Notes under the pieces: model-generated | Told to the model about the DNA's origin: nothing | Seen by the model: only the letters and a program-made list of their open reading frames with translations | Database searches by the model: none | Made by a program: the position numbers and the translations under genes | Part shown: positions 1-60,332 of the stretch, in pieces | Numbering within the stretch: position 1 is the first letter of the stretch | Layout of the letters: every line of letters begins with the position of its first letter | Assembly: GCA_947452135.1 (NCBI GenBank) | Contig: CANGBT010000003.1 | Span: 1 to 60,332 of the forward strand | Source: Burkholderiales bacterium | GTDB taxonomy: Bacteria > Pseudomonadota > Gammaproteobacteria > Burkholderiales > Burkholderiaceae_C | Length of the DNA: 60,332 nt | Reading direction: 5' to 3'

Positions 1-1238
1 CCATGGAGTTCAAGGTCATCAAGCTCGACCGCAAGCGCAACAACGTCGTGTTGTCGCGCCGCGCTGTGGTCGAAGCCTCGATGGGCGAAGAACGCGCCAA
101 GCTGCTGGGTACGCTGGCCGAAGGCTCCATCGTCAGCGGCGTGGTCAAGAACATCACCGAATACGGTGCGTTCGTGGACCTCGGCGGCATCGACGGCCTG
201 CTGCACATCACCGACATGGCTTGGCGTCGTGTGCGTCACCCAAGCGAAGTGGTGCAAGTCGGGCAAGAACTGCAAGCCAAGATCCTCAAGTTCGACGCCG
301 AGAAAAACCGCGTTTCGCTGGGCATCAAGCAACTGGGCGACGACCCTTGGCATGGCGTGGCTCGCCGTTACCCGAACAGCACGCGTCTGTTCGGCAAGAT
401 CACCAACATCGCCGACTACGGCGCATTTGTCGAAATCGAACCGGGCATCGAAGGCCTGGTGCACGTTTCGGAAATGGACTGGACCAACAAGAACATCGCT
501 CCGGCCAAGCTCGTGGCGCTGGGCGACGAAGTCGAAGTCATGGTCCTCGAGATCGACGAAGACAAGCGCCGCATCAGCCTGGGCATGAAGCAGTGCAAGG
601 CCAATCCTTGGGAAGAGTTCTCTTCCACCGTTCAGCGCGGCGACCGCGTCAAGGGCCCCGTCAAGTCGATCACCGACTTCGGCGTGTTCGTTGGCCTGGC
701 TGCTGGCATCGACGGTCTGGTTCACCTGTCCGACCTGTCGTGGCACGAGCCAGGCGAAGCGGCTGTTCGCAACTACAAGAAGGGCCAGGAAGTCGAAGCG
801 ATCGTTCTGGCCGTCGACGTCGAACGCGAGCGCATTTCGCTGGGCATCAAGCAACTCGACAGCGACCCGTTCACCACCTACACCTCGACCAATGACCGTG
901 GCGCCATCGTCACCGGCCATGTCAAGACGGTGGATGCCCGTGGCGCTGAAGTGCAACTGGCCGATGACGTGACCGCCTACCTGCGCGCTTCTGAAATCAG
1001 CCGTGACCGCGTGGAAGACGCACGCAACGTGCTCAAGGAAGGCGACGAAGTCAACGCCCTGATCATCAACGTCGACCGCAAGACGCGTTCGATCCAGTTG
1101 TCGATCAAGGCCAAGGACAACGCCGACAACCAAGAAGCGATGCAGCGCCTGTCGCAGTCGAGCGAGCGTGAAAGCGCTGGCACGACGAGCCTGGGTGCCC
1201 TGCTGCGCGCCAAGCTGGACAACCAGAGCAACACCTGA
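1..1238 (+). CDS. rpsA: 30S ribosomal protein S1 (5' end outside window)
   Basis: Ribosomal protein S1 binds mRNA and brings it to the 30S subunit for translation initiation. The visible 412 codons cover the C-terminal part of a protein that is normally about 557 residues, so roughly the first 145 residues lie before the window. The sequence enters at the end of S1 repeat 2 ([13 protein letters not shown]) and runs through four more OB-fold S1 repeats. Each repeat carries the G-A/V-FV core ([59 protein letters not shown]), and the last is the divergent sixth repeat. The match to the enterobacterial S1 is close throughout. The reading frame is open from base 3 and the first two bases complete an earlier codon. 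ihfB follows 43 bp downstream, the usual proteobacterial order. Confidence 0.97.
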
Positions 1239-1281
1239 GTTCCAGCAGGTGCCGACCGCCATGGACGGAACCAAAGAGGGA

Positions 1282-1611
1282 ATGACCCGCTCGGATCTCG
1301 TGGGTCAGCTTGCAGAGCAATTCGACAAGCTGACCCACCGTGACACCGAGTTCGCGGTCAAGACCATCATCGATGCGATGTCCGACGCACTCGCGCGCGG
1401 GCACCGTATCGAGATTCGTGGCTTCGGCAGCTTCTCGATCAACCGCCGCCCTCCCAGGGTGGGGCGCAACCCCCGTTCGGGTGAGCAGGTGGTGGTTCCC
1501 GAGAAGCTCGTCCCCCATTTCAAGCCGGGCAAGGCGTTGCGCGAGGCGGTCGACGCCAACCTGCCTGCCGATGAGGCCGTACTGGATGTCACGGGGCGAT
1601 CTGCGTCCTGA
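1282..1611 (+). CDS. ihfB: Integration host factor subunit beta
   Basis: Beta subunit of IHF, the heterodimeric HU-family protein that bends DNA at specific sites and takes part in replication, recombination and sigma-54 promoter architecture. The ATG at 1282 gives 109 residues beginning [14 protein letters not shown], the family's usual N-terminus. An in-frame ATG at 1261 would add seven residues (MDGTKEG), and the purine-rich AAAGAGGG sits only about two bases before 1282, so the start is not fully settled. The DNA-binding beta-arm is present ([24 protein letters not shown]), including the intercalating proline region. It follows rpsA directly and precedes lapA by 54 bp. Confidence 0.95.
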
Positions 1612-1630
1612 GCTTGCCGTACCGGCATCC

Positions 1631-1653
1631 GGGTCCATTGACTCGATGGACCC
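1631..1653 (+). promoter_or_regulatory. Perfect 8-bp stem-loop between ihfB and lapA
   Basis: GGGTCCAT at 1631-1638 pairs perfectly with ATGGACCC at 1646-1653 around a 7-base loop. No T-run follows, so it is not a classical intrinsic terminator. It ends about 12 bases before the lapA ATG and just upstream of the GTGGAG ribosome-binding site. It could be an mRNA-processing or stability element, or partly shield lapA translation. This is structural observation only. Confidence 0.45.
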
Positions 1654-1665
1654 TGTGGAGTCTCC

Positions 1666-1974
1666 ATGCGCGTGATCAGCTGGGTCTTGCGCGCCTTCAT
1701 CTTCTTCGCGCTGTTCGCGTTTGCGCTGAACAACCAGCACGAGGCCAGCGTGCGCTGGTTCTTCGGCTACCGCTGGGCGGCCCCGATGGTCTTCATCGTT
1801 CTGGCGGCCTTCGGTCTGGGATGCGCATTCGGCGTGCTCGCCATGGTGCCCAGTTGGTGGCGCCACCGTCGCGTGGCCAGACGCATGCCATCGGCGCCCG
1901 TCGAACTCGACACGCCCGCCACGGCCAAGGGCGCCGCGTTCGTACCGGAACACCCTCCACGTGATGGACTTTGA
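1666..1974 (+). CDS. lapA: LapA-domain inner-membrane protein (DUF1049)
   Basis: Small inner-membrane protein of 102 residues, the partner of LapB in controlling lipopolysaccharide synthesis. Two hydrophobic segments are visible, at about residues 4-22 (WVLRAFIFFALFAFALNNQ) and about 36-60, with the family hallmark of an N-terminal helix ending in ALNN. A basic stretch WWRHRRVARR follows the second helix. The C-terminal tail is short and hydrophilic. The stop codon overlaps the start of lapB (the genes share 1964-1974), indicating translational coupling. The ATG at 1666 has a GTGGAG site at a suitable distance. Confidence 0.88.
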   Translation: MRVISWVLRAFIFFALFAFALNNQHEASVRWFFGYRWAAPMVFIVLAAFGLGCAFGVLAMVPSWWRHRRVARRMPSAPVELDTPATAKGAAFVPEHPPRDGL

Positions 1975-3121
1975 TATTCAGTGGTTGTTGCTGGGCCTGC
2001 CCATTGCCTTTGCTCTGGGCTGGCTGGCGTCTCGCATGGACATCCGCCAGCTCAAGGGTGACCAGCGTGAAACTCCCAAGGCCTATTTCAAGGGCCTGAA
2101 CCTGCTGCTCAACGAACAGCACGACAAGGCAATCGACGCCTTCATCGAGGCCGTTCAGCAAGACCCGCACACCAGCGACCTGCACTTCGCACTCGGTAGC
2201 CTGTTTCGCCGGCGCGGCGAGTACGAACGAGCGGTACGGGTGCACCAACACCTGCTCAGCCGCGCTGACCTTCCGCCCGCCGAGCGGGAACGCGCCCAGC
2301 ACGCCTTGGCCCAGGACTTCATGCGCGCCGGGCTGTTCGACCGCGCCGAGGCTGCGCTGCGCGCGCTTGAAGGCACGGCCTACGACACCGATGCCCGGCT
2401 GTCTCTGCTGACGCTGCATGAGCGTTCGCGCGACTGGCGTGCTGCCGTCGACGATGCGCTCAAACTCGAGCGCGGCAGCACCGGCTCGTACGCGTCACGG
2501 ATCGCTCATTACTGGTGCGAACTGGCGCTGGAGGCCGACGCCAAACAACATCGTGATGACGCCGACAGCGCGCTCAAGCGCGCCCGCGACGCCGCGCCCC
2601 AATCCGCAAGGCCGCTGGTGATGGGTGGCCGCAGACTGGCGCGCCAGGGTCACCACGCCGAAGCGCTGGCCGCCTGGGATGAACTGCTGGTGGCCCACCC
2701 GGTCAGCTTCAATCTGGTGGCCGGCGACTACGCGCAAAGTGCCATCGCCTGTGGCTCGCAAGACGCAGCCCGTTTGCGGCTGCTCGCGCTGCACCACAAG
2801 AAGCCGAGCATCGACCTTCTCAACGCCATCGGACTGCTCGATACCGATGTGGCGTCGCGGCTTGATCGCTCGCGCACGCAGTTGTCACTTCTGCCCACGC
2901 TGTCGTCGGCTCAGGCGGTGTTGCGCGAACACGAGACGTCGTCCACCGCCTTGCTGCCTGCTGATATCGAGGCTCTGAATGTCATCGTCGGCCGCGCAGC
3001 CAAGGCCGGACAGCGCTACCGCTGCGCTGCCTGCGGCTTCGAGGCACAAACCCACTACTGGCAATGCCCGGGTTGCCTGGGCTGGGACACCTACCCGCCG
3101 CAACGCGTCGAAGAGTTGTGA
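1964..3121 (+). CDS. lapB: Lipopolysaccharide assembly protein LapB (YciM), TPR protein
   Basis: LapB is anchored in the inner membrane and adjusts LPS synthesis by presenting LpxC to the FtsH protease. The protein has 385 residues from the ATG at 1964; a GTG at 1961 is an in-frame alternative. An N-terminal membrane helix (about 5-22, WLLLGLPIAFALGWLASRM) is followed by tetratricopeptide repeats from about residue 35 (AYFKGLNLLLNEQHDKAIDAF, DLHFALGSLFRRRGEYERAV). The C-terminus is a rubredoxin-like metal knuckle with two CxxC pairs (YRCAACGFEA and WQCPGCLGWD). That combination of helix, TPRs and rubredoxin knuckle is diagnostic. It overlaps lapA by 11 bp and leads into msbA. Confidence 0.95.
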   Translation: MDFDIQWLLLGLPIAFALGWLASRMDIRQLKGDQRETPKAYFKGLNLLLNEQHDKAIDAFIEAVQQDPHTSDLHFALGSLFRRRGEYERAVRVHQHLLSRADLPPAERERAQHALAQDFMRAGLFDRAEAALRALEGTAYDTDARLSLLTLHERSRDWRAAVDDALKLERGSTGSYASRIAHYWCELALEADAKQHRDDADSALKRARDAAPQSARPLVMGGRRLARQGHHAEALAAWDELLVAHPVSFNLVAGDYAQSAIACGSQDAARLRLLALHHKKPSIDLLNAIGLLDTDVASRLDRSRTQLSLLPTLSSAQAVLREHETSSTALLPADIEALNVIVGRAAKAGQRYRCAACGFEAQTHYWQCPGCLGWDTYPPQRVEEL

Positions 3122-3129
3122 GTCTGCGC

Positions 3130-4899
3130 ATGGATCGCAGCGAATCGACCGAGCTCTACCTGCGCATCCTCAGGCGTGTGCGCCCGCACTGGAAAACCTT
3201 TGCGCTGGGCATCGTCGCGATGGTCTGCTACGCGATCACCGAGACCGCCTTGCCGGCCTTGCTCAAGGAACTGCTCGACGGCAGCTTCGTCAAGCGCGAC
3301 CCGACAGCAACCTACAAGACGCCGCTGATGCTGGTGGGGCTGTTCCTGGCGCGCGGCATCGCCGACTTCGCACACGTGACCAGTCTGAACTCGGTCGCCT
3401 GCAAAGTCATCCTGCAGCTTCGCATCGACATGTTCGAGCGGTTGCTGCATCTGCCAGCGAGCCATTTCGACCGCGAGCCCAGCGCGGTGCTGATGTCCAA
3501 GCTGACCTACAACGCCCAGCAAGTCAGCCCGATCATCACGGCGTCGCTGATCACGATCGTCAAGGACGGTCTGTGCATCGTCGGGCTGCTGGGCTACATG
3601 CTCTATCTCAACTGGCAGTTGTCGCTGGCGTTCTTCACCGTACTGCCCGTGATCGCCTACGGCATTCGCTCGGTCAGCCGGCGCCTGCGAGGCCTGAGCA
3701 AGGGCCAGCAATCGTCGATGGGCACGATGTCGCACGTCATCGACGAGGTCATCGGCGGACACCGCGAAATCAAGATTTTCTCAGGCGAGGCCTATGAATC
3801 GCAGCGCTTCTATCAGGTGGCCAACGCGCTGCGCCGCTACACGATGAAGGCAGTCACCACCTCGGCCTTGAACGGGCCGATGGTGCAGTCGATCGCAGTG
3901 CTGGCGCTGGCGGGCATCGTCTACTACGCGTCCGTTCAGTCGCAAGGCAATCAGCTCACGGTGGGCGGGTTCGTCTCGTTCTTCGGGGCCATGGCGCTGA
4001 TGCTGGCTCCGATCAAGCGGCTGTCGAACATCAATGAGGTGCTGCAACGCGGTCTGGCCGCGGCCGCCAGCGTGTTCGAAATCATCGACACGGCCAACGA
4101 GCCTGATGCCGGTCAGCGCGTGCTGGGCCGGTCCACCGGCCATCTGCAGTTCGAGGGCGTCGGATTTCGCTACCCCAAGGCGGATCGCGATGCGCTGGTC
4201 GACATCTGCCTGGATATACGCCCTGGCGAATCGGTGGCGCTGGTGGGTGCGTCGGGCAGCGGCAAGTCGACCTTGATGTCGACCATCCCGCGTTTCCACG
4301 CGATCGACAGCGGCACCATCCGGCTCGATGGCGTCGACATCTGCGAGCTGAGCCTGGCCGATCTGCGCGCCAACATCGCGCTGGTCACGCAAAACGTGGT
4401 GCTGTTCAACGACACCGTGGCGGCCAACATCGCCTACGGAATCACCAACACGGCCACCGAGGCCGACATCATTGCCGCCGCCGAGGCCGCACACGCGATG
4501 GAATTCATCCGCGAACTGCCGCAAGGCCTGGCCACGCAAATCGGCGAAAACGGAGCCCGTCTGTCGGGCGGTCAGCGTCAACGCATCTCGATCGCACGCG
4601 CGCTGCTCAAGGACGCGCCGATCCTGCTGCTCGACGAAGCCACCTCGGCACTCGACACTGAATCGGAGCGTCTGGTGCAAGTGGCCATCGACAACCTCAA
4701 GCGCGGTCGCACCACGCTGACCATCGCGCACAGGCTATCGACCATCGCCAACGCCGACCGCGTGGTGGTGATGGATCAAGGGCACATCGCCGAGATCGGC
4801 ACGCACAGCGAACTGCTCGCACAAGGCGGCATCTACTGCCGACTGCATCGCATGCAGTTCGGTCAGGCCGATGCGGCGACAGCAGGCATCGAGGGCTGA
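3130..4899 (+). CDS. msbA: Lipid A export ATP-binding/permease protein MsbA
   Basis: Homodimeric ABC exporter that flips core-lipid A across the inner membrane using ATP. From the ATG at 3130 it has 589 residues, typical of MsbA (about 580-600). The transmembrane region occupies about residues 25-310. The nucleotide-binding domain has Walker A GASGSGKST (373-381), a signature LSGGQRQRISIARALL, Walker B ILLLDEATSALD and the H-loop AHRLST. An in-frame GTG at 3118 overlaps the lapB stop (GTGA) and is an alternative start. It sits between lapB and a heptosyltransferase, which supports the LPS role over a generic drug exporter. Confidence 0.93.
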   Translation: MDRSESTELYLRILRRVRPHWKTFALGIVAMVCYAITETALPALLKELLDGSFVKRDPTATYKTPLMLVGLFLARGIADFAHVTSLNSVACKVILQLRIDMFERLLHLPASHFDREPSAVLMSKLTYNAQQVSPIITASLITIVKDGLCIVGLLGYMLYLNWQLSLAFFTVLPVIAYGIRSVSRRLRGLSKGQQSSMGTMSHVIDEVIGGHREIKIFSGEAYESQRFYQVANALRRYTMKAVTTSALNGPMVQSIAVLALAGIVYYASVQSQGNQLTVGGFVSFFGAMALMLAPIKRLSNINEVLQRGLAAAASVFEIIDTANEPDAGQRVLGRSTGHLQFEGVGFRYPKADRDALVDICLDIRPGESVALVGASGSGKSTLMSTIPRFHAIDSGTIRLDGVDICELSLADLRANIALVTQNVVLFNDTVAANIAYGITNTATEADIIAAAEAAHAMEFIRELPQGLATQIGENGARLSGGQRQRISIARALLKDAPILLLDEATSALDTESERLVQVAIDNLKRGRTTLTIAHRLSTIANADRVVVMDQGHIAEIGTHSELLAQGGIYCRLHRMQFGQADAATAGIEG

Positions 4900-5997
4900 G
4901 TGGGATCGCCCCCCCACGCCGCCCATGGCGGCGGCGACCAAAGCGAAACACCGCGCATCCTGATCATCCGCTTGAGCGCGATCGGCGATGTGGTCATGGC
5001 CAGCGGCCTGGTGCCGGCACTGCGTTCGCGCTGGCCTCAAGCCCATGTGGCGTGGATGATTGAGCCGGCCGCAGTGCCCCTGCTGGCGCACAACCCGCGC
5101 GTCAATGAGCTGATCGTGTGGCCACGCGACGAGTGGCGACAACTGTGGAGCGAGCGTCGCCTCATCACGCTGGCGCAGCGCATGCTGGCCTTGCGCCGCA
5201 CGCTGCGCGATGGCCGCTTCGATCTGGTGCTCGATTTGCAGGGATTACTCAAAAGCGCGCTGTGGAGCTGGCTCAGCGGCGCGCCCAGGCGCATCTGCCT
5301 GATCGGCCGCGAGGGCAGCCATCTTCTGGCCACTGAGCGGGTGAACCCCGTGCCCAGCGGCAGCGCCAAGCGCATGGGTAACGAATACCGCTACCTGGCC
5401 AGACACCTCGGCGCCGACGAGGGTGCATTTGTGCCCGATCTGGCCGTTGGACACGCTGCTCTCGACAACGCGCGCGAAGCGCTTCGCAGCGAGGGCATTC
5501 AGCGTTCCGCGCGTCCTTACGCGGTGCTTTGCCCGTTCACGACGCGACCGCAAAAGCACTGGTTTGAAGACCGTTGGAGCGCCCTCGCCCACCGCCTGAG
5601 TCAGGCCGGCTGGACCCCGGTGCTGCTGGGTGGGCCCGGCGACCGGGCTGCGGCCGAGCGAATCGCCGCAGGCGCACCCGGGATCGTCAACCTGACCGGC
5701 AAACTCAAGCTCGACGCCAGCGTCGCAGCGATCTCCGAGGCCGCGCTGCTGATCGGCGTGGACACCGGTCTGACCCACATGGGCAGCGCGTTGAAGGTTC
5801 CCACGGTAGCGCTGTTCGGCTCCACGTGCCCCTACCTCGACCCCATGGCGCCGCGCAGCAGCGTGCTCTACGAAAAGCTCGCTTGCTCGCCGTGCCGGCG
5901 CCACCCGACCTGCTCGGGTCGGTTCGATTGCATGCGCTCACTCGAAGTCGAGCGCGTGATGGCCGAGGCCCTGCGCGTGTCGGCGCCGACCGACTGA
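4900..5997 (+). CDS. waaC: LPS heptosyltransferase, GT9 family (WaaC-like)
   Basis: Glycosyltransferase family 9 protein of 365 residues that transfers heptose from ADP-heptose to the inner LPS core at the cytoplasmic face of the inner membrane. The N-terminal Rossmann motif RILIIRLSAIGDVVMASGL (about 19-37) and the donor-site motif GVDTGLTHMGSAL with VALFGST are the GT9 signatures. The GTG start at 4900 directly follows the msbA stop, so the genes are probably coupled; an extra N-terminal segment of about 18 residues (MGSPPHAAHGGG...) is low in complexity and the true start could be later. Assignment to WaaC rather than WaaF rests on the overall match and context, so it is moderate. Confidence 0.82.
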   Translation: MGSPPHAAHGGGDQSETPRILIIRLSAIGDVVMASGLVPALRSRWPQAHVAWMIEPAAVPLLAHNPRVNELIVWPRDEWRQLWSERRLITLAQRMLALRRTLRDGRFDLVLDLQGLLKSALWSWLSGAPRRICLIGREGSHLLATERVNPVPSGSAKRMGNEYRYLARHLGADEGAFVPDLAVGHAALDNAREALRSEGIQRSARPYAVLCPFTTRPQKHWFEDRWSALAHRLSQAGWTPVLLGGPGDRAAAERIAAGAPGIVNLTGKLKLDASVAAISEAALLIGVDTGLTHMGSALKVPTVALFGSTCPYLDPMAPRSSVLYEKLACSPCRRHPTCSGRFDCMRSLEVERVMAEALRVSAPTD

Positions 5998-6000
5998 CCG

Positions 6001-7041
6001 TCAGGCCGGCCGGATGACCCGCGAGACAGCCTGCAAGGCGTCACTCACGCTGACCTGAGCCACGCTGGGCGCGATCAGACTGTCAATGGCCGGGTCGTGG
6101 CAAGGCAGGCGGCGGTGCCCCAGTATCAGCACCGTGGGCACCTCGCAAGCCGCGGCCACGTGGAGCATGCCGGTATCGTTTCCGATGCACACGCGGCAAT
6201 GGCTGGCCACCGCCGCGCTGTCCAGCACGCTGGGGGGGCTCATGATCCGCAGGTGCTCCCTCAGATCCGGACGGATCTGGGACTCGATCCTCTCGAGAAT
6301 CTGACGCTCTGCTCGGCCACCCAGACAAACCACCGCGCATCCAGAAGCCAGAAGTTCAGAAGCCAGGGCCGCGAAATTTGAGGCGCCCCAGTCTTTCACC
6401 TTGTCGGATGCGCCCACGACGAAGACGGCTCGACTTTCGGGCAGTGACGCGAGCTCTTTCGACCACTTGGCGCTGAGCTCTGCGGGCACGCTCAGCCTGG
6501 GAACCAGCGGTCCGGCACAAAAGCCGTGACCCATCATCAATTCCGTCGCCCACATGTAATTGGTGATGCACGGCCCGGCGTAAGGCTTGATGAATGGTTT
6601 TCTGTTGAGAAACAGCCTCTGCAGGAAACTAACCCCAAACCCGCCATACCCAATCCGGATCGGGATACCAGCCAAGTACGCGAGGAAGCTGTATCTCAAC
6701 CGATCACCAAAGATCACCATTCTTTCAAAATCATGGGATCTGACCTGAAGGATCAACGAGATGTAACCCCAAAAACCCCGATGCTTGCCACGGGCATCAG
6801 ACTTCCTGCCTCGCTCATAAACAATGATCTCGGAGAGCCATTCAACACCACGCAAGAGATCCACTGCGCAAGCGGATGATTGTGCAATCAGAACGATCTT
6901 TCCATCCTTGCTTTTCTGGGCCACGGCTTCGAGGTATGGCAACCTGAAGACCAGATCACCAATCCCCAGGTCATGCTGAAAAACCACCGTGCGCGGGCGA
7001 TTATCGGCAACCTGAGCAGATTGAATTTCAGACAGTGTCAC
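6001..7041 (-). CDS. Glycosyltransferase family 9 protein (heptosyltransferase-like)
   Basis: A 346-residue GT9 glycosyltransferase distinct from the WaaC-like gene next door and convergent with it (3 bp between stops). The N-terminal region VVFQHDLGIGDLVFRLPYLEAV matches the GT9 nucleotide-sugar fold. The donor motif near residues 285-310 reads GNDTGMLHVAAACEVPTVLILG, which conserves the D-T-G-x-x-H core. The usual FG(P/S)T after this motif is replaced by LGHRR, so donor specificity may differ from a standard heptosyltransferase. It overlaps the upstream O-antigen ligase gene by 14 bp, and base composition in its 5' half is lower in GC than the flanks, as is common in LPS-variable loci. It may add an outer-core sugar. 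Confidence 0.78.
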   Translation of the reverse strand: MTLSEIQSAQVADNRPRTVVFQHDLGIGDLVFRLPYLEAVAQKSKDGKIVLIAQSSACAVDLLRGVEWLSEIIVYERGRKSDARGKHRGFWGYISLILQVRSHDFERMVIFGDRLRYSFLAYLAGIPIRIGYGGFGVSFLQRLFLNRKPFIKPYAGPCITNYMWATELMMGHGFCAGPLVPRLSVPAELSAKWSKELASLPESRAVFVVGASDKVKDWGASNFAALASELLASGCAVVCLGGRAERQILERIESQIRPDLREHLRIMSPPSVLDSAAVASHCRVCIGNDTGMLHVAAACEVPTVLILGHRRLPCHDPAIDSLIAPSVAQVSVSDALQAVSRVIRPA

Positions 7042-8323
7042 TTCGGGACTCCGGATTTATTTCAGCGTGACGCAACCCCCCGGCAGATATGCCGAGAAAA
7101 AGCGTATACACCATCGCATGCAACGTCATGCCAAACATCGAATCCGTCAAGGAGTAGGTGATCATCGCAGTGAATGTGATGAGGCCCATCACACGAAAAA
7201 TCATCCCGTTTGATTCATTTTCCTTGGCCCCGGCAAGAAACCACCCCACGCCACCCACCCAAAGCGTTGCCAACGCCAGCAGGCCCAACAACCCGAGCTT
7301 GGCGGCCGTCGTGATGATCTCGCAATGGAGATGCTTGAACCCGATGGTCTCGAGGTCGGGATGGGTCAAACCCGCTTCAATTCGGTGATGGAGAAATTCC
7401 TTGAAGCCCGAGAACCCCAAGCCAGTCCAGGGCGCCGAGCGAAATGCATCGATCCCGGCCACCCACATGTCCAGGCGAGTGTCGAGAGAGCCGATGCTGT
7501 CACCGCTTTTCCAGATTCCTGGCCTCGAGAAATAGTGCTGAACCTCGGTGACGCCAAGGTCCACCCGTTGACCAATGCCTGGAATCAAAGTGGCGCCACC
7601 AAGGACCAGAACCGCTCCGATGACACAGGCCCGCCATGAAACCGGCCTGTTTTTCGGGCCGAAAAACTTCCAGAACAACAACACGAACACTGGAATGGCG
7701 ACCCAGCCGCCGCGTGTTCCCGATGCCACAGAAGAAAACACTCCCGCGATCAACCCCACCAAACACAAAGCTTTCAGCCATTTGGACGCCCGCAAGGCAG
7801 CCCCGGAAAAAACCACGATCGATCCCAGCACCCCAAAAAGCAGAGCGAAATTACCGAACGGGATGGGGCTTGATACAGATGACCCGCTGACTCGACCGAC
7901 GCCATCGGAAATCTGAACGAAAGATTCAAAACCGGCGAACAACACGCCAATGGAGACGGACACCAATAACGCCAATGCCGAAACCCCACAGGATCTGACA
8001 ACCCAGAAAATAGGAACGGCCAACAGTAACCGAACCACTTTATCGAGCAACCTGTATTCAAAATCGGATGGCGCCATTTTGAAAAAATAGGCCAAAGGTA
8101 GAGCTGCCATCACGATGAACCAGCAGCCGTCACGCCATGAAAATGGCGCGTCCTTGCTTTTATTTATCGCCGTATAAATGATCGAAAAGATGGCAAGAAA
8201 AAATACAGCAAATCCAAGCGCAGAGTGAGCAATGAAAAAAATTGAAGCACCAATTCCCGCCACAAAAGAAATCAATACTTTTGCAACAGGAAAATCTTGA
8301 GCTCTGCCTACACTGGAAAACAT
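7028..8323 (-). CDS. waaL: O-antigen ligase family protein (WaaL/Wzy-C type)
   Basis: Polytopic inner-membrane protein of 431 residues with about 10-12 hydrophobic helices. It belongs to the O-antigen ligase/polymerase (Wzy_C) superfamily, which joins O-antigen to lipid A-core on the periplasmic side. The large periplasmic loop region carries the family pattern: GTRGGWVAIPVFVL near residue 205 and, later, TGLGFSGFKEFLHHRIEAG and the HLHCEIITTAAKLGLLG helix containing the conserved H-x(2-3)-E region. Whether it is the ligase or a Wzy-like polymerase cannot be separated by sequence alone, though its place next to two core glycosyltransferases favours ligase. The 5' end is the AT-richest coding stretch in the window. 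Confidence 0.8.
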   Translation of the reverse strand: MFSSVGRAQDFPVAKVLISFVAGIGASIFFIAHSALGFAVFFLAIFSIIYTAINKSKDAPFSWRDGCWFIVMAALPLAYFFKMAPSDFEYRLLDKVVRLLLAVPIFWVVRSCGVSALALLVSVSIGVLFAGFESFVQISDGVGRVSGSSVSSPIPFGNFALLFGVLGSIVVFSGAALRASKWLKALCLVGLIAGVFSSVASGTRGGWVAIPVFVLLFWKFFGPKNRPVSWRACVIGAVLVLGGATLIPGIGQRVDLGVTEVQHYFSRPGIWKSGDSIGSLDTRLDMWVAGIDAFRSAPWTGLGFSGFKEFLHHRIEAGLTHPDLETIGFKHLHCEIITTAAKLGLLGLLALATLWVGGVGWFLAGAKENESNGMIFRVMGLITFTAMITYSLTDSMFGMTLHAMVYTLFLGISAGGLRHAEINPESRSDTV

Positions 8324-8492
8324 GAATTAACCTGCTCGCATCTCGTTCAGTAGAAAACCATACACCTCTGGGGAGATGAGCGGTTGCTGAAGATCATGGC
8401 GCCATGACTTGAAATAGCCTGCATCACTGCACGGTATGGCAAAATATTAGCAGGCGATTTTGCCACATGGATAACCAACGATTTCGACAAAC

Positions 8493-8843
8493 ATGATGAC
8501 GACTACCGAAACTGGACTGCAATACGAAGACACCACCACAGGCTCAGGGGCCGAAGCCGTTGCGGGTCGGCACGTCAGCGTGCACTACACCGGCTGGCTC
8601 TACAACGATGGTGTCAAGGGCACCAAGTTCGACAGCAGCAAGGACCGTGGCGATCCGTTCAGCTTTGCGCTGGGTGCTGGACAGGTGATTCGCGGCTGGG
8701 ACGAAGGCGTCCAAGGCATGCGCGTGGGCGGCACCCGCGTGCTGGTGATTCCGGCACAACTGGGCTACGGCGCTCGTGGCGCGGGCGGGGTGATCCCGCC
8801 CAACGCGACGTTGATGTTCGAAGTCGAACTGCTGGGCGTCTGA
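8493..8843 (+). CDS. FKBP-type peptidyl-prolyl cis-trans isomerase
   Basis: Cytoplasmic single-domain FKBP of 116 residues that catalyses cis-trans isomerisation of X-Pro bonds. It has no signal peptide. Diagnostic segments are [41 protein letters not shown] and [25 protein letters not shown], which carry the conserved Tyr, Phe, Asp, Val-Ile, Trp and Tyr pocket residues. Starts at 8493 and 8496 are both ATG. It is a free-standing gene, with 169 bp upstream separating it from the divergent O-antigen ligase gene, and is convergent with the helicase gene (30 bp between stops). Confidence 0.93.
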
Positions 8844-8873
8844 CAGCTCTAGCCGCCAGACACCCAGTACGCG

Positions 8874-10322
<1,449 letters not shown>

Positions 10323-10735
10323 TGCATTGCTTTCAAGAATGCGGTGCCAACGCTGCGCTCAGGCGCAACGCCAAAAGGCACCGGCCGGTTTTCAAGAACC
10401 GGACAGGTCAGGTCGCCAGGAGAACGTTCGCGAGGGAACAGTCAAAAGCGACGGCATCGCCGCCAACCGTTGCCTGAGGTGCCGCGGTGGCACCTGCTCA
10501 GCGAAATCAGGACCTGCCTCACGTGAAAGCGTGGGAAGACCCGAAGGAGGTCAGAGGGGATGAACGAACAACGTTCACACGGGCAAAAAACCTAGATGAG
10601 CCTGTGAGAGCGAAGCCCTAGAGTCTACCCTGATACAGCGCGGAGCGGTGGCCTTTTTGCGTGGCCATTCATGGATCGGCAAACCGCCTCGGGTCATCGC
10701 ACAGTATCCTCGCCAACCGTCTTTCAGCAGCACCC
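10323..10735 (-). promoter_or_regulatory. Long leader / intergenic region of the RhlE-like helicase with hairpins
   Basis: A 413-bp gap without a credible gene lies between the helicase start (minus strand) and the DUF3717 gene (plus strand). It holds at least two inverted repeats: CCGGTT-TTCAAG-AACCGG at about 10385-10402, and AGGTGCC-GCGGT-GGCACCT at 10477-10495. Both lie on the helicase side and would be in its 5' untranslated leader. Long structured leaders are known for cold-inducible DEAD-box helicase genes, which are autoregulated through RNA folding and decay. That role here is inference; promoters were not identified. Confidence 0.4.
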
Positions 10736-11185
10736 ATGGCCGGCATCCACATCACCGACATCGAGTCCGCCATCAACTGGTGGCGCGACCGCTCGCCCTC
10801 GCCCGACGGCATCACGGCGTGCTCCGAGGTCCGCGCTCTGGCCGAGGTCTACGCGCTGATGGTCTGCCACCACGAGAGCGAATGCGACGACCGATCCATG
10901 CCGTCCAAGGCGATCACAGCATGGCTGGGCTGGTACGCCACCACGCCCGATGCGCCATGCATCGCGATCTGCTCGACCAGCCAGGGCGACAGCGTGTGCA
11001 AGGGTTGCGGCCGTTTGTTCGACGAGGTTCAGAACTGGCCAGTGATGACCCCGGCCGAAAAGCGCGTGACCTGGCGGCGCATCACCATGGAAGGCACCGC
11101 CTGGCGTTTCAACCGCTACGCCGAGCGGGCACGCGAGGCCATCGGCCAGCCGGTACCGGCAGCGCCGCCGGAGTCGGGTTCTTGA
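10736..11185 (+). CDS. DUF3717-DUF1289 two-domain protein
   Basis: A 149-residue cytoplasmic protein of unknown function. The N-terminal segment GIHITDIESAINWWRDRSPSPDG is the DUF3717 pattern common in Burkholderiales. The C-terminal half, from about residue 80, is a DUF1289 domain with cysteines spaced for metal binding (PCIAICSTSQGDSVCKGCGR) and the following WPVMTPAEKRVTWRRI helix. The ATG at 10736 was chosen because homology begins there; the longer in-frame extension upstream to 10661 is not conserved in character. Its stop overlaps the probable TTG start of the methyltransferase gene (TTGA), so the two are likely co-translated. Confidence 0.8.
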   Translation: MAGIHITDIESAINWWRDRSPSPDGITACSEVRALAEVYALMVCHHESECDDRSMPSKAITAWLGWYATTPDAPCIAICSTSQGDSVCKGCGRLFDEVQNWPVMTPAEKRVTWRRITMEGTAWRFNRYAERAREAIGQPVPAAPPESGS

Positions 11186-11721
11186 CCGCAGCGACGCGTT
11201 TGGAGCCCATCGGCTACGCCACTGCATCGACCTGGCTCGGCCAGGCTCTCGTTGCTCAAAGCGAACTGGGCATCTGTGCCATCTTGCTGGGCGACGACCC
11301 CGAGGTGCTGGTCAGCGACCTGCAGCGCCGCTTCCCGCGTGCGGTTCTCACCGGCGCCAACCCCGCGTGCGCGCAGCACATCGAACCGCTCGTCGGATCA
11401 ATGGACACCGGCGCGAGGCCCACCTCCGTGTCCCTTGATCTGCGCGGCACCGCCTTCCAGCAGCGGGTATGGCGCTGCCTGCTCGGCATTCCTTCGGGCC
11501 GCACCGCGAGCTACACCGACATCGCGCTGCGAGTGGGCTCGCCACGCGCGGTGCGCGCCGTGGCCCAGGCCTGCGGCGCCAACCCGGTGGCGGTGGTCGT
11601 GCCCTGTCACCGTGTTGTCGGCAAAAACGGCTTGCTGACGGGCTACCGCTGGGGTGTGGATCGCAAACGCGCGCTGCTCGAGCGCGAGGCCGCTCAAACG
11701 CACCTCACACCATCGATCTGA
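11182..11721 (+). CDS. ogt: Methylated-DNA--protein-cysteine methyltransferase (Ada C-terminal type)
   Basis: Suicide DNA-repair protein that moves the alkyl group from O6-alkylguanine to its own cysteine. The catalytic motif VVPCHRVVG is at about residues 139-147, with Cys142, preceded by the helix-turn-helix RGTAFQQRVWRCLLGIPSGRTASYTDIA and the arginine-finger region. Sequence detail (LDLRGTAFQQRVW, GYRWGVDRKRALL) is closer to the C-terminal half of Ada than to stand-alone Ogt, yet the Ada N-terminal zinc/AraC part is absent. No ATG is suitably placed; the TTG at 11182 overlaps the upstream stop by four bases and gives 179 residues. The start is therefore less certain than the function. Confidence 0.88.
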   Translation: MTAATRLEPIGYATASTWLGQALVAQSELGICAILLGDDPEVLVSDLQRRFPRAVLTGANPACAQHIEPLVGSMDTGARPTSVSLDLRGTAFQQRVWRCLLGIPSGRTASYTDIALRVGSPRAVRAVAQACGANPVAVVVPCHRVVGKNGLLTGYRWGVDRKRALLEREAAQTHLTPSI

Positions 11722-11737
11722 GCCCGGCGCCTGCAGC

Positions 11738-12667
11738 TCAGCCGAACAGTTCGGCGTAGCTCGCAGAGGCGGTTCCGAATTTGCCCACCACGATGCCGCC
11801 GGCGCGGTTGGCGTGGGGCATCGCCTCGCGGGCATCGAGGCCGGCGGCCAGCAGCACCGCCATGGTCGCAATCACGGTGTCACCTGCGCCCGTCACGTCG
11901 AACACCTCGCGCGTTTGTGCAGGCTGATGCGCGGCACCGCGCTCGTCAAACAGCGTCATGCCATCTTCCGATCGCGTCAGCAACAGCGCTTGCACGCGCA
12001 GCCCGGCACGCAGCGCCTGAGCGCGCTCGGCGAGCTGGGACTCATGGCTCCAAGAGCCCACCACCTGAGCCAGTTCAGCGCGGTTGGGCGTGATCACCGA
12101 GGCCCCGGCGTACCGCTCGTAGTCGGTGCCCTTGGGGTCGACCAGCACCGGTTTGCCAGCCGCACGGGCCGATTCGATCATCCGGGTGATGTGAGTCAAG
12201 CCACCCTTGCCGTAATCCGAGAACAGCACCGCGTCATGCGAGGGCAACTCGTGCTCGAAGGTCTCGAGCATCCTGCTCAGCACTTCGTGATCGGGCTCGT
12301 TTTCAAAGTCGATGCGCAGCAGTTGTTGTGATCGCCCGATCACACGCAACTTGACGATCGTTCGCAGCCGTTCGTCCTCGCCCAGTCGGGCGTCGATGCC
12401 CTGCTGCTCAAGGAGCAGCTTCAGGCGGGCGGCGGGCTCGTCGGTTCCAGCCACAGTGAGCAGCGTCACCTGCGCACCCAGCGTCTTGACGTTGAGTGCC
12501 ACGTTGGCGGCACCGCCCAGACGCTCTTCCTCGCGGGTCACGCGCACCACGGGCACCGGTGCCTCGGGCGAAATGCGATCCACCGCGCCGTGCCAATAGC
12601 GGTCGAGCATCACATCGCCCACCACCAGCACACGGCATTTCGCCAGTTCCTGCGGTGTGGGGATCAC
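11738..12667 (-). CDS. rfaE1: D-glycero-beta-D-manno-heptose-7-phosphate kinase
   Basis: PfkB/ribokinase-family sugar kinase of 309 residues (also called HldA, the kinase half of HldE). It phosphorylates heptose 7-phosphate at C1 in ADP-heptose synthesis for the LPS core. The glycine-rich N-terminal part VLVVGDVMLDRYWHGAVDRISPEAPVPVVRV and the C-terminal PfkB motif DVTGAGDTVIATMAVLLAAG with its catalytic Asp are clear. It is a kinase-only protein: no cytidylyltransferase domain follows, so a separate rfaE2 would be needed elsewhere. It supplies substrate for the heptosyltransferases 5-7 kb upstream but is not in one operon with them. In many Burkholderiales it follows lapB, so local rearrangement is likely. 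Confidence 0.92.
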   Translation of the reverse strand: MIPTPQELAKCRVLVVGDVMLDRYWHGAVDRISPEAPVPVVRVTREEERLGGAANVALNVKTLGAQVTLLTVAGTDEPAARLKLLLEQQGIDARLGEDERLRTIVKLRVIGRSQQLLRIDFENEPDHEVLSRMLETFEHELPSHDAVLFSDYGKGGLTHITRMIESARAAGKPVLVDPKGTDYERYAGASVITPNRAELAQVVGSWSHESQLAERAQALRAGLRVQALLLTRSEDGMTLFDERGAAHQPAQTREVFDVTGAGDTVIATMAVLLAAGLDAREAMPHANRAGGIVVGKFGTASASYAELFG

Positions 12668-12971
12668 AGGTGCGCTTTCGGCGCGCCGGCCAGGCCGGGC
12701 TGTAAGGGGTGAGCGGTCGCGATCGGACTCATGGGGGGCCTTGCTGTGGCGTTTGCGGTGCTCGGGGTTATATCAATCCCGCCGCCCCCCTCTTCAGGGG
12801 GATGCGCACAAGGACCGCATCGGCCGCTGTCTCCCCGCAAGACACGACCATCCCCCCGCCGGGTGCCCCCTCGCTGGGGAGAGCCAAAAACAGCTCGCGT
12901 CTCCAGAATTTCTCCCAGGCCGACAAGCCAACGGCGCGGCCTGAACCTCAACCTCAACACTGGAGAACATC
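12668..12971. other. Intergenic region with C-rich runs
   Basis: About 300 bp between the divergent rfaE1 and comEA-like genes with no convincing gene; short frames on both strands are proline/arginine-rich and lack homology. It contains several runs of 5-6 C (for example 12786-12796 and 12852-12858). Matching purine runs (CAGGGGG, CTGGGGAGAG) could fold into GC-rich stems. It resembles short intergenic repeats scattered in Burkholderiales genomes, but no second copy is present in this window. The ribosome-binding site ACTGGAG lies just before the 12972 ATG. Confidence 0.35.
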
Positions 12972-13328
12972 ATGATTCGCACACTCTTCGTCCTGCTCAT
13001 CGCCGCCTTCGCCCTGAGCGCCCACGCTGCCGTGGACGTCAACAAGGCCTCGCAAGCCGAACTAGAGACCATCAAAGGCATCGGCCCCAGCATGTCCGGG
13101 CGCATGCTCGAAGAACGCAAGAAGGGCTCGTTCAAGGACTGGCCCGACATGGTCGGGCGCGTGAAAGGCATCGGCCAGGGCAACGCGGGCAAGTTCGCCG
13201 CCGATGGCCTGACGGTCAACGGCTCGGGCTTCAAGCCCGAACTGCTCGCGTCCAGCAAAGGTGGCAGCCGGGCGGACAAGAAGCAAACGGCTGACGCCGC
13301 GCACGACATGGCGACATCGAGGAAGTGA
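12972..13328 (+). CDS. ComEA-like helix-hairpin-helix protein, exported
   Basis: Small secreted or periplasmic DNA-binding protein of 118 residues. A signal peptide is evident at 1-19 (MIRTLFVLLIAAFALSAHA, cut after AHA). It is followed by the ComEA-type helix-hairpin-helix region VDVNKASQAELETIKGIGP and a second hairpin GRVKGIGQGNAGKF. Proteins of this type bind double-stranded DNA in the periplasm during uptake, but many short versions have no proven competence role. The C-terminal 40 residues are polar and Lys/Ser-rich. It stands alone and ends at a strong terminator. Confidence 0.85.
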   Translation: MIRTLFVLLIAAFALSAHAAVDVNKASQAELETIKGIGPSMSGRMLEERKKGSFKDWPDMVGRVKGIGQGNAGKFAADGLTVNGSGFKPELLASSKGGSRADKKQTADAAHDMATSRK

Positions 13329-13349
13329 GCCGCCCGACCCCGGGTTCAC

Positions 13350-13374
13350 AGCCCCGCTGCGGCGGGGCTTTTTC
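13350..13374 (+). terminator. Intrinsic terminator after the ComEA-like gene
   Basis: AGCCCCGC-TGCG-GCGGGGCT, an 8-bp perfect stem with a four-base loop, followed by TTTTTCG. It lies 21 bp after the comEA-like stop codon. Confidence 0.9.
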
Positions 13375-13568
13375 GTCTTGCCCGACCAAACCCTTCATCG
13401 ACGGGTTGGCAGCGATGGCGGCAACCGGCCAGCGCCAAGCACCCTAGGGATTAACAGCCCGCGAAGCCAGCAGATCAGCGCCAGAATTTGAGCGTTCTGG
13501 CTGGCCGCCGCAGGCCGCGCCGGATCGGCCTGGCGTTCGGCCCCACCAGCAACTCAAACGGAATCGAC

Positions 13569-14018
13569 ATGACCGAATACGAGTACAGCTCGATGATGAA
13601 TTTTCTGGACAGGCTGGTTCACACCCGAACCGAAGCCAAGGACCTGACCGCGGAGCGGCGCATCAAGCAAGCGCTCGAGCGCCAGCCTTTTTCGGCCTAC
13701 TTCCTGGTCCAGAGGGCCATGACCCTTGAGATGGCTCTCGACGCGGCGCATGCCAGGATCAAGGAGCTCGAAGGTCAGCCTTCGAACCCCGCACCGGCCC
13801 CGGAGTTGTCGCAGTTTCTGGGCGCGGGCGCAGCGGTCTGGGGAACGGGCCTCGACGAGCCCGCTCCACCCAAAGCCCAACCCACACCGTCTGTCAAGCA
13901 AGATGCCCCGAACCTCACCACCGAGGACAAGTCCATCGAGTTCATCGCCAACAACGCACGGGCCATCTGGGTCGGCATCGGCTTGCTGGGCTTGCTGGCG
14001 GTGATCTTCAAACGCTGA
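13569..14018 (+). CDS. DUF2076-like protein with C-terminal membrane anchor
   Basis: A 149-residue protein of unknown function. Residues about 1-70 are charged and helical (NFLDRLVHTRTEAKDLTAERRIKQALERQPFSAYFLVQRAMTLEMAL). They resemble the N-terminal part of DUF2076 periplasmic proteins, in which a Q-P-x-A-x-Y-L segment recurs. A Pro/Ala-rich linker follows, then one hydrophobic helix at the extreme C-terminus (AIWVGIGLLGLLAVIF) ending in KR. That arrangement suggests a tail-anchored protein. The ATG at 13569 was chosen because the preceding in-frame residues (from 13488) are arginine-rich and look non-coding. It probably shares a transcript with the ychJ-like gene 9 bp downstream. Confidence 0.68.
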   Translation: MTEYEYSSMMNFLDRLVHTRTEAKDLTAERRIKQALERQPFSAYFLVQRAMTLEMALDAAHARIKELEGQPSNPAPAPELSQFLGAGAAVWGTGLDEPAPPKAQPTPSVKQDAPNLTTEDKSIEFIANNARAIWVGIGLLGLLAVIFKR

Positions 14019-14027
14019 GGGCCCGCG

Positions 14028-14411
14028 TTGACCACCGCCTGCCCCTGCGGCACCGCCCTGCCCTACGCCGAGTGCTGCGGCCGATTTCACTCGGGTGCGC
14101 TGCACCTGCTTGCGCCCACGGCCGAGGCACTGATGCGCTCGCGCTACAGCGCCTACACGCTGCGACTCGACGACTACCTGCTCGCCACCTGGCACCCGAG
14201 CACCCGCCCGACCACGCCCTTTCACCACGAGAGCGGCCTGCGCTGGCTGGGCTTGCAGGTGCTGCGCCACGACAACATCGACGCCGATCACGCGCAAGTC
14301 GAGTTCGTGGCCCGCAGCAAGCTCGGCGGACGCGCCCATCGCTTGCGCGAACTCAGCCGCTTCGTGCGTGTAGACGGCCGGTGGTTCTACCTGGATGCTC
14401 TGCCCGAGTGA
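14028..14411 (+). CDS. YchJ family SEC-C metal-binding protein
   Basis: A 127-residue member of the YchJ/UPF0225 family. The N-terminal SEC-C zinc motif is [17 protein letters not shown], in which CxC plus CC(H) binds zinc, as at the C-terminus of SecA. The rest has the family sequence [24 protein letters not shown] and a terminal NTF2-like beta region ([16 protein letters not shown]). The function in cells is not established. The start is a TTG at 14028, since no ATG occurs before the CPCG motif and the homology needs it. The gene lies 9 bp after the DUF2076-like gene and 40 bp before the YebC-type gene. Confidence 0.88.
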
Positions 14412-14451
14412 GAATCCCGCTCGTTGCCGGCAACTCAAAGGATGGACCCAT

Positions 14452-15162
14452 ATGGGCGCGCAGTGGAAAGCAAAGCACAAGGACCTGGCCGCCAACGCCA
14501 AGGGCCGGCTGTTCGGAAAACTGGCCAAGGACATCATGATCGCCGCGCGCCACGGCGCCGACCCGGCAGCAAATTCGCATCTGCGACTGGTCATCGAACA
14601 AGCCCGAAAGGTCTCGATGCCCAAGGAAACCCTCGAGCGCGCGATCAAGAAGGGCGCCGGTCTGACCGGCGAGACAGTCCACTTCGATCACGCCATGTAC
14701 GAAGGCTTCGCGCCGCACCGCGTGCCGGTGATGGTCGAGTGCCTGACCGACAACGTGAACCGCGCCGCCTCGGAAATGCGCGTGCTGTTTCGCAAGGGCC
14801 AGCTCGGCACCTCGGGTTCGGTGTCGTGGGACTATGACCACCTCGGCATGATCGAAGCCGAGCCCGCTGCGGCCGGCGCCGACGCGGAGACCGCGGCCAT
14901 TGAAGCCGGCGCTCAGGACTTCGAGGCGGCCGAGGGCGGCGTCACGATGTTCCTCACCGACCCCACCGATCTCGATCTGGTCAGCCGCGCGCTGCCGGCA
15001 CACGGCTTCACGGTGTTGTCGGCCAAGCTGGGCTACCGCCCCAAGAACCCCGTCGATCCCGCCAGCCTGAGCGCCGAACAGCTCGAAGAGGTGGAAGCCT
15101 TTCTGGCTGCGCTCGATGCAAGCGAGGACGTGCAGCACGTCTACGCCGGCTTGCAAGGCTGA
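14452..15162 (+). CDS. YebC/PmpR family protein (YeeN-type subgroup)
   Basis: A 236-residue YebC-family protein; members act as DNA-binding regulators or as translation factors that relieve ribosome stalling at proline runs. The start at 14452 is supported by AAAGGA 10 bases upstream. Family blocks visible are [54 protein letters not shown] and [13 protein letters not shown]. The N-terminus reads [18 protein letters not shown] instead of the canonical MAGHSKWANIKHRK of the main YebC, which places it in a paralogous branch like YeeN. An acidic insert of about 25 residues ([18 protein letters not shown]) lies in the middle. A canonical yebC probably exists elsewhere. Confidence 0.87.
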
Positions 15163-15231
15163 GCCTTGCCCCATGCCGGCCTTTCAGCCGGCTCCACGCA
15201 GACCGATGACTCCACACACCAGCCCATTGCC

Positions 15232-15480
15232 ATGACCGAATCCGTCCTCAAGCCCCCTCTGCCCGACCACCTGTCCATTGACCCTCGCAGCCCGCATCAC
15301 GTGGCCGCTGTGTTCGAGCAAGACATCGGCATCCGCTTCAACGACAAGGAGCGGTTCGATGTCGAGGAGTACTGCATCAGCGAAGGCTGGATCAAGGTGC
15401 CCGCGGGCAAGGCGGTCGACCGCAAGGGCCGACCCCTGCTGATCAAGCTCAAGGGAACGGTCGAAGCGTTCTACAAGTAG
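15232..15480 (+). CDS. DUF3297 family protein
   Basis: An 82-residue protein matching DUF3297, a small family of unknown function found in proteobacteria. The recognisable core is LPDHLSIDPRSPHH, DIGIRFNDKERFDVEEYCISEGWIKV and AGKAVDRKGRPLLIKLKGTVEAF. The ATG at 15232 begins the conserved part; the open frame extends upstream to 15166 without homology. It is likely cytoplasmic, with no signal peptide or membrane segment. It lies 69 bp after the YebC-type gene. Confidence 0.85.
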   Translation: MTESVLKPPLPDHLSIDPRSPHHVAAVFEQDIGIRFNDKERFDVEEYCISEGWIKVPAGKAVDRKGRPLLIKLKGTVEAFYK

Positions 15481-15492
15481 CCAGCAACAGGC

Positions 15493-16305
15493 TCACAGCG
15501 GCGCAGGTGCGCCGAACACGAACGCGTCCATCGACAGCACGGCGTAGGTCACGCCGCCCTCGATGACCGCGACCGGCCCCATCGGCTGCGCGGCGCCCGC
15601 GGCCACGAGCAGCGGCCAGAAGTGCTCGGCCGTCGGATGGGCACGTCGTGCGTGCGGCGCCAGCGACAGCGCCTGGCGCAGCCGTTCGCCATCGCCGCTC
15701 AACGCAGCGCTGCGTATCCACTGTGAAAACTCCACTGCGTAATCGGCGGCGCGCCCTTGGCCGAAATCGACCTCGGACAGGTTGTGCGTGAGGCTGCCCG
15801 AGCCCACGATCAGCACGCCCTCGTCGGCCAGCGGCGCCAGCGCCTGACCCAGGGCCCAGGCGCCATCTGCGTCCAGCCGTGCCGGCAGTGACACCTGGAA
15901 CACGCTCACATCGGCCTGCGGATACAGGTGCATCAAGGGCACCCAGGCGCCGTGGTCCAGTCCGCGGTGCGCATCGACGTCGGCGGGCCAACCCGCTGAT
16001 TGCAGCAACTCGACAGCGCGCCGTGCCAGCGCCGGATGACCGGCCACCGGGTAGCGGATCGCCTTGAGCGCCGCGCCGAAACCGCCGAAGTCGTGGATCG
16101 TTTCGGGCTGCGCCGAAGTGCCCACGCGCAACACCGGCGTCGTCCAGTGTGGCGACACCACCAGCACTGCCGCCGGTCGTGGCAGCGCCTGACCAAGCGC
16201 CGTGAGCCGCGGCCCGAGCAAGCCGGGTTCAAGCGCGAAGGTCGGTGCGCCGTGGGAGATGAACAGGCTGGGCAAACGCGATGTCATGGTGATGGGCTGC
16301 GTCAA
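15493..16305 (-). CDS. DODA-type extradiol ring-opening dioxygenase (YgiD-like)
   Basis: Class III extradiol dioxygenase-like enzyme of 270 residues, related to 4,5-DOPA dioxygenase and E. coli YgiD. It uses a non-heme metal, bound here by histidines in LFISHGAPTFAL (near the N-terminus), SPHWTTPVLR and GLDHGAWVPL; a further His in the segment SLTHNLSEVDFGQG completes the usual set. The in-vivo substrate is unknown. The ATG at 16305 gives MTQPITMTSRL; an internal ATG six codons later is also possible. It is transcribed in the same direction as the downstream side of the permease-kinase gene (26 bp gap), so both could share a transcript. Confidence 0.87.
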   Translation of the reverse strand: MTQPITMTSRLPSLFISHGAPTFALEPGLLGPRLTALGQALPRPAAVLVVSPHWTTPVLRVGTSAQPETIHDFGGFGAALKAIRYPVAGHPALARRAVELLQSAGWPADVDAHRGLDHGAWVPLMHLYPQADVSVFQVSLPARLDADGAWALGQALAPLADEGVLIVGSGSLTHNLSEVDFGQGRAADYAVEFSQWIRSAALSGDGERLRQALSLAPHARRAHPTAEHFWPLLVAAGAAQPMGPVAVIEGGVTYAVLSMDAFVFGAPAPL

Positions 16306-16330
16306 GGTTCACAGTTCGCCCGCAAGGCGC

Positions 16331-20602
<4,272 letters not shown>

Positions 20603-20695
20603 CGCTTTGGGGCCTCATGACGGGGTTTGCCGGTACGACAGTGTCCACCACGTCACGAAGCGCCCGCCACGGGTATGCCCTTCGGCGCTCAGTTT

Positions 20696-20710
20696 GATGC
20701 GATCCGCATC
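20696..20710. promoter_or_regulatory. 15-bp palindrome upstream of permease-kinase and tRNA-Ala
   Basis: GATGCG-ATC-CGCATC is a perfect inverted repeat with a three-base centre. It sits in the 205-bp gap between the permease-kinase start and the tRNA gene, 94 bp from the former. It could be an operator for the minus-strand gene; no regulator was matched. Confidence 0.3.
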
Positions 20711-20807
20711 GCCGAACGCGCAAAGCACATGCCGCCGGCCGGGGGCAAACGGGCGGCAAATCCCTGAGCACATTCGAGATCCGGTCCGATAAACTGGCTG
20801 CGCGTGT

Positions 20808-20883
<76 letters not shown>

Positions 20884-20893
20884 CCAAGTTTTT

Positions 20894-20911
20894 GTCCCGC
20901 AAGGACTTTTT
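20894..20911 (+). terminator. Possible weak terminator after tRNA-Ala
   Basis: GTCC-CGCAA-GGAC followed by TTTTT, 10 bases after the tRNA CCA. The stem is only 4 bp, so strength is doubtful. Confidence 0.4.
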
Positions 20912-20924
20912 CAAAATCAAAGCG

Positions 20925-20951
20925 TGAACCGCCCCGGTTTTTGAGGAGGCT
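20925..20951 (+). repeat. IS left terminal inverted repeat
   Basis: Begins TGAACCGCCCCGG and ends GGAGGCT; partner of 22099-22125. Confidence 0.9.
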
Positions 20952-20974
20952 CCAACTCTTTAGAAGATGGAGCC

Positions 20975-21216
20975 ATGAACAAGTCAACGAAGTCCTCACC
21001 CGAGGTCCGCGAGCGGGCAGTGCGGATGGTGCAAGAGCACCGCGGGCAATACCCATCGCTGTGGGCCGCGGTCGAATCGATCGCCCCGAAGATCGGCTGT
21101 GTGCCGCAAACGCTGCTGGGCTGTGTCCAGCGCCATGAGATCGACAACGGTGTGCGCGCCGGCGTCACCACCGCCGAGACTCAACGCGTCAAGGAGCTCG
21201 ACCGCCGACTCAAGTC

Positions 21217-21220
<4 letters not shown>
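20975..21220 (+). pseudogene. IS3-family transposase orfA, internally deleted
   Basis: 81 codons beginning [20 protein letters not shown], the helix-turn-helix DNA-binding N-terminus of IS3-family OrfA ([20 protein letters not shown]). After [11 protein letters not shown] the sequence jumps directly to DRRLKS. The leucine-zipper segment usually found there (of the type ENRELRQANEIL...) is missing, so about 20 residues appear deleted in frame. OrfA proteins need this coiled coil to multimerise, so the product is probably inactive. Its stop overlaps the orfB start. Confidence 0.85.
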
Positions 21221-22086
<866 letters not shown>

Positions 22087-22098
22087 TTTAAACCAAAC

Positions 22099-22125
22099 AG
22101 CCTCCATGAATCCCGGGGCGGTTCA
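22099..22125 (-). repeat. IS right terminal inverted repeat
   Basis: Reverse complement begins TGAACCGCCCCGG; matches 20925-20951 at 22 of 27 positions. Confidence 0.9.
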
Positions 22126-22193
22126 GCCACCAACTGGCAGACCCCCTCGTTGGAGTGACCTATCAGTTGAGCAAACACCACGAGGTTTCTCTC

Positions 22194-23558
22194 ATGTTGA
22201 AGACTATCTCCTTGTTAATCGTTGCTGTGCTGTGTCTTGGTTTGGGCGGGTGTGGCGGCGACGGCCAGCCTGCGACCGGCGCTCCGCAATTCGACAACGG
22301 CGTGACTGCCGGCAGATCGTCGCTCTCCATCCCGTATGGCCCTGGGGGCTACGTGACGTCGGCGGACTGGTACTTCCCGCCCCAGGCTGACGGCACGGTC
22401 TCGGCCAAAGGCGTCGTCTGGCTCCAGCGCGGCGACACGGCGGGCTTGGCCGCGCTGGCGGCCCAGATCGCAGGCCAGACCAACAGCATCGTCGTGGTGC
22501 CTGTGATCAGTTCCTTCGAGATTCCGACCCAGCCGGGGCGATATCTCGGCAGCGCGGCGATGCAGCAGGCGGTCGCCGACATGATGCTCGGTGACCGTGT
22601 GGCGCTCGGCACGAGCGCGACCGCCGCCGGCTATCCGGGCGTGCTGCCCAAGCGGATCCTGTTTGCCGGTCAGCTCACGGGAGGCGGTTTCGCCGCCGAG
22701 GTGGCCGCACGCACCGTCGACAACGGCGCCGCCGCAAATCTGCTGGGCGTGGTGATGTTCGACGGCGTGGCCAGCCCGGACCAGTTCCCCGCTTCGCTCG
22801 CCAAGCTCGACTCCCTGGGCATCCCGCTCTACCAGATCGCCTCGCCGCCGCAGGCCGCGAACAATTGGGGCAGCACCACGGAACAGCTCGTGGCCCTCCA
22901 CCCCGACCAGTTCGTCGGCGTTCAGCTCGATGACGGCAGCGCCATGAGCGCCGCGATCACGCTCGCCACTGGCTGGATCGGCGACATCTACGAAGGGCGC
23001 GGGCCCACTGATCCCGTCTACGGCATCTACGGCAATCCCAACGACGGCGTCTATGTCCAAAACAAGCCGATCGTGATGGGCGAGACGGGGGTCACCGTGC
23101 TGCCCGCACCGCCGCCGGTTGACATCGCTCAGTACTTGGGCACGTGGTACGAACAGGGCAGCGTGAAGCAAGACCCATCCGTCGTGCTCGTCAACGTCAA
23201 AGCGGTCTACACGTACCAGCCCGGCGGCAGCATCACGGTGGAGAATTCCGGCAACACCTCCGGACCCAGCGGCCCGGAGTGGAGCATCACCGGGTCAGCG
23301 GTGCCGGTCAACGTGTTCAACACCCGCCTCAACGTGAGCTTCTCCGGCGAGCCCAACCGGAACGAGCCGGGCAACTACTGGATCCTCGACTACGCCCCGG
23401 ACTACAGCTGGGTGATCGTCAGCGACGCAAACGGAACGTCGGGCACCATCCTCACCCGTGAGCGGTTCCCCTCTGAGGCCGCGTACAACGCGCGTGTGGC
23501 ACGGGCGTATCGGTTGGGTGTGCGGGGCACCATCACCCCGACCGCGCAGTACCCCTGA
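22194..23558 (+). CDS. Lipoprotein: degenerate alpha/beta-hydrolase-like domain plus lipocalin domain
   Basis: A 454-residue exported lipoprotein. Residues 1-20 form a lipoprotein signal (MLKTISLLIVAVLCLGLGGC) with Cys20 as the lipidation site. The middle (about 30-290) resembles the alpha/beta-hydrolase part of a two-domain family I know mainly from actinobacteria (SIPYGPGGYVTSADWYFPPQ, LLGVVMFDGVASPDQFP). The expected nucleophile elbow G-x-S-x-G reads GQLTGGG near residue 160, so the catalytic serine seems lost. The C-terminal 145 residues are a lipocalin of the Blc type (YLGTWYEQGSVKQ near residue 313, NYWILDYAPDYSWVIVSD), likely binding lipids or other hydrophobic ligands. The ATG at 22194 has GAGG eight bases upstream. 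It follows the IS directly. Confidence 0.78.
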   Translation: MLKTISLLIVAVLCLGLGGCGGDGQPATGAPQFDNGVTAGRSSLSIPYGPGGYVTSADWYFPPQADGTVSAKGVVWLQRGDTAGLAALAAQIAGQTNSIVVVPVISSFEIPTQPGRYLGSAAMQQAVADMMLGDRVALGTSATAAGYPGVLPKRILFAGQLTGGGFAAEVAARTVDNGAAANLLGVVMFDGVASPDQFPASLAKLDSLGIPLYQIASPPQAANNWGSTTEQLVALHPDQFVGVQLDDGSAMSAAITLATGWIGDIYEGRGPTDPVYGIYGNPNDGVYVQNKPIVMGETGVTVLPAPPPVDIAQYLGTWYEQGSVKQDPSVVLVNVKAVYTYQPGGSITVENSGNTSGPSGPEWSITGSAVPVNVFNTRLNVSFSGEPNRNEPGNYWILDYAPDYSWVIVSDANGTSGTILTRERFPSEAAYNARVARAYRLGVRGTITPTAQYP

Positions 23559-23652
23559 TCTTCCCGCGTCTGCGCGGACTGGCAAAACAGCGCGCTCAGT
23601 TGCGATTGATTTGCCGTAAGCTGCATGCTCGTTGTAGTGCACCTGTGCCGCA

Positions 23653-23704
23653 GCATCCCTTGACGTGGTGGGGGTCGTTGGTTCGAGTCCAATCGCGCCT
23701 ACCA
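23653..23704 (+). pseudogene. tRNA-Val 3' fragment (tRNA remnant)
   Basis: The segment from TTGACGTGGTGGGGGTCG to CCTACCA is the 3' half of a valine tRNA of the GAC type: anticodon loop, variable region, T arm GTTGG-TTCGAGT-CCAAT, 3' acceptor strand CGCGCCT and ACCA. No matching 5' acceptor strand (AGGCGCG) occurs at the required distance. A weak 5'-like piece GCGCGCTCAGTTG lies at about 23590, more than 50 bp too far and lacking the TAG of position 8-10. The piece is therefore a remnant, either of a decayed gene or of an integration event in a tRNA-Val gene. A good terminator follows. Confidence 0.72.
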
Positions 23705-23710
23705 GGTATC

Positions 23711-23745
23711 AGCCCCGGTTCTCATGTGAGAGCCGGGGCTTTTTT
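23711..23745 (+). terminator. Intrinsic terminator after the tRNA-Val fragment
   Basis: AGCCCCGG ... CCGGGGCT with an extended TTCTC/GAGAG inner stem, followed by six T. Six bases after the tRNA fragment's CCA, as expected for an inherited tRNA terminator. Confidence 0.9.
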
Positions 23746-23997
23746 GTTGGGCGACGCCGGAGGTTTGCGCCGTGCGTGGGGCCGGCACGATCGCTTGCAG
23801 TCGATGGCACTTGTCCCTGAGCGGGGCGGTGTTGACCTTCTTGCAAAGCGATCTTGATCAATGGGCGCTTCCGGGACCTGGGCCCGGCTGACTACAGTCC
23901 CGCTTCGGTAACACCGGGAGCTGAGACTGATGAACCACGAGTTCAAGGCGTCACACGAATCGCCGCATTCGCTGCGGTCGGCGGCTCGGGTGCTCTG

Positions 23998-24816
23998 ATG
24001 GACCCGCGCTCGTACCTTTTCGTGCCGGGTGACCGGCCTGAGCGGTTCGCGAAGGCCTTGGCCTGCGGTGCCGATGCGGTTGTGATCGATCTGGAAGACG
24101 CCGTCTCCCCCGCAGCAAAGGACGCTGCGCGCAGCAGCCTGCAAGAGTGGCTCGCCCGGCTGGGTGCTGACAAACCGCCCAAACCGGTGGTCGTGCGCGT
24201 CAACGCTTCTGACACTGCTTGGTTTGAGGATGACCTTCAAGCCTGCGATGCAGCCGCCGTCAGCGCGATCATGGTGCCCAAAGCCGAGCGCGCCGACGAG
24301 TTGAGCCGCATCGCTGCGTTGCAAGGCAAACCGCTGATTGCGTTGGTGGAAACAGCAGCCGGGTTTGACAACCTGCGTGCGGTGGCCTGTGCGACTGGCG
24401 TTCAGCGGTTGGCGTTCGGGTCCATCGACTTCCAACTGGACATGGGCATTTCGGGCGACGGTGATGAGCTGCTGCTGTTCCGCTCGCAAATGGTGTTGAT
24501 GTCTCGCGTGGCCGGACTTGCATCGCCGGTCGATGGGGTGAGCACCTCCATCTCGGATGCGCAGGCGGTTCTGGACGAGGCTCATCGCGCCCGGCGTCTG
24601 GGTTTTGGCGGAAAGCTCTGCATTCACCCGGCGCAGGTCGATGCCGTCAACCGCAGCTTCAGCCCCGGTGCGGCCGAGATTGGCTGGGCGCAACGTGTGC
24701 TGGCTGCGGCCACCGCCGCAAACGGATCGGCGTTTGCCGTGGACGGGAAGATGGTCGACAAGCCGGTGATCCTGCGAGCCGAAGCGATCTTGCGCCAGTT
24801 GGATGGAGGCCCCTGA
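23998..24816 (+). CDS. HpcH/HpaI aldolase family lyase (CitE-like)
   Basis: A 272-residue protein of the CitE-like branch of the HpcH/HpaI family, which cleaves or forms beta-hydroxyacyl-CoA esters such as malyl-CoA or citramalyl-CoA using Mg2+. The N-terminal RSYLFVPGDRPERF is the acyl-CoA-binding signature. ADAVVIDLEDAVSP gives the metal-site acidic residues (Asp31, Glu33, Asp34). VVRVN, ALVETAAGF and LAFGSIDFQLDMG supply the arginine, glutamate and aspartate of the active site, and GKLCIHPAQV is the conserved C-terminal block. The ATG at 23998 starts the homology. Convergent with the CaiB-type gene (66 bp apart). The CoA-transferase neighbour supports a CoA-ester lyase; the exact substrate is open. 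Confidence 0.87.
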   Translation: MDPRSYLFVPGDRPERFAKALACGADAVVIDLEDAVSPAAKDAARSSLQEWLARLGADKPPKPVVVRVNASDTAWFEDDLQACDAAAVSAIMVPKAERADELSRIAALQGKPLIALVETAAGFDNLRAVACATGVQRLAFGSIDFQLDMGISGDGDELLLFRSQMVLMSRVAGLASPVDGVSTSISDAQAVLDEAHRARRLGFGGKLCIHPAQVDAVNRSFSPGAAEIGWAQRVLAAATAANGSAFAVDGKMVDKPVILRAEAILRQLDGGP

Positions 24817-24882
24817 TCCCGTGCGTCCGGCCTGCGGATCAGCCCCGAGCTTGCCGATGTCGATGTGTTGCCAGCCGGTCGC

Positions 24883-26028
24883 TCACCCTGCGCGTCGGGT
24901 GGGCGGTTCGAGCCCCTCACGAATGGCGCTGCCGTGTTCATCGACGCCCGGGACAGAGCGGTAGCTTTCGTCGTCCCATTCGGTGATGTACGGGGTCGCT
25001 GGAAGTTCAACGACGCCGCCGTTGACTTGCATCGGCCGCGTGCGCAACTGGGGGTGGTTGATCAGGTCGTGAACCGAATTGATGGCGCCGTAGGCGGTGT
25101 GGGCTGTGGCGAGGCGCTCGACAACGTCGGCGTAGCTGAGGCTCGAGAACACGCCTTGAATCAGCGCTTCGAGCTCGATGCGGTTTCGGGTTCGTTCGGT
25201 GTTCGAGACAAACGATGGGTTGGTTGCCAGCGCCGGCTGCTGCAGCACGTGCTCACAAAAGCTGACCCATTCCCGCTCGTTCTGAATGGAAAGCACGAAC
25301 TCGCGACCATCACGCGAGGTGAACGCGCCGTACGGCGTGATGCTGGGGTGTTTGAGACCCACACGTTCGGGTGCGCCAGAGCCATAGCGCGCTTGCAGCA
25401 TGGGCACGGACATCAGTTCGGCCGCCGAGTCAAACAAAGACACCTTCACGGCGCTGCCGCGTCCGGTGCGTGAGCGCTGGATGAGTGCCTGCTGAATGCC
25501 GAGCAAGGCGTTCATCCCGGCAGTGATGTCGCAGATGGACACGCCGATGCGCCCCCACGGGCCCGGTGCGCCGCTCACGGCGACCAAGCCGCTTTCGGCC
25601 TGCACCAGCAGGTCGTAGGCCTTGAGTTCATGCAGCGGGCCCGATTCGCCGTAGCCGGAGATGTCGCAGGTGACCAGCCGCGGGTGCTTGCGGCGCAGCT
25701 CATCCGAGCCGAAGGTCAGCCGTGCCGCGGCACCGGGGGCGAGGTTCTGAATGAACACGTCTGCCGTCGCCATCAGCGCGTGCAACCTGGCTCGGGCGTC
25801 GTCTTGTCGCAGGTCGAGAGCGATGGACTCCTTGCCCCGGTTGATCCAGACGAAGTACGCCGATTCGCCGTGCACAGCGGTGTCGTATCCGCGGGCGAAA
25901 TCGCCCTCAGGGCGTTCGATCTTGATGACGCGGGCTCCGGCGTCTGCGAGGCGGCTCGTGCAGTAAGGCGCCGCAACCGCCTGCTCCAGGGCAATGACGG
26001 TCAGCCCATCGAAAGGTTTACCTGACAT
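24883..26028 (-). CDS. CaiB/BaiF family (class III) CoA-transferase
   Basis: A 381-residue class III CoA-transferase that moves CoA between carboxylic acids through an aspartyl-CoA thioester intermediate. The catalytic aspartate is Asp167 in VSICDITAGMNALLGI. Other family blocks are LTVIALEQAVAAPYCTSRLADAG, INRGKESIALDLR, ADVFIQNLAPGAAARL, CDISGYGESGP and YDLLVQAESGL. The substrate is not evident; fumarate-, succinyl- or itaconate-type acids are all used by this family. It lies convergent with the CitE-like gene and 167 bp downstream of the LysR gene in the same orientation, so LysR and CaiB could share a transcript. Confidence 0.9.
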   Translation of the reverse strand: MSGKPFDGLTVIALEQAVAAPYCTSRLADAGARVIKIERPEGDFARGYDTAVHGESAYFVWINRGKESIALDLRQDDARARLHALMATADVFIQNLAPGAAARLTFGSDELRRKHPRLVTCDISGYGESGPLHELKAYDLLVQAESGLVAVSGAPGPWGRIGVSICDITAGMNALLGIQQALIQRSRTGRGSAVKVSLFDSAAELMSVPMLQARYGSGAPERVGLKHPSITPYGAFTSRDGREFVLSIQNEREWVSFCEHVLQQPALATNPSFVSNTERTRNRIELEALIQGVFSSLSYADVVERLATAHTAYGAINSVHDLINHPQLRTRPMQVNGGVVELPATPYITEWDDESYRSVPGVDEHGSAIREGLEPPTRRAG

Positions 26029-26195
26029 TTCCTGTACCTGCCGATCGACGTTGAGTGAGCTTCGTTCCTCGGGGCATTCTTGAAGGCGCTAGGGAAGCCG
26101 TCTATCAGAAGTTCGGCAAGGGGGGCTTGTCCAAAATGAGTCTTCGGGAAAGTACTCAGCCCGAGGCCCGTGGTGCCTGAAGTCGCGCGTTGCGC

Positions 26196-27077
26196 TCAGG
26201 CCGTGAGGTGACTGATCAGCAACGTCAGCGAGGGTTTCGGGGGGCGATCCTTCTTCACGCACACGAGCACCTTGCGTTGTGCCCAGGGCTCGTCCATGGG
26301 CCGTACGGACAGCTTCATGCTTTCGGCCAGCACCTTGGCCGCTTCGTACGGCAAGATGCCCACGCCCATGCCGACTTGCACCATGCGGCACACGGCCTCG
26401 AAGCTGCGGACCTGGATGCGCAGGCGCAGGGCCTTTTCCAGAACGATGGCCTGCTCGGTCAGCAACCTCATCATCGACGAGCCGACCTCAAGTGCCACCA
26501 GGTCGTACTCGAGCACGTCGCTGAAGCTCCAGTTCGAGTCTCTGGCCAGCGGGTGATCCATGGGGGCAATGACCGCGAGACGGTCGGTGCGATACGGAAA
26601 CACCTCCAGCCCTTCGGTTCGCACGCCGTCGATGACGATTCCGATATCGGCCTCGCCCGCGAGCAGGCTGCGCAGGATGTCGCCGCTCCAGCGTTCCTGG
26701 ATGACCAGGCGGATGTCGGGGTTGGCCTTGCCAAATGAAGCCAAGTCCTCAGGCAGGGTCTCGGTCATTGCCGATGTGTTCGCAAGCAGGCGCAGCACGC
26801 CCTTGCGACCGGCTGCGTGGTCGGTCATCTCCGCATTCATGTCATTGAGATGGACCAGCAACGCCTTGGCGTGGCCGAGCAACGACATTCCTGCGGGGGT
26901 GAGTTCAACCCCTCTGGGCGAGCGATCGAGAAGTGGCGTCTTGAAGCGATGCTCGAGCAGTGCGATGCGTCTGCTTGCGGCCGCCACGCCGATGTGGGAC
27001 GCCTCGGCCGCCTTGCTCAGACTGCGCAACTCGGCGGCGCGGACGAACAGAGCCAGGGAATCGATGTCAGGCAGCAT
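26196..27077 (-). CDS. LysR-type transcriptional regulator
   Basis: A 293-residue LTTR. The winged helix-turn-helix occupies about residues 5-65 (LALFVRAAELRSLSKAAEASHIGVAAASRRIALLE, with FKTPLLDRSPRGVELTPAG). The effector domain follows from about 92 (VLRLLANTSAMTETLPEDLASF). It is divergent from the flavin reductase gene, with 288 bp between, the usual arrangement for an LTTR regulating the neighbouring operon. It likely controls the flavin/GST/ALDH/LLM genes to the right and perhaps the CoA-transferase to its left. The inducer is unknown. Confidence 0.9.
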   Translation of the reverse strand: MLPDIDSLALFVRAAELRSLSKAAEASHIGVAAASRRIALLEHRFKTPLLDRSPRGVELTPAGMSLLGHAKALLVHLNDMNAEMTDHAAGRKGVLRLLANTSAMTETLPEDLASFGKANPDIRLVIQERWSGDILRSLLAGEADIGIVIDGVRTEGLEVFPYRTDRLAVIAPMDHPLARDSNWSFSDVLEYDLVALEVGSSMMRLLTEQAIVLEKALRLRIQVRSFEAVCRMVQVGMGVGILPYEAAKVLAESMKLSVRPMDEPWAQRKVLVCVKKDRPPKPSLTLLISHLTA

Positions 27078-27365
27078 TTCGAACCTTTTTCTGGGTGCAA
27101 AAGTATCTCACCGGGGTTGGGCGCCTCGTCACGCGAAAGTCTGGGCGTGCGACGCACCACAGCCCGTGTGGATCGACCAGGTCGCGCCGGCGTTGTGACC
27201 CAAGTTGCGCGGCCGTCTCGACCTAGGGTTTCTAGCGAGTTTGAATTCTTGATGACCTCGGTTGTCCAGAATCAGCTTCTTCCTTTCCGGCGGGTTGCCC
27301 AGAATTCCCTTCATCCGCATGGGCGGTGCACGCAGCACGGCACCGATGGCTGCAAGGAGATGGGA
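27078..27365. promoter_or_regulatory. Divergent control region of LysR gene and flavin-dependent cluster
   Basis: This 288-bp gap between the two divergent genes should hold their promoters and the LysR operator. I could not settle on a single T-N11-A palindrome or a -35/-10 pair. Short frames on both strands here are not supported by any homology. The AAGGAG ribosome-binding site at 27354-27359 fixes the start of the flavin reductase gene. Confidence 0.45.
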
Positions 27366-27947
27366 ATGAGACCGGAGAACGCGCCGACTGAGTCAGCGAG
27401 GCAAGGCGTCAGGATCGTCGGCCTGTCGGGTAATTTCGCCCGGCCTTCGCGCACACGCACGCTGGTTTCGGCCGTGCTCGACAGCGCCGCCGCTCGCGGT
27501 CTCGGATCGACCGAACTGTTCGACCTGGTGGATGCAGGCCCCGGTCTGGGTCAGGCTACCGACCGTTCGCAGGCCGACGCCCAGCTCGAAGCGGTCCTGC
27601 ACGCCGTTCAAAGCGCGGACGCGCTGGTGGTGGGAACGGCTGTCTACAAGGGCGCCTACACGGGCCTCTTCAAGCACTTTTTCGATCTGTACGACATGGA
27701 AGCGCTCGCTCGCAAGCCGGTCATCGTGACGGCGACTGGCGCGTCGCCCGGCCACGCGTCGGTGATCGACTACCACCTCAGGCCGCTGTTCCTGTTCTTC
27801 GACGCGGTGGTGGGCACGCGTGGTCTTTACGCCGTGCAGCAGGACTTCGAGTCGCCGGAGCGCTTGACTGAAGCGTTTTCACGCCGGGTCGAACGCAGCG
27901 TGGACGAACTGCAAGCCATGTTGCACGTGCCCTTGGGTCAATCATGA
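27366..27947 (+). CDS. NAD(P)H-dependent FMN reductase (MsuE/SsuE-like)
   Basis: A 193-residue flavodoxin-fold reductase that supplies reduced FMN to a partner monooxygenase. The FMN-phosphate loop GLSGNFARPSRTRTLV is near residue 20, and VVGTAVYKGAYTGLFKHFFDLYD is the family's second conserved block. MsuE and SsuE serve LLM monooxygenases in sulfonate or sulfone use, and an LLM gene lies 2.7 kb downstream. The start at 27366 was chosen because AAGGAG lies six bases before it; an ATG at 27360 overlaps that site. The next gene overlaps by four bases (ATGA). Confidence 0.88.
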   Translation: MRPENAPTESARQGVRIVGLSGNFARPSRTRTLVSAVLDSAAARGLGSTELFDLVDAGPGLGQATDRSQADAQLEAVLHAVQSADALVVGTAVYKGAYTGLFKHFFDLYDMEALARKPVIVTATGASPGHASVIDYHLRPLFLFFDAVVGTRGLYAVQQDFESPERLTEAFSRRVERSVDELQAMLHVPLGQS

Positions 27948-28468
27948 CGAGCAACTCCACCATCGCCCCCGCGCAGATCACCGTCGAATTCAAGCAGGCG
28001 ATGCGCCGCCTGGCATCCACGGTCACGATCATCAGCACCGCTGATGCCAACGGCAACCGCCACGGCATGACGGCCACGGCGGTCAACTCCATTGCCGCAG
28101 ACCCGCCGTCATTGCTGATCTGCGTCAATCACAGCGCCAGCATCCACACGCCCTTGACGCAGCGCGGGCGCTTTTGCGTCAACGTGCTGACAACCCAGCA
28201 CGAAGAGCTGGTGGCTGCCTTCAGCGGAAAACTCAAGGGTGATGCACGCTTCGAGGTGGGCGAGTGGCGCAACGAAGGTTGCGGCATGCCCTACCTGCAC
28301 GATGCGCAGTGCAACCTGTTCTGTGACGTGGACACCGTGGTGCCGTACGGGACCCACTCGATCGTGATCGGCCGAGTGAGTGCGGTTCTGGTCGGGGAGG
28401 GCGTGTGTCCCCTGGTCTATGCGGATGGCGGACTTCGCTCGACGCAGCCACTGTGCGCAGTCGACTGA
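27944..28468 (+). CDS. Flavin reductase family protein (DIM6/NTAB, HpaC-like)
   Basis: A 174-residue flavin reductase-like, FMN-binding split-barrel protein. Typical blocks are FKQAMRRLASTVTIISTAD at the N-terminus, HGMTATAVNSIAADPPSLLICVNHSAS (flavin-binding loop) and GRFCVNVLTTQHEELVAAFSG. Such proteins hand FADH2 or FMNH2 to two-component monooxygenases. It is translationally coupled to the preceding FMN reductase (overlap ATGA) and lies 22 bp before the GST gene. Two unrelated flavin reductases side by side in one operon is unusual. Confidence 0.9.
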   Translation: MTSNSTIAPAQITVEFKQAMRRLASTVTIISTADANGNRHGMTATAVNSIAADPPSLLICVNHSASIHTPLTQRGRFCVNVLTTQHEELVAAFSGKLKGDARFEVGEWRNEGCGMPYLHDAQCNLFCDVDTVVPYGTHSIVIGRVSAVLVGEGVCPLVYADGGLRSTQPLCAVD

Positions 28469-28490
28469 CCGACGCTCTCGAGGATCCACC

Positions 28491-29099
28491 GTGAAACTGT
28501 TCTACAGCACCACCTCACCGTATTCGCGCGTGGTTCGAATCGCGCTGGCTGAAAAGGGCTTGTCGCAAGTCGAGGGCGTGCTCACCGACCCCTGGAAGGA
28601 CGCAGCCGCGTTGCTTGCGGCCAATCCCAGCGCTCGCGTTCCTACGCTGCAACTCGACTGCGGACGCTCGATCACGGAAAGCCTCCTGATCGTGATGTGG
28701 CTCGAGACACATCAGCCCGTGCCGACCCTGCTCGGTACAGACGCCAGCGCCGTGCTCTCGAAGGCCGGCGTGGCCATGGGCGCTGTCGATGCCGCAGCGG
28801 CGGTGATCATTGGCCGCAAGATGACCGATGCGTCTTTTGACGAATCGCCAGTGGGGCTGCGCCGCAGACGCTCCGTCATTCAGGCCCTGAGCGAGCTTGA
28901 GACCGAACCGCCGGCTCTGTCTGGTGGCATCCCCGACCTGTCCGTCATCGCCACGGTCGTGCTGGTCGACTACGTGCGCTTCCGTTTTCCCGGTGCCACG
29001 TGGGTGCCCGCGACCCCACGGCTGGACCGGCTGGTCGAGCAACTGCGCAGCCGGCCCTCGTTTGCCGATTCGGCTCCCCGTGACATGCCCCCCAGCTGA
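28491..29099 (+). CDS. Glutathione S-transferase family protein
   Basis: A 202-residue cytosolic GST with a thioredoxin-like N-terminal domain (KLFYSTTSPYSRVVRIALAEKGL). The Ser/Tyr in YSTTSPYSR is the likely glutathione-activating region; NPSARVPTL carries the cis-proline and RSITESLLIVMWLE the gamma-glutamyl contact. The C-terminal domain is all-helical. The start is a GTG at 28491 with AGGA upstream. In a catabolic operon, GSTs usually open epoxides, remove halide or nitro groups, or isomerise ring-cleavage products; which applies here cannot be read. Confidence 0.88.
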   Translation: MKLFYSTTSPYSRVVRIALAEKGLSQVEGVLTDPWKDAAALLAANPSARVPTLQLDCGRSITESLLIVMWLETHQPVPTLLGTDASAVLSKAGVAMGAVDAAAAVIIGRKMTDASFDESPVGLRRRRSVIQALSELETEPPALSGGIPDLSVIATVVLVDYVRFRFPGATWVPATPRLDRLVEQLRSRPSFADSAPRDMPPS

Positions 29100-29164
29100 A
29101 CCGTGGGGGTTTTCGAGTTTCAAGAGCCAGGCAGCCGAACCCAGTGAATTCAGGAGAGGACGAG

Positions 29165-30565
29165 ATGTCCACGATCGTTGAAGTCAGGTCACCCTTTGAT
29201 GGCGCTCACGTCGGTCAGGTGAGCGCATCGAATGCGCAAGACATCGAGCGCGCGCTGGCGACGGCCTACGCGCTCTTTCGCGACCGGCGTCAATGGCTGC
29301 CGAAGCAGCGGCGCATCGCGATCCTCAAGCGTGCCGCCGAGATCATCACGTCGCGGCGGGAGGCGATCGCCCGACAGGCGGCACACGAAGGCGGCAAACC
29401 CTACAGGGATTCGTTGATCGAGGTGGACCGGGGCATCGACGGGATCCAGATCTGCATCGATGAGCTGCGAACCAAGGGCGGACACGTGATTCCCATGGAC
29501 CTGAATGCGACATCGGCTGGCCGCGTCGCATTCACACAGTACGAACCAATTGGCGTTGTCGTCGGCGTGAGCGCGTTCAATCACCCGTTCAATCTGGTGG
29601 TGCATCAGGTTGCGCCCGCGATCGCGGTGGGCGCTCCAGTGATCGTGAAGCCCGCGCCGGCCACGCCGTTGAGCTGCAAGACGCTCATCGACATCTTCCA
29701 CGAGGCTGGCTTGCCACCCGACTGGGCGCAGATGGTCCTGCCAACCGACCTCGATCTCGCGACGCGCCTGGTGTCTGACTCGCGCGTGGGCTTTCTTTCG
29801 TTCATCGGCTCGGCGGCCGTGGGCTGGATGCTGCGATCCAAGCTGGCGCCCGGAGCGCGTTGCGCGCTGGAGCATGGTGGCGTGGCGCCTGTCATCGTGT
29901 CCCACGATGCAGACTTGGACATGGCATTGCCCCGGCTCACGCGCGGATCGTTCTGGCATGCCGGCCAGGCTTGCGTGGGCGTGCAGCGCGTGTTTTGTCA
30001 CAGCAGCGTTGCAACCGCGGTCGCCGAGGGCATCGCGCATCTCGGCGCCGGGATGGTCGTCGGTGATCCGTTGCTGGCCACGACTGACGTCGGCCCGCTC
30101 ATCACGCACAAAGAGGTGGACCGGGTCGCGAGCTGGGTCGATGCTGCGGTCGGCGGTGGCGCCAAGCTCGTGTCAGGTGGTCACAAGCTGTCGAGCAGCT
30201 GCTACGCCAACACGGTGTTGCTCAACCCCGAGCTTGATGCCGATGTGACCCGCAAAGAGGTGTTTGGCCCGGTGGTGTGCGTCTACAGCTACGACGACCT
30301 CGATGCGGCCATCGGGCTGGCGAATGACTTGCCCTATTCGTTTCAGGCAGCCGTATTCACGCGCAATGTGGACACCGCGATGCACTGCTACCGCCATCTC
30401 GACGGCACCGCGGTGATGGTGAACGAGAACACCTTGTTTCGTGTCGACTGGATGCCTTTCGGGGGCGCGCGTGCCTCCGGCCACGGCATGGGCGGCATGC
30501 CACACACCATGAGCGACATGCAGACCGAAAAGATGATGGTCTGGCGCTCCGATGCCCTGAACTGA
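29165..30565 (+). CDS. Aldehyde dehydrogenase family protein
   Basis: A 466-residue NAD(P)+-dependent aldehyde dehydrogenase. The catalytic machinery is complete: Asn139 in SAFNHPFN for the oxyanion hole, Glu236 in CALEHGGVAPV as the general base (the usual LELGG is LEHGG), and the nucleophile Cys270 in GQACVGVQRVF. The C-terminal EVFGPVVCVYSYDD and NDLPYSFQAAVFT match the family. A strong AGGAGAGGA site precedes the ATG at 29165. It probably oxidises an aldehyde made by the LLM monooxygenase or GST to the acid. Confidence 0.92.
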   Translation: MSTIVEVRSPFDGAHVGQVSASNAQDIERALATAYALFRDRRQWLPKQRRIAILKRAAEIITSRREAIARQAAHEGGKPYRDSLIEVDRGIDGIQICIDELRTKGGHVIPMDLNATSAGRVAFTQYEPIGVVVGVSAFNHPFNLVVHQVAPAIAVGAPVIVKPAPATPLSCKTLIDIFHEAGLPPDWAQMVLPTDLDLATRLVSDSRVGFLSFIGSAAVGWMLRSKLAPGARCALEHGGVAPVIVSHDADLDMALPRLTRGSFWHAGQACVGVQRVFCHSSVATAVAEGIAHLGAGMVVGDPLLATTDVGPLITHKEVDRVASWVDAAVGGGAKLVSGGHKLSSSCYANTVLLNPELDADVTRKEVFGPVVCVYSYDDLDAAIGLANDLPYSFQAAVFTRNVDTAMHCYRHLDGTAVMVNENTLFRVDWMPFGGARASGHGMGGMPHTMSDMQTEKMMVWRSDALN

Positions 30566-30663
30566 TTCAACCCGCCCGAAAGCTGGAGTTCAAACGGGGC
30601 TGCAGGTGGGCCTCGATGTTTGTCAAAAAGCCGCCGAGTCGGCTATCCCCACTGGAGACTTTC

Positions 30664-31806
30664 ATGAGCAACGCAGATCAGCCGCAACCTCTCACCAACC
30701 CGATGGCGAGCTCGCCGAACAAGATGAAGCTCGGCGTGTTCGCCATCAACGCCCACGGCGGCTGCGCGATCACGACCGCACCCGAGGTGCACCGTGCAGA
30801 GAACTGGCGCACCAACCTCGAGACCATTCAGCTCGCGGACCGCGCCGGCTTCGAGGCTGCCATTCCGATCGGTCGGTGGCGCGGCTTCGGCGGCGAGAGC
30901 AACTTCGGCGGCACCAGCATGGAGACCTACACCTGGGCGGCTGCGATCGCTGCCTCCACCCAGCAGATCGCGACGATCAGCACCTCGCACATGCCGACGG
31001 TTCACCCCTTGTTGGCCGCCAAGCAGGCGGCGACCATCGATCACATCGGCGGCGGGCGGTTTGGCCTCAACATGATCTGTGGCTGGTTCGGTCCCGAAAT
31101 GCGCATGTTCGGCGGCAGCATGATGGAACATGACGAACGCTACGACTTCGCCGATGACTGGCTGTCCGTGGCCCAGGAAGCGTGGACGAAGGAGGGCTAC
31201 TTCGACCACAAGAGCAAGTATTTCAATCTGGTGCAGGCCTTTGCCGAGCCCAAGCCGCTGAACCGGCCTTTCCTCATCAATGCAGGGGGTTCACCGCGCG
31301 GAAAACGCTTTTGCGCCCAACACTGCGACGCGGCTTTCCTCATCCTGGGTTCGCACGACCTGGAAGGCGTGAAAAAACAGGTGCGCGGTTACAAGGATCT
31401 GGCCAAAAACGAGTTCGGCCGTGACATCAAGGTCTGGTGTTACTCCTACGTGTCTGTGGCCGAGACGGTGGAAAAGGCCAAGAAGTACGTGGACCGTTAC
31501 GCGCTCGAGTATGGCGATGACCAGGCCTGCGAGAACATCGTGAAGGAGCTCGGCATTCAGACCGGCATCTTCACGCCGGAGCAGGCCGATCAGTTCCGTT
31601 ATCACTTCAAGGCGGGATGGGCAGGCTTCCCGCTGGTCGGCACCCCTCAGATGATGGTCGACCATCTCGGGATGCTCACCGAGGCTGGCGTCGATGGTGT
31701 TTGCCTGAGTTGGCTGGACTACAACAGCGGGATCAAGCAGTGGAACGCCGAGGTGATGCCGCTGCTCGAAAAAGCCGGTCTGCGCCAACCGTACACGCCG
31801 GTGTAG
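30664..31806 (+). CDS. LLM-class flavin-dependent monooxygenase
   Basis: A 380-residue bacterial luciferase-like TIM-barrel monooxygenase that uses reduced FMN and oxygen. Family blocks are KLGVFAINAHGG at strand one, LADRAGFEAAIPIGRWRGFGG, STSHMPTVHPLLAAKQAATIDHIGGGRFGLNMICGW and MMEHDERYDFADDWL, as in SsuD, SfnG and related proteins. The precise substrate branch is not recognisable; the FAINAHGGCAITTAPEVHR start differs from both SsuD and SfnG. The first residues (about 15) are polar. It is the last gene of the flavin cluster, and two flavin reductases sit upstream. A terminator follows 100 bp later. Confidence 0.9.
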   Translation: MSNADQPQPLTNPMASSPNKMKLGVFAINAHGGCAITTAPEVHRAENWRTNLETIQLADRAGFEAAIPIGRWRGFGGESNFGGTSMETYTWAAAIAASTQQIATISTSHMPTVHPLLAAKQAATIDHIGGGRFGLNMICGWFGPEMRMFGGSMMEHDERYDFADDWLSVAQEAWTKEGYFDHKSKYFNLVQAFAEPKPLNRPFLINAGGSPRGKRFCAQHCDAAFLILGSHDLEGVKKQVRGYKDLAKNEFGRDIKVWCYSYVSVAETVEKAKKYVDRYALEYGDDQACENIVKELGIQTGIFTPEQADQFRYHFKAGWAGFPLVGTPQMMVDHLGMLTEAGVDGVCLSWLDYNSGIKQWNAEVMPLLEKAGLRQPYTPV

Positions 31807-31906
31807 TCAGTTCGCCAAACGTCAGTTTGCCGGCCGGCCGTCAGCCAGGCGGCACAGCGTTTTTGCACGGGTGGGCCCGAATCCAACCTTGCAAGTCAGT
31901 TTTCTG

Positions 31907-31937
31907 CCCCGACTCTCAGGAGAGCCGGGGTTTTTTT
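31907..31937 (+). terminator. Intrinsic terminator after the LLM monooxygenase gene
   Basis: CCCCG(A)CTCTC...GAGAG(C)CGGGG followed by seven T. It closes the flavin-dependent cluster. Confidence 0.9.
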
Positions 31938-32056
31938 CTTTGGGCCACGGTGCGGGGATGTATTCTTCCTGCGGCGCAAATCCTTGCTTTACGGTGGGTC
32001 TGCCAAACCCGTCTCCCGGGTCTGACACTGTCGACTTATCAACCATTTACTGACGC

Positions 32057-33169
32057 ATGGAACAGGCAATCATCTGGTCAATTCCGCTGCTGGGTCTGGC
32101 AGCGCTGATCGAATTCATCTTCAGCCGTGTGCGCGGCAGAAAAACCTACCGCGGCAACGACACGCTGGCCAGCTTGAGTCAGGGGCTGATCAGCCAATTG
32201 GTCTTCGTGTGCACGCCTTTGCTGCAGATTGGCATCTACGCGATGGTGTTCACGTCCCTCGGGTACCAGGTGGATTCGCCGTTCTGGTACTCATGGAAGG
32301 GCATCGTGATCGCGGTGCTGATGTTCGATTTTTGTGAGTACTGGTTGCACCGTGTCGGCCATGAGGTCGCCGTTTTCTGGGCCGCCCACGTGGTGCACCA
32401 CCAAAGCGAAGAACTCAACATCTGCACCGCGCTGAGGCAGGAAAGCCAGAACGCGGTGCTCGGCTGGCCGTTTTATTTACCGATGGCGATTGCGGGTGTG
32501 CCACCCGAGTTGTTCGGGTTCTCTTTTCTGGCTGTTCAGTACTACCAGATCTGGGCGCACACCGATCAGGTCGGCAAGCTGGGCTGGCTTGACGGCGTGA
32601 TCACTACGCCTTCGAGCCACCGCGTTCATCACGCAGTGAACGATTGCTACATCGACCGCAACTACGGTGGGTTGCTCATGCTGTGGGATCGTCTGTTCGG
32701 CACCTATGCGGTGGAGACCGAGCGCTGTGTGTTCGGCACGCGCACGCCGGTTCGCAGCTTCAACCCGATCAAGGCGATCACTCAGGTGTATGCCGATCTG
32801 GCCAGGGACGCCTGGCACACGCGGCGCTGGCAGGACAAGTTGCGGGTCTGGTTCATGCCACCGGGCTGGCGTCCTGATGATGTGGCCAAGAGGTTTCCTC
32901 ACCCGCCTTTCGATCCGAACCGGGAAAGCTACAACCCGCCCGCCACCACAACCGCGTTGGTGGTGGCCACGGTGCTGTTTTTGGCGATTGCGGCAGGCAG
33001 CGGCATCTTGCTGTGGGATGCCGAGAACATGGATGCCGGCCCGCGTGCCTTGTGGGTGGCCTTGCTGATTGGCGGCTTGTGCGTGGTCGGCGAGCTGATC
33101 GACGGTCGCCGCTTCGGTCTGCCGGGGTGGTCGCCCCGGGCCGAGCGCAAGAACGAACCGGCGAGCTGA
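32057..33169 (+). CDS. Sterol desaturase / fatty acid hydroxylase superfamily protein
   Basis: A 370-residue membrane di-iron enzyme of the FA_hydroxylase family. The histidine clusters are in place: HRVGH (about residue 98), HVVHHQSE (about 111) and SHRVHHAVN (about 190). Four hydrophobic segments surround them, and two more helices lie in the C-terminal 70 residues, which is longer than the minimal family. Members hydroxylate or desaturate lipids, carotenoids or sterols; here no neighbour indicates the substrate. It stands alone between two terminators. Confidence 0.9.
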   Translation: MEQAIIWSIPLLGLAALIEFIFSRVRGRKTYRGNDTLASLSQGLISQLVFVCTPLLQIGIYAMVFTSLGYQVDSPFWYSWKGIVIAVLMFDFCEYWLHRVGHEVAVFWAAHVVHHQSEELNICTALRQESQNAVLGWPFYLPMAIAGVPPELFGFSFLAVQYYQIWAHTDQVGKLGWLDGVITTPSSHRVHHAVNDCYIDRNYGGLLMLWDRLFGTYAVETERCVFGTRTPVRSFNPIKAITQVYADLARDAWHTRRWQDKLRVWFMPPGWRPDDVAKRFPHPPFDPNRESYNPPATTTALVVATVLFLAIAAGSGILLWDAENMDAGPRALWVALLIGGLCVVGELIDGRRFGLPGWSPRAERKNEPAS

Positions 33170-33195
33170 GCGTCATCCGCTTGTGACCAGCATCC

Positions 33196-33221
33196 AGCCC
33201 GGCCAGTGCGCCGGGCTTTTT
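33196..33221 (+). terminator. Intrinsic terminator after the hydroxylase gene
   Basis: AGCCCGGC-CAGTGC-GCCGGGCT with a T-run, 27 bp after the hydroxylase stop. Confidence 0.9.
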
Positions 33222-33345
33222 GTTGGCTGCGGCTGGTGGGTTGATTTTTGTCATGAGCCCTTACTGCGGCCTCGCTCTCATGGAGTCGCGTCCCGTTGAC
33301 ACCGCACCCATATTGATGACAGCCCACCTGACCATCCTCGCCGCC

Positions 33346-33363
33346 CTGTCACAAAACCCTCAC
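33346..33363 (+). promoter_or_regulatory. Pho-box-like site upstream of pstS
   Basis: CTGTCAC-AAAA-CCCTCAC fits the PhoB direct-repeat pattern (7 bp, 4 bp AT-rich spacer, 7 bp; consensus CTGTCAT). The first half matches six of seven positions and the second four to five. It lies 113 bp before the pstS ATG, suitable for a PhoB-activated promoter under phosphate limitation. Confidence 0.65.
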
Positions 33364-33475
33364 ATTGGAGTCATACCATCGTGCTTGAAGCGCCGATCGG
33401 CTGGACTGTTCGATTGGTGAGCGTCCTGTGTTGCCATGCGGTTGCGGTAAATATTTCAAAACTACTGAATTGACA

Positions 33476-34513
33476 ATGAACGCAAAAAATCTTGTCCGAC
33501 CTTTGATTGCCGTTGCGACGTTTGCACTGGCAAGCTTGTCCTACGCCCAGAACGTCACTGGGGCTGGAGCCACGTTCCCGGCGCCTCTCTACGCCAAGTG
33601 GGCCGATGCCTACAACAAGGCCACCAAGGTGCAAATCAACTACCAGTCGGTGGGCTCCGGCGCCGGCATCAAGCAGATCATCTCGAAGACCGTGGACTTC
33701 GGCGCTTCCGACAAGCCGCTGACCGATGAGGAACTCGCCAAGGAAGGCCTGCTGCAGTTCCCCGCCGTGATCGGTGGCGTGGTTCCCGTGGTCAACATCA
33801 AGGGCGTGACCCCAGGCCAGATCCGTCTGACCGGTTTGCTGCTGGCCGACATCTACTTGGGCAAGATCACCAAGTGGAGCGACCCCGCCATCAAGGCGAT
33901 CAACCGCGATGTGCCTCTGCCTGACAGCGCCATTGCCGTGGTGCGCCGCGCTGACGGCTCGGGCACCAGCTTCTTGTTCACGAACTACCTGTCCAAGGTC
34001 AGCCCTGACTGGAAGAGCCGCGTCGGTGAGGGCACTGCCGTCAACTGGCCCACGGGCACGGGCGGCAAGGGCAACGAAGGCGTGTCGGCTTTCGTGCAGC
34101 GGCTCGAAAACTCGATCGGCTACGTGGAGTACTCGTACGCCAAGCAAAACAAGATGTCGTACATCCTGATCGGCAACCGCGAAGGCAAGTTCGTCGCCCC
34201 TGAGGATGACAGCTTCAAGGCGGCAGCGGCCAACGCCGAATGGAACAAGTCGTTCTACCAGGTGTTGACTGAGCAGTCCGGCGACAAGGCTTGGCCCATC
34301 ACTGGTGCTACCTTCATCCTGATGCACAAGGTTCAAGACAAGCCCGAGCAAGCCGGCAGCGTGCTCAAGTTCTTCAGCTGGGGTTACGACAACGGCGACA
34401 AGATGGCTGAGGAACTGGACTACGTCCCGATGCCCAAGGCAGTCAAGGAGATGGTGGCCAAGCAATGGACCACCATGAAGGACACCACGGGCAAGCCCAT
34501 CGCCGTGAAGTGA
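33476..34513 (+). CDS. pstS: Phosphate ABC transporter substrate-binding protein PstS
   Basis: Periplasmic phosphate-binding protein of 345 residues for the high-affinity Pst system. A signal peptide covers 1-24 (ends SLSYA-Q). The mature protein starts NVTGAGATFPAPLYAKWADAYNK; the phosphate-site motifs GSGAGIKQI, FGASDKPL and RADGSGTSFLFTNYLS are intact, and SIGYVEYSYAKQNKM is the C-terminal family block. The ATG at 33476 was chosen for the signal peptide; an upstream GTG frame lacks homology. pstCAB and phoU do not follow: a strong terminator and then the FIST gene come next, so pstS is a solitary gene here. Confidence 0.95.
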   Translation: MNAKNLVRPLIAVATFALASLSYAQNVTGAGATFPAPLYAKWADAYNKATKVQINYQSVGSGAGIKQIISKTVDFGASDKPLTDEELAKEGLLQFPAVIGGVVPVVNIKGVTPGQIRLTGLLLADIYLGKITKWSDPAIKAINRDVPLPDSAIAVVRRADGSGTSFLFTNYLSKVSPDWKSRVGEGTAVNWPTGTGGKGNEGVSAFVQRLENSIGYVEYSYAKQNKMSYILIGNREGKFVAPEDDSFKAAAANAEWNKSFYQVLTEQSGDKAWPITGATFILMHKVQDKPEQAGSVLKFFSWGYDNGDKMAEELDYVPMPKAVKEMVAKQWTTMKDTTGKPIAVK

Positions 34514-34539
34514 TTCTTCCGTTGCCTTGCGAGGCAACC

Positions 34540-34578
34540 AGCCCCTGCGGTCCCTGGGTGGACCACAGGGGCTTTTTT
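34540..34578 (+). terminator. Intrinsic terminator after pstS
   Basis: AGCCCCTG-C-GGTCC ... GGACC-A-CAGGGGCT followed by six T; 26 bp after the pstS stop. It isolates pstS from the next gene. Confidence 0.92.
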
Positions 34579-34727
34579 GTGCCTGTGCCAGGCGCCGATC
34601 CAGCGGTTCAGATTTATCCTAAATCGACCGATAACGGCATGTGGCGGCCGGAGTTGCCAGTCGCTCGTTGTCCGTTTTCTCGTCGGCCGGACGGTTTTTC
34701 GTCAGTTCCAGCACAGGAGGCGCTGTC

Positions 34728-35870
34728 ATGAAGATCTTGCAAGCTTGCTTTCCGCGCTGTCCCGATGCGGGTGAACTGAGCGATCTGGCCACCATCGAGC
34801 CTCAACTTGTGCTGGTGTTTGGCTCGGTCGCACTGATCAGTGACCCGGGGGTTCTGCGATCTCTGCGCAGTGCTTTTCCCGAGGCGGAACTGGCCGGGTG
34901 TTCGACCGCCGGCGAGATCACCGACGATGGGGTGCTTGATGACCAGCTCGTGCTGACGGCATTGCACTTCAAGCACCCTGGCTTTGTCGTGGCAACCACC
35001 GATCTGCACGGCATGTCCGACTCTGTGGGTGCGGGTTTGCGGTTGGCTGAACAGCTCAACGCGCCCGATTTGCACAATGTCATCGTGTTCAGCCAAGGGG
35101 TGAACGTGAACGGAAGCGCCTTGCTTGAGGGCTTCGGTCAGGGTCTCGCTCCCAGTGTGAAAGTGTCGGGCGGACTGGCAGGTGACGGTGCTGCGTTCAA
35201 GAAGACCTACACGCTGTCGCGGCAGGCGGTCTCGAGCGAGCAGGTGGTGGCGATCGGGTTCACATCTGCAAACTTGGAAGTCAGGCACGCGTCGCTCCAC
35301 GGCTGGAATCCATTTGGGCCGGCGCGCGCGGTGACGCGATGCGAAGGCAACGTCCTGTACGAACTTGACGGCGCACCGGCGCTCGAGGTTTACAAGGAAT
35401 ACCTGGGCGCTTACGCGAAAGACCTCCCCGGCTCAGGACTGCTGTTTCCTTTCGAGATGCTGTCCAGCGACCACCAGACCATGGGGCTGATTCGCACCAT
35501 TCTTGCCATCGACGAGGCCGTCGGAAGCCTGACATTGGCTGGCGATATCGCCGAGGGCTGTTACCTGCGGCTGATGCACGCCACCACGGACTCTCTCGTG
35601 GATGGCGCGCATGAGGCTGCCGTGTCCGCCGGTGTCGACGGGCAGTCCAGCGCTCAGCATCTGGCGCTGCTGGTGAGCTGTGTCGGGCGCAAACTGGTGA
35701 TGGGTGCCAGGGTGGACGAAGAAGTCGAGGCCGTTACAGCCGTGTTCGGCGGCAATGTCCGCGTGGCGGGTTTTTATTCCTACGGCGAAATCAGCCCGGG
35801 GCCGCACGACTCGGTTGCCTCCGATTTGCACAACCAGACGATGACCATCACCCACTTGATGGAACGCTGA
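34728..35870 (+). CDS. FIST-domain sensor protein (NosP-like)
   Basis: A 380-residue cytoplasmic FIST N plus FIST C protein. The N-terminal part (about 25-180) includes [37 protein letters not shown], the classic FIST_N pattern; FIST_C covers about 200-360 ([33 protein letters not shown]). FIST proteins bind small ligands. The co-transcribed NosP members described in Pseudomonas, Vibrio, Shewanella and Legionella bind heme and report nitric oxide to an adjacent hybrid kinase. Here the kinase begins 10 bp downstream, which supports NosP; heme binding itself is inference. An AGGAGG site at 34715-34720 fixes the start. Confidence 0.85.
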
Positions 35871-35880
35871 GTCCGTACCC

Positions 35881-37755
35881 ATGAGCGACCTCGGGATCTT
35901 TGGCAACCGCGCCTTTGCGCGGCAACTCAGGCGTCATCTGGGCATTGACGGTCAGCAATCGCTCGACACGCTGATCGCGACCCTGGACGAGGCGGGTATT
36001 GAACATCCCGCGCTGGCTCGTCTGTCCGAGCAGTTGCCCAAATTCATGGCCGTGGTGGCTGACAGCTACGAACAGTTCGACCGCGACCAGGTGTTGCGCA
36101 CCCGCAGCCTGGACATCTCGTCGCGTGAGCTTCATCAGATCAACGAGCATTTACGCACCGCCACCCAGAAGGCCGAGGTCGCCAGCGCAGCCAAGTCACA
36201 GTTTCTCGCGACGATCAGCCATGAGATTCGCACGCCCATGAACGGGGTGCTCGGCATGGCCGAATTGCTGCTCGACACTCAACTGGACCCGGAGCAACTG
36301 CAGTTCGCCCGAACCATCGCGCAGTCAGGTCAGGCGCTGCTGTCGATCATCAACGACGTGCTCGACTTCTCGAAGATCGAAGCCCGAAAGCTCAGCCTGG
36401 AGCACATCGCATTTGACGTGTTCGACAGCGTCGATGAAATCGCTGCATTGCTGGCTGGCGCAGCCAGTGGCAAAGGTCTGAAGATCATCACCCGGTTTGG
36501 TACCGACCTGCCCCGATCCCTGATGGGGGACCCTGGACGTCTTCGGCAGATCCTGCTCAATCTGGCGGGTAACGCCATCAAGTTCACCCATGAGGGCCAG
36601 GTGACGATCTCGGCGGATGTCGAGGTCAGTGACGCGGCGCATGTGCAATTGCGCTTTGAGGTGATCGATACCGGCATCGGACTGGACACGAGCGCACAGA
36701 CGCAGGTCTTTGACGCCTTCACGCAGGCGGACAACTCGACGACGCGCAAGTTTGGTGGCAGTGGGCTCGGGCTGTCGATCGCCAAGCAGCTGGTGCAACT
36801 GATGGGCGGAGAGATCGGCGTGAACAGCCAGATCGGCCAGGGAGCAACCTTCTGGTTCACGGCTCGTCTTGCGCACAACCCCGACGGTCCGAAGGTGCGA
36901 AGCGAGCCATTTCCGCCAGCGGCAGCCAAAACCCAGACCGCCACTTGCAGTGCACGCATTCTGATTGCCGAGGACAACCCGGTGAACCAGCAGGTCGCGC
37001 AGTGCATGCTCGAACTGCTCGGTTATGAGGCTGATGTGGTGGCCAACGGCCGCGAAGCGCTGGTGGCTGCGCAGACCGGTGCATACGACCTGGTCTTGAT
37101 GGACTTGCACATGCCGGAGATGGATGGCCTGGAATCCACCCGGCAAATTCGTGCCTGGGAGGCCGCAGCGCGCTGCACAGAACCGCTTCCCATCGTGGCC
37201 CTGACGGCCAACGCGCTGTCCGGCGATCGTGACCTGTGCCTGGCTGCCGGCATGAATGACTACGTCAGCAAGCCGGTCTCCCGTCAGGCGCTGGGCGATG
37301 TCATCGGCCGCCATCTCGGCACTGCCGAGAGCGACGCTCCCGTCACGCAGTCGGCCACCCTGACCAGCCAATGGACACAGCCGGTGGCCTTCGATCCGCA
37401 GGTGCTGGCATCGCTGACGATGGTGGCCGACGGCACTCACCCCGGCTATGCGAACGAATTGCTCGACCTGTATTCACGAGAAGCTTCCCGTGCGCTGGGC
37501 GCCATCGATGAGGCTGCCCGTGCGGGGAACGCCGACATGGTTTTGCGTCTTGCGCACACGCTCAAATCCTCGAGCGCGGCGGTTGGTGCCATGTCCATGG
37601 CCTTCGTGACCGAGCAGCATGAGACGCTCTTGCGCGCCGGTAAACACCCTACGCACAACTGGTTGGCTGCCATGCGCAGCGAATTCGAGCGCTTTGAGGC
37701 GGCGCTCGCCGCACACCGGCAACCTGCCGTCGCGCGCCATCGAGAGTTCCGATGA
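35881..37755 (+). CDS. Hybrid histidine kinase without sensor domain (NahK-like)
   Basis: A soluble 624-residue hybrid kinase. Residues 1-95 form a short helical N-terminus with no transmembrane or PAS domain. It then has HisKA ([20 protein letters not shown], His114), HATPase ([24 protein letters not shown]), one REC ([15 protein letters not shown], Asp408) and a C-terminal HPt ([16 protein letters not shown], His559). Lack of an input domain fits a kinase that receives its signal from the FIST protein. It can pass phosphate from the HPt to the REC of the next gene, whose start overlaps its stop by four bases. Confidence 0.93.
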
Positions 37756-39878
37756 ACGCCGCCAGGCTGCTGCTGGTCGACGATGACCTCATCCTGCGCG
37801 GCATGGCCACGCAGACGCTGCGCCATGCAGGCTTCGAGGTGACGGCGGTCGACAGCGGTGAGGAGGGTCTGCGGATCTTTGCCACCGAGCCGATCGACCT
37901 GGTGCTGCTCGATGTGATGATGCCTGGGCTTGACGGGTTCGAGGTCTGCGCGCGCTTGCGCGCAACGCCTCGCGGTGCGCAAACGCCCATCCTGATGCTG
38001 ACCGGCCTGAACGACGCCGAGTCCGTCGACGCGGCCTTTCGTTGCGGCGCCACCGACTTTGTCACCAAGCCCATCAACTGGACGCTGCTGGGTCACCGTG
38101 TGCGCTACAGCCTGCGCGCAAGCGCGACCTCGGAGGCGGCGCTGCGCAGCAGCGAACACCTCGCCAATGCACAGCAACTCGCCAGGCTTGGCAGTTGGGA
38201 ATGGTCAGTTGTTCACGAAGAGCTGACCTGTTCTAAAGAGTTGCTGAACATCCTGGGCCGCACCGGCGCTGAGGTACCGGCGCTCACGGACGACGCACTG
38301 CTGGCGTACGTGCGCGAGCCGGAACGGCTGACCGTGCAGCGTGCCCGTCATGCGGCGGTGCGTGATGGGCAGTCCTACCAGCTCGATTTCTCGATCGAGC
38401 GCTCTGATGGCACGCGCCGCGTTTTGTCCGAGCAGGCCAGCGCCCGGCGCGATTCGAGCGGGCGGGTGGTGGGTGTGGCAGCCATCGCGCAAGACATCAC
38501 CGAGCGCATCGAGGCAGAGCATCGTATTCACAAGCTGGCTTTCTACGACCGTCTGACAGGGCTGGCCAACCGTCAGCTCTTCATGGACTTCTCGAAAATG
38601 GCCATCGAGCGTGCGAGGCGGTTGCATACCCTGTGCGCTGTTGTCCACATCGATCTCGACCGTTTCAAGTCCGTCAACGACGCGCTAGGCCAGAGTGGTG
38701 GTGACGCGGTGCTGCGCACCTTGGCCGATCGGTTGCAAGAGACCATCCGTCGCGCCGACCTGGCATCGACTGCGCGAATCGATCCCGAGGTGGTGGCGCG
38801 CGTTGCGGGAAACGCCTTCACGGTGCTGCTGCTCGATATTGGCAGTAATGAGCATGCAGTCCTGATCACCAAGCGGCTGCTGCAGGCGGTGGCGCAACCG
38901 CTGGATGCCGGTGCGCAGGCGCTGGTGCTCACGGCCAGTGCTGGCATTGCACTGTTTCCTCGCGACGCCAGCGACGCACAGGCCCTTGCCGAGAAGGCCG
39001 AACAGGCCATGTATGCCGCGAAGGACGCAGGCAGGGCTCAGATACGGTTTTACGACGAGGAGATGAACGCGGCAGCCCGCAAGCGGCTCACGCTCGAAAA
39101 CGATCTTCGCCGCGCGGTGCAGGACGGTGAGTTGTGCCTGTTCTTCCAGCCGCAGGTTGAAGCCGACACCGGCGTGATGCATGCCGCCGAGGCACTGATC
39201 CGGTGGCGGCATCCGAGGCGCGGCCTGGTGCCCCCCGCGGAATTCATCCCGCTTGCCGAAGAAACCGGACTCATCGTGTCGATCGGCGACTGGGTGGTGG
39301 GGGCCGTTTGCGAGGCCCTGCAGCGCTGGACGAAGTTGGGCTTCGGCACGTTCTCCGTGTCGATCAACCTGTCGACGCGAGACTTCATGGAGCAAGACCT
39401 CGTCGAGAAACTCGAGACGATGGTGCATCGGTTCGGCATCGAGGCCCAGCAGTTGTCGCTGGAGATCACTGAGACGGTCCTGATGAGTGACACTGACCGC
39501 ACCGTGGCGCGGTTGCACGAGCTGCGCGACAAGGGGTTTGGTCTGTCGATGGATGATTTCGGGACCGGCTTTTCATCCCTCAGCTACCTCAAGCGCTTTC
39601 CCGTCCACGAACTCAAGATCGATCGCTCGTTCGTTCGAGATGCCACGCGCGGTGGCCTGGACGCAGCCATCGCCGGCTCGATCATCGAGCTGGGCAAGCA
39701 GTTTGGACTGCGGGTCGTGGCCGAAGGCGTCGAGACCGCGGAGCAGGCAGCGTTTCTCGTCGAACGCGGTTGCAACACGCACCAGGGCTACCTGTATGCG
39801 CGGCCGATGCCAGCGGATGAATTTGAAGCCGCTTTGGTGAGTGGCGTCACGTTTTCTCAGGCCATGCCGGGCGCGTGA
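37752..39878 (+). CDS. Response regulator REC-PAS-GGDEF-EAL (c-di-GMP)
   Basis: A 708-residue c-di-GMP enzyme. The REC domain (1-120) has [15 protein letters not shown] with phosphoacceptor Asp54. A PAS domain with PAC covers about 137-255. The GGDEF domain (about 262-430) is degenerate: where GG(D/E)EF is expected the sequence reads VAGNAF (351-356), so cyclase activity is unlikely. The EAL domain (about 448-700) keeps EALIRW (480-485), [27 protein letters not shown] and VAEGVET, so it should be an active phosphodiesterase. Output is probably c-di-GMP removal under control of the kinase upstream. Last gene of the cassette. Confidence 0.94.
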
Positions 39879-39893
39879 CGCGCCACGACCCGT

Positions 39894-41207
39894 TCAACCG
39901 TCTGGCGAACGCCTGCGCAGGCGCTTGGCTTGAATCTGCCAGCCGGCGTGCTCGACCACGTTGGGCGTTGACATCGGCATGCGCTGCCCCAGCCAGCAGC
40001 GCGTGGCGAGCATCGAGTCGCCTGCGCTCATGCGCAGAGCTGCAGAGTCGCCCGGAAACTTCGTCAGTGCCAAGCGGATCGCGTCTTCCTGTGCGGTGTC
40101 CAGGTCGCGCGCTATGAACACCAACCGGCCCCGACCGTCCACGAATGGTCCATCCTTGGGCCATTGCGGCAAGCTGATCGACGGATAGGCCACCGACTGA
40201 ACGCACTGGATCACCTGCGGCAGGGTACTTCCCACCACGTTCATGATGCCCTTCACGCGCAACAGTTTCGAACCATGGGTGGCCAGCACCTGGCCCATGA
40301 CCAAGGAAAAGCCGAGCCACGGCACCGGATCGTCAAAGGCCACCACGAAGGTTCTGACGCCAGCGGCATGGGGAGTGGCTGATGGTGCGGCCTTGACAGT
40401 CGACTTGTCACGCCGATCCAGCAACCGTTCCGTCAGCGGCCTGCCTTCGGCTTCTTGCGGCTTGCTCGCGTCAGCTGGCATCAACCATCCCCGACCCGAG
40501 TCACCCGAGCTTTGCAGTTCGGCTTGGTGTGAAGCCTCGGCGCCGAGCCACGCGGACATGTCGGGCGCCTTGTCGGCCGTGCTGTAGACGCCGCGGCCGA
40601 ACAGGTCGCTGGCATCGATCTTCCCGTTGCGCACACGCCGCAGCGGTGCACCCGGGTTCAGTGTGTGCAGTTCGTGCTCAAGCAGCGTGATGCCATGGGT
40701 CGTCGCCTGATCACACTTGCTGATGAACAGCACGTCGGCCGCCACCACCTGTCGCAGCGCTTCTGGGTAGGCGGACAACTGAGACAGACCGTGAACCGCG
40801 GAAACCACGGTGATCACGCCGTCGCACACATGGCGTGCGGCCACGAAGGGGTCTTCCATGAGGGCGTAGATCACGGGCACCGGATCGGCCAGACCGGAGG
40901 TCTCGATGATGACGCGGGTGATTGGCGCGATGTCCCGGCGGGCGCTGCGCGCGGCCAGACCCTTCAGTGCGCCGATCAGATCGCCCTGGACCGCGCAGCA
41001 CAGGCAGCCCGAATCCAGCAGCCAGAGCTGGTCGTCGAGTTTTTCAACGAGGTGGTGATCGACACCCACCTCGCCGAATTCGTTGACCAGCACCGCGGCA
41101 CCGGCCATCTCGGGCTGCTGCATCCAGTGATTGAGCAGCGTGGTCTTGCCCGAGCCGAGGAACCCGGTGAGCAAGCTGACGGGAATGCGATCAACCGGTG
41201 CCCGCAC
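39894..41207 (-). CDS. COG0523 (CobW/G3E) GTPase
   Basis: A 437-residue G3E-family P-loop GTPase of the CobW/YeiR/ZNG1 type. Walker A is GFLGSGKT at 15-22 and the metal-binding motif GCLCC at 67-71; ETSGLADPVPV and SKCD are the other guanine-nucleotide blocks. A CobW C-terminal domain follows (about 285-410). Members insert or traffic metal (Zn, Co, Fe) for particular enzymes, or act as activators for nitrile hydratase. It is four bases after the Apc5-like gene in the same direction, so it probably serves the metal-containing carboxylase. Which metal cannot be read. Confidence 0.9.
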   Translation of the reverse strand: MRAPVDRIPVSLLTGFLGSGKTTLLNHWMQQPEMAGAAVLVNEFGEVGVDHHLVEKLDDQLWLLDSGCLCCAVQGDLIGALKGLAARSARRDIAPITRVIIETSGLADPVPVIYALMEDPFVAARHVCDGVITVVSAVHGLSQLSAYPEALRQVVAADVLFISKCDQATTHGITLLEHELHTLNPGAPLRRVRNGKIDASDLFGRGVYSTADKAPDMSAWLGAEASHQAELQSSGDSGRGWLMPADASKPQEAEGRPLTERLLDRRDKSTVKAAPSATPHAAGVRTFVVAFDDPVPWLGFSLVMGQVLATHGSKLLRVKGIMNVVGSTLPQVIQCVQSVAYPSISLPQWPKDGPFVDGRGRLVFIARDLDTAQEDAIRLALTKFPGDSAALRMSAGDSMLATRCWLGQRMPMSTPNVVEHAGWQIQAKRLRRRSPDG

Positions 41208-41211
41208 CGAG

Positions 41212-42096
41212 TCACTTCCCGCGCAGTGCGCTCAATCGTTCGAGGACCGATTCCGGACGCAGTCCGGCGGGGACTTCTGCAAAGTAGAACTGGCCGGGTG
41301 CGAGAGCAGGGCACCCCTCGCCGGCAGCAAAGGCGGCGCTGACATCACAACCAACCGCAGCATCGAGGCCTGAGCCTGTCGTGGTCAGTGCGGCCGAGTT
41401 GGAGATGACCGCATCGAAACTGGCCAGATCGGCTGCCGCCACGGCGGTGGACTCGGGCAGGCGCAAAGCGAGCCCCCAACGGTAGTGATGCACCACGTTG
41501 ACGATGGACTGGTAGTGCGACAGGTCCTCGGCGTTGAAGTCGGCCGCAGCACCCGGCTCCTCGAGCAGCACACCTGAAATCGCATAGGTGGACACCGAAC
41601 GCAACAAGTCGGCGATGTACATCGCGCCGTCTTCGACGTCGTCTCCAGTCATCTCCATCTCGTCGCTGCCCGTCAACTGATTGGCATGATGGATCCAGCG
41701 ACGCGGCGAGGGCAGTGCCAACACGAGCGGGGTCTGACCGCGGAGATGAGACAACACGGCCTCGACCACCTCGGCCAGAACCTGACGCGGCGCCTCGGGT
41801 TCGATCAACCTGCGCAAGGCCGTTGCCGGCCTGCGGCGCTTGTTGACCGACTCGGACCAATCGGCGTGCGAGGCGGCCCAGCTGTCGTACAGATCACCGA
41901 CTTCGAGCACCGCCACGTCGGGCTTGACCAACGCGTGAGCCTGCGAAAAGTAGGCCAGATAGTGCGCCGCACTGACCCACGGATCTCCGGCTTCGCCCAG
42001 CAAGAGGCGCTTTGCGTAGTCGGCCGACTTCAGCCACAGGCGTATTTGCCCGTTGCCTTTGGGCGACGGCAGTTGCGTGGCGAAGCCCTCGCTCAT
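41212..42096 (-). CDS. Apc5-like (epsilon) subunit of acetophenone carboxylase
   Basis: A 294-residue protein (about 32 kDa). I recognise it mainly from place and size: acetophenone carboxylase of Aromatoleum has a fifth, separately purified 34-kDa subunit (Apc5/epsilon) encoded last in the operon. The sequence reads RLWLKSADYAKRLLLGEAGDPWVSAAHYLAYFSQAHALVKPDVAVLEVGDLYDSW. It has a beta/alpha pattern somewhat like the uroporphyrinogen-decarboxylase barrel, but I see no catalytic motif. It overlaps the Apc4-like gene by four bases (42093-42096) and precedes the COG0523 GTPase. Assignment is therefore partly contextual. Confidence 0.72.
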   Translation of the reverse strand: MSEGFATQLPSPKGNGQIRLWLKSADYAKRLLLGEAGDPWVSAAHYLAYFSQAHALVKPDVAVLEVGDLYDSWAASHADWSESVNKRRRPATALRRLIEPEAPRQVLAEVVEAVLSHLRGQTPLVLALPSPRRWIHHANQLTGSDEMEMTGDDVEDGAMYIADLLRSVSTYAISGVLLEEPGAAADFNAEDLSHYQSIVNVVHHYRWGLALRLPESTAVAAADLASFDAVISNSAALTTTGSGLDAAVGCDVSAAFAAGEGCPALAPGQFYFAEVPAGLRPESVLERLSALRGK

Positions 42097-44369
42097 GTCT
42101 TGTCTTCCAGCAAGGCCCCCAGCTGTGCCAGCCTGGCTTCCAACTCATCGATGCGCACATCCTTGGGGTTGCGCATGTAGTTCGGCTTGGGCTTGTTCGC
42201 GTCACGTGTGATGTCGGGGCTGCCGACGTACAACGTGCCGACGTCATCGCCCCAGCAACCGAAGTACTGGAAGAGTGCAGGTGGCTTGGGCTTGTTCCAG
42301 GTCTTGACGAATTCCTTGTACGGAACACCCCGAGCAATACGCGCCTTGCGTTCGGCGTCACGCAGAGCCTTCGTTTCGACAGGATCGATGACCAGAGTCT
42401 CAGGATCGAACTTGACCTTGTAAAGCCGTGCCGCCACGCCTTGTGACATCAGGCCTTCCTCGATGTCACGGATCACAGCGGCCGGATCGCGTTCCAGCAG
42501 ATCGCCATAGCCGGCGCCCGCGCCTTGCGAAATCATGAACAACTCACCGCGCTTGGAGATCTCGAAGCCCATGCCCATGTGATGGGTTGTGTAGGTCGCT
42601 TCCTCAAAAGGTCGCTCGTTCATCAGCTCGGCGATCGAGTGCTTGAACTTGTGCGGCTCGTCGAGCAGCACTTCGTAGGCGTCGACGCCCTTGATCTTGC
42701 ACAGCGGGTAGGTGCCGCAGGCATAGCCGCCGAACAGGCCCTGAATCGGCGGGATCTTGGCGCCTTGGCACACCGTCATGAAGCCCCACTGCTCGCTGTC
42801 CTTGGTGGACGCGATCATGGTGTAGCCCTGACCGCCGCGGTACTTGCCCGGGGCGATGGCGTCCATCGTCATCTTCTTGGAAACGAGCTGCAGGAACGGC
42901 ACGTCTTCTTCGTTGATTTCCTGCTCGCCGATATCGGCCATGGTGGCGAAGATGGGCGCCAAAGCATGTTCGCCGTCCATGTCCGAGCGCGCACCGCCGC
43001 CCATGCCGTTCAAGTCGGCACAAAGGTTACCAAGCAGTTCACCGTGCTGGCTGACGCCACCCCAGATGAACGTGTTGATCATGTTGAAGGTGGGGGCGTG
43101 CACCTTGGTGTACTTCTCGGGGCAGCTGTACAAGAACTTGGCCACCGCGTGCTGGCCCGCGGTGAAGCCAGTGAAGATCGACATCAGACTTTGCGAGTTC
43201 GGCGCGTCGTACGACGAGTTGACGATCGAGTGTGGATCGGTGATCACTTCGATCGGCGCAAAGGCGGCCTGACTGCGTGGCAGGTCGGGCCAGACATAGC
43301 ACAGGAACACTTGCGACAGCATGCCCTTCAGACCCGCCAGGATGGTGTTGGTGGCGCGGTTGGTGAACTCGGGGGCCGAGCCGCGGAAGTCAAAGATCAG
43401 CCGGTCACCAGTCTTGGTGAGCTGGCAGTTGATCTTGACCACGCAGTTCTCGCGCAGCGTCGAGTCCTGGATGATGTAGGTGCGCACCGTCATGTCAGGC
43501 CACTCGCTGATCCGACGTTTCACCTCGGCACGCACGTTCTCCATCGACAGGCGCAGCGTCGAGACCAACGACTCGGGGCCGTCGGTGCGCAGCGTCTCCT
43601 CGATGCGCTGCTTGATCCGCAAGCAGGCGAACAGCTTGACCTTCATGTCCTCGTACTGCAACTTGGGCTCGCGCACCGAGTTCTGCAAGAAGGTCAGGAT
43701 GTCGCGCTTGATCTGGTAGTTCTCGACGACCCGGAACGGGCACATCTTGAGGCCTTCGTCCGAAGGGCTTTCTGCCATGGATGGCATGCCGCCCGGCTCG
43801 ATGGCGCCGTTTTCGCCTTCGTGAACCGTGCAGGCCACCCAGCAGACGATCGATCCTTCGTGGAAGATCGGAACGATCATGCTTTGATCGGTGTTGTGAA
43901 TGTTGCCGTAGCGCGAGTCGTTGTGGATGAAGCCGTCGCCTTCGCGCACGCCCACCGACGGGTCGTTGACCCAGTTCTTGATGATGAACTTGATCGGGTG
44001 GTGCACCAGCGCCGAGAACACCAGCACGCCGCCCGAACTGGCAATCGCCAGATCTCCTGCCGCCGAGTAAACGCCGGTGATCAGGTCACCCCACTTGGCG
44101 CCAGGGGCGGCACCCATTTGCTCGACCATCTCGAAGCCTTCGTCGCAGCCGGCCTGAATGCGATCGCGGATCTTCGCCACCGTGCGCGCATCGCTGACTT
44201 TGGCGATGCACTCGTCTTCATACGCGCTGCGCGGCATGAGGTCGTGGTTTTGCATGATCTCGGGATCTGGCCCGAGAAACAGCGTGGTGTCGTTCAGGAA
44301 TTTCTTGATCAGTGCCACCTCGGCCGTCGTAGGCGTCTTGGCTTTGATTGGCGTTTCGTTTTCGCTCAT
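42093..44369 (-). CDS. Acetophenone carboxylase-type subunit Apc4 (HyuB/AcxA-alpha family)
   Basis: A 758-residue protein of the hydantoinase-B/oxoprolinase family as in acetone and acetophenone carboxylases. Recognisable pieces are TLFLGPDPEIMQNHDLMPRS near the N-terminus and NHDLMPRSAYEDECI. FIHNDSRYGNIHNTDQSMI is the characteristic N-D-x(n)-G-x-H-x-x-D segment, with DFRGSAPEFTNRATN further on. In these enzymes the B-type subunit carries the carboxylation site and, in acetone carboxylase, Mn2+. The operon layout (Apc1-2-3-4-5) favours acetophenone carboxylase over the three-subunit acetone enzyme. Confidence 0.88.
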   Translation of the reverse strand: MSENETPIKAKTPTTAEVALIKKFLNDTTLFLGPDPEIMQNHDLMPRSAYEDECIAKVSDARTVAKIRDRIQAGCDEGFEMVEQMGAAPGAKWGDLITGVYSAAGDLAIASSGGVLVFSALVHHPIKFIIKNWVNDPSVGVREGDGFIHNDSRYGNIHNTDQSMIVPIFHEGSIVCWVACTVHEGENGAIEPGGMPSMAESPSDEGLKMCPFRVVENYQIKRDILTFLQNSVREPKLQYEDMKVKLFACLRIKQRIEETLRTDGPESLVSTLRLSMENVRAEVKRRISEWPDMTVRTYIIQDSTLRENCVVKINCQLTKTGDRLIFDFRGSAPEFTNRATNTILAGLKGMLSQVFLCYVWPDLPRSQAAFAPIEVITDPHSIVNSSYDAPNSQSLMSIFTGFTAGQHAVAKFLYSCPEKYTKVHAPTFNMINTFIWGGVSQHGELLGNLCADLNGMGGGARSDMDGEHALAPIFATMADIGEQEINEEDVPFLQLVSKKMTMDAIAPGKYRGGQGYTMIASTKDSEQWGFMTVCQGAKIPPIQGLFGGYACGTYPLCKIKGVDAYEVLLDEPHKFKHSIAELMNERPFEEATYTTHHMGMGFEISKRGELFMISQGAGAGYGDLLERDPAAVIRDIEEGLMSQGVAARLYKVKFDPETLVIDPVETKALRDAERKARIARGVPYKEFVKTWNKPKPPALFQYFGCWGDDVGTLYVGSPDITRDANKPKPNYMRNPKDVRIDELEARLAQLGALLEDKT

Positions 44370-44402
44370 GTCAGACCTCGTGTAGGGTGTTGAATGCGAC
44401 GC

Positions 44403-46547
44403 TCAGGTCGCACTGGCGCGCAGGAACCATGAGGCGCCCTGGCGCGCTGCAACGAAATTCCAGCCCGGATCAACCAGGAAGGTCGTGACCTCGGAGGCAA
44501 CGATCGCCGGACCGGTGATCTGCACGCCGGGTTCGATGGCCGAGCGGTTCCACACCGGGGTGTCGACCGGGCCTTCGTGTCCGACGAAGTGGCACTTGCG
44601 AACGCTTTCGGGCTGTGGCGGCGCGGTGCGCAGTTCAGGAGCCACTGGCTTGATGTCCTCGAACGTGATGGTCTCGTGCTCCACGAAGGCAGCCACGCGC
44701 ATGGTGTTGATGCGAATGCCGGCCTCTGGTGCCTGACTGCCTTCGCCAAAGCGCTTGCCGTAGTCGTTGGAAAACTGCGAAATGATCGACAGCACGTCGC
44801 CCGGACCGTGCACTTCGTGCTGGCCGATCACGGCCGTGGTCGTTACCAGCTGGTTGCCGTAGCGCATGTCGAGCTCGAGACGGTGCTGGATCTGGTCACG
44901 CGCGATGCCCTGCCGCAGCAGGTCCTGCGTGCCTTGCTCCTTGAGCTCGGCCACGATGCTGTTGAAACGCGAGTAGTCGTCAAAGATGTGACGCGTGTTC
45001 GAGTCGTACAGCACCATGTACAGCGACTGCTCGTGGATGTGCAACTGGTGCATGTTGCCAGCACCGACTGCCGAGAACACGGAGCTGAGCGGCGGCGCCA
45101 GGATCTTGTCGATGCCCAGGTTGCGTGCGATGCCGCAGCCGTGCAGCGGACCATTGCCGCCGTACGCCAGCATGGTGAATTCCTTGGGGTCATAACCCCG
45201 TGCGCGCAGTTCGGTGAACAGGCCGTTGGCCATGTTGTCGTCCACCTTCTCGCGAATCATCAGCGCCGCTTCGATCACCGAGCAATCGAGCTCGTCGCAC
45301 AGCGTGTCCTCGATGGCTGCGGCTGCACGCCGGGCGTTAAGGGGAATCGAGCCGCCCGCGTAGTTCTTGGCGTCGAGGTAGCCGAGCAGCAAGTCTGCAT
45401 CGGTGACGGTGGCGTTCATGCCGCCACGGTCGTAACAAGCGGGCCCCGGGTCGGAGCCGGCGCTTTGCGGGCCGCACTTCACGGTGTTGTACATGCGGTC
45501 GTAGCTGGCGATAGAGCCGCCGCCCGCACCCAGCGTGACCAGGTGAACCATCGGCACGGACACCAGCCAGCGGTCGATCACCGGGTTGAAGTCGTAGTGC
45601 TTGACGCCACCTTCCACCACGATGCCGATGTCGTAGCTGGTGCCGCCCATGTCGGTGGCCACCACGTTGCCCAAGCCAGCTTGCATGGCCAGATGCTCTG
45701 ACGCCGCAATGCCGGATACCGGACCGGAGTGGATGGTCTGCAGCGCGTCGGTGGAGTTCAACTGGGCCATGCCGCCCGAGTTGTGGATGACGAGCATCGG
45801 CTTGTCGTAGCGATGGGCGCGCAAATTCTGCTCGAGCGCCGACAGGGCGTGGTACATCGTCGAGTGCAGGTAACCGTCGACGGCAGCGGAGGTGGAGCGC
45901 ACGTACTCGCCCTTGCGACCGGCCACCTGGTGCGACAGGATGATGGGAATCGCTCCCAGCAGATGCGACGGGTACTCCTCGAACAGGATCTCTTCGATGC
46001 GCTGCTCGTGGGCGGGGTTCACCACGCTGTTGACCAGCGCCACCACGATGATCTGCGCGCCACGGTCGACCAGCGACCTGATCTGCGTGCGCACATCGTC
46101 TTCATCGAGCGGCATGACCAGCTTGCCCTCAAAGTCCAGTCGCTCGCGCACGCCGTAGATCATGTGCGCAGCCACCAGCGGCGCGGGGCGGCTGGCGTTG
46201 GGCATGTTTTGTTGGGCCAGGGTGTCGAGACCGTCGCCGTAGCCGCGGGCGCGGCTGAGCGGCACGGTGGCTTCGAAGCCGGCGGTCACCAGCATGCCGA
46301 TCTTCGGACCCTTGTGCTCGATCAGCGCGTTGGTGCCCAACGTGGTCGCGTAGCGCACCGAATCGACCTCGGACAAGATGGTCTCGAGCTCAAGCCCGAG
46401 CACCTTGTTGGCCTTGCCCAAGGCTTCGTTGAAGCCAAGCGCCAGGTTTTGATGGGTGGTGAGTGCCTTGGCCTCGATGTACCGGCCGTCCCAAACCACA
46501 AAGCAGTCGGTGAAAGTTCCACCGATGTCCACAGATATGCGTCGCAT
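44403..46547 (-). CDS. Acetophenone carboxylase-type subunit Apc3 (HyuA family)
   Basis: A 714-residue hydantoinase-A/oxoprolinase family protein containing two actin/sugar-kinase-like lobes that bind ATP. The N-terminal MRRISVDIGGTFTDCFVV is the phosphate-binding motif, and later blocks VATDMGGTSYDIGIVVEG and LGAGGGSIASYD are typical. It probably phosphorylates the enolate of the ketone substrate or carbonic acid together with Apc4. It lies 33 bp upstream of Apc4 and 63 bp after the Apc2-like gene. Confidence 0.88.
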   Translation of the reverse strand: MRRISVDIGGTFTDCFVVWDGRYIEAKALTTHQNLALGFNEALGKANKVLGLELETILSEVDSVRYATTLGTNALIEHKGPKIGMLVTAGFEATVPLSRARGYGDGLDTLAQQNMPNASRPAPLVAAHMIYGVRERLDFEGKLVMPLDEDDVRTQIRSLVDRGAQIIVVALVNSVVNPAHEQRIEEILFEEYPSHLLGAIPIILSHQVAGRKGEYVRSTSAAVDGYLHSTMYHALSALEQNLRAHRYDKPMLVIHNSGGMAQLNSTDALQTIHSGPVSGIAASEHLAMQAGLGNVVATDMGGTSYDIGIVVEGGVKHYDFNPVIDRWLVSVPMVHLVTLGAGGGSIASYDRMYNTVKCGPQSAGSDPGPACYDRGGMNATVTDADLLLGYLDAKNYAGGSIPLNARRAAAAIEDTLCDELDCSVIEAALMIREKVDDNMANGLFTELRARGYDPKEFTMLAYGGNGPLHGCGIARNLGIDKILAPPLSSVFSAVGAGNMHQLHIHEQSLYMVLYDSNTRHIFDDYSRFNSIVAELKEQGTQDLLRQGIARDQIQHRLELDMRYGNQLVTTTAVIGQHEVHGPGDVLSIISQFSNDYGKRFGEGSQAPEAGIRINTMRVAAFVEHETITFEDIKPVAPELRTAPPQPESVRKCHFVGHEGPVDTPVWNRSAIEPGVQITGPAIVASEVTTFLVDPGWNFVAARQGASWFLRASAT

Positions 46548-46610
46548 TTCTTTTCCTTTCGAGCCCGCGCTGGGCGCTTGCTCACATCACTGCCGTCGTG
46601 GCGCAGTCAA

Positions 46611-47012
46611 TCAGTGCTTGTGGCCGCCAGCGGTACCCACCACGGCGGGACCGGTCACGGGTTCCTTGACCTCTTCACGCTGCGACCACTGAGCTCGCAA
46701 GGCTGGCAGATCGGGCTGCATGTCATGCAGGGGTGGATGGCCCGGGATGGCGTACTCGGTCTCGACCTGCGTGCCGCAGTTGGGGCAGTAGTACTCCAGG
46801 ATTCGCACCCACTCAGGATCCGGGCTGAAGGTGAACTTGTAGCGGTCGGGGTCGAGGATCGGCGGGTGAATCTCGCGCGGGTCGCGGTTGTGCACCAGCA
46901 TGCCCTCTTTGTAGCTCGCCGTGGCCGTGCCGATGACGTGGTCGCACACCCGGCATTCCCATTGCTCCGCGTCCAGATCGACGCGAAGGTATTCAGTCAT
47001 CAGAACCTTCAT
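46611..47012 (-). CDS. Acetone/acetophenone carboxylase gamma-type small subunit (Apc2)
   Basis: A 133-residue protein of the acetone-carboxylase gamma family. It has the two zinc-type cysteine pairs ECRVCDHVIG (near residue 19) and YYCPNCGTQVETE (near residue 75), and the intervening AYK/ILDPDRYKFTFSPDPEWV block. About 15 kDa, the size known for Apc2 (beta) of Aromatoleum, in which it binds zinc and holds the core together. Its C-terminus is Gly/His-rich (GGHKH). The ATG at 47012 overlaps the Apc1-like stop by four bases. Confidence 0.88.
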   Translation of the reverse strand: MKVLMTEYLRVDLDAEQWECRVCDHVIGTATASYKEGMLVHNRDPREIHPPILDPDRYKFTFSPDPEWVRILEYYCPNCGTQVETEYAIPGHPPLHDMQPDLPALRAQWSQREEVKEPVTGPAVVGTAGGHKH

Positions 47013-48982
47013 GAACTAGCCTTTCTGTTCAACATGATGTCGCCCGCGTCACTGATGACGAAGGACCAGCCGTCCAGCACCCGGCAGGTGAAATAGTCTT
47101 CTTCGATGATGGCCGGACCGCTGGCGTGATCTCCCGCCTTGAGCGCGCTCATGCGGTAGACCGGCACGTCGATGCGACCGTCCTGTCGTGTGAGCACGTT
47201 GCGCACCCCTTCGGACAGAGCCGGCGCCAGTTCGGCAAATTTCGCGTGGGTGTCCGATTGGGCGCGCAGACGCTTCACCGCCGTCATTTCCAGTTCGACC
47301 GAGTCGGAGCTGGCGATGCCCGAGGCCAGGATGGGCACGGCGGAGAGGGCGTGGGTCGATTCCTTGCCATTGGCGTCGGTCACCACCAGTTGAGCATCGA
47401 TCTCGAAGTCATCACCGCTGCAGCCTTCGGCATACATGTCTCGAACCGCTCGCACCTTGAGCGAGGCATAGGCATCTTCCAGTGCCTCTTGCGAGACGGC
47501 GGACAGCGGCTCGCAATAGCGCTGCGAGATGTCGCAAGTGCCGATGCCGTAGGCGCTGAACACCGCAGCCATGTGTGGAATTGCGACCTGATTGATCCCG
47601 GCCACTTCAGCCACGCCGCAGGCATTGAGGGGACCCGCGCCGCCGAACGCCAGCAAAACACTCTTGGGCGAGACCTTCGTGAAACGGCACAGCTCGTCGG
47701 CGACCTTGGCCTCGAACGCACGCTCCATCTTCTGGAGTGCTTCTTCGAGCGATACGCCCAGCGGTTGGGCGATGTTGGTATTCACGGCAGTGGCCGCGCG
47801 GTCCAGGTCGAGGCCCATACCGCCACCGAAGTACGACTTCGGGTCCAGCACGCCCGAGAGCAAGCTTGCATCGGTGATGGTCGCGCTCTGGCCACCGCGA
47901 CCAAAGCAAGCCGGTCCGGGCACCGCGCCGACGCTTTGCGGCCCGATCACGATGCTGCCTTGCTCGACCTTGAAGATCGAGCTGCCACCAGCCCCCGCAC
48001 TCATGATCTCGCACAGGGGGATCGACACGCTGATCCCCTCGACGTGGCCGCGACGATCTTCAGCGACCTTGCCGTTGACGAACTGGCCGATGTCGGTGGT
48101 GGTGCCGCCAACGTCGATGGCCACCACGTCAGAAAAGCCGTACTGCCTCGCGAAGGTCTTGAGGCCTTCCATGCCGCCACGCGGACCGGAGCTGTAGGTC
48201 TTGATGGCGATGGTCTTGGCCACGCGCGACGCATCACCGTCGTTGCGGAAGATCAGCAGCGGGTTCTTGGTGCGGTACTGGCGCAGGCGGTTTTCGGCGT
48301 TGTAGAGGAACGCCTCCATGCCAGGGTGCAAGAAGGAGTTGATCAGCGCGGTCCAGGTGCGACGCACCTGATCCTTGTCGACGCTCAAGTCGCTACCGTA
48401 CAGCATGGGCACGGCGCCCAGCAGGTGGCGCGGGTACTTGCGCAGAGCGATCTTGCGGAAGGCATTTTCCGTCGACGCGAAATCGGCTCCACCGAAACTC
48501 ACCACGATGCGGCTCGCGCCTTGACCCGTCAGGGCATTGGTCGCCTTGACCACCGCCATGGCGCCGTCGGAGCCTGTCACCTGCGCCGGGTCGAGGTAGA
48601 CCACCCGGTCGCCAACCAGCGCCGCGTAGACGTCCGGATCGTGAGCGGCGAGTTCGGCTACCAGATCTGCGGCGCCAGCGTTCACGATCAGACCCAGACG
48701 TGGGCCCTTGCGCTCGCAAATGGCGTTGGTGCCCTGGGTGGTGGAGTAGCGAATGAGCTCGACTTCTTCAAGCAATCGCTTGACGTCTGGCTTGCCGTAG
48801 ACCACGCCGGAGGCCTTTTCGAGACCCTCGAAAAAGCACTTGCTCAGGTCGTAAGGCGTGGTGAGCACCTTGGTCTTCTTGACGTCTGATCCGTCAATGA
48901 TGCAGATGTCTGTCAGCGTCCCGCCGTTGTCGATGTTGATCTGTATGCCCATGGCAGAGTCCCGATGATTGGTAGTCGACAA
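47009..48982 (-). CDS. Acetophenone carboxylase-type subunit Apc1 (HyuA family)
   Basis: A 657-residue (about 70 kDa) hydantoinase-A family protein and probable first gene of the operon. It differs from Apc3 in the phosphate loop, which reads INIDNGGTLTDICII instead of DIGGTFTD. Other blocks are AIDVGGTTTDIGQFVNG and SAGAGGSSIFKVE. The start is taken as a TTG at 48982, because AGGAG lies six bases upstream; an ATG at 48952 (MGIQINIDN) has only a weak site and would match the family N-terminus better. Two HyuA-type subunits plus a HyuB type are the mark of acetophenone carboxylase. Confidence 0.87.
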   Translation of the reverse strand: MSTTNHRDSAMGIQINIDNGGTLTDICIIDGSDVKKTKVLTTPYDLSKCFFEGLEKASGVVYGKPDVKRLLEEVELIRYSTTQGTNAICERKGPRLGLIVNAGAADLVAELAAHDPDVYAALVGDRVVYLDPAQVTGSDGAMAVVKATNALTGQGASRIVVSFGGADFASTENAFRKIALRKYPRHLLGAVPMLYGSDLSVDKDQVRRTWTALINSFLHPGMEAFLYNAENRLRQYRTKNPLLIFRNDGDASRVAKTIAIKTYSSGPRGGMEGLKTFARQYGFSDVVAIDVGGTTTDIGQFVNGKVAEDRRGHVEGISVSIPLCEIMSAGAGGSSIFKVEQGSIVIGPQSVGAVPGPACFGRGGQSATITDASLLSGVLDPKSYFGGGMGLDLDRAATAVNTNIAQPLGVSLEEALQKMERAFEAKVADELCRFTKVSPKSVLLAFGGAGPLNACGVAEVAGINQVAIPHMAAVFSAYGIGTCDISQRYCEPLSAVSQEALEDAYASLKVRAVRDMYAEGCSGDDFEIDAQLVVTDANGKESTHALSAVPILASGIASSDSVELEMTAVKRLRAQSDTHAKFAELAPALSEGVRNVLTRQDGRIDVPVYRMSALKAGDHASGPAIIEEDYFTCRVLDGWSFVISDAGDIMLNRKASS

Positions 48983-48995
48983 ATAACGCTCCTGG

Positions 48996-49014
48996 ATCGC
49001 GAGGCAATCGCGAG
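48996..49014 (-). promoter_or_regulatory. Direct repeat upstream of the carboxylase operon
   Basis: Two 8-base copies, ATCGCGAG on the plus strand (48996-49003 and 49007-49014), are separated by three bases; each contains the palindrome TCGCGA. They lie just before the AGGAG site of the first carboxylase gene, within its 5' leader, and may bind a regulator. No sigma-54 (-24/-12) or clear sigma-70 promoter was found in the following 110 bp. Confidence 0.35.
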
Positions 49015-49131
49015 CGGAGCTACGAATTATGCATTACGGATCAAGTGCGGGCCCCAGTAAAACCGAGGGTGACACACGTTCGAATCTGGATTACCAGCGC
49101 TTCGGTGCCCGATTTGCGACCGTGCTGAGCC

Positions 49132-49653
49132 TCAGCCCAGCAGCCCCGTTTCACGCCCCATTTCGGGGAGCGTCACCACCGGTTGCGGCTTCCAACCCTT
49201 CTTGCGGTGCTCGGCGATCACATTGGTGTAGATCCCGCCGCGCACGTACCAGCGGGCGGTGATGCGCGCGAAGCGCGGCTGGGTCACGCTCACGATGTGG
49301 CTGAGGATGTCGTTGGTGACCTTCTCATGGAAGGCGCCTTCCTCCCGAAAACTCCACATGTACATCTTCAGGCTCTTGAGTTCGACGCACAGTTCATCGG
49401 CCACCATGTCGATCACGAAATGCGCGAAGTCGGGCTGCCCGGTCAGCGGACACAGGCAGGTGAACTCGGGGATCTGGAACTGGATGGTGTAGTCGCGCTG
49501 CGGCGCCGGGTTCGGGAACACATGCAACTGCTTCGACGGTGCGGTCGGCGGGTTGGGGGGCATCGGGCGTTGCACGGGCGCCGCCTGGCCGGTGGTCTTG
49601 GTTCGGGCCTTGGAGGTCGCCTTCGCGATGGTTTTCAGTTTGGCAGCGGTCAT
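49132..49653 (-). CDS. queF: 7-cyano-7-deazaguanine reductase (NADPH-dependent) QueF
   Basis: A 173-residue unimodular QueF that reduces preQ0 to preQ1 with two NADPH, the last step before tRNA insertion. The catalytic cysteine is Cys68 in [13 protein letters not shown], with Asp75 as the proton donor. The QueF motif is [10 protein letters not shown] near residue 91, and the C-terminal [13 protein letters not shown] segment has the catalytic Glu/His region. The N-terminal 40 residues are Lys/Pro-rich and not conserved, so the start at 49653 could be shorter. Same direction as queE, with a 56-bp gap. Confidence 0.95.
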
Positions 49654-49709
49654 GGCAGTGGGGTTGAGCTTGGTCAAGGAGGTTGGGGCGAGGGCGTGTG
49701 GGGCTCCGG

Positions 49710-50354
49710 TCAGGGAATGCCCACGGCCTTGTGCGTTTGCACGCTGAGGCGCCATTGAGGGTGGGCCAGGCAATAGTCGATGGCCGCACGGGTGTTGCGC
49801 ATGCGCTCCAGGCCGTCCATCGGCTGCAGATAGAACAACTCGAAGTCCAGATCCGCGAACTGCTCGGGCATGGCGCCGGGCTGCGGAAACACCAGTTTGA
49901 GCTCGGTGCCGCGCGTGAGCACCAAGTCGGCGCCGGCCTTCGGGCTCACGCAGATCCAGTCGATGTCGGCAGGCGCGACTTGCGTGCCGTTGGTTTCCAC
50001 GGCGATCTCGAAGCCGTGGAGGTGCAGCGCCGCGATCAGCGGCTCGTCGAGTTGCAGCAAAGGCTCCCCGCCAGTACACACCACCAGCGGTTTGCCCAGC
50101 AAAGCGCCGGCTGGCCACAGCGATGCGATGTGTGCGGCCAGCGCCTCGGCGGAGTCGAACTTGCCACCGCCGAGGCCATCGATGCCCACGAAGTCGGTGT
50201 CACAGAACCGGCAGATGGCCTGGTCACGATCGGCTTCGCGTCCGCTCCACAGATTGCAGCCGGAAAAACGGCAAAACACCGCGGCGCGGCCGGTCTGGCC
50301 GCCTTCGCCTTGCAGTGTGTAAAACGCTTCCTTGACCGAGTACGCCATGGTCAC
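49710..50354 (-). CDS. queE: 7-carboxy-7-deazaguanine synthase QueE
   Basis: A 214-residue radical-SAM enzyme that contracts 6-carboxy-tetrahydropterin to 7-carboxy-7-deazaguanine. The iron-sulfur cluster cysteines show the CX14CX2C spacing of QueE proteins (Cys33, Cys48 and Cys51 in [20 protein letters not shown]), instead of the canonical CX3CX2[18 protein letters not shown] precedes it; [11 protein letters not shown] is the SAM-binding GGE motif and AVETNGTQ follows. Starts at 50354 or 50348 are both ATG. Overlaps queD by four bases. Confidence 0.95.
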
Positions 50355-51436
50355 ACCGGAAGCGCCAGCACGGCGCCAGGCTCTGACACGATGGCACCGC
50401 AGCCCTCGGTTTCGTACAGATCCACCCGGTCGAGCTGCGGTAGCTGCACACGGGCGTGCTCGAAGATCCAGCGCGCCACGCTGGCGGTGTCGCAGTCGCG
50501 CAGGTCGGCAATCTCGTGCAGCGGCTGGTGGTCAAGCTGCTTGAATATCGGGTCAAACAGCGTCTTCACGTCGCCGAAGTCGATCGTCCAGCCCATCAAC
50601 GCGTCGAGCGGCGCCGACAGGTGCAAGCGCAGCGTGTAGGTGTGGCCGTGCAGACGCCGCAGCGCGCTGCCTTCGGGTGCGCGATGGAGCTGCAAGGCGC
50701 TGTCCAACGTCAGCTCCTTCCACACGCGGTAGCGCTCGCCGTCGAACAGCGCGCCGCACGAGGCGGTCTCGTACACGGTCACCCACGACAGCGCGGGCAG
50801 CACCGGCTTCAGGCGAGCCCAGATCCAGCTCGACAGCAATTCGCTGGTCGGGTTGCTCAGGCCGGTCAGGTCGTTCAAGCAGGCGTGATCGAGCTGTTGC
50901 TGCAGCGGCGCCCAGGCCGCATCAATGTCGTCATGGCTGATCGTCACTGCAGCGTCTTGATCGGCATGCAGCACCACCTCGAAGCCGTGCCCATGCATGC
51001 GGCCGCACTTGTGACCGGCAGGCACGCGCGGAAGCACATGCGCGGCCTGGAACACATGGCGTCGCCACAGATGCGCGTGGCCCACGACATCCACGTCGAC
51101 GCCACGCCTCGGTGTGCTTTGCAAGCGCAACTGTGTCGCGGTTGGCAGACCGGGCTGCTGGGCGATCCAGCGCGCCAGGTTGGCGTCGGAGGGCAACGCG
51201 ACCTGGTCATTGAGCAGCTGGTGATCGAGCGGCGCAACGGCGGCTGTCAATTCCTGATGCAGCCGCTGCACCTGACCACCTTCAAACGCCGCCCACAGCG
51301 CCGGCAAAGCGCAGCGCACTTGCGCCACAAAACCGTGGCCGTGCAGTCGGGCCGAAGGGTGACCGTCTGGTAGTTCAGCGATCTGGCGGGCTGCCTCGAA
51401 GCGGGTCGCTGCGCAGATCAGCGTGTCGATGCTCAC
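50351..51436 (-). CDS. queD: 6-carboxy-tetrahydropterin synthase QueD with three tandem PTPS domains
   Basis: Normally about 120 residues, this QueD has 361 and contains three PTPS-like repeats. Repeat 2 (about 120-235) is complete: Zn ligands His133 (FQAAH), His148 and His150 (MHGHGF), nucleophile Cys144 (HKCGRMHGH), LDH (His184) and YETASCGA (Glu223). Repeat 1 (about 1-105) has RLHGHGF and LDHQLLND, but FEAAR replaces FxAAH and Ser28 stands at the Cys position. Repeat 3 (about 238-361) has RLHGHTY, LDH and YETEGCGA but lacks the first His (Leu248) and the Cys (Leu259). The product, 6-carboxytetrahydropterin, is made by the middle repeat. Overlaps queC and queE by four bases each. Confidence 0.92.
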
Positions 51437-52188
51437 GACGCTGCGATCCCGAAGCGAGCCAACAGCGGGTCGGGCACGCCAGCCTCGGCAAAGCCCTTGG
51501 CGCGCAGCAGGCAGGAATCACAGCCACCGCACGGCCGCCCGTCCACTGCGGGGTCGTAGCAGCTGCTGGTCTGCGAATAGTCGACGCCCAAGCGCAGGCC
51601 CTCGCGGATGATCTGGGCCTTGTTCAGGTGCATCAGCGGCGCGTGAATCTTGAGTCGCTGCAAGCCTTCGACACCGGCCTTGGTGGCCAGATTGGCCATC
51701 GCCTCAAAGGCAGCGATGTATTCAGGCCGGCAATCGGGGTAACCCGAAAAATCAAGCGCGTTCACGCCAATGAAGATGTCGGTGGAGCCCAGGGTCTCGG
51801 CCCAGGCCAGGGCGTAGCTGAGAAACACGGTGTTGCGTGCGGGCACGTAGGTGATCGGAATGCCGTCGGCCATGTCATCAACCGAGCGGCCCTTGGGCAC
51901 GTCGATGTCGGCCGTGAGCGCCGACCCGCCGAACGCGCGCAAATCGATGCGCGCTACCACGTGCCGGGCCGCTTGCTGCGTGCGAACCACCGCGTCGGCT
52001 GCGCTCAGTTCGTGAATGTGCCGCTGCCCGTAACTGAAGCTGATTGCGCACGGCTCGAAACCCCGCTCGCGGGCGATGGCCAGAACCGTCGACGAATCGA
52101 GCCCCCCGCTGAGCAACACCACCGCTGGTGCGCGAATTGGCTGCGCTACTCCCGTTTGCATCCCGCTGACCCTGGTCGCTTTGAACAA
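51433..52188 (-). CDS. queC: 7-cyano-7-deazaguanine synthase QueC
   Basis: A 251-residue ATP-dependent enzyme converting 7-carboxy-7-deazaguanine and ammonia to preQ0. The PP-loop SGGLDSST is at about 27-34, and the zinc-binding C-terminus has [19 protein letters not shown] with four cysteines. [22 protein letters not shown] is the family block. ATGs at 52188 and at 52161 (MQTGVA) are both possible. First gene of queC-queD-queE with overlaps, queF following; the 164-bp gap to bchI should hold divergent promoters. No preQ1 riboswitch was evident upstream. Confidence 0.95.
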
Positions 52189-52352
52189 CGGACGAGTTTA
52201 GTGGGCCGGGGAAGCCGTGCTGACCCGCATCGCGATGCGCGAGAGCGTGTGCTAACGTCATTTCGGGTTGCTTTGGCGTTGCTTTGTGTGACGCCCTTGG
52301 CATCCACTCACTCATTTTTCCCTTGGCCGCCGAGCCTACAAAGTCTTCGAAC

Positions 52353-53375
52353 ATGTCTCTGACGTTCCCTTTTTCCGCCATCGTCGGTCAAGACGAAATG
52401 AAGCTTGCGATCCTGATCGCCGCCGTCGACCCCAGCGTGGGCGGGGTGCTGGTTTTTGGCGATCGCGGCACCGGCAAGTCGACCGCGGTGCGCGCGCTGG
52501 CGGCCATGCTGCCCAAGATGCGCGCCGTCATTGGCTGCCGCTACCAGTGCGACCCGGCGTCGCCCGGCGCGGGTTGTGAATTTTGTGCGGGGCTCAAGGG
52601 CTTGGCGGGCAAGTCGCACCTGATCCCGGTGCCGGTGGTTGATCTGCCGCTGGGCGCCACCGAAGACCGTGTGGTCGGTGCACTCGATCTGGAGCGCGCG
52701 CTGTCGCAAGGGGTCAAAGCCTTCGAGCCCGGGTTGCTCGCACGTGCGAACCGCGGCTTTCTCTACATTGACGAGGTGAACCTGCTCGAAGACCACCTGG
52801 TTGACTTGCTCATCGACGTGGCCGCCTCGGGCGAGAACGTCGTCGAGCGCGAAGGCCTGAGCGTGCGCCACCCCGCGCGCTTCGTGCTGGTGGGCAGCGG
52901 CAATCCCGAAGAAGGCGAGTTGCGTCCGCAGTTGCTCGATCGTTTCGGCTTGTCCGTGGAAGTCAAGACGCCGACCGATCTGCCGTCGCGTGTCGAGGTG
53001 GTGCGCCGGCGTGATCAGTTCGAGCGTGACCCTGAAGCCTTCACCGAGCAGTGGAAGAAACAAGACGAGCGCGTGCGCCGCAGCATCACCAAGGGCAAGG
53101 CGCAGCTGTCCAAGGTGGCGGTACCCGATGCCGCGCTCGAGCGCGCCGCGCAGCTGTGCATGGCGCTCGGCACCGACGGCTTGCGTGGCGAGCTCACCTT
53201 GATCCGCGCGGCGCGCTCGCTGGCCGCCCTGGAGGGCGCCGACGCTGTGGGCGATGCGCACCTGCGGCGCGTGGCGCCTTCGGCGCTGCGCCACCGCTTG
53301 CGCCGCAATCCGCTCGACGACGCCGGCTCCACGGTACGCGTCGATCGCGCGGTGGCTGAGCTGTTCGGCGGATGA
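52353..53375 (+). CDS. bchI: Magnesium chelatase ATPase subunit I
   Basis: AAA+ ATPase of 340 residues that, with BchD and BchH, inserts Mg2+ into protoporphyrin IX, the first committed step of bacteriochlorophyll synthesis. Start MSLTFPFSAIVGQDEMKLAI; Walker A GDRGTGKST (36-44), sensor region ANRGFLYIDEVNLLEDHLVDLLID (Walker B) and LVGSGNPEEGELRPQLLDRFG are all typical of BchI. The ATG at 52353 begins the homology; the frame is open to 52284 without support. Overlaps bchD by four bases. Confidence 0.96.
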   Translation: MSLTFPFSAIVGQDEMKLAILIAAVDPSVGGVLVFGDRGTGKSTAVRALAAMLPKMRAVIGCRYQCDPASPGAGCEFCAGLKGLAGKSHLIPVPVVDLPLGATEDRVVGALDLERALSQGVKAFEPGLLARANRGFLYIDEVNLLEDHLVDLLIDVAASGENVVEREGLSVRHPARFVLVGSGNPEEGELRPQLLDRFGLSVEVKTPTDLPSRVEVVRRRDQFERDPEAFTEQWKKQDERVRRSITKGKAQLSKVAVPDAALERAAQLCMALGTDGLRGELTLIRAARSLAALEGADAVGDAHLRRVAPSALRHRLRRNPLDDAGSTVRVDRAVAELFGG

Positions 53376-55336
53376 GCGTGGCCAGCGGCCTGGCCGCTGA
53401 GCGCTGGCAGGCCGTCGCTGCACCCTTGACGGGCACTGCCCGCCACGTGGCTGCGCTGTTCGCGGTCGACCCGGTGGGCACCGGTGGTGTGGTCATCCGC
53501 GCGCTGGCCACCCCGGCGCGTGACGTCTGGCTGCAGCTGTTGCGTGACCTTCTGCCTGAAGGCACGCCCATGCGGCGGGTGCCGCTGCACATCAATGACG
53601 AGCGGCTGCTCGGCGGTCTCGACCTGGCCGCCACGCTGCAAGCGGGCCGTCCGATCGCGCAGCAAGGCGTGCTGACACTCGCCGACGGTGGCGTGGTGCT
53701 GCTGGCGATGGCCGAGCGTCTGGCCGCGGCCACCGCAGCGCGCGTGGCCGCGGTGCTCGACACGAAAGAAGTGGTGCTCGAGCGCGAAGGCTTGGCCTCG
53801 CGCCACGCCACCCGCTTTGGCGTGGTCGCCTTCGACGAAGGCCTGAGCGATGACGAGCGCATGGCGAGCGCGCTGCTCGACCGCATGGCCTTTGCCCTTG
53901 ACCTGCACCCGGTGCTCGAAGACGGCGTGGTGTCTTCGAACGAAGAACGGCTGCGCGAGCTGCCGGCTTTCACCGCCGCCGAAGTGGCCGCCGCACGCGC
54001 CTTGCTGCCGCACATCGAAGCCGACGTCGAATCCGTGCAGGCACTGGTGGCCGCCGCGCTGCAGCTCGGTGTGGATTCGATCCGCGCGCCGCTGCTGGCC
54101 GTGCGCGTGGCGCGTGCCTCCGCAGCGCTCGATGGCCGCCTGTGCCTGATCGACGAAGACGTGGCGCTCGCCGCGTCGCTGGTGCTGGCACCGCGCGCCA
54201 CGCGCATGCCGACGGCCGCACCACCCGACGATGAGCCGCAACCCGACGTCGAAGAGCCCGCCGAGTCGCAGCCTGAAGAAGCGCAGTCGCCCGACGATGC
54301 CGACGCGCCGCCACCGCCCGATTCAAACGAAGACGCGGCCGACGAATCCCCCGACGAGACCGAGCGCCAACCCACGGCCGACGACCTGGCTGAACTGGTG
54401 CTCGAAGCTGCCCAAGCCGCCATCCCGCCGGGGCTGCTGGCCGCGTTGCAATTGGGGCTGGAGCAGCGCGCGCGCAGCCAGGCTTCGGGCCGGGTGGGCG
54501 TGGCCAAGGCCAGCCAGTCGCGCGGCCGGCCACGTGGCGCGCGCCGCGGCGAACCGCGCGCTGGAGCGCGCCTCAACGTGATCGAAACCCTGCGCGCCGC
54601 CGCGCCGTGGCAAAAGCTGCGGCAAGCGGACATGGCTCGCGCGGCGCTGGCTGTCCCCGTTGCGGCAGGCAAGCGCGTCGTGCCGAATACGCCCGTGGCC
54701 CGCGTGCAGGTGCGCCGCGAAGACTTTCACATCACCCGCTACCAGCAGCGCAGCGCGACGACCACGGTGTTCGTGGTCGATGCCTCGGGCTCGTCTGCCC
54801 TGAACCGGCTGGCCGAAGCCAAGGGCGCCGTCGAGTTGCTTCTGGCCGATTGCTACGTGCGCCGCGATCAGGTCGCAGTGCTGTCGTTTCGCGGGCGCAG
54901 CGCCGAGTTGCTGCTGCCGCCCACGCGCTCTCTGGTACGTGCCAAGCGCAGTCTGGCCGGCTTGCCTGGCGGTGGCGGCACGCCACTGGCCTCGGGCATC
55001 GACGCGGCCGCAGCGCTGGGTCAGTCGATCGCAAGGCGCGGCGAAACCCCCATCGTGGTGCTGCTGACCGACGGGCGCGGCAATGTGTCGCGCGACGGCA
55101 GTCCGGGGCGCGCCAAGGCCGCTGAAGACGTCGAACTGGCCGCCCGCCAGTACCGAATGGCCGGTTTGAGCACGCTTCTGATTGACACCTCGCCGCAGCC
55201 GCAGGCGGCCGCTCAGGAGCTGGCGCGCACGCTGGGCGCGGCCTACCTGCCGCTGCCTTACGCCGGCTCGGCCGCGCTGTCGCGCGCGGTGGCGCAGGCG
55301 GGTCAGGCGGTGGCGGCTGCGTCCGTTACCCGCTGA
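53372..55336 (+). CDS. bchD: Magnesium chelatase subunit D
   Basis: The 654-residue D subunit that forms a ring with BchI and links it to BchH. The N-terminal AAA+ part (about 20-270) has a degenerate ATP site (AVDPVGTGGVVIRALA in place of Walker A), as in other BchD. A Pro/Asp/Glu-rich linker lies at about 285-330 (PDDEPQPDVEEPAESQPEE). The C-terminal von Willebrand A domain starts near residue 460 with MIDAS motif VVDASGSS and the later LLTDGRGN. Overlaps bchI (ATGA) and precedes bchO by 13 bp. Confidence 0.96.
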   Translation: MSVASGLAAERWQAVAAPLTGTARHVAALFAVDPVGTGGVVIRALATPARDVWLQLLRDLLPEGTPMRRVPLHINDERLLGGLDLAATLQAGRPIAQQGVLTLADGGVVLLAMAERLAAATAARVAAVLDTKEVVLEREGLASRHATRFGVVAFDEGLSDDERMASALLDRMAFALDLHPVLEDGVVSSNEERLRELPAFTAAEVAAARALLPHIEADVESVQALVAAALQLGVDSIRAPLLAVRVARASAALDGRLCLIDEDVALAASLVLAPRATRMPTAAPPDDEPQPDVEEPAESQPEEAQSPDDADAPPPPDSNEDAADESPDETERQPTADDLAELVLEAAQAAIPPGLLAALQLGLEQRARSQASGRVGVAKASQSRGRPRGARRGEPRAGARLNVIETLRAAAPWQKLRQADMARAALAVPVAAGKRVVPNTPVARVQVRREDFHITRYQQRSATTTVFVVDASGSSALNRLAEAKGAVELLLADCYVRRDQVAVLSFRGRSAELLLPPTRSLVRAKRSLAGLPGGGGTPLASGIDAAAALGQSIARRGETPIVVLLTDGRGNVSRDGSPGRAKAAEDVELAARQYRMAGLSTLLIDTSPQPQAAAQELARTLGAAYLPLPYAGSAALSRAVAQAGQAVAAASVTR

Positions 55337-55349
55337 ACGCTTCACGGGC

Positions 55350-56279
55350 ATGTCCGAACGCCTGGACTGGACGCGCGACGGGCGCGACTGGCCGCACCGC
55401 GAGGCCAGCCGCTTCGTCGAGGCCGGTGGCGTGCGCTGGCATGTGCAGCGGTTTGCGCGCGATGCGGCCGCGCCTCACTCCAGGGTACCCGCGCCACTGA
55501 TCTTGTTATTGCACGGCACGGGTGCGTCCGGCCATTCATGGATGCGCATGCTGCCGTGGCTGCGCCAGCACTTCGATGTGATGTCGGTGGACCTGCCGGG
55601 TCACGCCTTCAGCAGCCTGCCCGCAGCGCAGCAGTCCTCGCTGCCTGGCATGGCGCAAGCGGCCGGGGCGTTGCTTCAGTCGCTGTATGCCAAGCCCGAC
55701 GTGGTGATCGGTCATTCGGCCGGCGCGGCGCTGGGCGCGCGCATGTGCCTCGATGGGCACGTCACGCCGCGGCTGCTGATCAGCCTCAATGGCGCATTCC
55801 TCCCGCTGGGCGGGTTGGCCGGCGTGGTGTTTCCGCCGGTCGCCAAGGTGATGGCTGCGCTGCCGTTTGCGCCGCGATTTTTTGCGGGGCAGGCGAGCGA
55901 TCCGCGCTCGGTCGAGCGGCTGATCGACAGCACAGGCTCCACGCTCGACGCCGAGGGTCGCGCCTTCTACGCGCGGCTGGTGCGCAACCCGGGTCACGTG
56001 GCCGGTGCGCTGGCGATGATGGCCAACTGGGATGTGCAGCCGCTGCTGAGCGATCTGCCCCGCCTCGCTCCACGGCTGGTGCTGGTGGTGGCCGACAAGG
56101 ACCTGACGGTGCCGCCCGCGCAAGGCACCCGCGTGCGCTCGATGTGGCCCGACCCGTCAGCCGTCGAGCTGCACCGCTTGCAGGGCCTGGGCCATCTGGC
56201 CCATGAGGAAGACCCGGCGCAGGTGGCTGCGCTGTGCGTCGAGGCGGCGCGCGCGGCTGGCGTGCTGACGGCGAAGTGA
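55350..56279 (+). CDS. bchO: Magnesium chelatase accessory protein BchO (alpha/beta hydrolase)
   Basis: A 309-residue alpha/beta hydrolase found beside bchI-bchD in many purple bacteria, with an incompletely understood role in the Mg-chelatase step. Typical features are LILLLHGTGASGHSWMRML (oxyanion region), VDLPGHAFS and the nucleophile elbow VIGHSAGAALGARM. GLGHLAHEEDP near the end carries the His. The ATG at 55350 begins the homology, the longer frame to 55182 overlapping bchD. Third gene of the bchIDO set. The next gene (ccmI) is convergent. Confidence 0.92.
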   Translation: MSERLDWTRDGRDWPHREASRFVEAGGVRWHVQRFARDAAAPHSRVPAPLILLLHGTGASGHSWMRMLPWLRQHFDVMSVDLPGHAFSSLPAAQQSSLPGMAQAAGALLQSLYAKPDVVIGHSAGAALGARMCLDGHVTPRLLISLNGAFLPLGGLAGVVFPPVAKVMAALPFAPRFFAGQASDPRSVERLIDSTGSTLDAEGRAFYARLVRNPGHVAGALAMMANWDVQPLLSDLPRLAPRLVLVVADKDLTVPPAQGTRVRSMWPDPSAVELHRLQGLGHLAHEEDPAQVAALCVEAARAAGVLTAK

Positions 56280-56330
56280 CCCTGGCGGAGTAGCGGCGGT
56301 CAGTTCACCGCCAGCGCCCGACGCGCTCGC

Positions 56331-57641
56331 TCAGGGCTGCACGGTGTCGATGACGATCTGCAACCCCTCGGCGCCGATCTTCACGCCGCTGACCTGACCG
56401 GACAGGTCGCCCGGGCTGGGCATCGCGTTGCCTGACTTCGAGATGCGCGCACCGACCACGACGGCCGGGAAGTTCGACAGTTTCATCGCCGGCGACATCG
56501 CCATCGAGTCGTCGAGCACGAAGGTGACCGGCAGGTCAGCCACCGTCTTGCGCACGATGGCCAGCGGCATGCGCGGGCCTTCGATCGCCTTGGCGAAGAT
56601 GAACACCGTGTCGCCGGGCGACACCTTGGCGGCCAGTTGCGGCGACAGCGTCACGCGGCCTGTCACGCGAGCATTCGCGCTGGCCGTGGTGGTCTGGCCA
56701 GATGGCGGTGGCGTCGCAGCGGTTGCAGCAGGCGGCGCGGTTGTCGGCGCACCGCTCCCCCCCGAACCACCCTGTGCGGCGCGGGCGTCCTTGATGCCTT
56801 GCTCGAGGTTGTTGGCGAAATCGCTCGCCGGGGCGGCCAGTTCGCGCGCAAGCGTCCAGTGGGCGATGGCGCGGTCGTAGTCACCCGCCTCGTAGGCCAC
56901 GCTGCCAGCCAGCGCCAGGGCCTTGAGGTTTTTCGGATCCAGCTCAAGGGCACGGGCGATCAGTTTGGCGGGCTCGCCGGCCGCGCGCTGACCCTGAAGC
57001 ACGGCCATCACGTCTGCACGATCGGCCAGCAGCGTCGCATCGTTGGGCGAGAGGGTCGTGGCGCGTTCGTAAGCCTTGGCGGCTTCGGGAAATTTCTGCA
57101 TCGCGGCGTAGGTGCGCGCGAGCAGCGTCCAGCCTTGCAGGTCGTCGGGGTTGGACTGCATGCGCTCGGCGAGTTGCTTGACGAGCCCTTCGACCTGTTC
57201 GGCGGTCACGCTGTCGGTGCTTGCGGCAGCTGGCACCGCCGCCGGTGCGCCGATCGCCGCCGGGTTGCCCAGGCGTTCATAAGCGGCGGTCGCCAGCAAC
57301 GGGATCGCCACAGCGATGACCGCCGCCGTGGCCCACGGCCGGCGCCCCACCGCACCGCTGCCGCCAGATCCGGCAGCCGCGGGTTGGGCGGTGGTTTCCT
57401 CGAGCACCCGACGCTCGATCTCCTCGCACGACACGCGGTGCTGCTCGGGGTCGATCGACCCACGAGCCAACTCGGCATTGAGTTGCGCCAGTTGATCGCG
57501 CAGGATGGCCAGCGTGGTGTGGCTCGCGGCAGCCGATGCATCGGGCGCCGCATCGGCTGGGGCGCGCCTGATCAGCGTGGGCAGCACCATGGCCAGCGCC
57601 AGCGCCATCAGCAGCGCGGTCGAGATCCAGAAAATCGTCAT
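56331..57641 (-). CDS. ccmI: Cytochrome c-type biogenesis protein CcmI (CycH, TPR)
   Basis: A 436-residue membrane protein that presents apocytochrome c to the heme ligase CcmF/H. An N-terminal helix is at 1-22 (MTIFWISTALLMALALAMVL). Its cytoplasmic loop RDQLAQLNAELARGSIDPEQHRVSCEEIERRVLEE is typical of CcmI-1. A second membrane helix follows (about 102-120), then TPR repeats to about residue 290 (DLQGWTLLARTYAAMQKFPEAAKAYERATTLSPNDATLLADRADVMA). The C-terminal 150 residues form a CcmI-2-like beta domain (ARVTGRVTLSPQLAAKVSPGDTVFIFA). The ATG at 57641 is used. Overlaps ccmH by four bases. Last gene of the ccm operon in the window. Confidence 0.92.
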   Translation of the reverse strand: MTIFWISTALLMALALAMVLPTLIRRAPADAAPDASAAASHTTLAILRDQLAQLNAELARGSIDPEQHRVSCEEIERRVLEETTAQPAAAGSGGSGAVGRRPWATAAVIAVAIPLLATAAYERLGNPAAIGAPAAVPAAASTDSVTAEQVEGLVKQLAERMQSNPDDLQGWTLLARTYAAMQKFPEAAKAYERATTLSPNDATLLADRADVMAVLQGQRAAGEPAKLIARALELDPKNLKALALAGSVAYEAGDYDRAIAHWTLARELAAPASDFANNLEQGIKDARAAQGGSGGSGAPTTAPPAATAATPPPSGQTTTASANARVTGRVTLSPQLAAKVSPGDTVFIFAKAIEGPRMPLAIVRKTVADLPVTFVLDDSMAMSPAMKLSNFPAVVVGARISKSGNAMPSPGDLSGQVSGVKIGAEGLQIVIDTVQP

Positions 57642-58111
57642 GAGTGGGTATCGGTGTCGGCTAGCAGTTGACGTGCACGTGCGCGGTCGGACTCGCTGAG
57701 GGCCAGCGGCGGGGTTTTCTGCCGGCCGCGGATGGCGCGCATCAGCGCAAAGGCTCCTGCGAGCAACAAGGCGAACGGTCCCATCCACAGCAGCACGGTG
57801 GTGGCGTTCAAGGGAGGCCGATAGCGCACGAATTCACCGTAGCGCTCGACCATGAAGTCGATGATCTGCCGCTCGGACTGGCCTTCGCTGAGCTTGGTGC
57901 GGATCTGCTTGCGCAAATCGACTGCCAGATCGGCATGCGAGGCGGCGATGGTCTCGTTTTGGCAGACCAGGCAGCGCAGTTCTTCAGCCACGGCCATCAC
58001 GCGGGCTTCGAGCGCGGGGTCGGCGGCGCTGTTTTGGGCCTCGGTGGCGCGGGCCAACGGGCAGGCGATGAGCACCACCAGCGCCAGAGCGATCAACCCG
58101 TTGCGCTTCAT
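57638..58111 (-). CDS. ccmH: Cytochrome c maturation protein CcmH (CycL)
   Basis: A 157-residue periplasmic thiol-oxidoreductase anchored by one C-terminal helix, keeping apocytochrome cysteines reduced for heme attachment. A signal peptide covers about 1-22. The motif LRCLVCQN (Cys47, Cys50) is the family's signature, followed by IAASHADLAVDLRKQIRTKLSEGQSERQIIDFMVERYGEFVRYRPP. The membrane helix is at about 107-125 (LLWMGPFALLLAGAFALM). Overlaps ccmI and ccmG by four bases each. Confidence 0.96.
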   Translation of the reverse strand: MKRNGLIALALVVLIACPLARATEAQNSAADPALEARVMAVAEELRCLVCQNETIAASHADLAVDLRKQIRTKLSEGQSERQIIDFMVERYGEFVRYRPPLNATTVLLWMGPFALLLAGAFALMRAIRGRQKTPPLALSESDRARARQLLADTDTHS

Positions 58112-58635
58112 GAGGCCTCCAGTTGGGCCACCAGCGGCAGCAGCGTGTCGCGCAGCGACTCGGGGGTGATCGGCCCGATTTGCTTGTGTCGAATCACGCC
58201 TTGCTTGTCGATCACGAAGGTCTCGGGCACGCCGTACACCCCGTAATCGATGCCGACCAGGCCCTCGGTGTCCGACAGCGAGGTCACGTACGGATCGCCC
58301 GACTTGCGCAGCAGGCCGAGGGCGTCCTCGCGCTTGTCCTTGTAGTTCAGGCCGTAGACCTTGACGGTGCCGGTCTTGGCCAGCTCGACCAGCAGCGGGT
58401 GCTCCTGCCGGCATGCCACGCACCACGAGGCCCACACGTTGAGCAGCCAGACCTGACCGCGCAGGTCCTGCGTCGACATCATTTGCTCGGGCGCATCGAG
58501 ACGCGGCAGCTTGAAGGCTGGCGCGGGCTTGTTCACCAGCGGCGAGGGCACTTCATGCGGGTCGCGGTTCAGGCCCACGGCCAGAAAGCCGGCGAGCACC
58601 AGAAAAATCACCAGTGGCAGCAGATAGCGCTTCAT
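58108..58635 (-). CDS. ccmG: Thiol:disulfide interchange protein CcmG (DsbE)
   Basis: A 175-residue periplasmic thioredoxin-like reductase for cytochrome c maturation. It has an N-terminal uncleaved anchor (LLPLVIFLVLAGFLAVGL), a thioredoxin fold and active site WASWCVACRQEHP (Cys72, Cys75). The segment YGVYGVPETFVIDKQGVIRHKQIGPI, with GVPET and the cis-Pro, is diagnostic of DsbE. Overlaps ccmF and ccmH by four bases each. Confidence 0.96.
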   Translation of the reverse strand: MKRYLLPLVIFLVLAGFLAVGLNRDPHEVPSPLVNKPAPAFKLPRLDAPEQMMSTQDLRGQVWLLNVWASWCVACRQEHPLLVELAKTGTVKVYGLNYKDKREDALGLLRKSGDPYVTSLSDTEGLVGIDYGVYGVPETFVIDKQGVIRHKQIGPITPESLRDTLLPLVAQLEAS

Positions 58636-60332
58636 GCCGGCGGCGCTTCCCGGGACAGAGAAGTCGCAGCGGGCAGCGACTGTGGAACCACCGGGGACAC
58701 AGCGCGCGGCACCACGGGCGCCGGCACCTTTCGGGTCCGGTAGCGCCTGTCCAGCACCGCCAGCACGCCGCCGAACGCCATGAGCAGGCAGCCCAGCCAG
58801 ATCAGGTTGACCAGCGGCTTGTGATGCACGCGCACGCTCCAGGCGGTCGCACTCACGGGCTCACCGAGCGCCACGTACAGGTCGCGCGAGATGCGGCGGT
58901 CGATGGCGACTTCGGTCATCGGCGAGCGCGTCACGGTATAGATGCGCCGCTCGGGCCACAAGGTGGTGACCGGCTTGTCGCCCTGAGTGACCAGGATCGA
59001 GGCCTGCGCCGCCACGTAGTTGGGCCCCTTGATCTCGCGCACGCCGTGCAGCGTGAAGGTGTAGCCGCCCACGGTGGTGGATTCGCCTGCGGCCATGCGC
59101 ACGTCGGCCTCGCTTTGAAAACCGCTGACCACCGTGACGCCGAGGATGAACACCGCCACGCCCACGTGGGCCAGCAGCATGCCGTAGTAGCTGCCGGCCT
59201 GCGACGCGAATCGCTCGCCCCAACCCACGGCGGGGTGCGCGGCGATGCGGCTGACCAGATTGAGCACCGCGGTGCTGGCGATCCACGCGGACAGCAGCAG
59301 GCCAAAGCCGATCATCGGCGTCCAGTGGCCCAGCACCAGCGGCGCGACCAGCGCCGAAGCCAGGCTCACGCCAAATGCCCAGCGCAGCTTGCGCGCGAGC
59401 TCCATCGCCGTGGCCTGACGCCAGCGCGTCAGCGGACCCACGCCCATCAGGAACAGGGCTGGCGCCATCAGCGGCACGAACACCGAGACGAAGTAGGGCG
59501 GGCCCACCGAGATCTTGCCCATGCCCAGCGCGTCGAGCACCAGCGGGTACAGCGTGCCCAACAGCACCGCCGCGGCGGCCACCACCAGCAGCACGTTGTT
59601 GGCCAACAGCATCGACTCGCGCGAGACCAGATCGAAGCTGCCGCCCATGCCCACCTTGGGCGCGCGCCATGCAAACAGCAGCAGCGAGCCACCGACCACG
59701 AACACCAGAAAGCTCAGGATGAAGATGCCGCGCGCCGGATCGGACGCAAACGCGTGCACCGAGCTGAGCACGCCCGAGCGCACGATGAACGTGCCCAGCA
59801 GTGACAGCGAAAACGCCAGGATGGCCAGCAGCGCCGTCCACATCTTGAAGCCGCCGCGCTTTTCGGTGACGGCCAGCGAATGGATCAACGCCGTGCCCAC
59901 CAGCCAGGGCATGAACGAGGCGTTCTCGACCGGATCCCAGAACCACCAGCCGCCCCAGCCCAGTTCGTAATAAGCCCAGAAGCTGCCCAGCGCGATGCCG
60001 CAGGTCAGGAAGCACCACGCCACCGTGGTCCACGGCCGCGACCAGCGCGCCCAGGCGGCATCAAGCCTGCCCGACAGCAGCGCAGCAATCGCAAAGGCAA
60101 ACGCCACCACGAAGCCGACGTAGCCCATGTAAAGCATGGGCGGGTGGATGACCATGCCCGGGTCTTGCAGCAAGGGGTTCAGATCGCGGCCATCGGGTGC
60201 GGCGGGCAACAGACGCTCGAACGGGTTCGACACGAACAGCGTGAACCGCATGAAGCCGCAGCTCACCAGCCCCATCACCCCCAGCACACGCGCCACCGTG
60301 GGCTCGTCGAGCTGCTTCGAGAAGATCGACAC
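58632..60332 (-). CDS. ccmF: Heme lyase CcmF (N-terminus outside window)
   Basis: Large polytopic membrane protein that joins heme to apocytochrome c together with CcmH and CcmI. 567 codons are present and the protein (about 650 residues) continues past the window end, so about 80-90 residues are missing at the N-terminus; the leading GTG at 60330-60332 is not a real start. The WWD heme-binding domain is clear (GWGGWWFWDPVENASFMPWLVGTALIHS), as are the flanking His residues in PPMLYMGYVG-region helices and the FIVRSGVLSSVHAFASDP loop. It ends in overlap with ccmG. Confidence 0.95.
   Translation of the reverse strand: MSIFSKQLDEPTVARVLGVMGLVSCGFMRFTLFVSNPFERLLPAAPDGRDLNPLLQDPGMVIHPPMLYMGYVGFVVAFAFAIAALLSGRLDAAWARWSRPWTTVAWCFLTCGIALGSFWAYYELGWGGWWFWDPVENASFMPWLVGTALIHSLAVTEKRGGFKMWTALLAILAFSLSLLGTFIVRSGVLSSVHAFASDPARGIFILSFLVFVVGGSLLLFAWRAPKVGMGGSFDLVSRESMLLANNVLLVVAAAAVLLGTLYPLVLDALGMGKISVGPPYFVSVFVPLMAPALFLMGVGPLTRWRQATAMELARKLRWAFGVSLASALVAPLVLGHWTPMIGFGLLLSAWIASTAVLNLVSRIAAHPAVGWGERFASQAGSYYGMLLAHVGVAVFILGVTVVSGFQSEADVRMAAGESTTVGGYTFTLHGVREIKGPNYVAAQASILVTQGDKPVTTLWPERRIYTVTRSPMTEVAIDRRISRDLYVALGEPVSATAWSVRVHHKPLVNLIWLGCLLMAFGGVLAVLDRRYRTRKVPAPVVPRAVSPVVPQSLPAATSLSREAPPA

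Follow-up and report, generated by a model that had tools for sequence, protein, structure and literature searches.

Introduction

Several described systems share a part of the gene set analysed here. The Rut pyrimidine pathway (RutA/RutF) is likewise a two-component FMN system; the oxygen pocket of its LLM-class oxygenase, RutA, has been described (PMC10005588), as has the flavin-N5-peroxide class of oxygenases (PMC7662398). The dimethylsulfone monooxygenase SfnG provides the nearest solved LLM structure, and its partner MsuE belongs to one of the FMN reductase families found at our locus. In Burkholderia xenovorans, mesaconate is utilised by a hydratase, a CoA-transferase and a CitE-family lyase (PMC4682846): class I fumarases add water to mesaconate, giving citramalate (PMC4682846), and a citramalate CoA-transferase and a citramalyl-CoA lyase lead to acetyl-CoA and pyruvate (PMC4682846; PMC12290011). 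Itaconate is degraded by Ict, Ich and Ccl (PMC12290011). Zeta-class glutathione S-transferases (GSTs), such as maleylacetoacetate and maleylpyruvate isomerases, are cis-trans isomerases (PMC6540824), and the reductase C1 of A. baumannii (C1/HpaC) has a MarR effector domain and is activated by its own substrate (PMC10816480).

We analysed a stretch of 60,332 nucleotides from a Burkholderiales bacterium (the window), in which an earlier note had described an unassigned catabolic cluster. Judged by sequence comparison, its eight genes are a real, rare, probably horizontally spread and, by prediction, catabolic cluster, the grouping being beyond chance because four further genomes or plasmids also hold these genes side by side.

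Organisation of the locus

The eight genes at 23998-31806 are all intact and each family was confirmed by Pfam (Table 1), so the seven enzymes and LysR regulator of the earlier note, including its overlapping reductases, were recovered as described. The overlap is a 4-bp ATGA at 27944-27947 shared by the MsuE-like and RutF-like reductase genes; the start of the former (27366) was picked from its ribosome-binding site. The LLM is the sole Bac_luciferase protein detected in the assembly (2.7 Mb, 86% complete).

Table 1. Features of the cluster and its edges, in window coordinates
Feature	Position	Strand	Evidence
3' half of tRNA-Val(gac), 47-nt copy, att-like scar left of cluster	23658..23704	+	sequence match
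Terminator-like hairpin and T run behind tRNA fragment	23714..23751	+	sequence
CitE-like lyase (HpcH_HpaI)	23998-24816	+	PF03328, E 1.3e-41
Class III CoA-transferase (CoA_transf_3)	24883-26028	-	PF02515, E 4.8e-96
LysR-type regulator of cluster	26196-27077	-	PF00126 and PF03466
MsuE-like NAD(P)H:FMN reductase (FMN_red)	about 27366-27947	+	PF03358
RutF/HpaC-like flavin reductase (Flavin_Reduct), unfused here	27944-28468	+	PF01613
Glutathione S-transferase-fold protein (GST)	28491-29099	+	GTG start; GST_N families
Aldehyde dehydrogenase (ALDH; type A; Aldedh)	29165-30565	+	PF00171
LLM-class FMNH2-dependent oxygenase (LLM; Bac_luciferase)	30664-31806	+	PF00296
Terminator-like hairpin at right end of cluster	31895..31943	+	sequence; repeat D7

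The CitE gene is convergent with the CoA-transferase gene and stands 290 bp to the right of a tRNA 3' fragment, so that by its layout it is transcribed apart from the other cluster genes of the window genome and does not belong to the same operon. Over 47 nt the fragment matches, with 98% identity, an intact tRNA-Val that the same assembly has on contig C24, and a tRNA search at its position found no complete tRNA. The hairpin behind it shares 24 nt, at 88% identity, with positions 31920-31943. We considered the cluster as an 8.2-kb island flanked by direct repeats and rejected this description, since the right repeat is weak and merely terminator-like.

None of the cluster proteins reaches the cut-off of any named enzyme or equivalog in NCBIfam, and a literature search for the gene set and for LLM ring cleavage returned nothing matching. 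The pathway is thus undescribed in the literature as searched and no named pathway tested matches the whole set, in agreement with the earlier note.

Conservation and spread

The GST-ALDH-LLM trio is also present in Rhizobium leguminosarum WSM2304 (pRLG203), Variovorax E3, Agrobacterium MOPV5 and the genome G1149, with LLMs 86-89% identical to that of the window; in all five loci a CoA-transferase, CitE and/or CitF accompany the trio. The recurrence spans two classes, Alpha- and Betaproteobacteria, and conservation of the LLM-GST-ALDH neighbourhood, the check that the earlier note had proposed, is borne out. The gene row of pRLG203 comprises a GST (63% identical to the window protein), ALDH (76%), LLM (87%), flavin reductase (70%), FMN reductase (46%), RibB and a CoA ester lyase (43%), and upstream of the row come a CoA-transferase, citF, a class I fumarase and a pyruvate carboxylase. 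The G1149 cluster holds the trio, CitF, a fused reductase, CitE and an orthologous LysR (67%). Across the relatives, identities to the window proteins are 66-67% for LysR (G399, G1149 and G1222), 76-81% for ALDH (pRLG203, Variovorax E3 and G1149) and 73-75% for the CoA-transferase (Variovorax E3 and G1222). Genes that relatives have in addition are those for a class I fumarase, CitF, RibB(A) and a flavin reductase with a LysR ligand-binding domain.

Two peptide patterns run against 84,980 genomes yielded at least 10 LLM relatives at 63-89% identity, which is a lower bound. In an order-wide sample the LLM was found at E <1e-40 in 3 of 399 genomes, none of them among the same-family genomes listed; this rarity suggests that the cluster was probably acquired by horizontal transfer. 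The viral contigs searched contained no LLM relative. Several of the relatives are root- or nodule-associated bacteria.

Of 24 gene neighbourhoods compared around the LLM and its cousins, which are related rather than independent loci, all six with a GST also have CitE and/or CitF, and none of the 18 without a GST has either. A single clade with support of 96/97 unites the five closest GST-bearing LLMs and is nested inside GST-less branches. LLMs 66-82% identical to that of the window (Rubrivivax L014, P. rhynchosiae L015, Acetobacteraceae L016, L017) are accompanied by a different ALDH and no GST; two of these, at LLM identities of 78-82%, have an HMG-CoA-lyase-like gene, which in P. rhynchosiae (LLM 78%) stands with a CoA-transferase, LeuC and LeuD. 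Mutual exclusion of GST and LeuCD was discarded as a statistical argument: the two are exclusive in the 24 loci, but with p 0.54. The G1222 cluster has a divergent LLM (45% identical to the window LLM, 66% to the R. etli type) and retains the GST, a CoA-transferase (73%), CitF, a class I fumarase (69%) and LysR.

The oxygenase and its flavin supply

Residues T108, N137 and W142 of the window LLM (P0008 numbering) correspond to Thr105, Asn134 and Trp139 of RutA and are invariant in all 39 LLMs aligned, so that the window enzyme and its aligned relatives carry the oxygen pocket (Thr105/Asn134) of the RutA type; in SfnG and 3rao the Thr is replaced by Ala. The conserved Thr/Asn/Trp pocket, unlike that of SfnG, favours RutA-like N5-peroxide chemistry. 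The LLM scores 145.5 bits against the SfnG model TIGR04021 (cut-off 382.95) and 128.2 bits against the RutA model TIGR03612 (cut-off 498.3), under the threshold in both cases, and although SfnG is the nearest solved LLM both by sequence and by fold, the window LLM groups in the tree with neither SfnG nor RutA. In this comparison with SfnG and RutA, the clustering with an enzyme of known substrate that the earlier note had regarded as fatal to its proposal was not observed. The fold ranking of the LLM model (SfnG, SsuD, RcaE, RutA) was set aside: built from 10 sequences with a pLDDT of 65, it did not separate substrates.

Two reductases lie upstream of the LLM, giving an oxygenase and separate flavin reductases in one cluster, and a flavin reductase supply next to the LLM is preserved in relatives. 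RibB or RibBA adjoins many of the LLMs among the 24 neighbourhoods, which suggests a high flavin demand. The FMN reductase scores below the MsuE model TIGR03566 (182.3 of 212.5 bits) and the flavin reductase below the RutF model TIGR03615 (124.1 of 254.75 bits). The locus differs from the Rut pathway in that its LLM and reductase lie far under the RutA and RutF cut-offs, RutB-D are absent and the predicted end of the route is CoA-dependent.

The flavin reductase of pRLG203 consists of PF01613 and PF03466, i.e., a LysR substrate-binding domain is fused to the reductase, and full-length alignments show the same fusion in Variovorax E3, P. rhynchosiae, L016, G1149 and G1222. The fused domain is 34-36% identical to the cluster's own LysR type and 23% to another LysR; the reductase of Variovorax RA8 carries an IclR-type domain in place of the LysR-type one. 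Since the reductase in most relatives has its own LysR-type ligand-binding domain, the compound that LysR senses may also turn on flavin reduction there. The arrangement is comparable to that of C1/HpaC, which also joins a flavin reductase to a regulator-derived ligand domain, but that domain is of the MarR type and the window reductase is unfused. No matching description of flavin reductase-LysR fusions was found in the literature searched.

The CoA module and the GST

The best library match of CitE is the RipC/Ccl citramalyl-CoA lyase model NF038242, at 166.7 bits where the cut-off is 375, and CitE, the CoA-transferase and the GST all fall beneath the curated threshold of each named enzyme model. 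The solved chain closest to CitE is 8khl (E 1.7e-59), annotated as a probable acyl-CoA lyase, which we take to be the enzyme of the P. aeruginosa itaconate cluster. By gene content, CitE would be an (S)-citramalyl-CoA lyase and the class III CoA-transferase a citramalate or mesaconate CoA-transferase, and the combination of hydratase, CoA-transferase and lyase fits branched C5 diacids. The class I fumarase lies within the cluster only in relatives, while the window genome has it elsewhere (a partial copy, 71% identical, on contig C101 and, on C75, a 3' piece); it was found in 10 of 10 genomes tested and may be plain housekeeping. CitF was not found in the window genome at 86% assembly completeness.

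The fumarase of the relatives suits mesaconate rather than itaconate, and the HMG-CoA-lyase-like gene with LeuC and LeuD in P. rhynchosiae is in keeping with a cis diacid and with a 3-hydroxy-3-methyl acyl-CoA, for instance citramalyl-CoA. The itaconate-like comparison of the earlier note consequently holds for the last step (CitE, 8khl) and not for what precedes it: no itaconyl-CoA hydratase occurs among the eight genes, and the hydratase of the relatives is a class I fumarase or LeuCD. The predicted lower half coincides with mesaconate utilisation, to which the cluster adds an oxygenase, an ALDH, a GST and flavin supply, with enzymes far from the named models.

Two of the 279 Burkholderiaceae genomes searched carry the GST subfamily, as does one of 72,556 plasmid records, each time inside such a cluster, and the TTSP motif is invariant in six orthologues; by this distribution the GST is dedicated to the cluster. 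It goes with the genes of the predicted lower route, since G1222, with its divergent LLM, keeps it along with the CoA-transferase, CitF and fumarase. Fumarase takes the trans isomer, and LeuCD-type enzymes take cis diacids; since fumarase acts on the trans isomer, a GST preceding it would most simply be a cis-trans isomerase. The earlier note had the GST deal with a reactive intermediate; such a role, on an epoxide-like compound, appears less likely than the isomerase role because the GST tracks the CitE/CitF/fumarase module, even in G1222. Zeta GSTs share with the window GST a serine-type N-terminus and a position before a trans-specific step, but the latter reaches only 45.7 of 171 bits against the MaiA model TIGR01262, over its N-terminal half, and over the whole sequence is closer to YibF than to MaiA.

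Proposed pathway and alternative readings

We propose, tentatively and with somewhat less than even confidence in the reading as a whole, that the cluster is dedicated to the catabolism of one substrate through a C5 diacid. Both reductases would provide FMNH2 to the LLM, which, probably by flavin-N5-peroxide chemistry of the RutA type, would open or hydroxylate a small, probably heterocyclic, compound to a branched C5 semialdehyde acid with a cis double bond (methylmaleic semialdehyde, or the hydroxybutenolide form of it). The aldehyde would then be oxidised by the ALDH, and the GST, with glutathione acting as the catalyst, would convert the cis to the trans isomer in the manner of the zeta-class isomerases. 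The resulting mesaconate would be hydrated to citramalate by the class I fumarase, encoded in the cluster in some relatives and elsewhere in the window genome; citramalate would receive CoA from the class III CoA-transferase (with CitF in relatives), and the CitE-like lyase would split citramalyl-CoA into acetyl-CoA and pyruvate, with LysR sensing a pathway compound. The broader scheme of the earlier note, i.e., two-component FMN oxygenation, aldehyde oxidation, CoA activation and cleavage to central metabolites, is supported and conserved as a set. More specific suggestions are speculative and, taken together, improbable: a methyl-butenolide or a comparable small ring of plant origin as the substrate of an N5-peroxide LLM, a new class of glutathione-dependent citraconate or methylmaleic-semialdehyde isomerases, and flavin reductases gated by LysR domains that read the regulator's ligand.

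The same enzymes could act on N-heterocycles in the manner of RutA and RutF, as TgnA/TgnB act on trigonelline and PyrA on pyridine, with ring cleavage ending in a non-C5 diacid or with the CoA part serving another job. The RutA oxygen pocket of the LLM and an isochorismatase-family hydrolase resembling RutB or NicF in sister clusters speak for this; given that the window cluster has no amidase or deaminase and that the LLM is distant from RutA (128 of 498 bits), we regard it as rather unlikely. The C5 reading is compatible with an N-heterocycle as the substrate itself. A C4 version is unlikely: here the LLM and ALDH would yield maleate, the GST would convert maleate or its semialdehyde to the fumarate form, and the CoA-transferase and CitE would cleave malyl-CoA to acetyl-CoA and glyoxylate. 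CitE-like proteins do include malyl-CoA lyases (NF041626 matched weakly) and class I fumarase works on fumarate and malate, but these go straight into the TCA cycle, which would leave the CoA-transferase, CitF, CitE and the HMG-CoA-lyase-like gene superfluous, and the pyruvate carboxylase in pRLG203 points to pyruvate.

Both the sulfone/sulfonate and the alkene-oxide routes raised in the earlier note fit less well than the C5 diacid. Isoprene clusters combine a GST, an ALDH and a class III CoA-transferase, and by analogy the GST could conjugate an epoxide, with the CoA-transferase removing glutathione or activating the acid; this is improbable, as the gene set has no diiron oxygenase, the GST tracks CitE, CitF and fumarase rather than an oxygenase, and another branch with the same LLM has no GST. 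Scavenging of sulfur from sulfones or sulfonates would account for SfnG being the nearest solved LLM and for the MsuE-like reductase, yet the SfnG and MsuE scores fall short (145 of 383 and 182 of 212 bits), SfnG has Ala for the pocket Thr, the gene partners differ, and no sulfonate transporter or sulfite-handling gene was identified in the conserved neighbourhoods examined, while the CoA lyase module would go unexplained; we consider it quite improbable. That the genes are chance neighbours without joint function, as the convergent and separately transcribed CitE might suggest, is hardly credible, given a dedicated GST and a grouping that is conserved in Alpha- as well as Betaproteobacteria.

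Implications

The occurrence of the same oxygenase with two kits, one of GST, CitF/CitE and fumarase and the other of an HMG-CoA-lyase-like enzyme and LeuCD, amounts to a natural experiment that helps to narrow down what the LLM produces. If the proposed pathway is correct, the cluster would represent a new upstream oxygenase route into mesaconate and citramalate metabolism, its GST subfamily would have a new isomerase role, and the fused reductases of the relatives would be flavin reductases gated by a ligand through domains recruited from regulators.

Flanks of the Cluster and Other Genes of the Window

The catabolic cluster is bracketed by two terminator-like hairpins, at 23728-23751 and 31920-31943, which are alike (24 nt, 88%) and are spaced by 8192 bp. 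On its left, the CitE-like lyase gene is adjoined by a 47-nt copy of the 3' half of tRNA-Val(gac) (23658-23704), which is 98% identical to the intact tRNA located on another contig of the same assembly (C24). This copy resembles an attachment-site scar. In the usual geometry, the element is expected on the left side of such a scar, and the tRNA fragment is thus no proof that the island is the cluster itself. In one of the other genes of the window, encoding a protein with a C-terminal lipocalin domain, the long N-terminal part had no match in the Pfam search.

Other genes of the window
Product	Position	Strand	Pfam
Large protein: amino-acid-permease-like membrane part, histidine kinase, two receiver domains and Hpt	16331-20602		
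Protein with C-terminal lipocalin domain	22155-23558		PF08212
Hydantoinase A/B (oxoprolinase-like) pair	42093-46547	-	

Related Loci in Other Genomes

Flavin reductases fused to a ligand-binding domain of LysR or IclR type adjoin the LLM oxygenases in the related locus of Rhizobium leguminosarum WSM2304 plasmid pRLG203 (L007, 16202-17326) and in locus L008 (18898-20025). Also in pRLG203, an annotated dodecin (flavin-binding protein) gene at 12711-12935 of L007 overlaps the GST gene at the latter's start.

R. etli, R. tropici and genome G708 share a conserved LLM cluster (L009, L010, L102), which is plasmid-borne in R. etli (p42d) and R. tropici (pRtrCIAT899a) and in which the LLM gene is accompanied by those of lactonase-like hydrolases, a carboxymuconolactone decarboxylase-like protein and an aminotransferase. 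The sister LLM clusters of L008, L097 and L101 contain genes of an isochorismatase-family hydrolase, an SDR, LeuCD and a member of the isocitrate lyase/PEP mutase family; these clusters probably represent a related N-heterocycle pathway.
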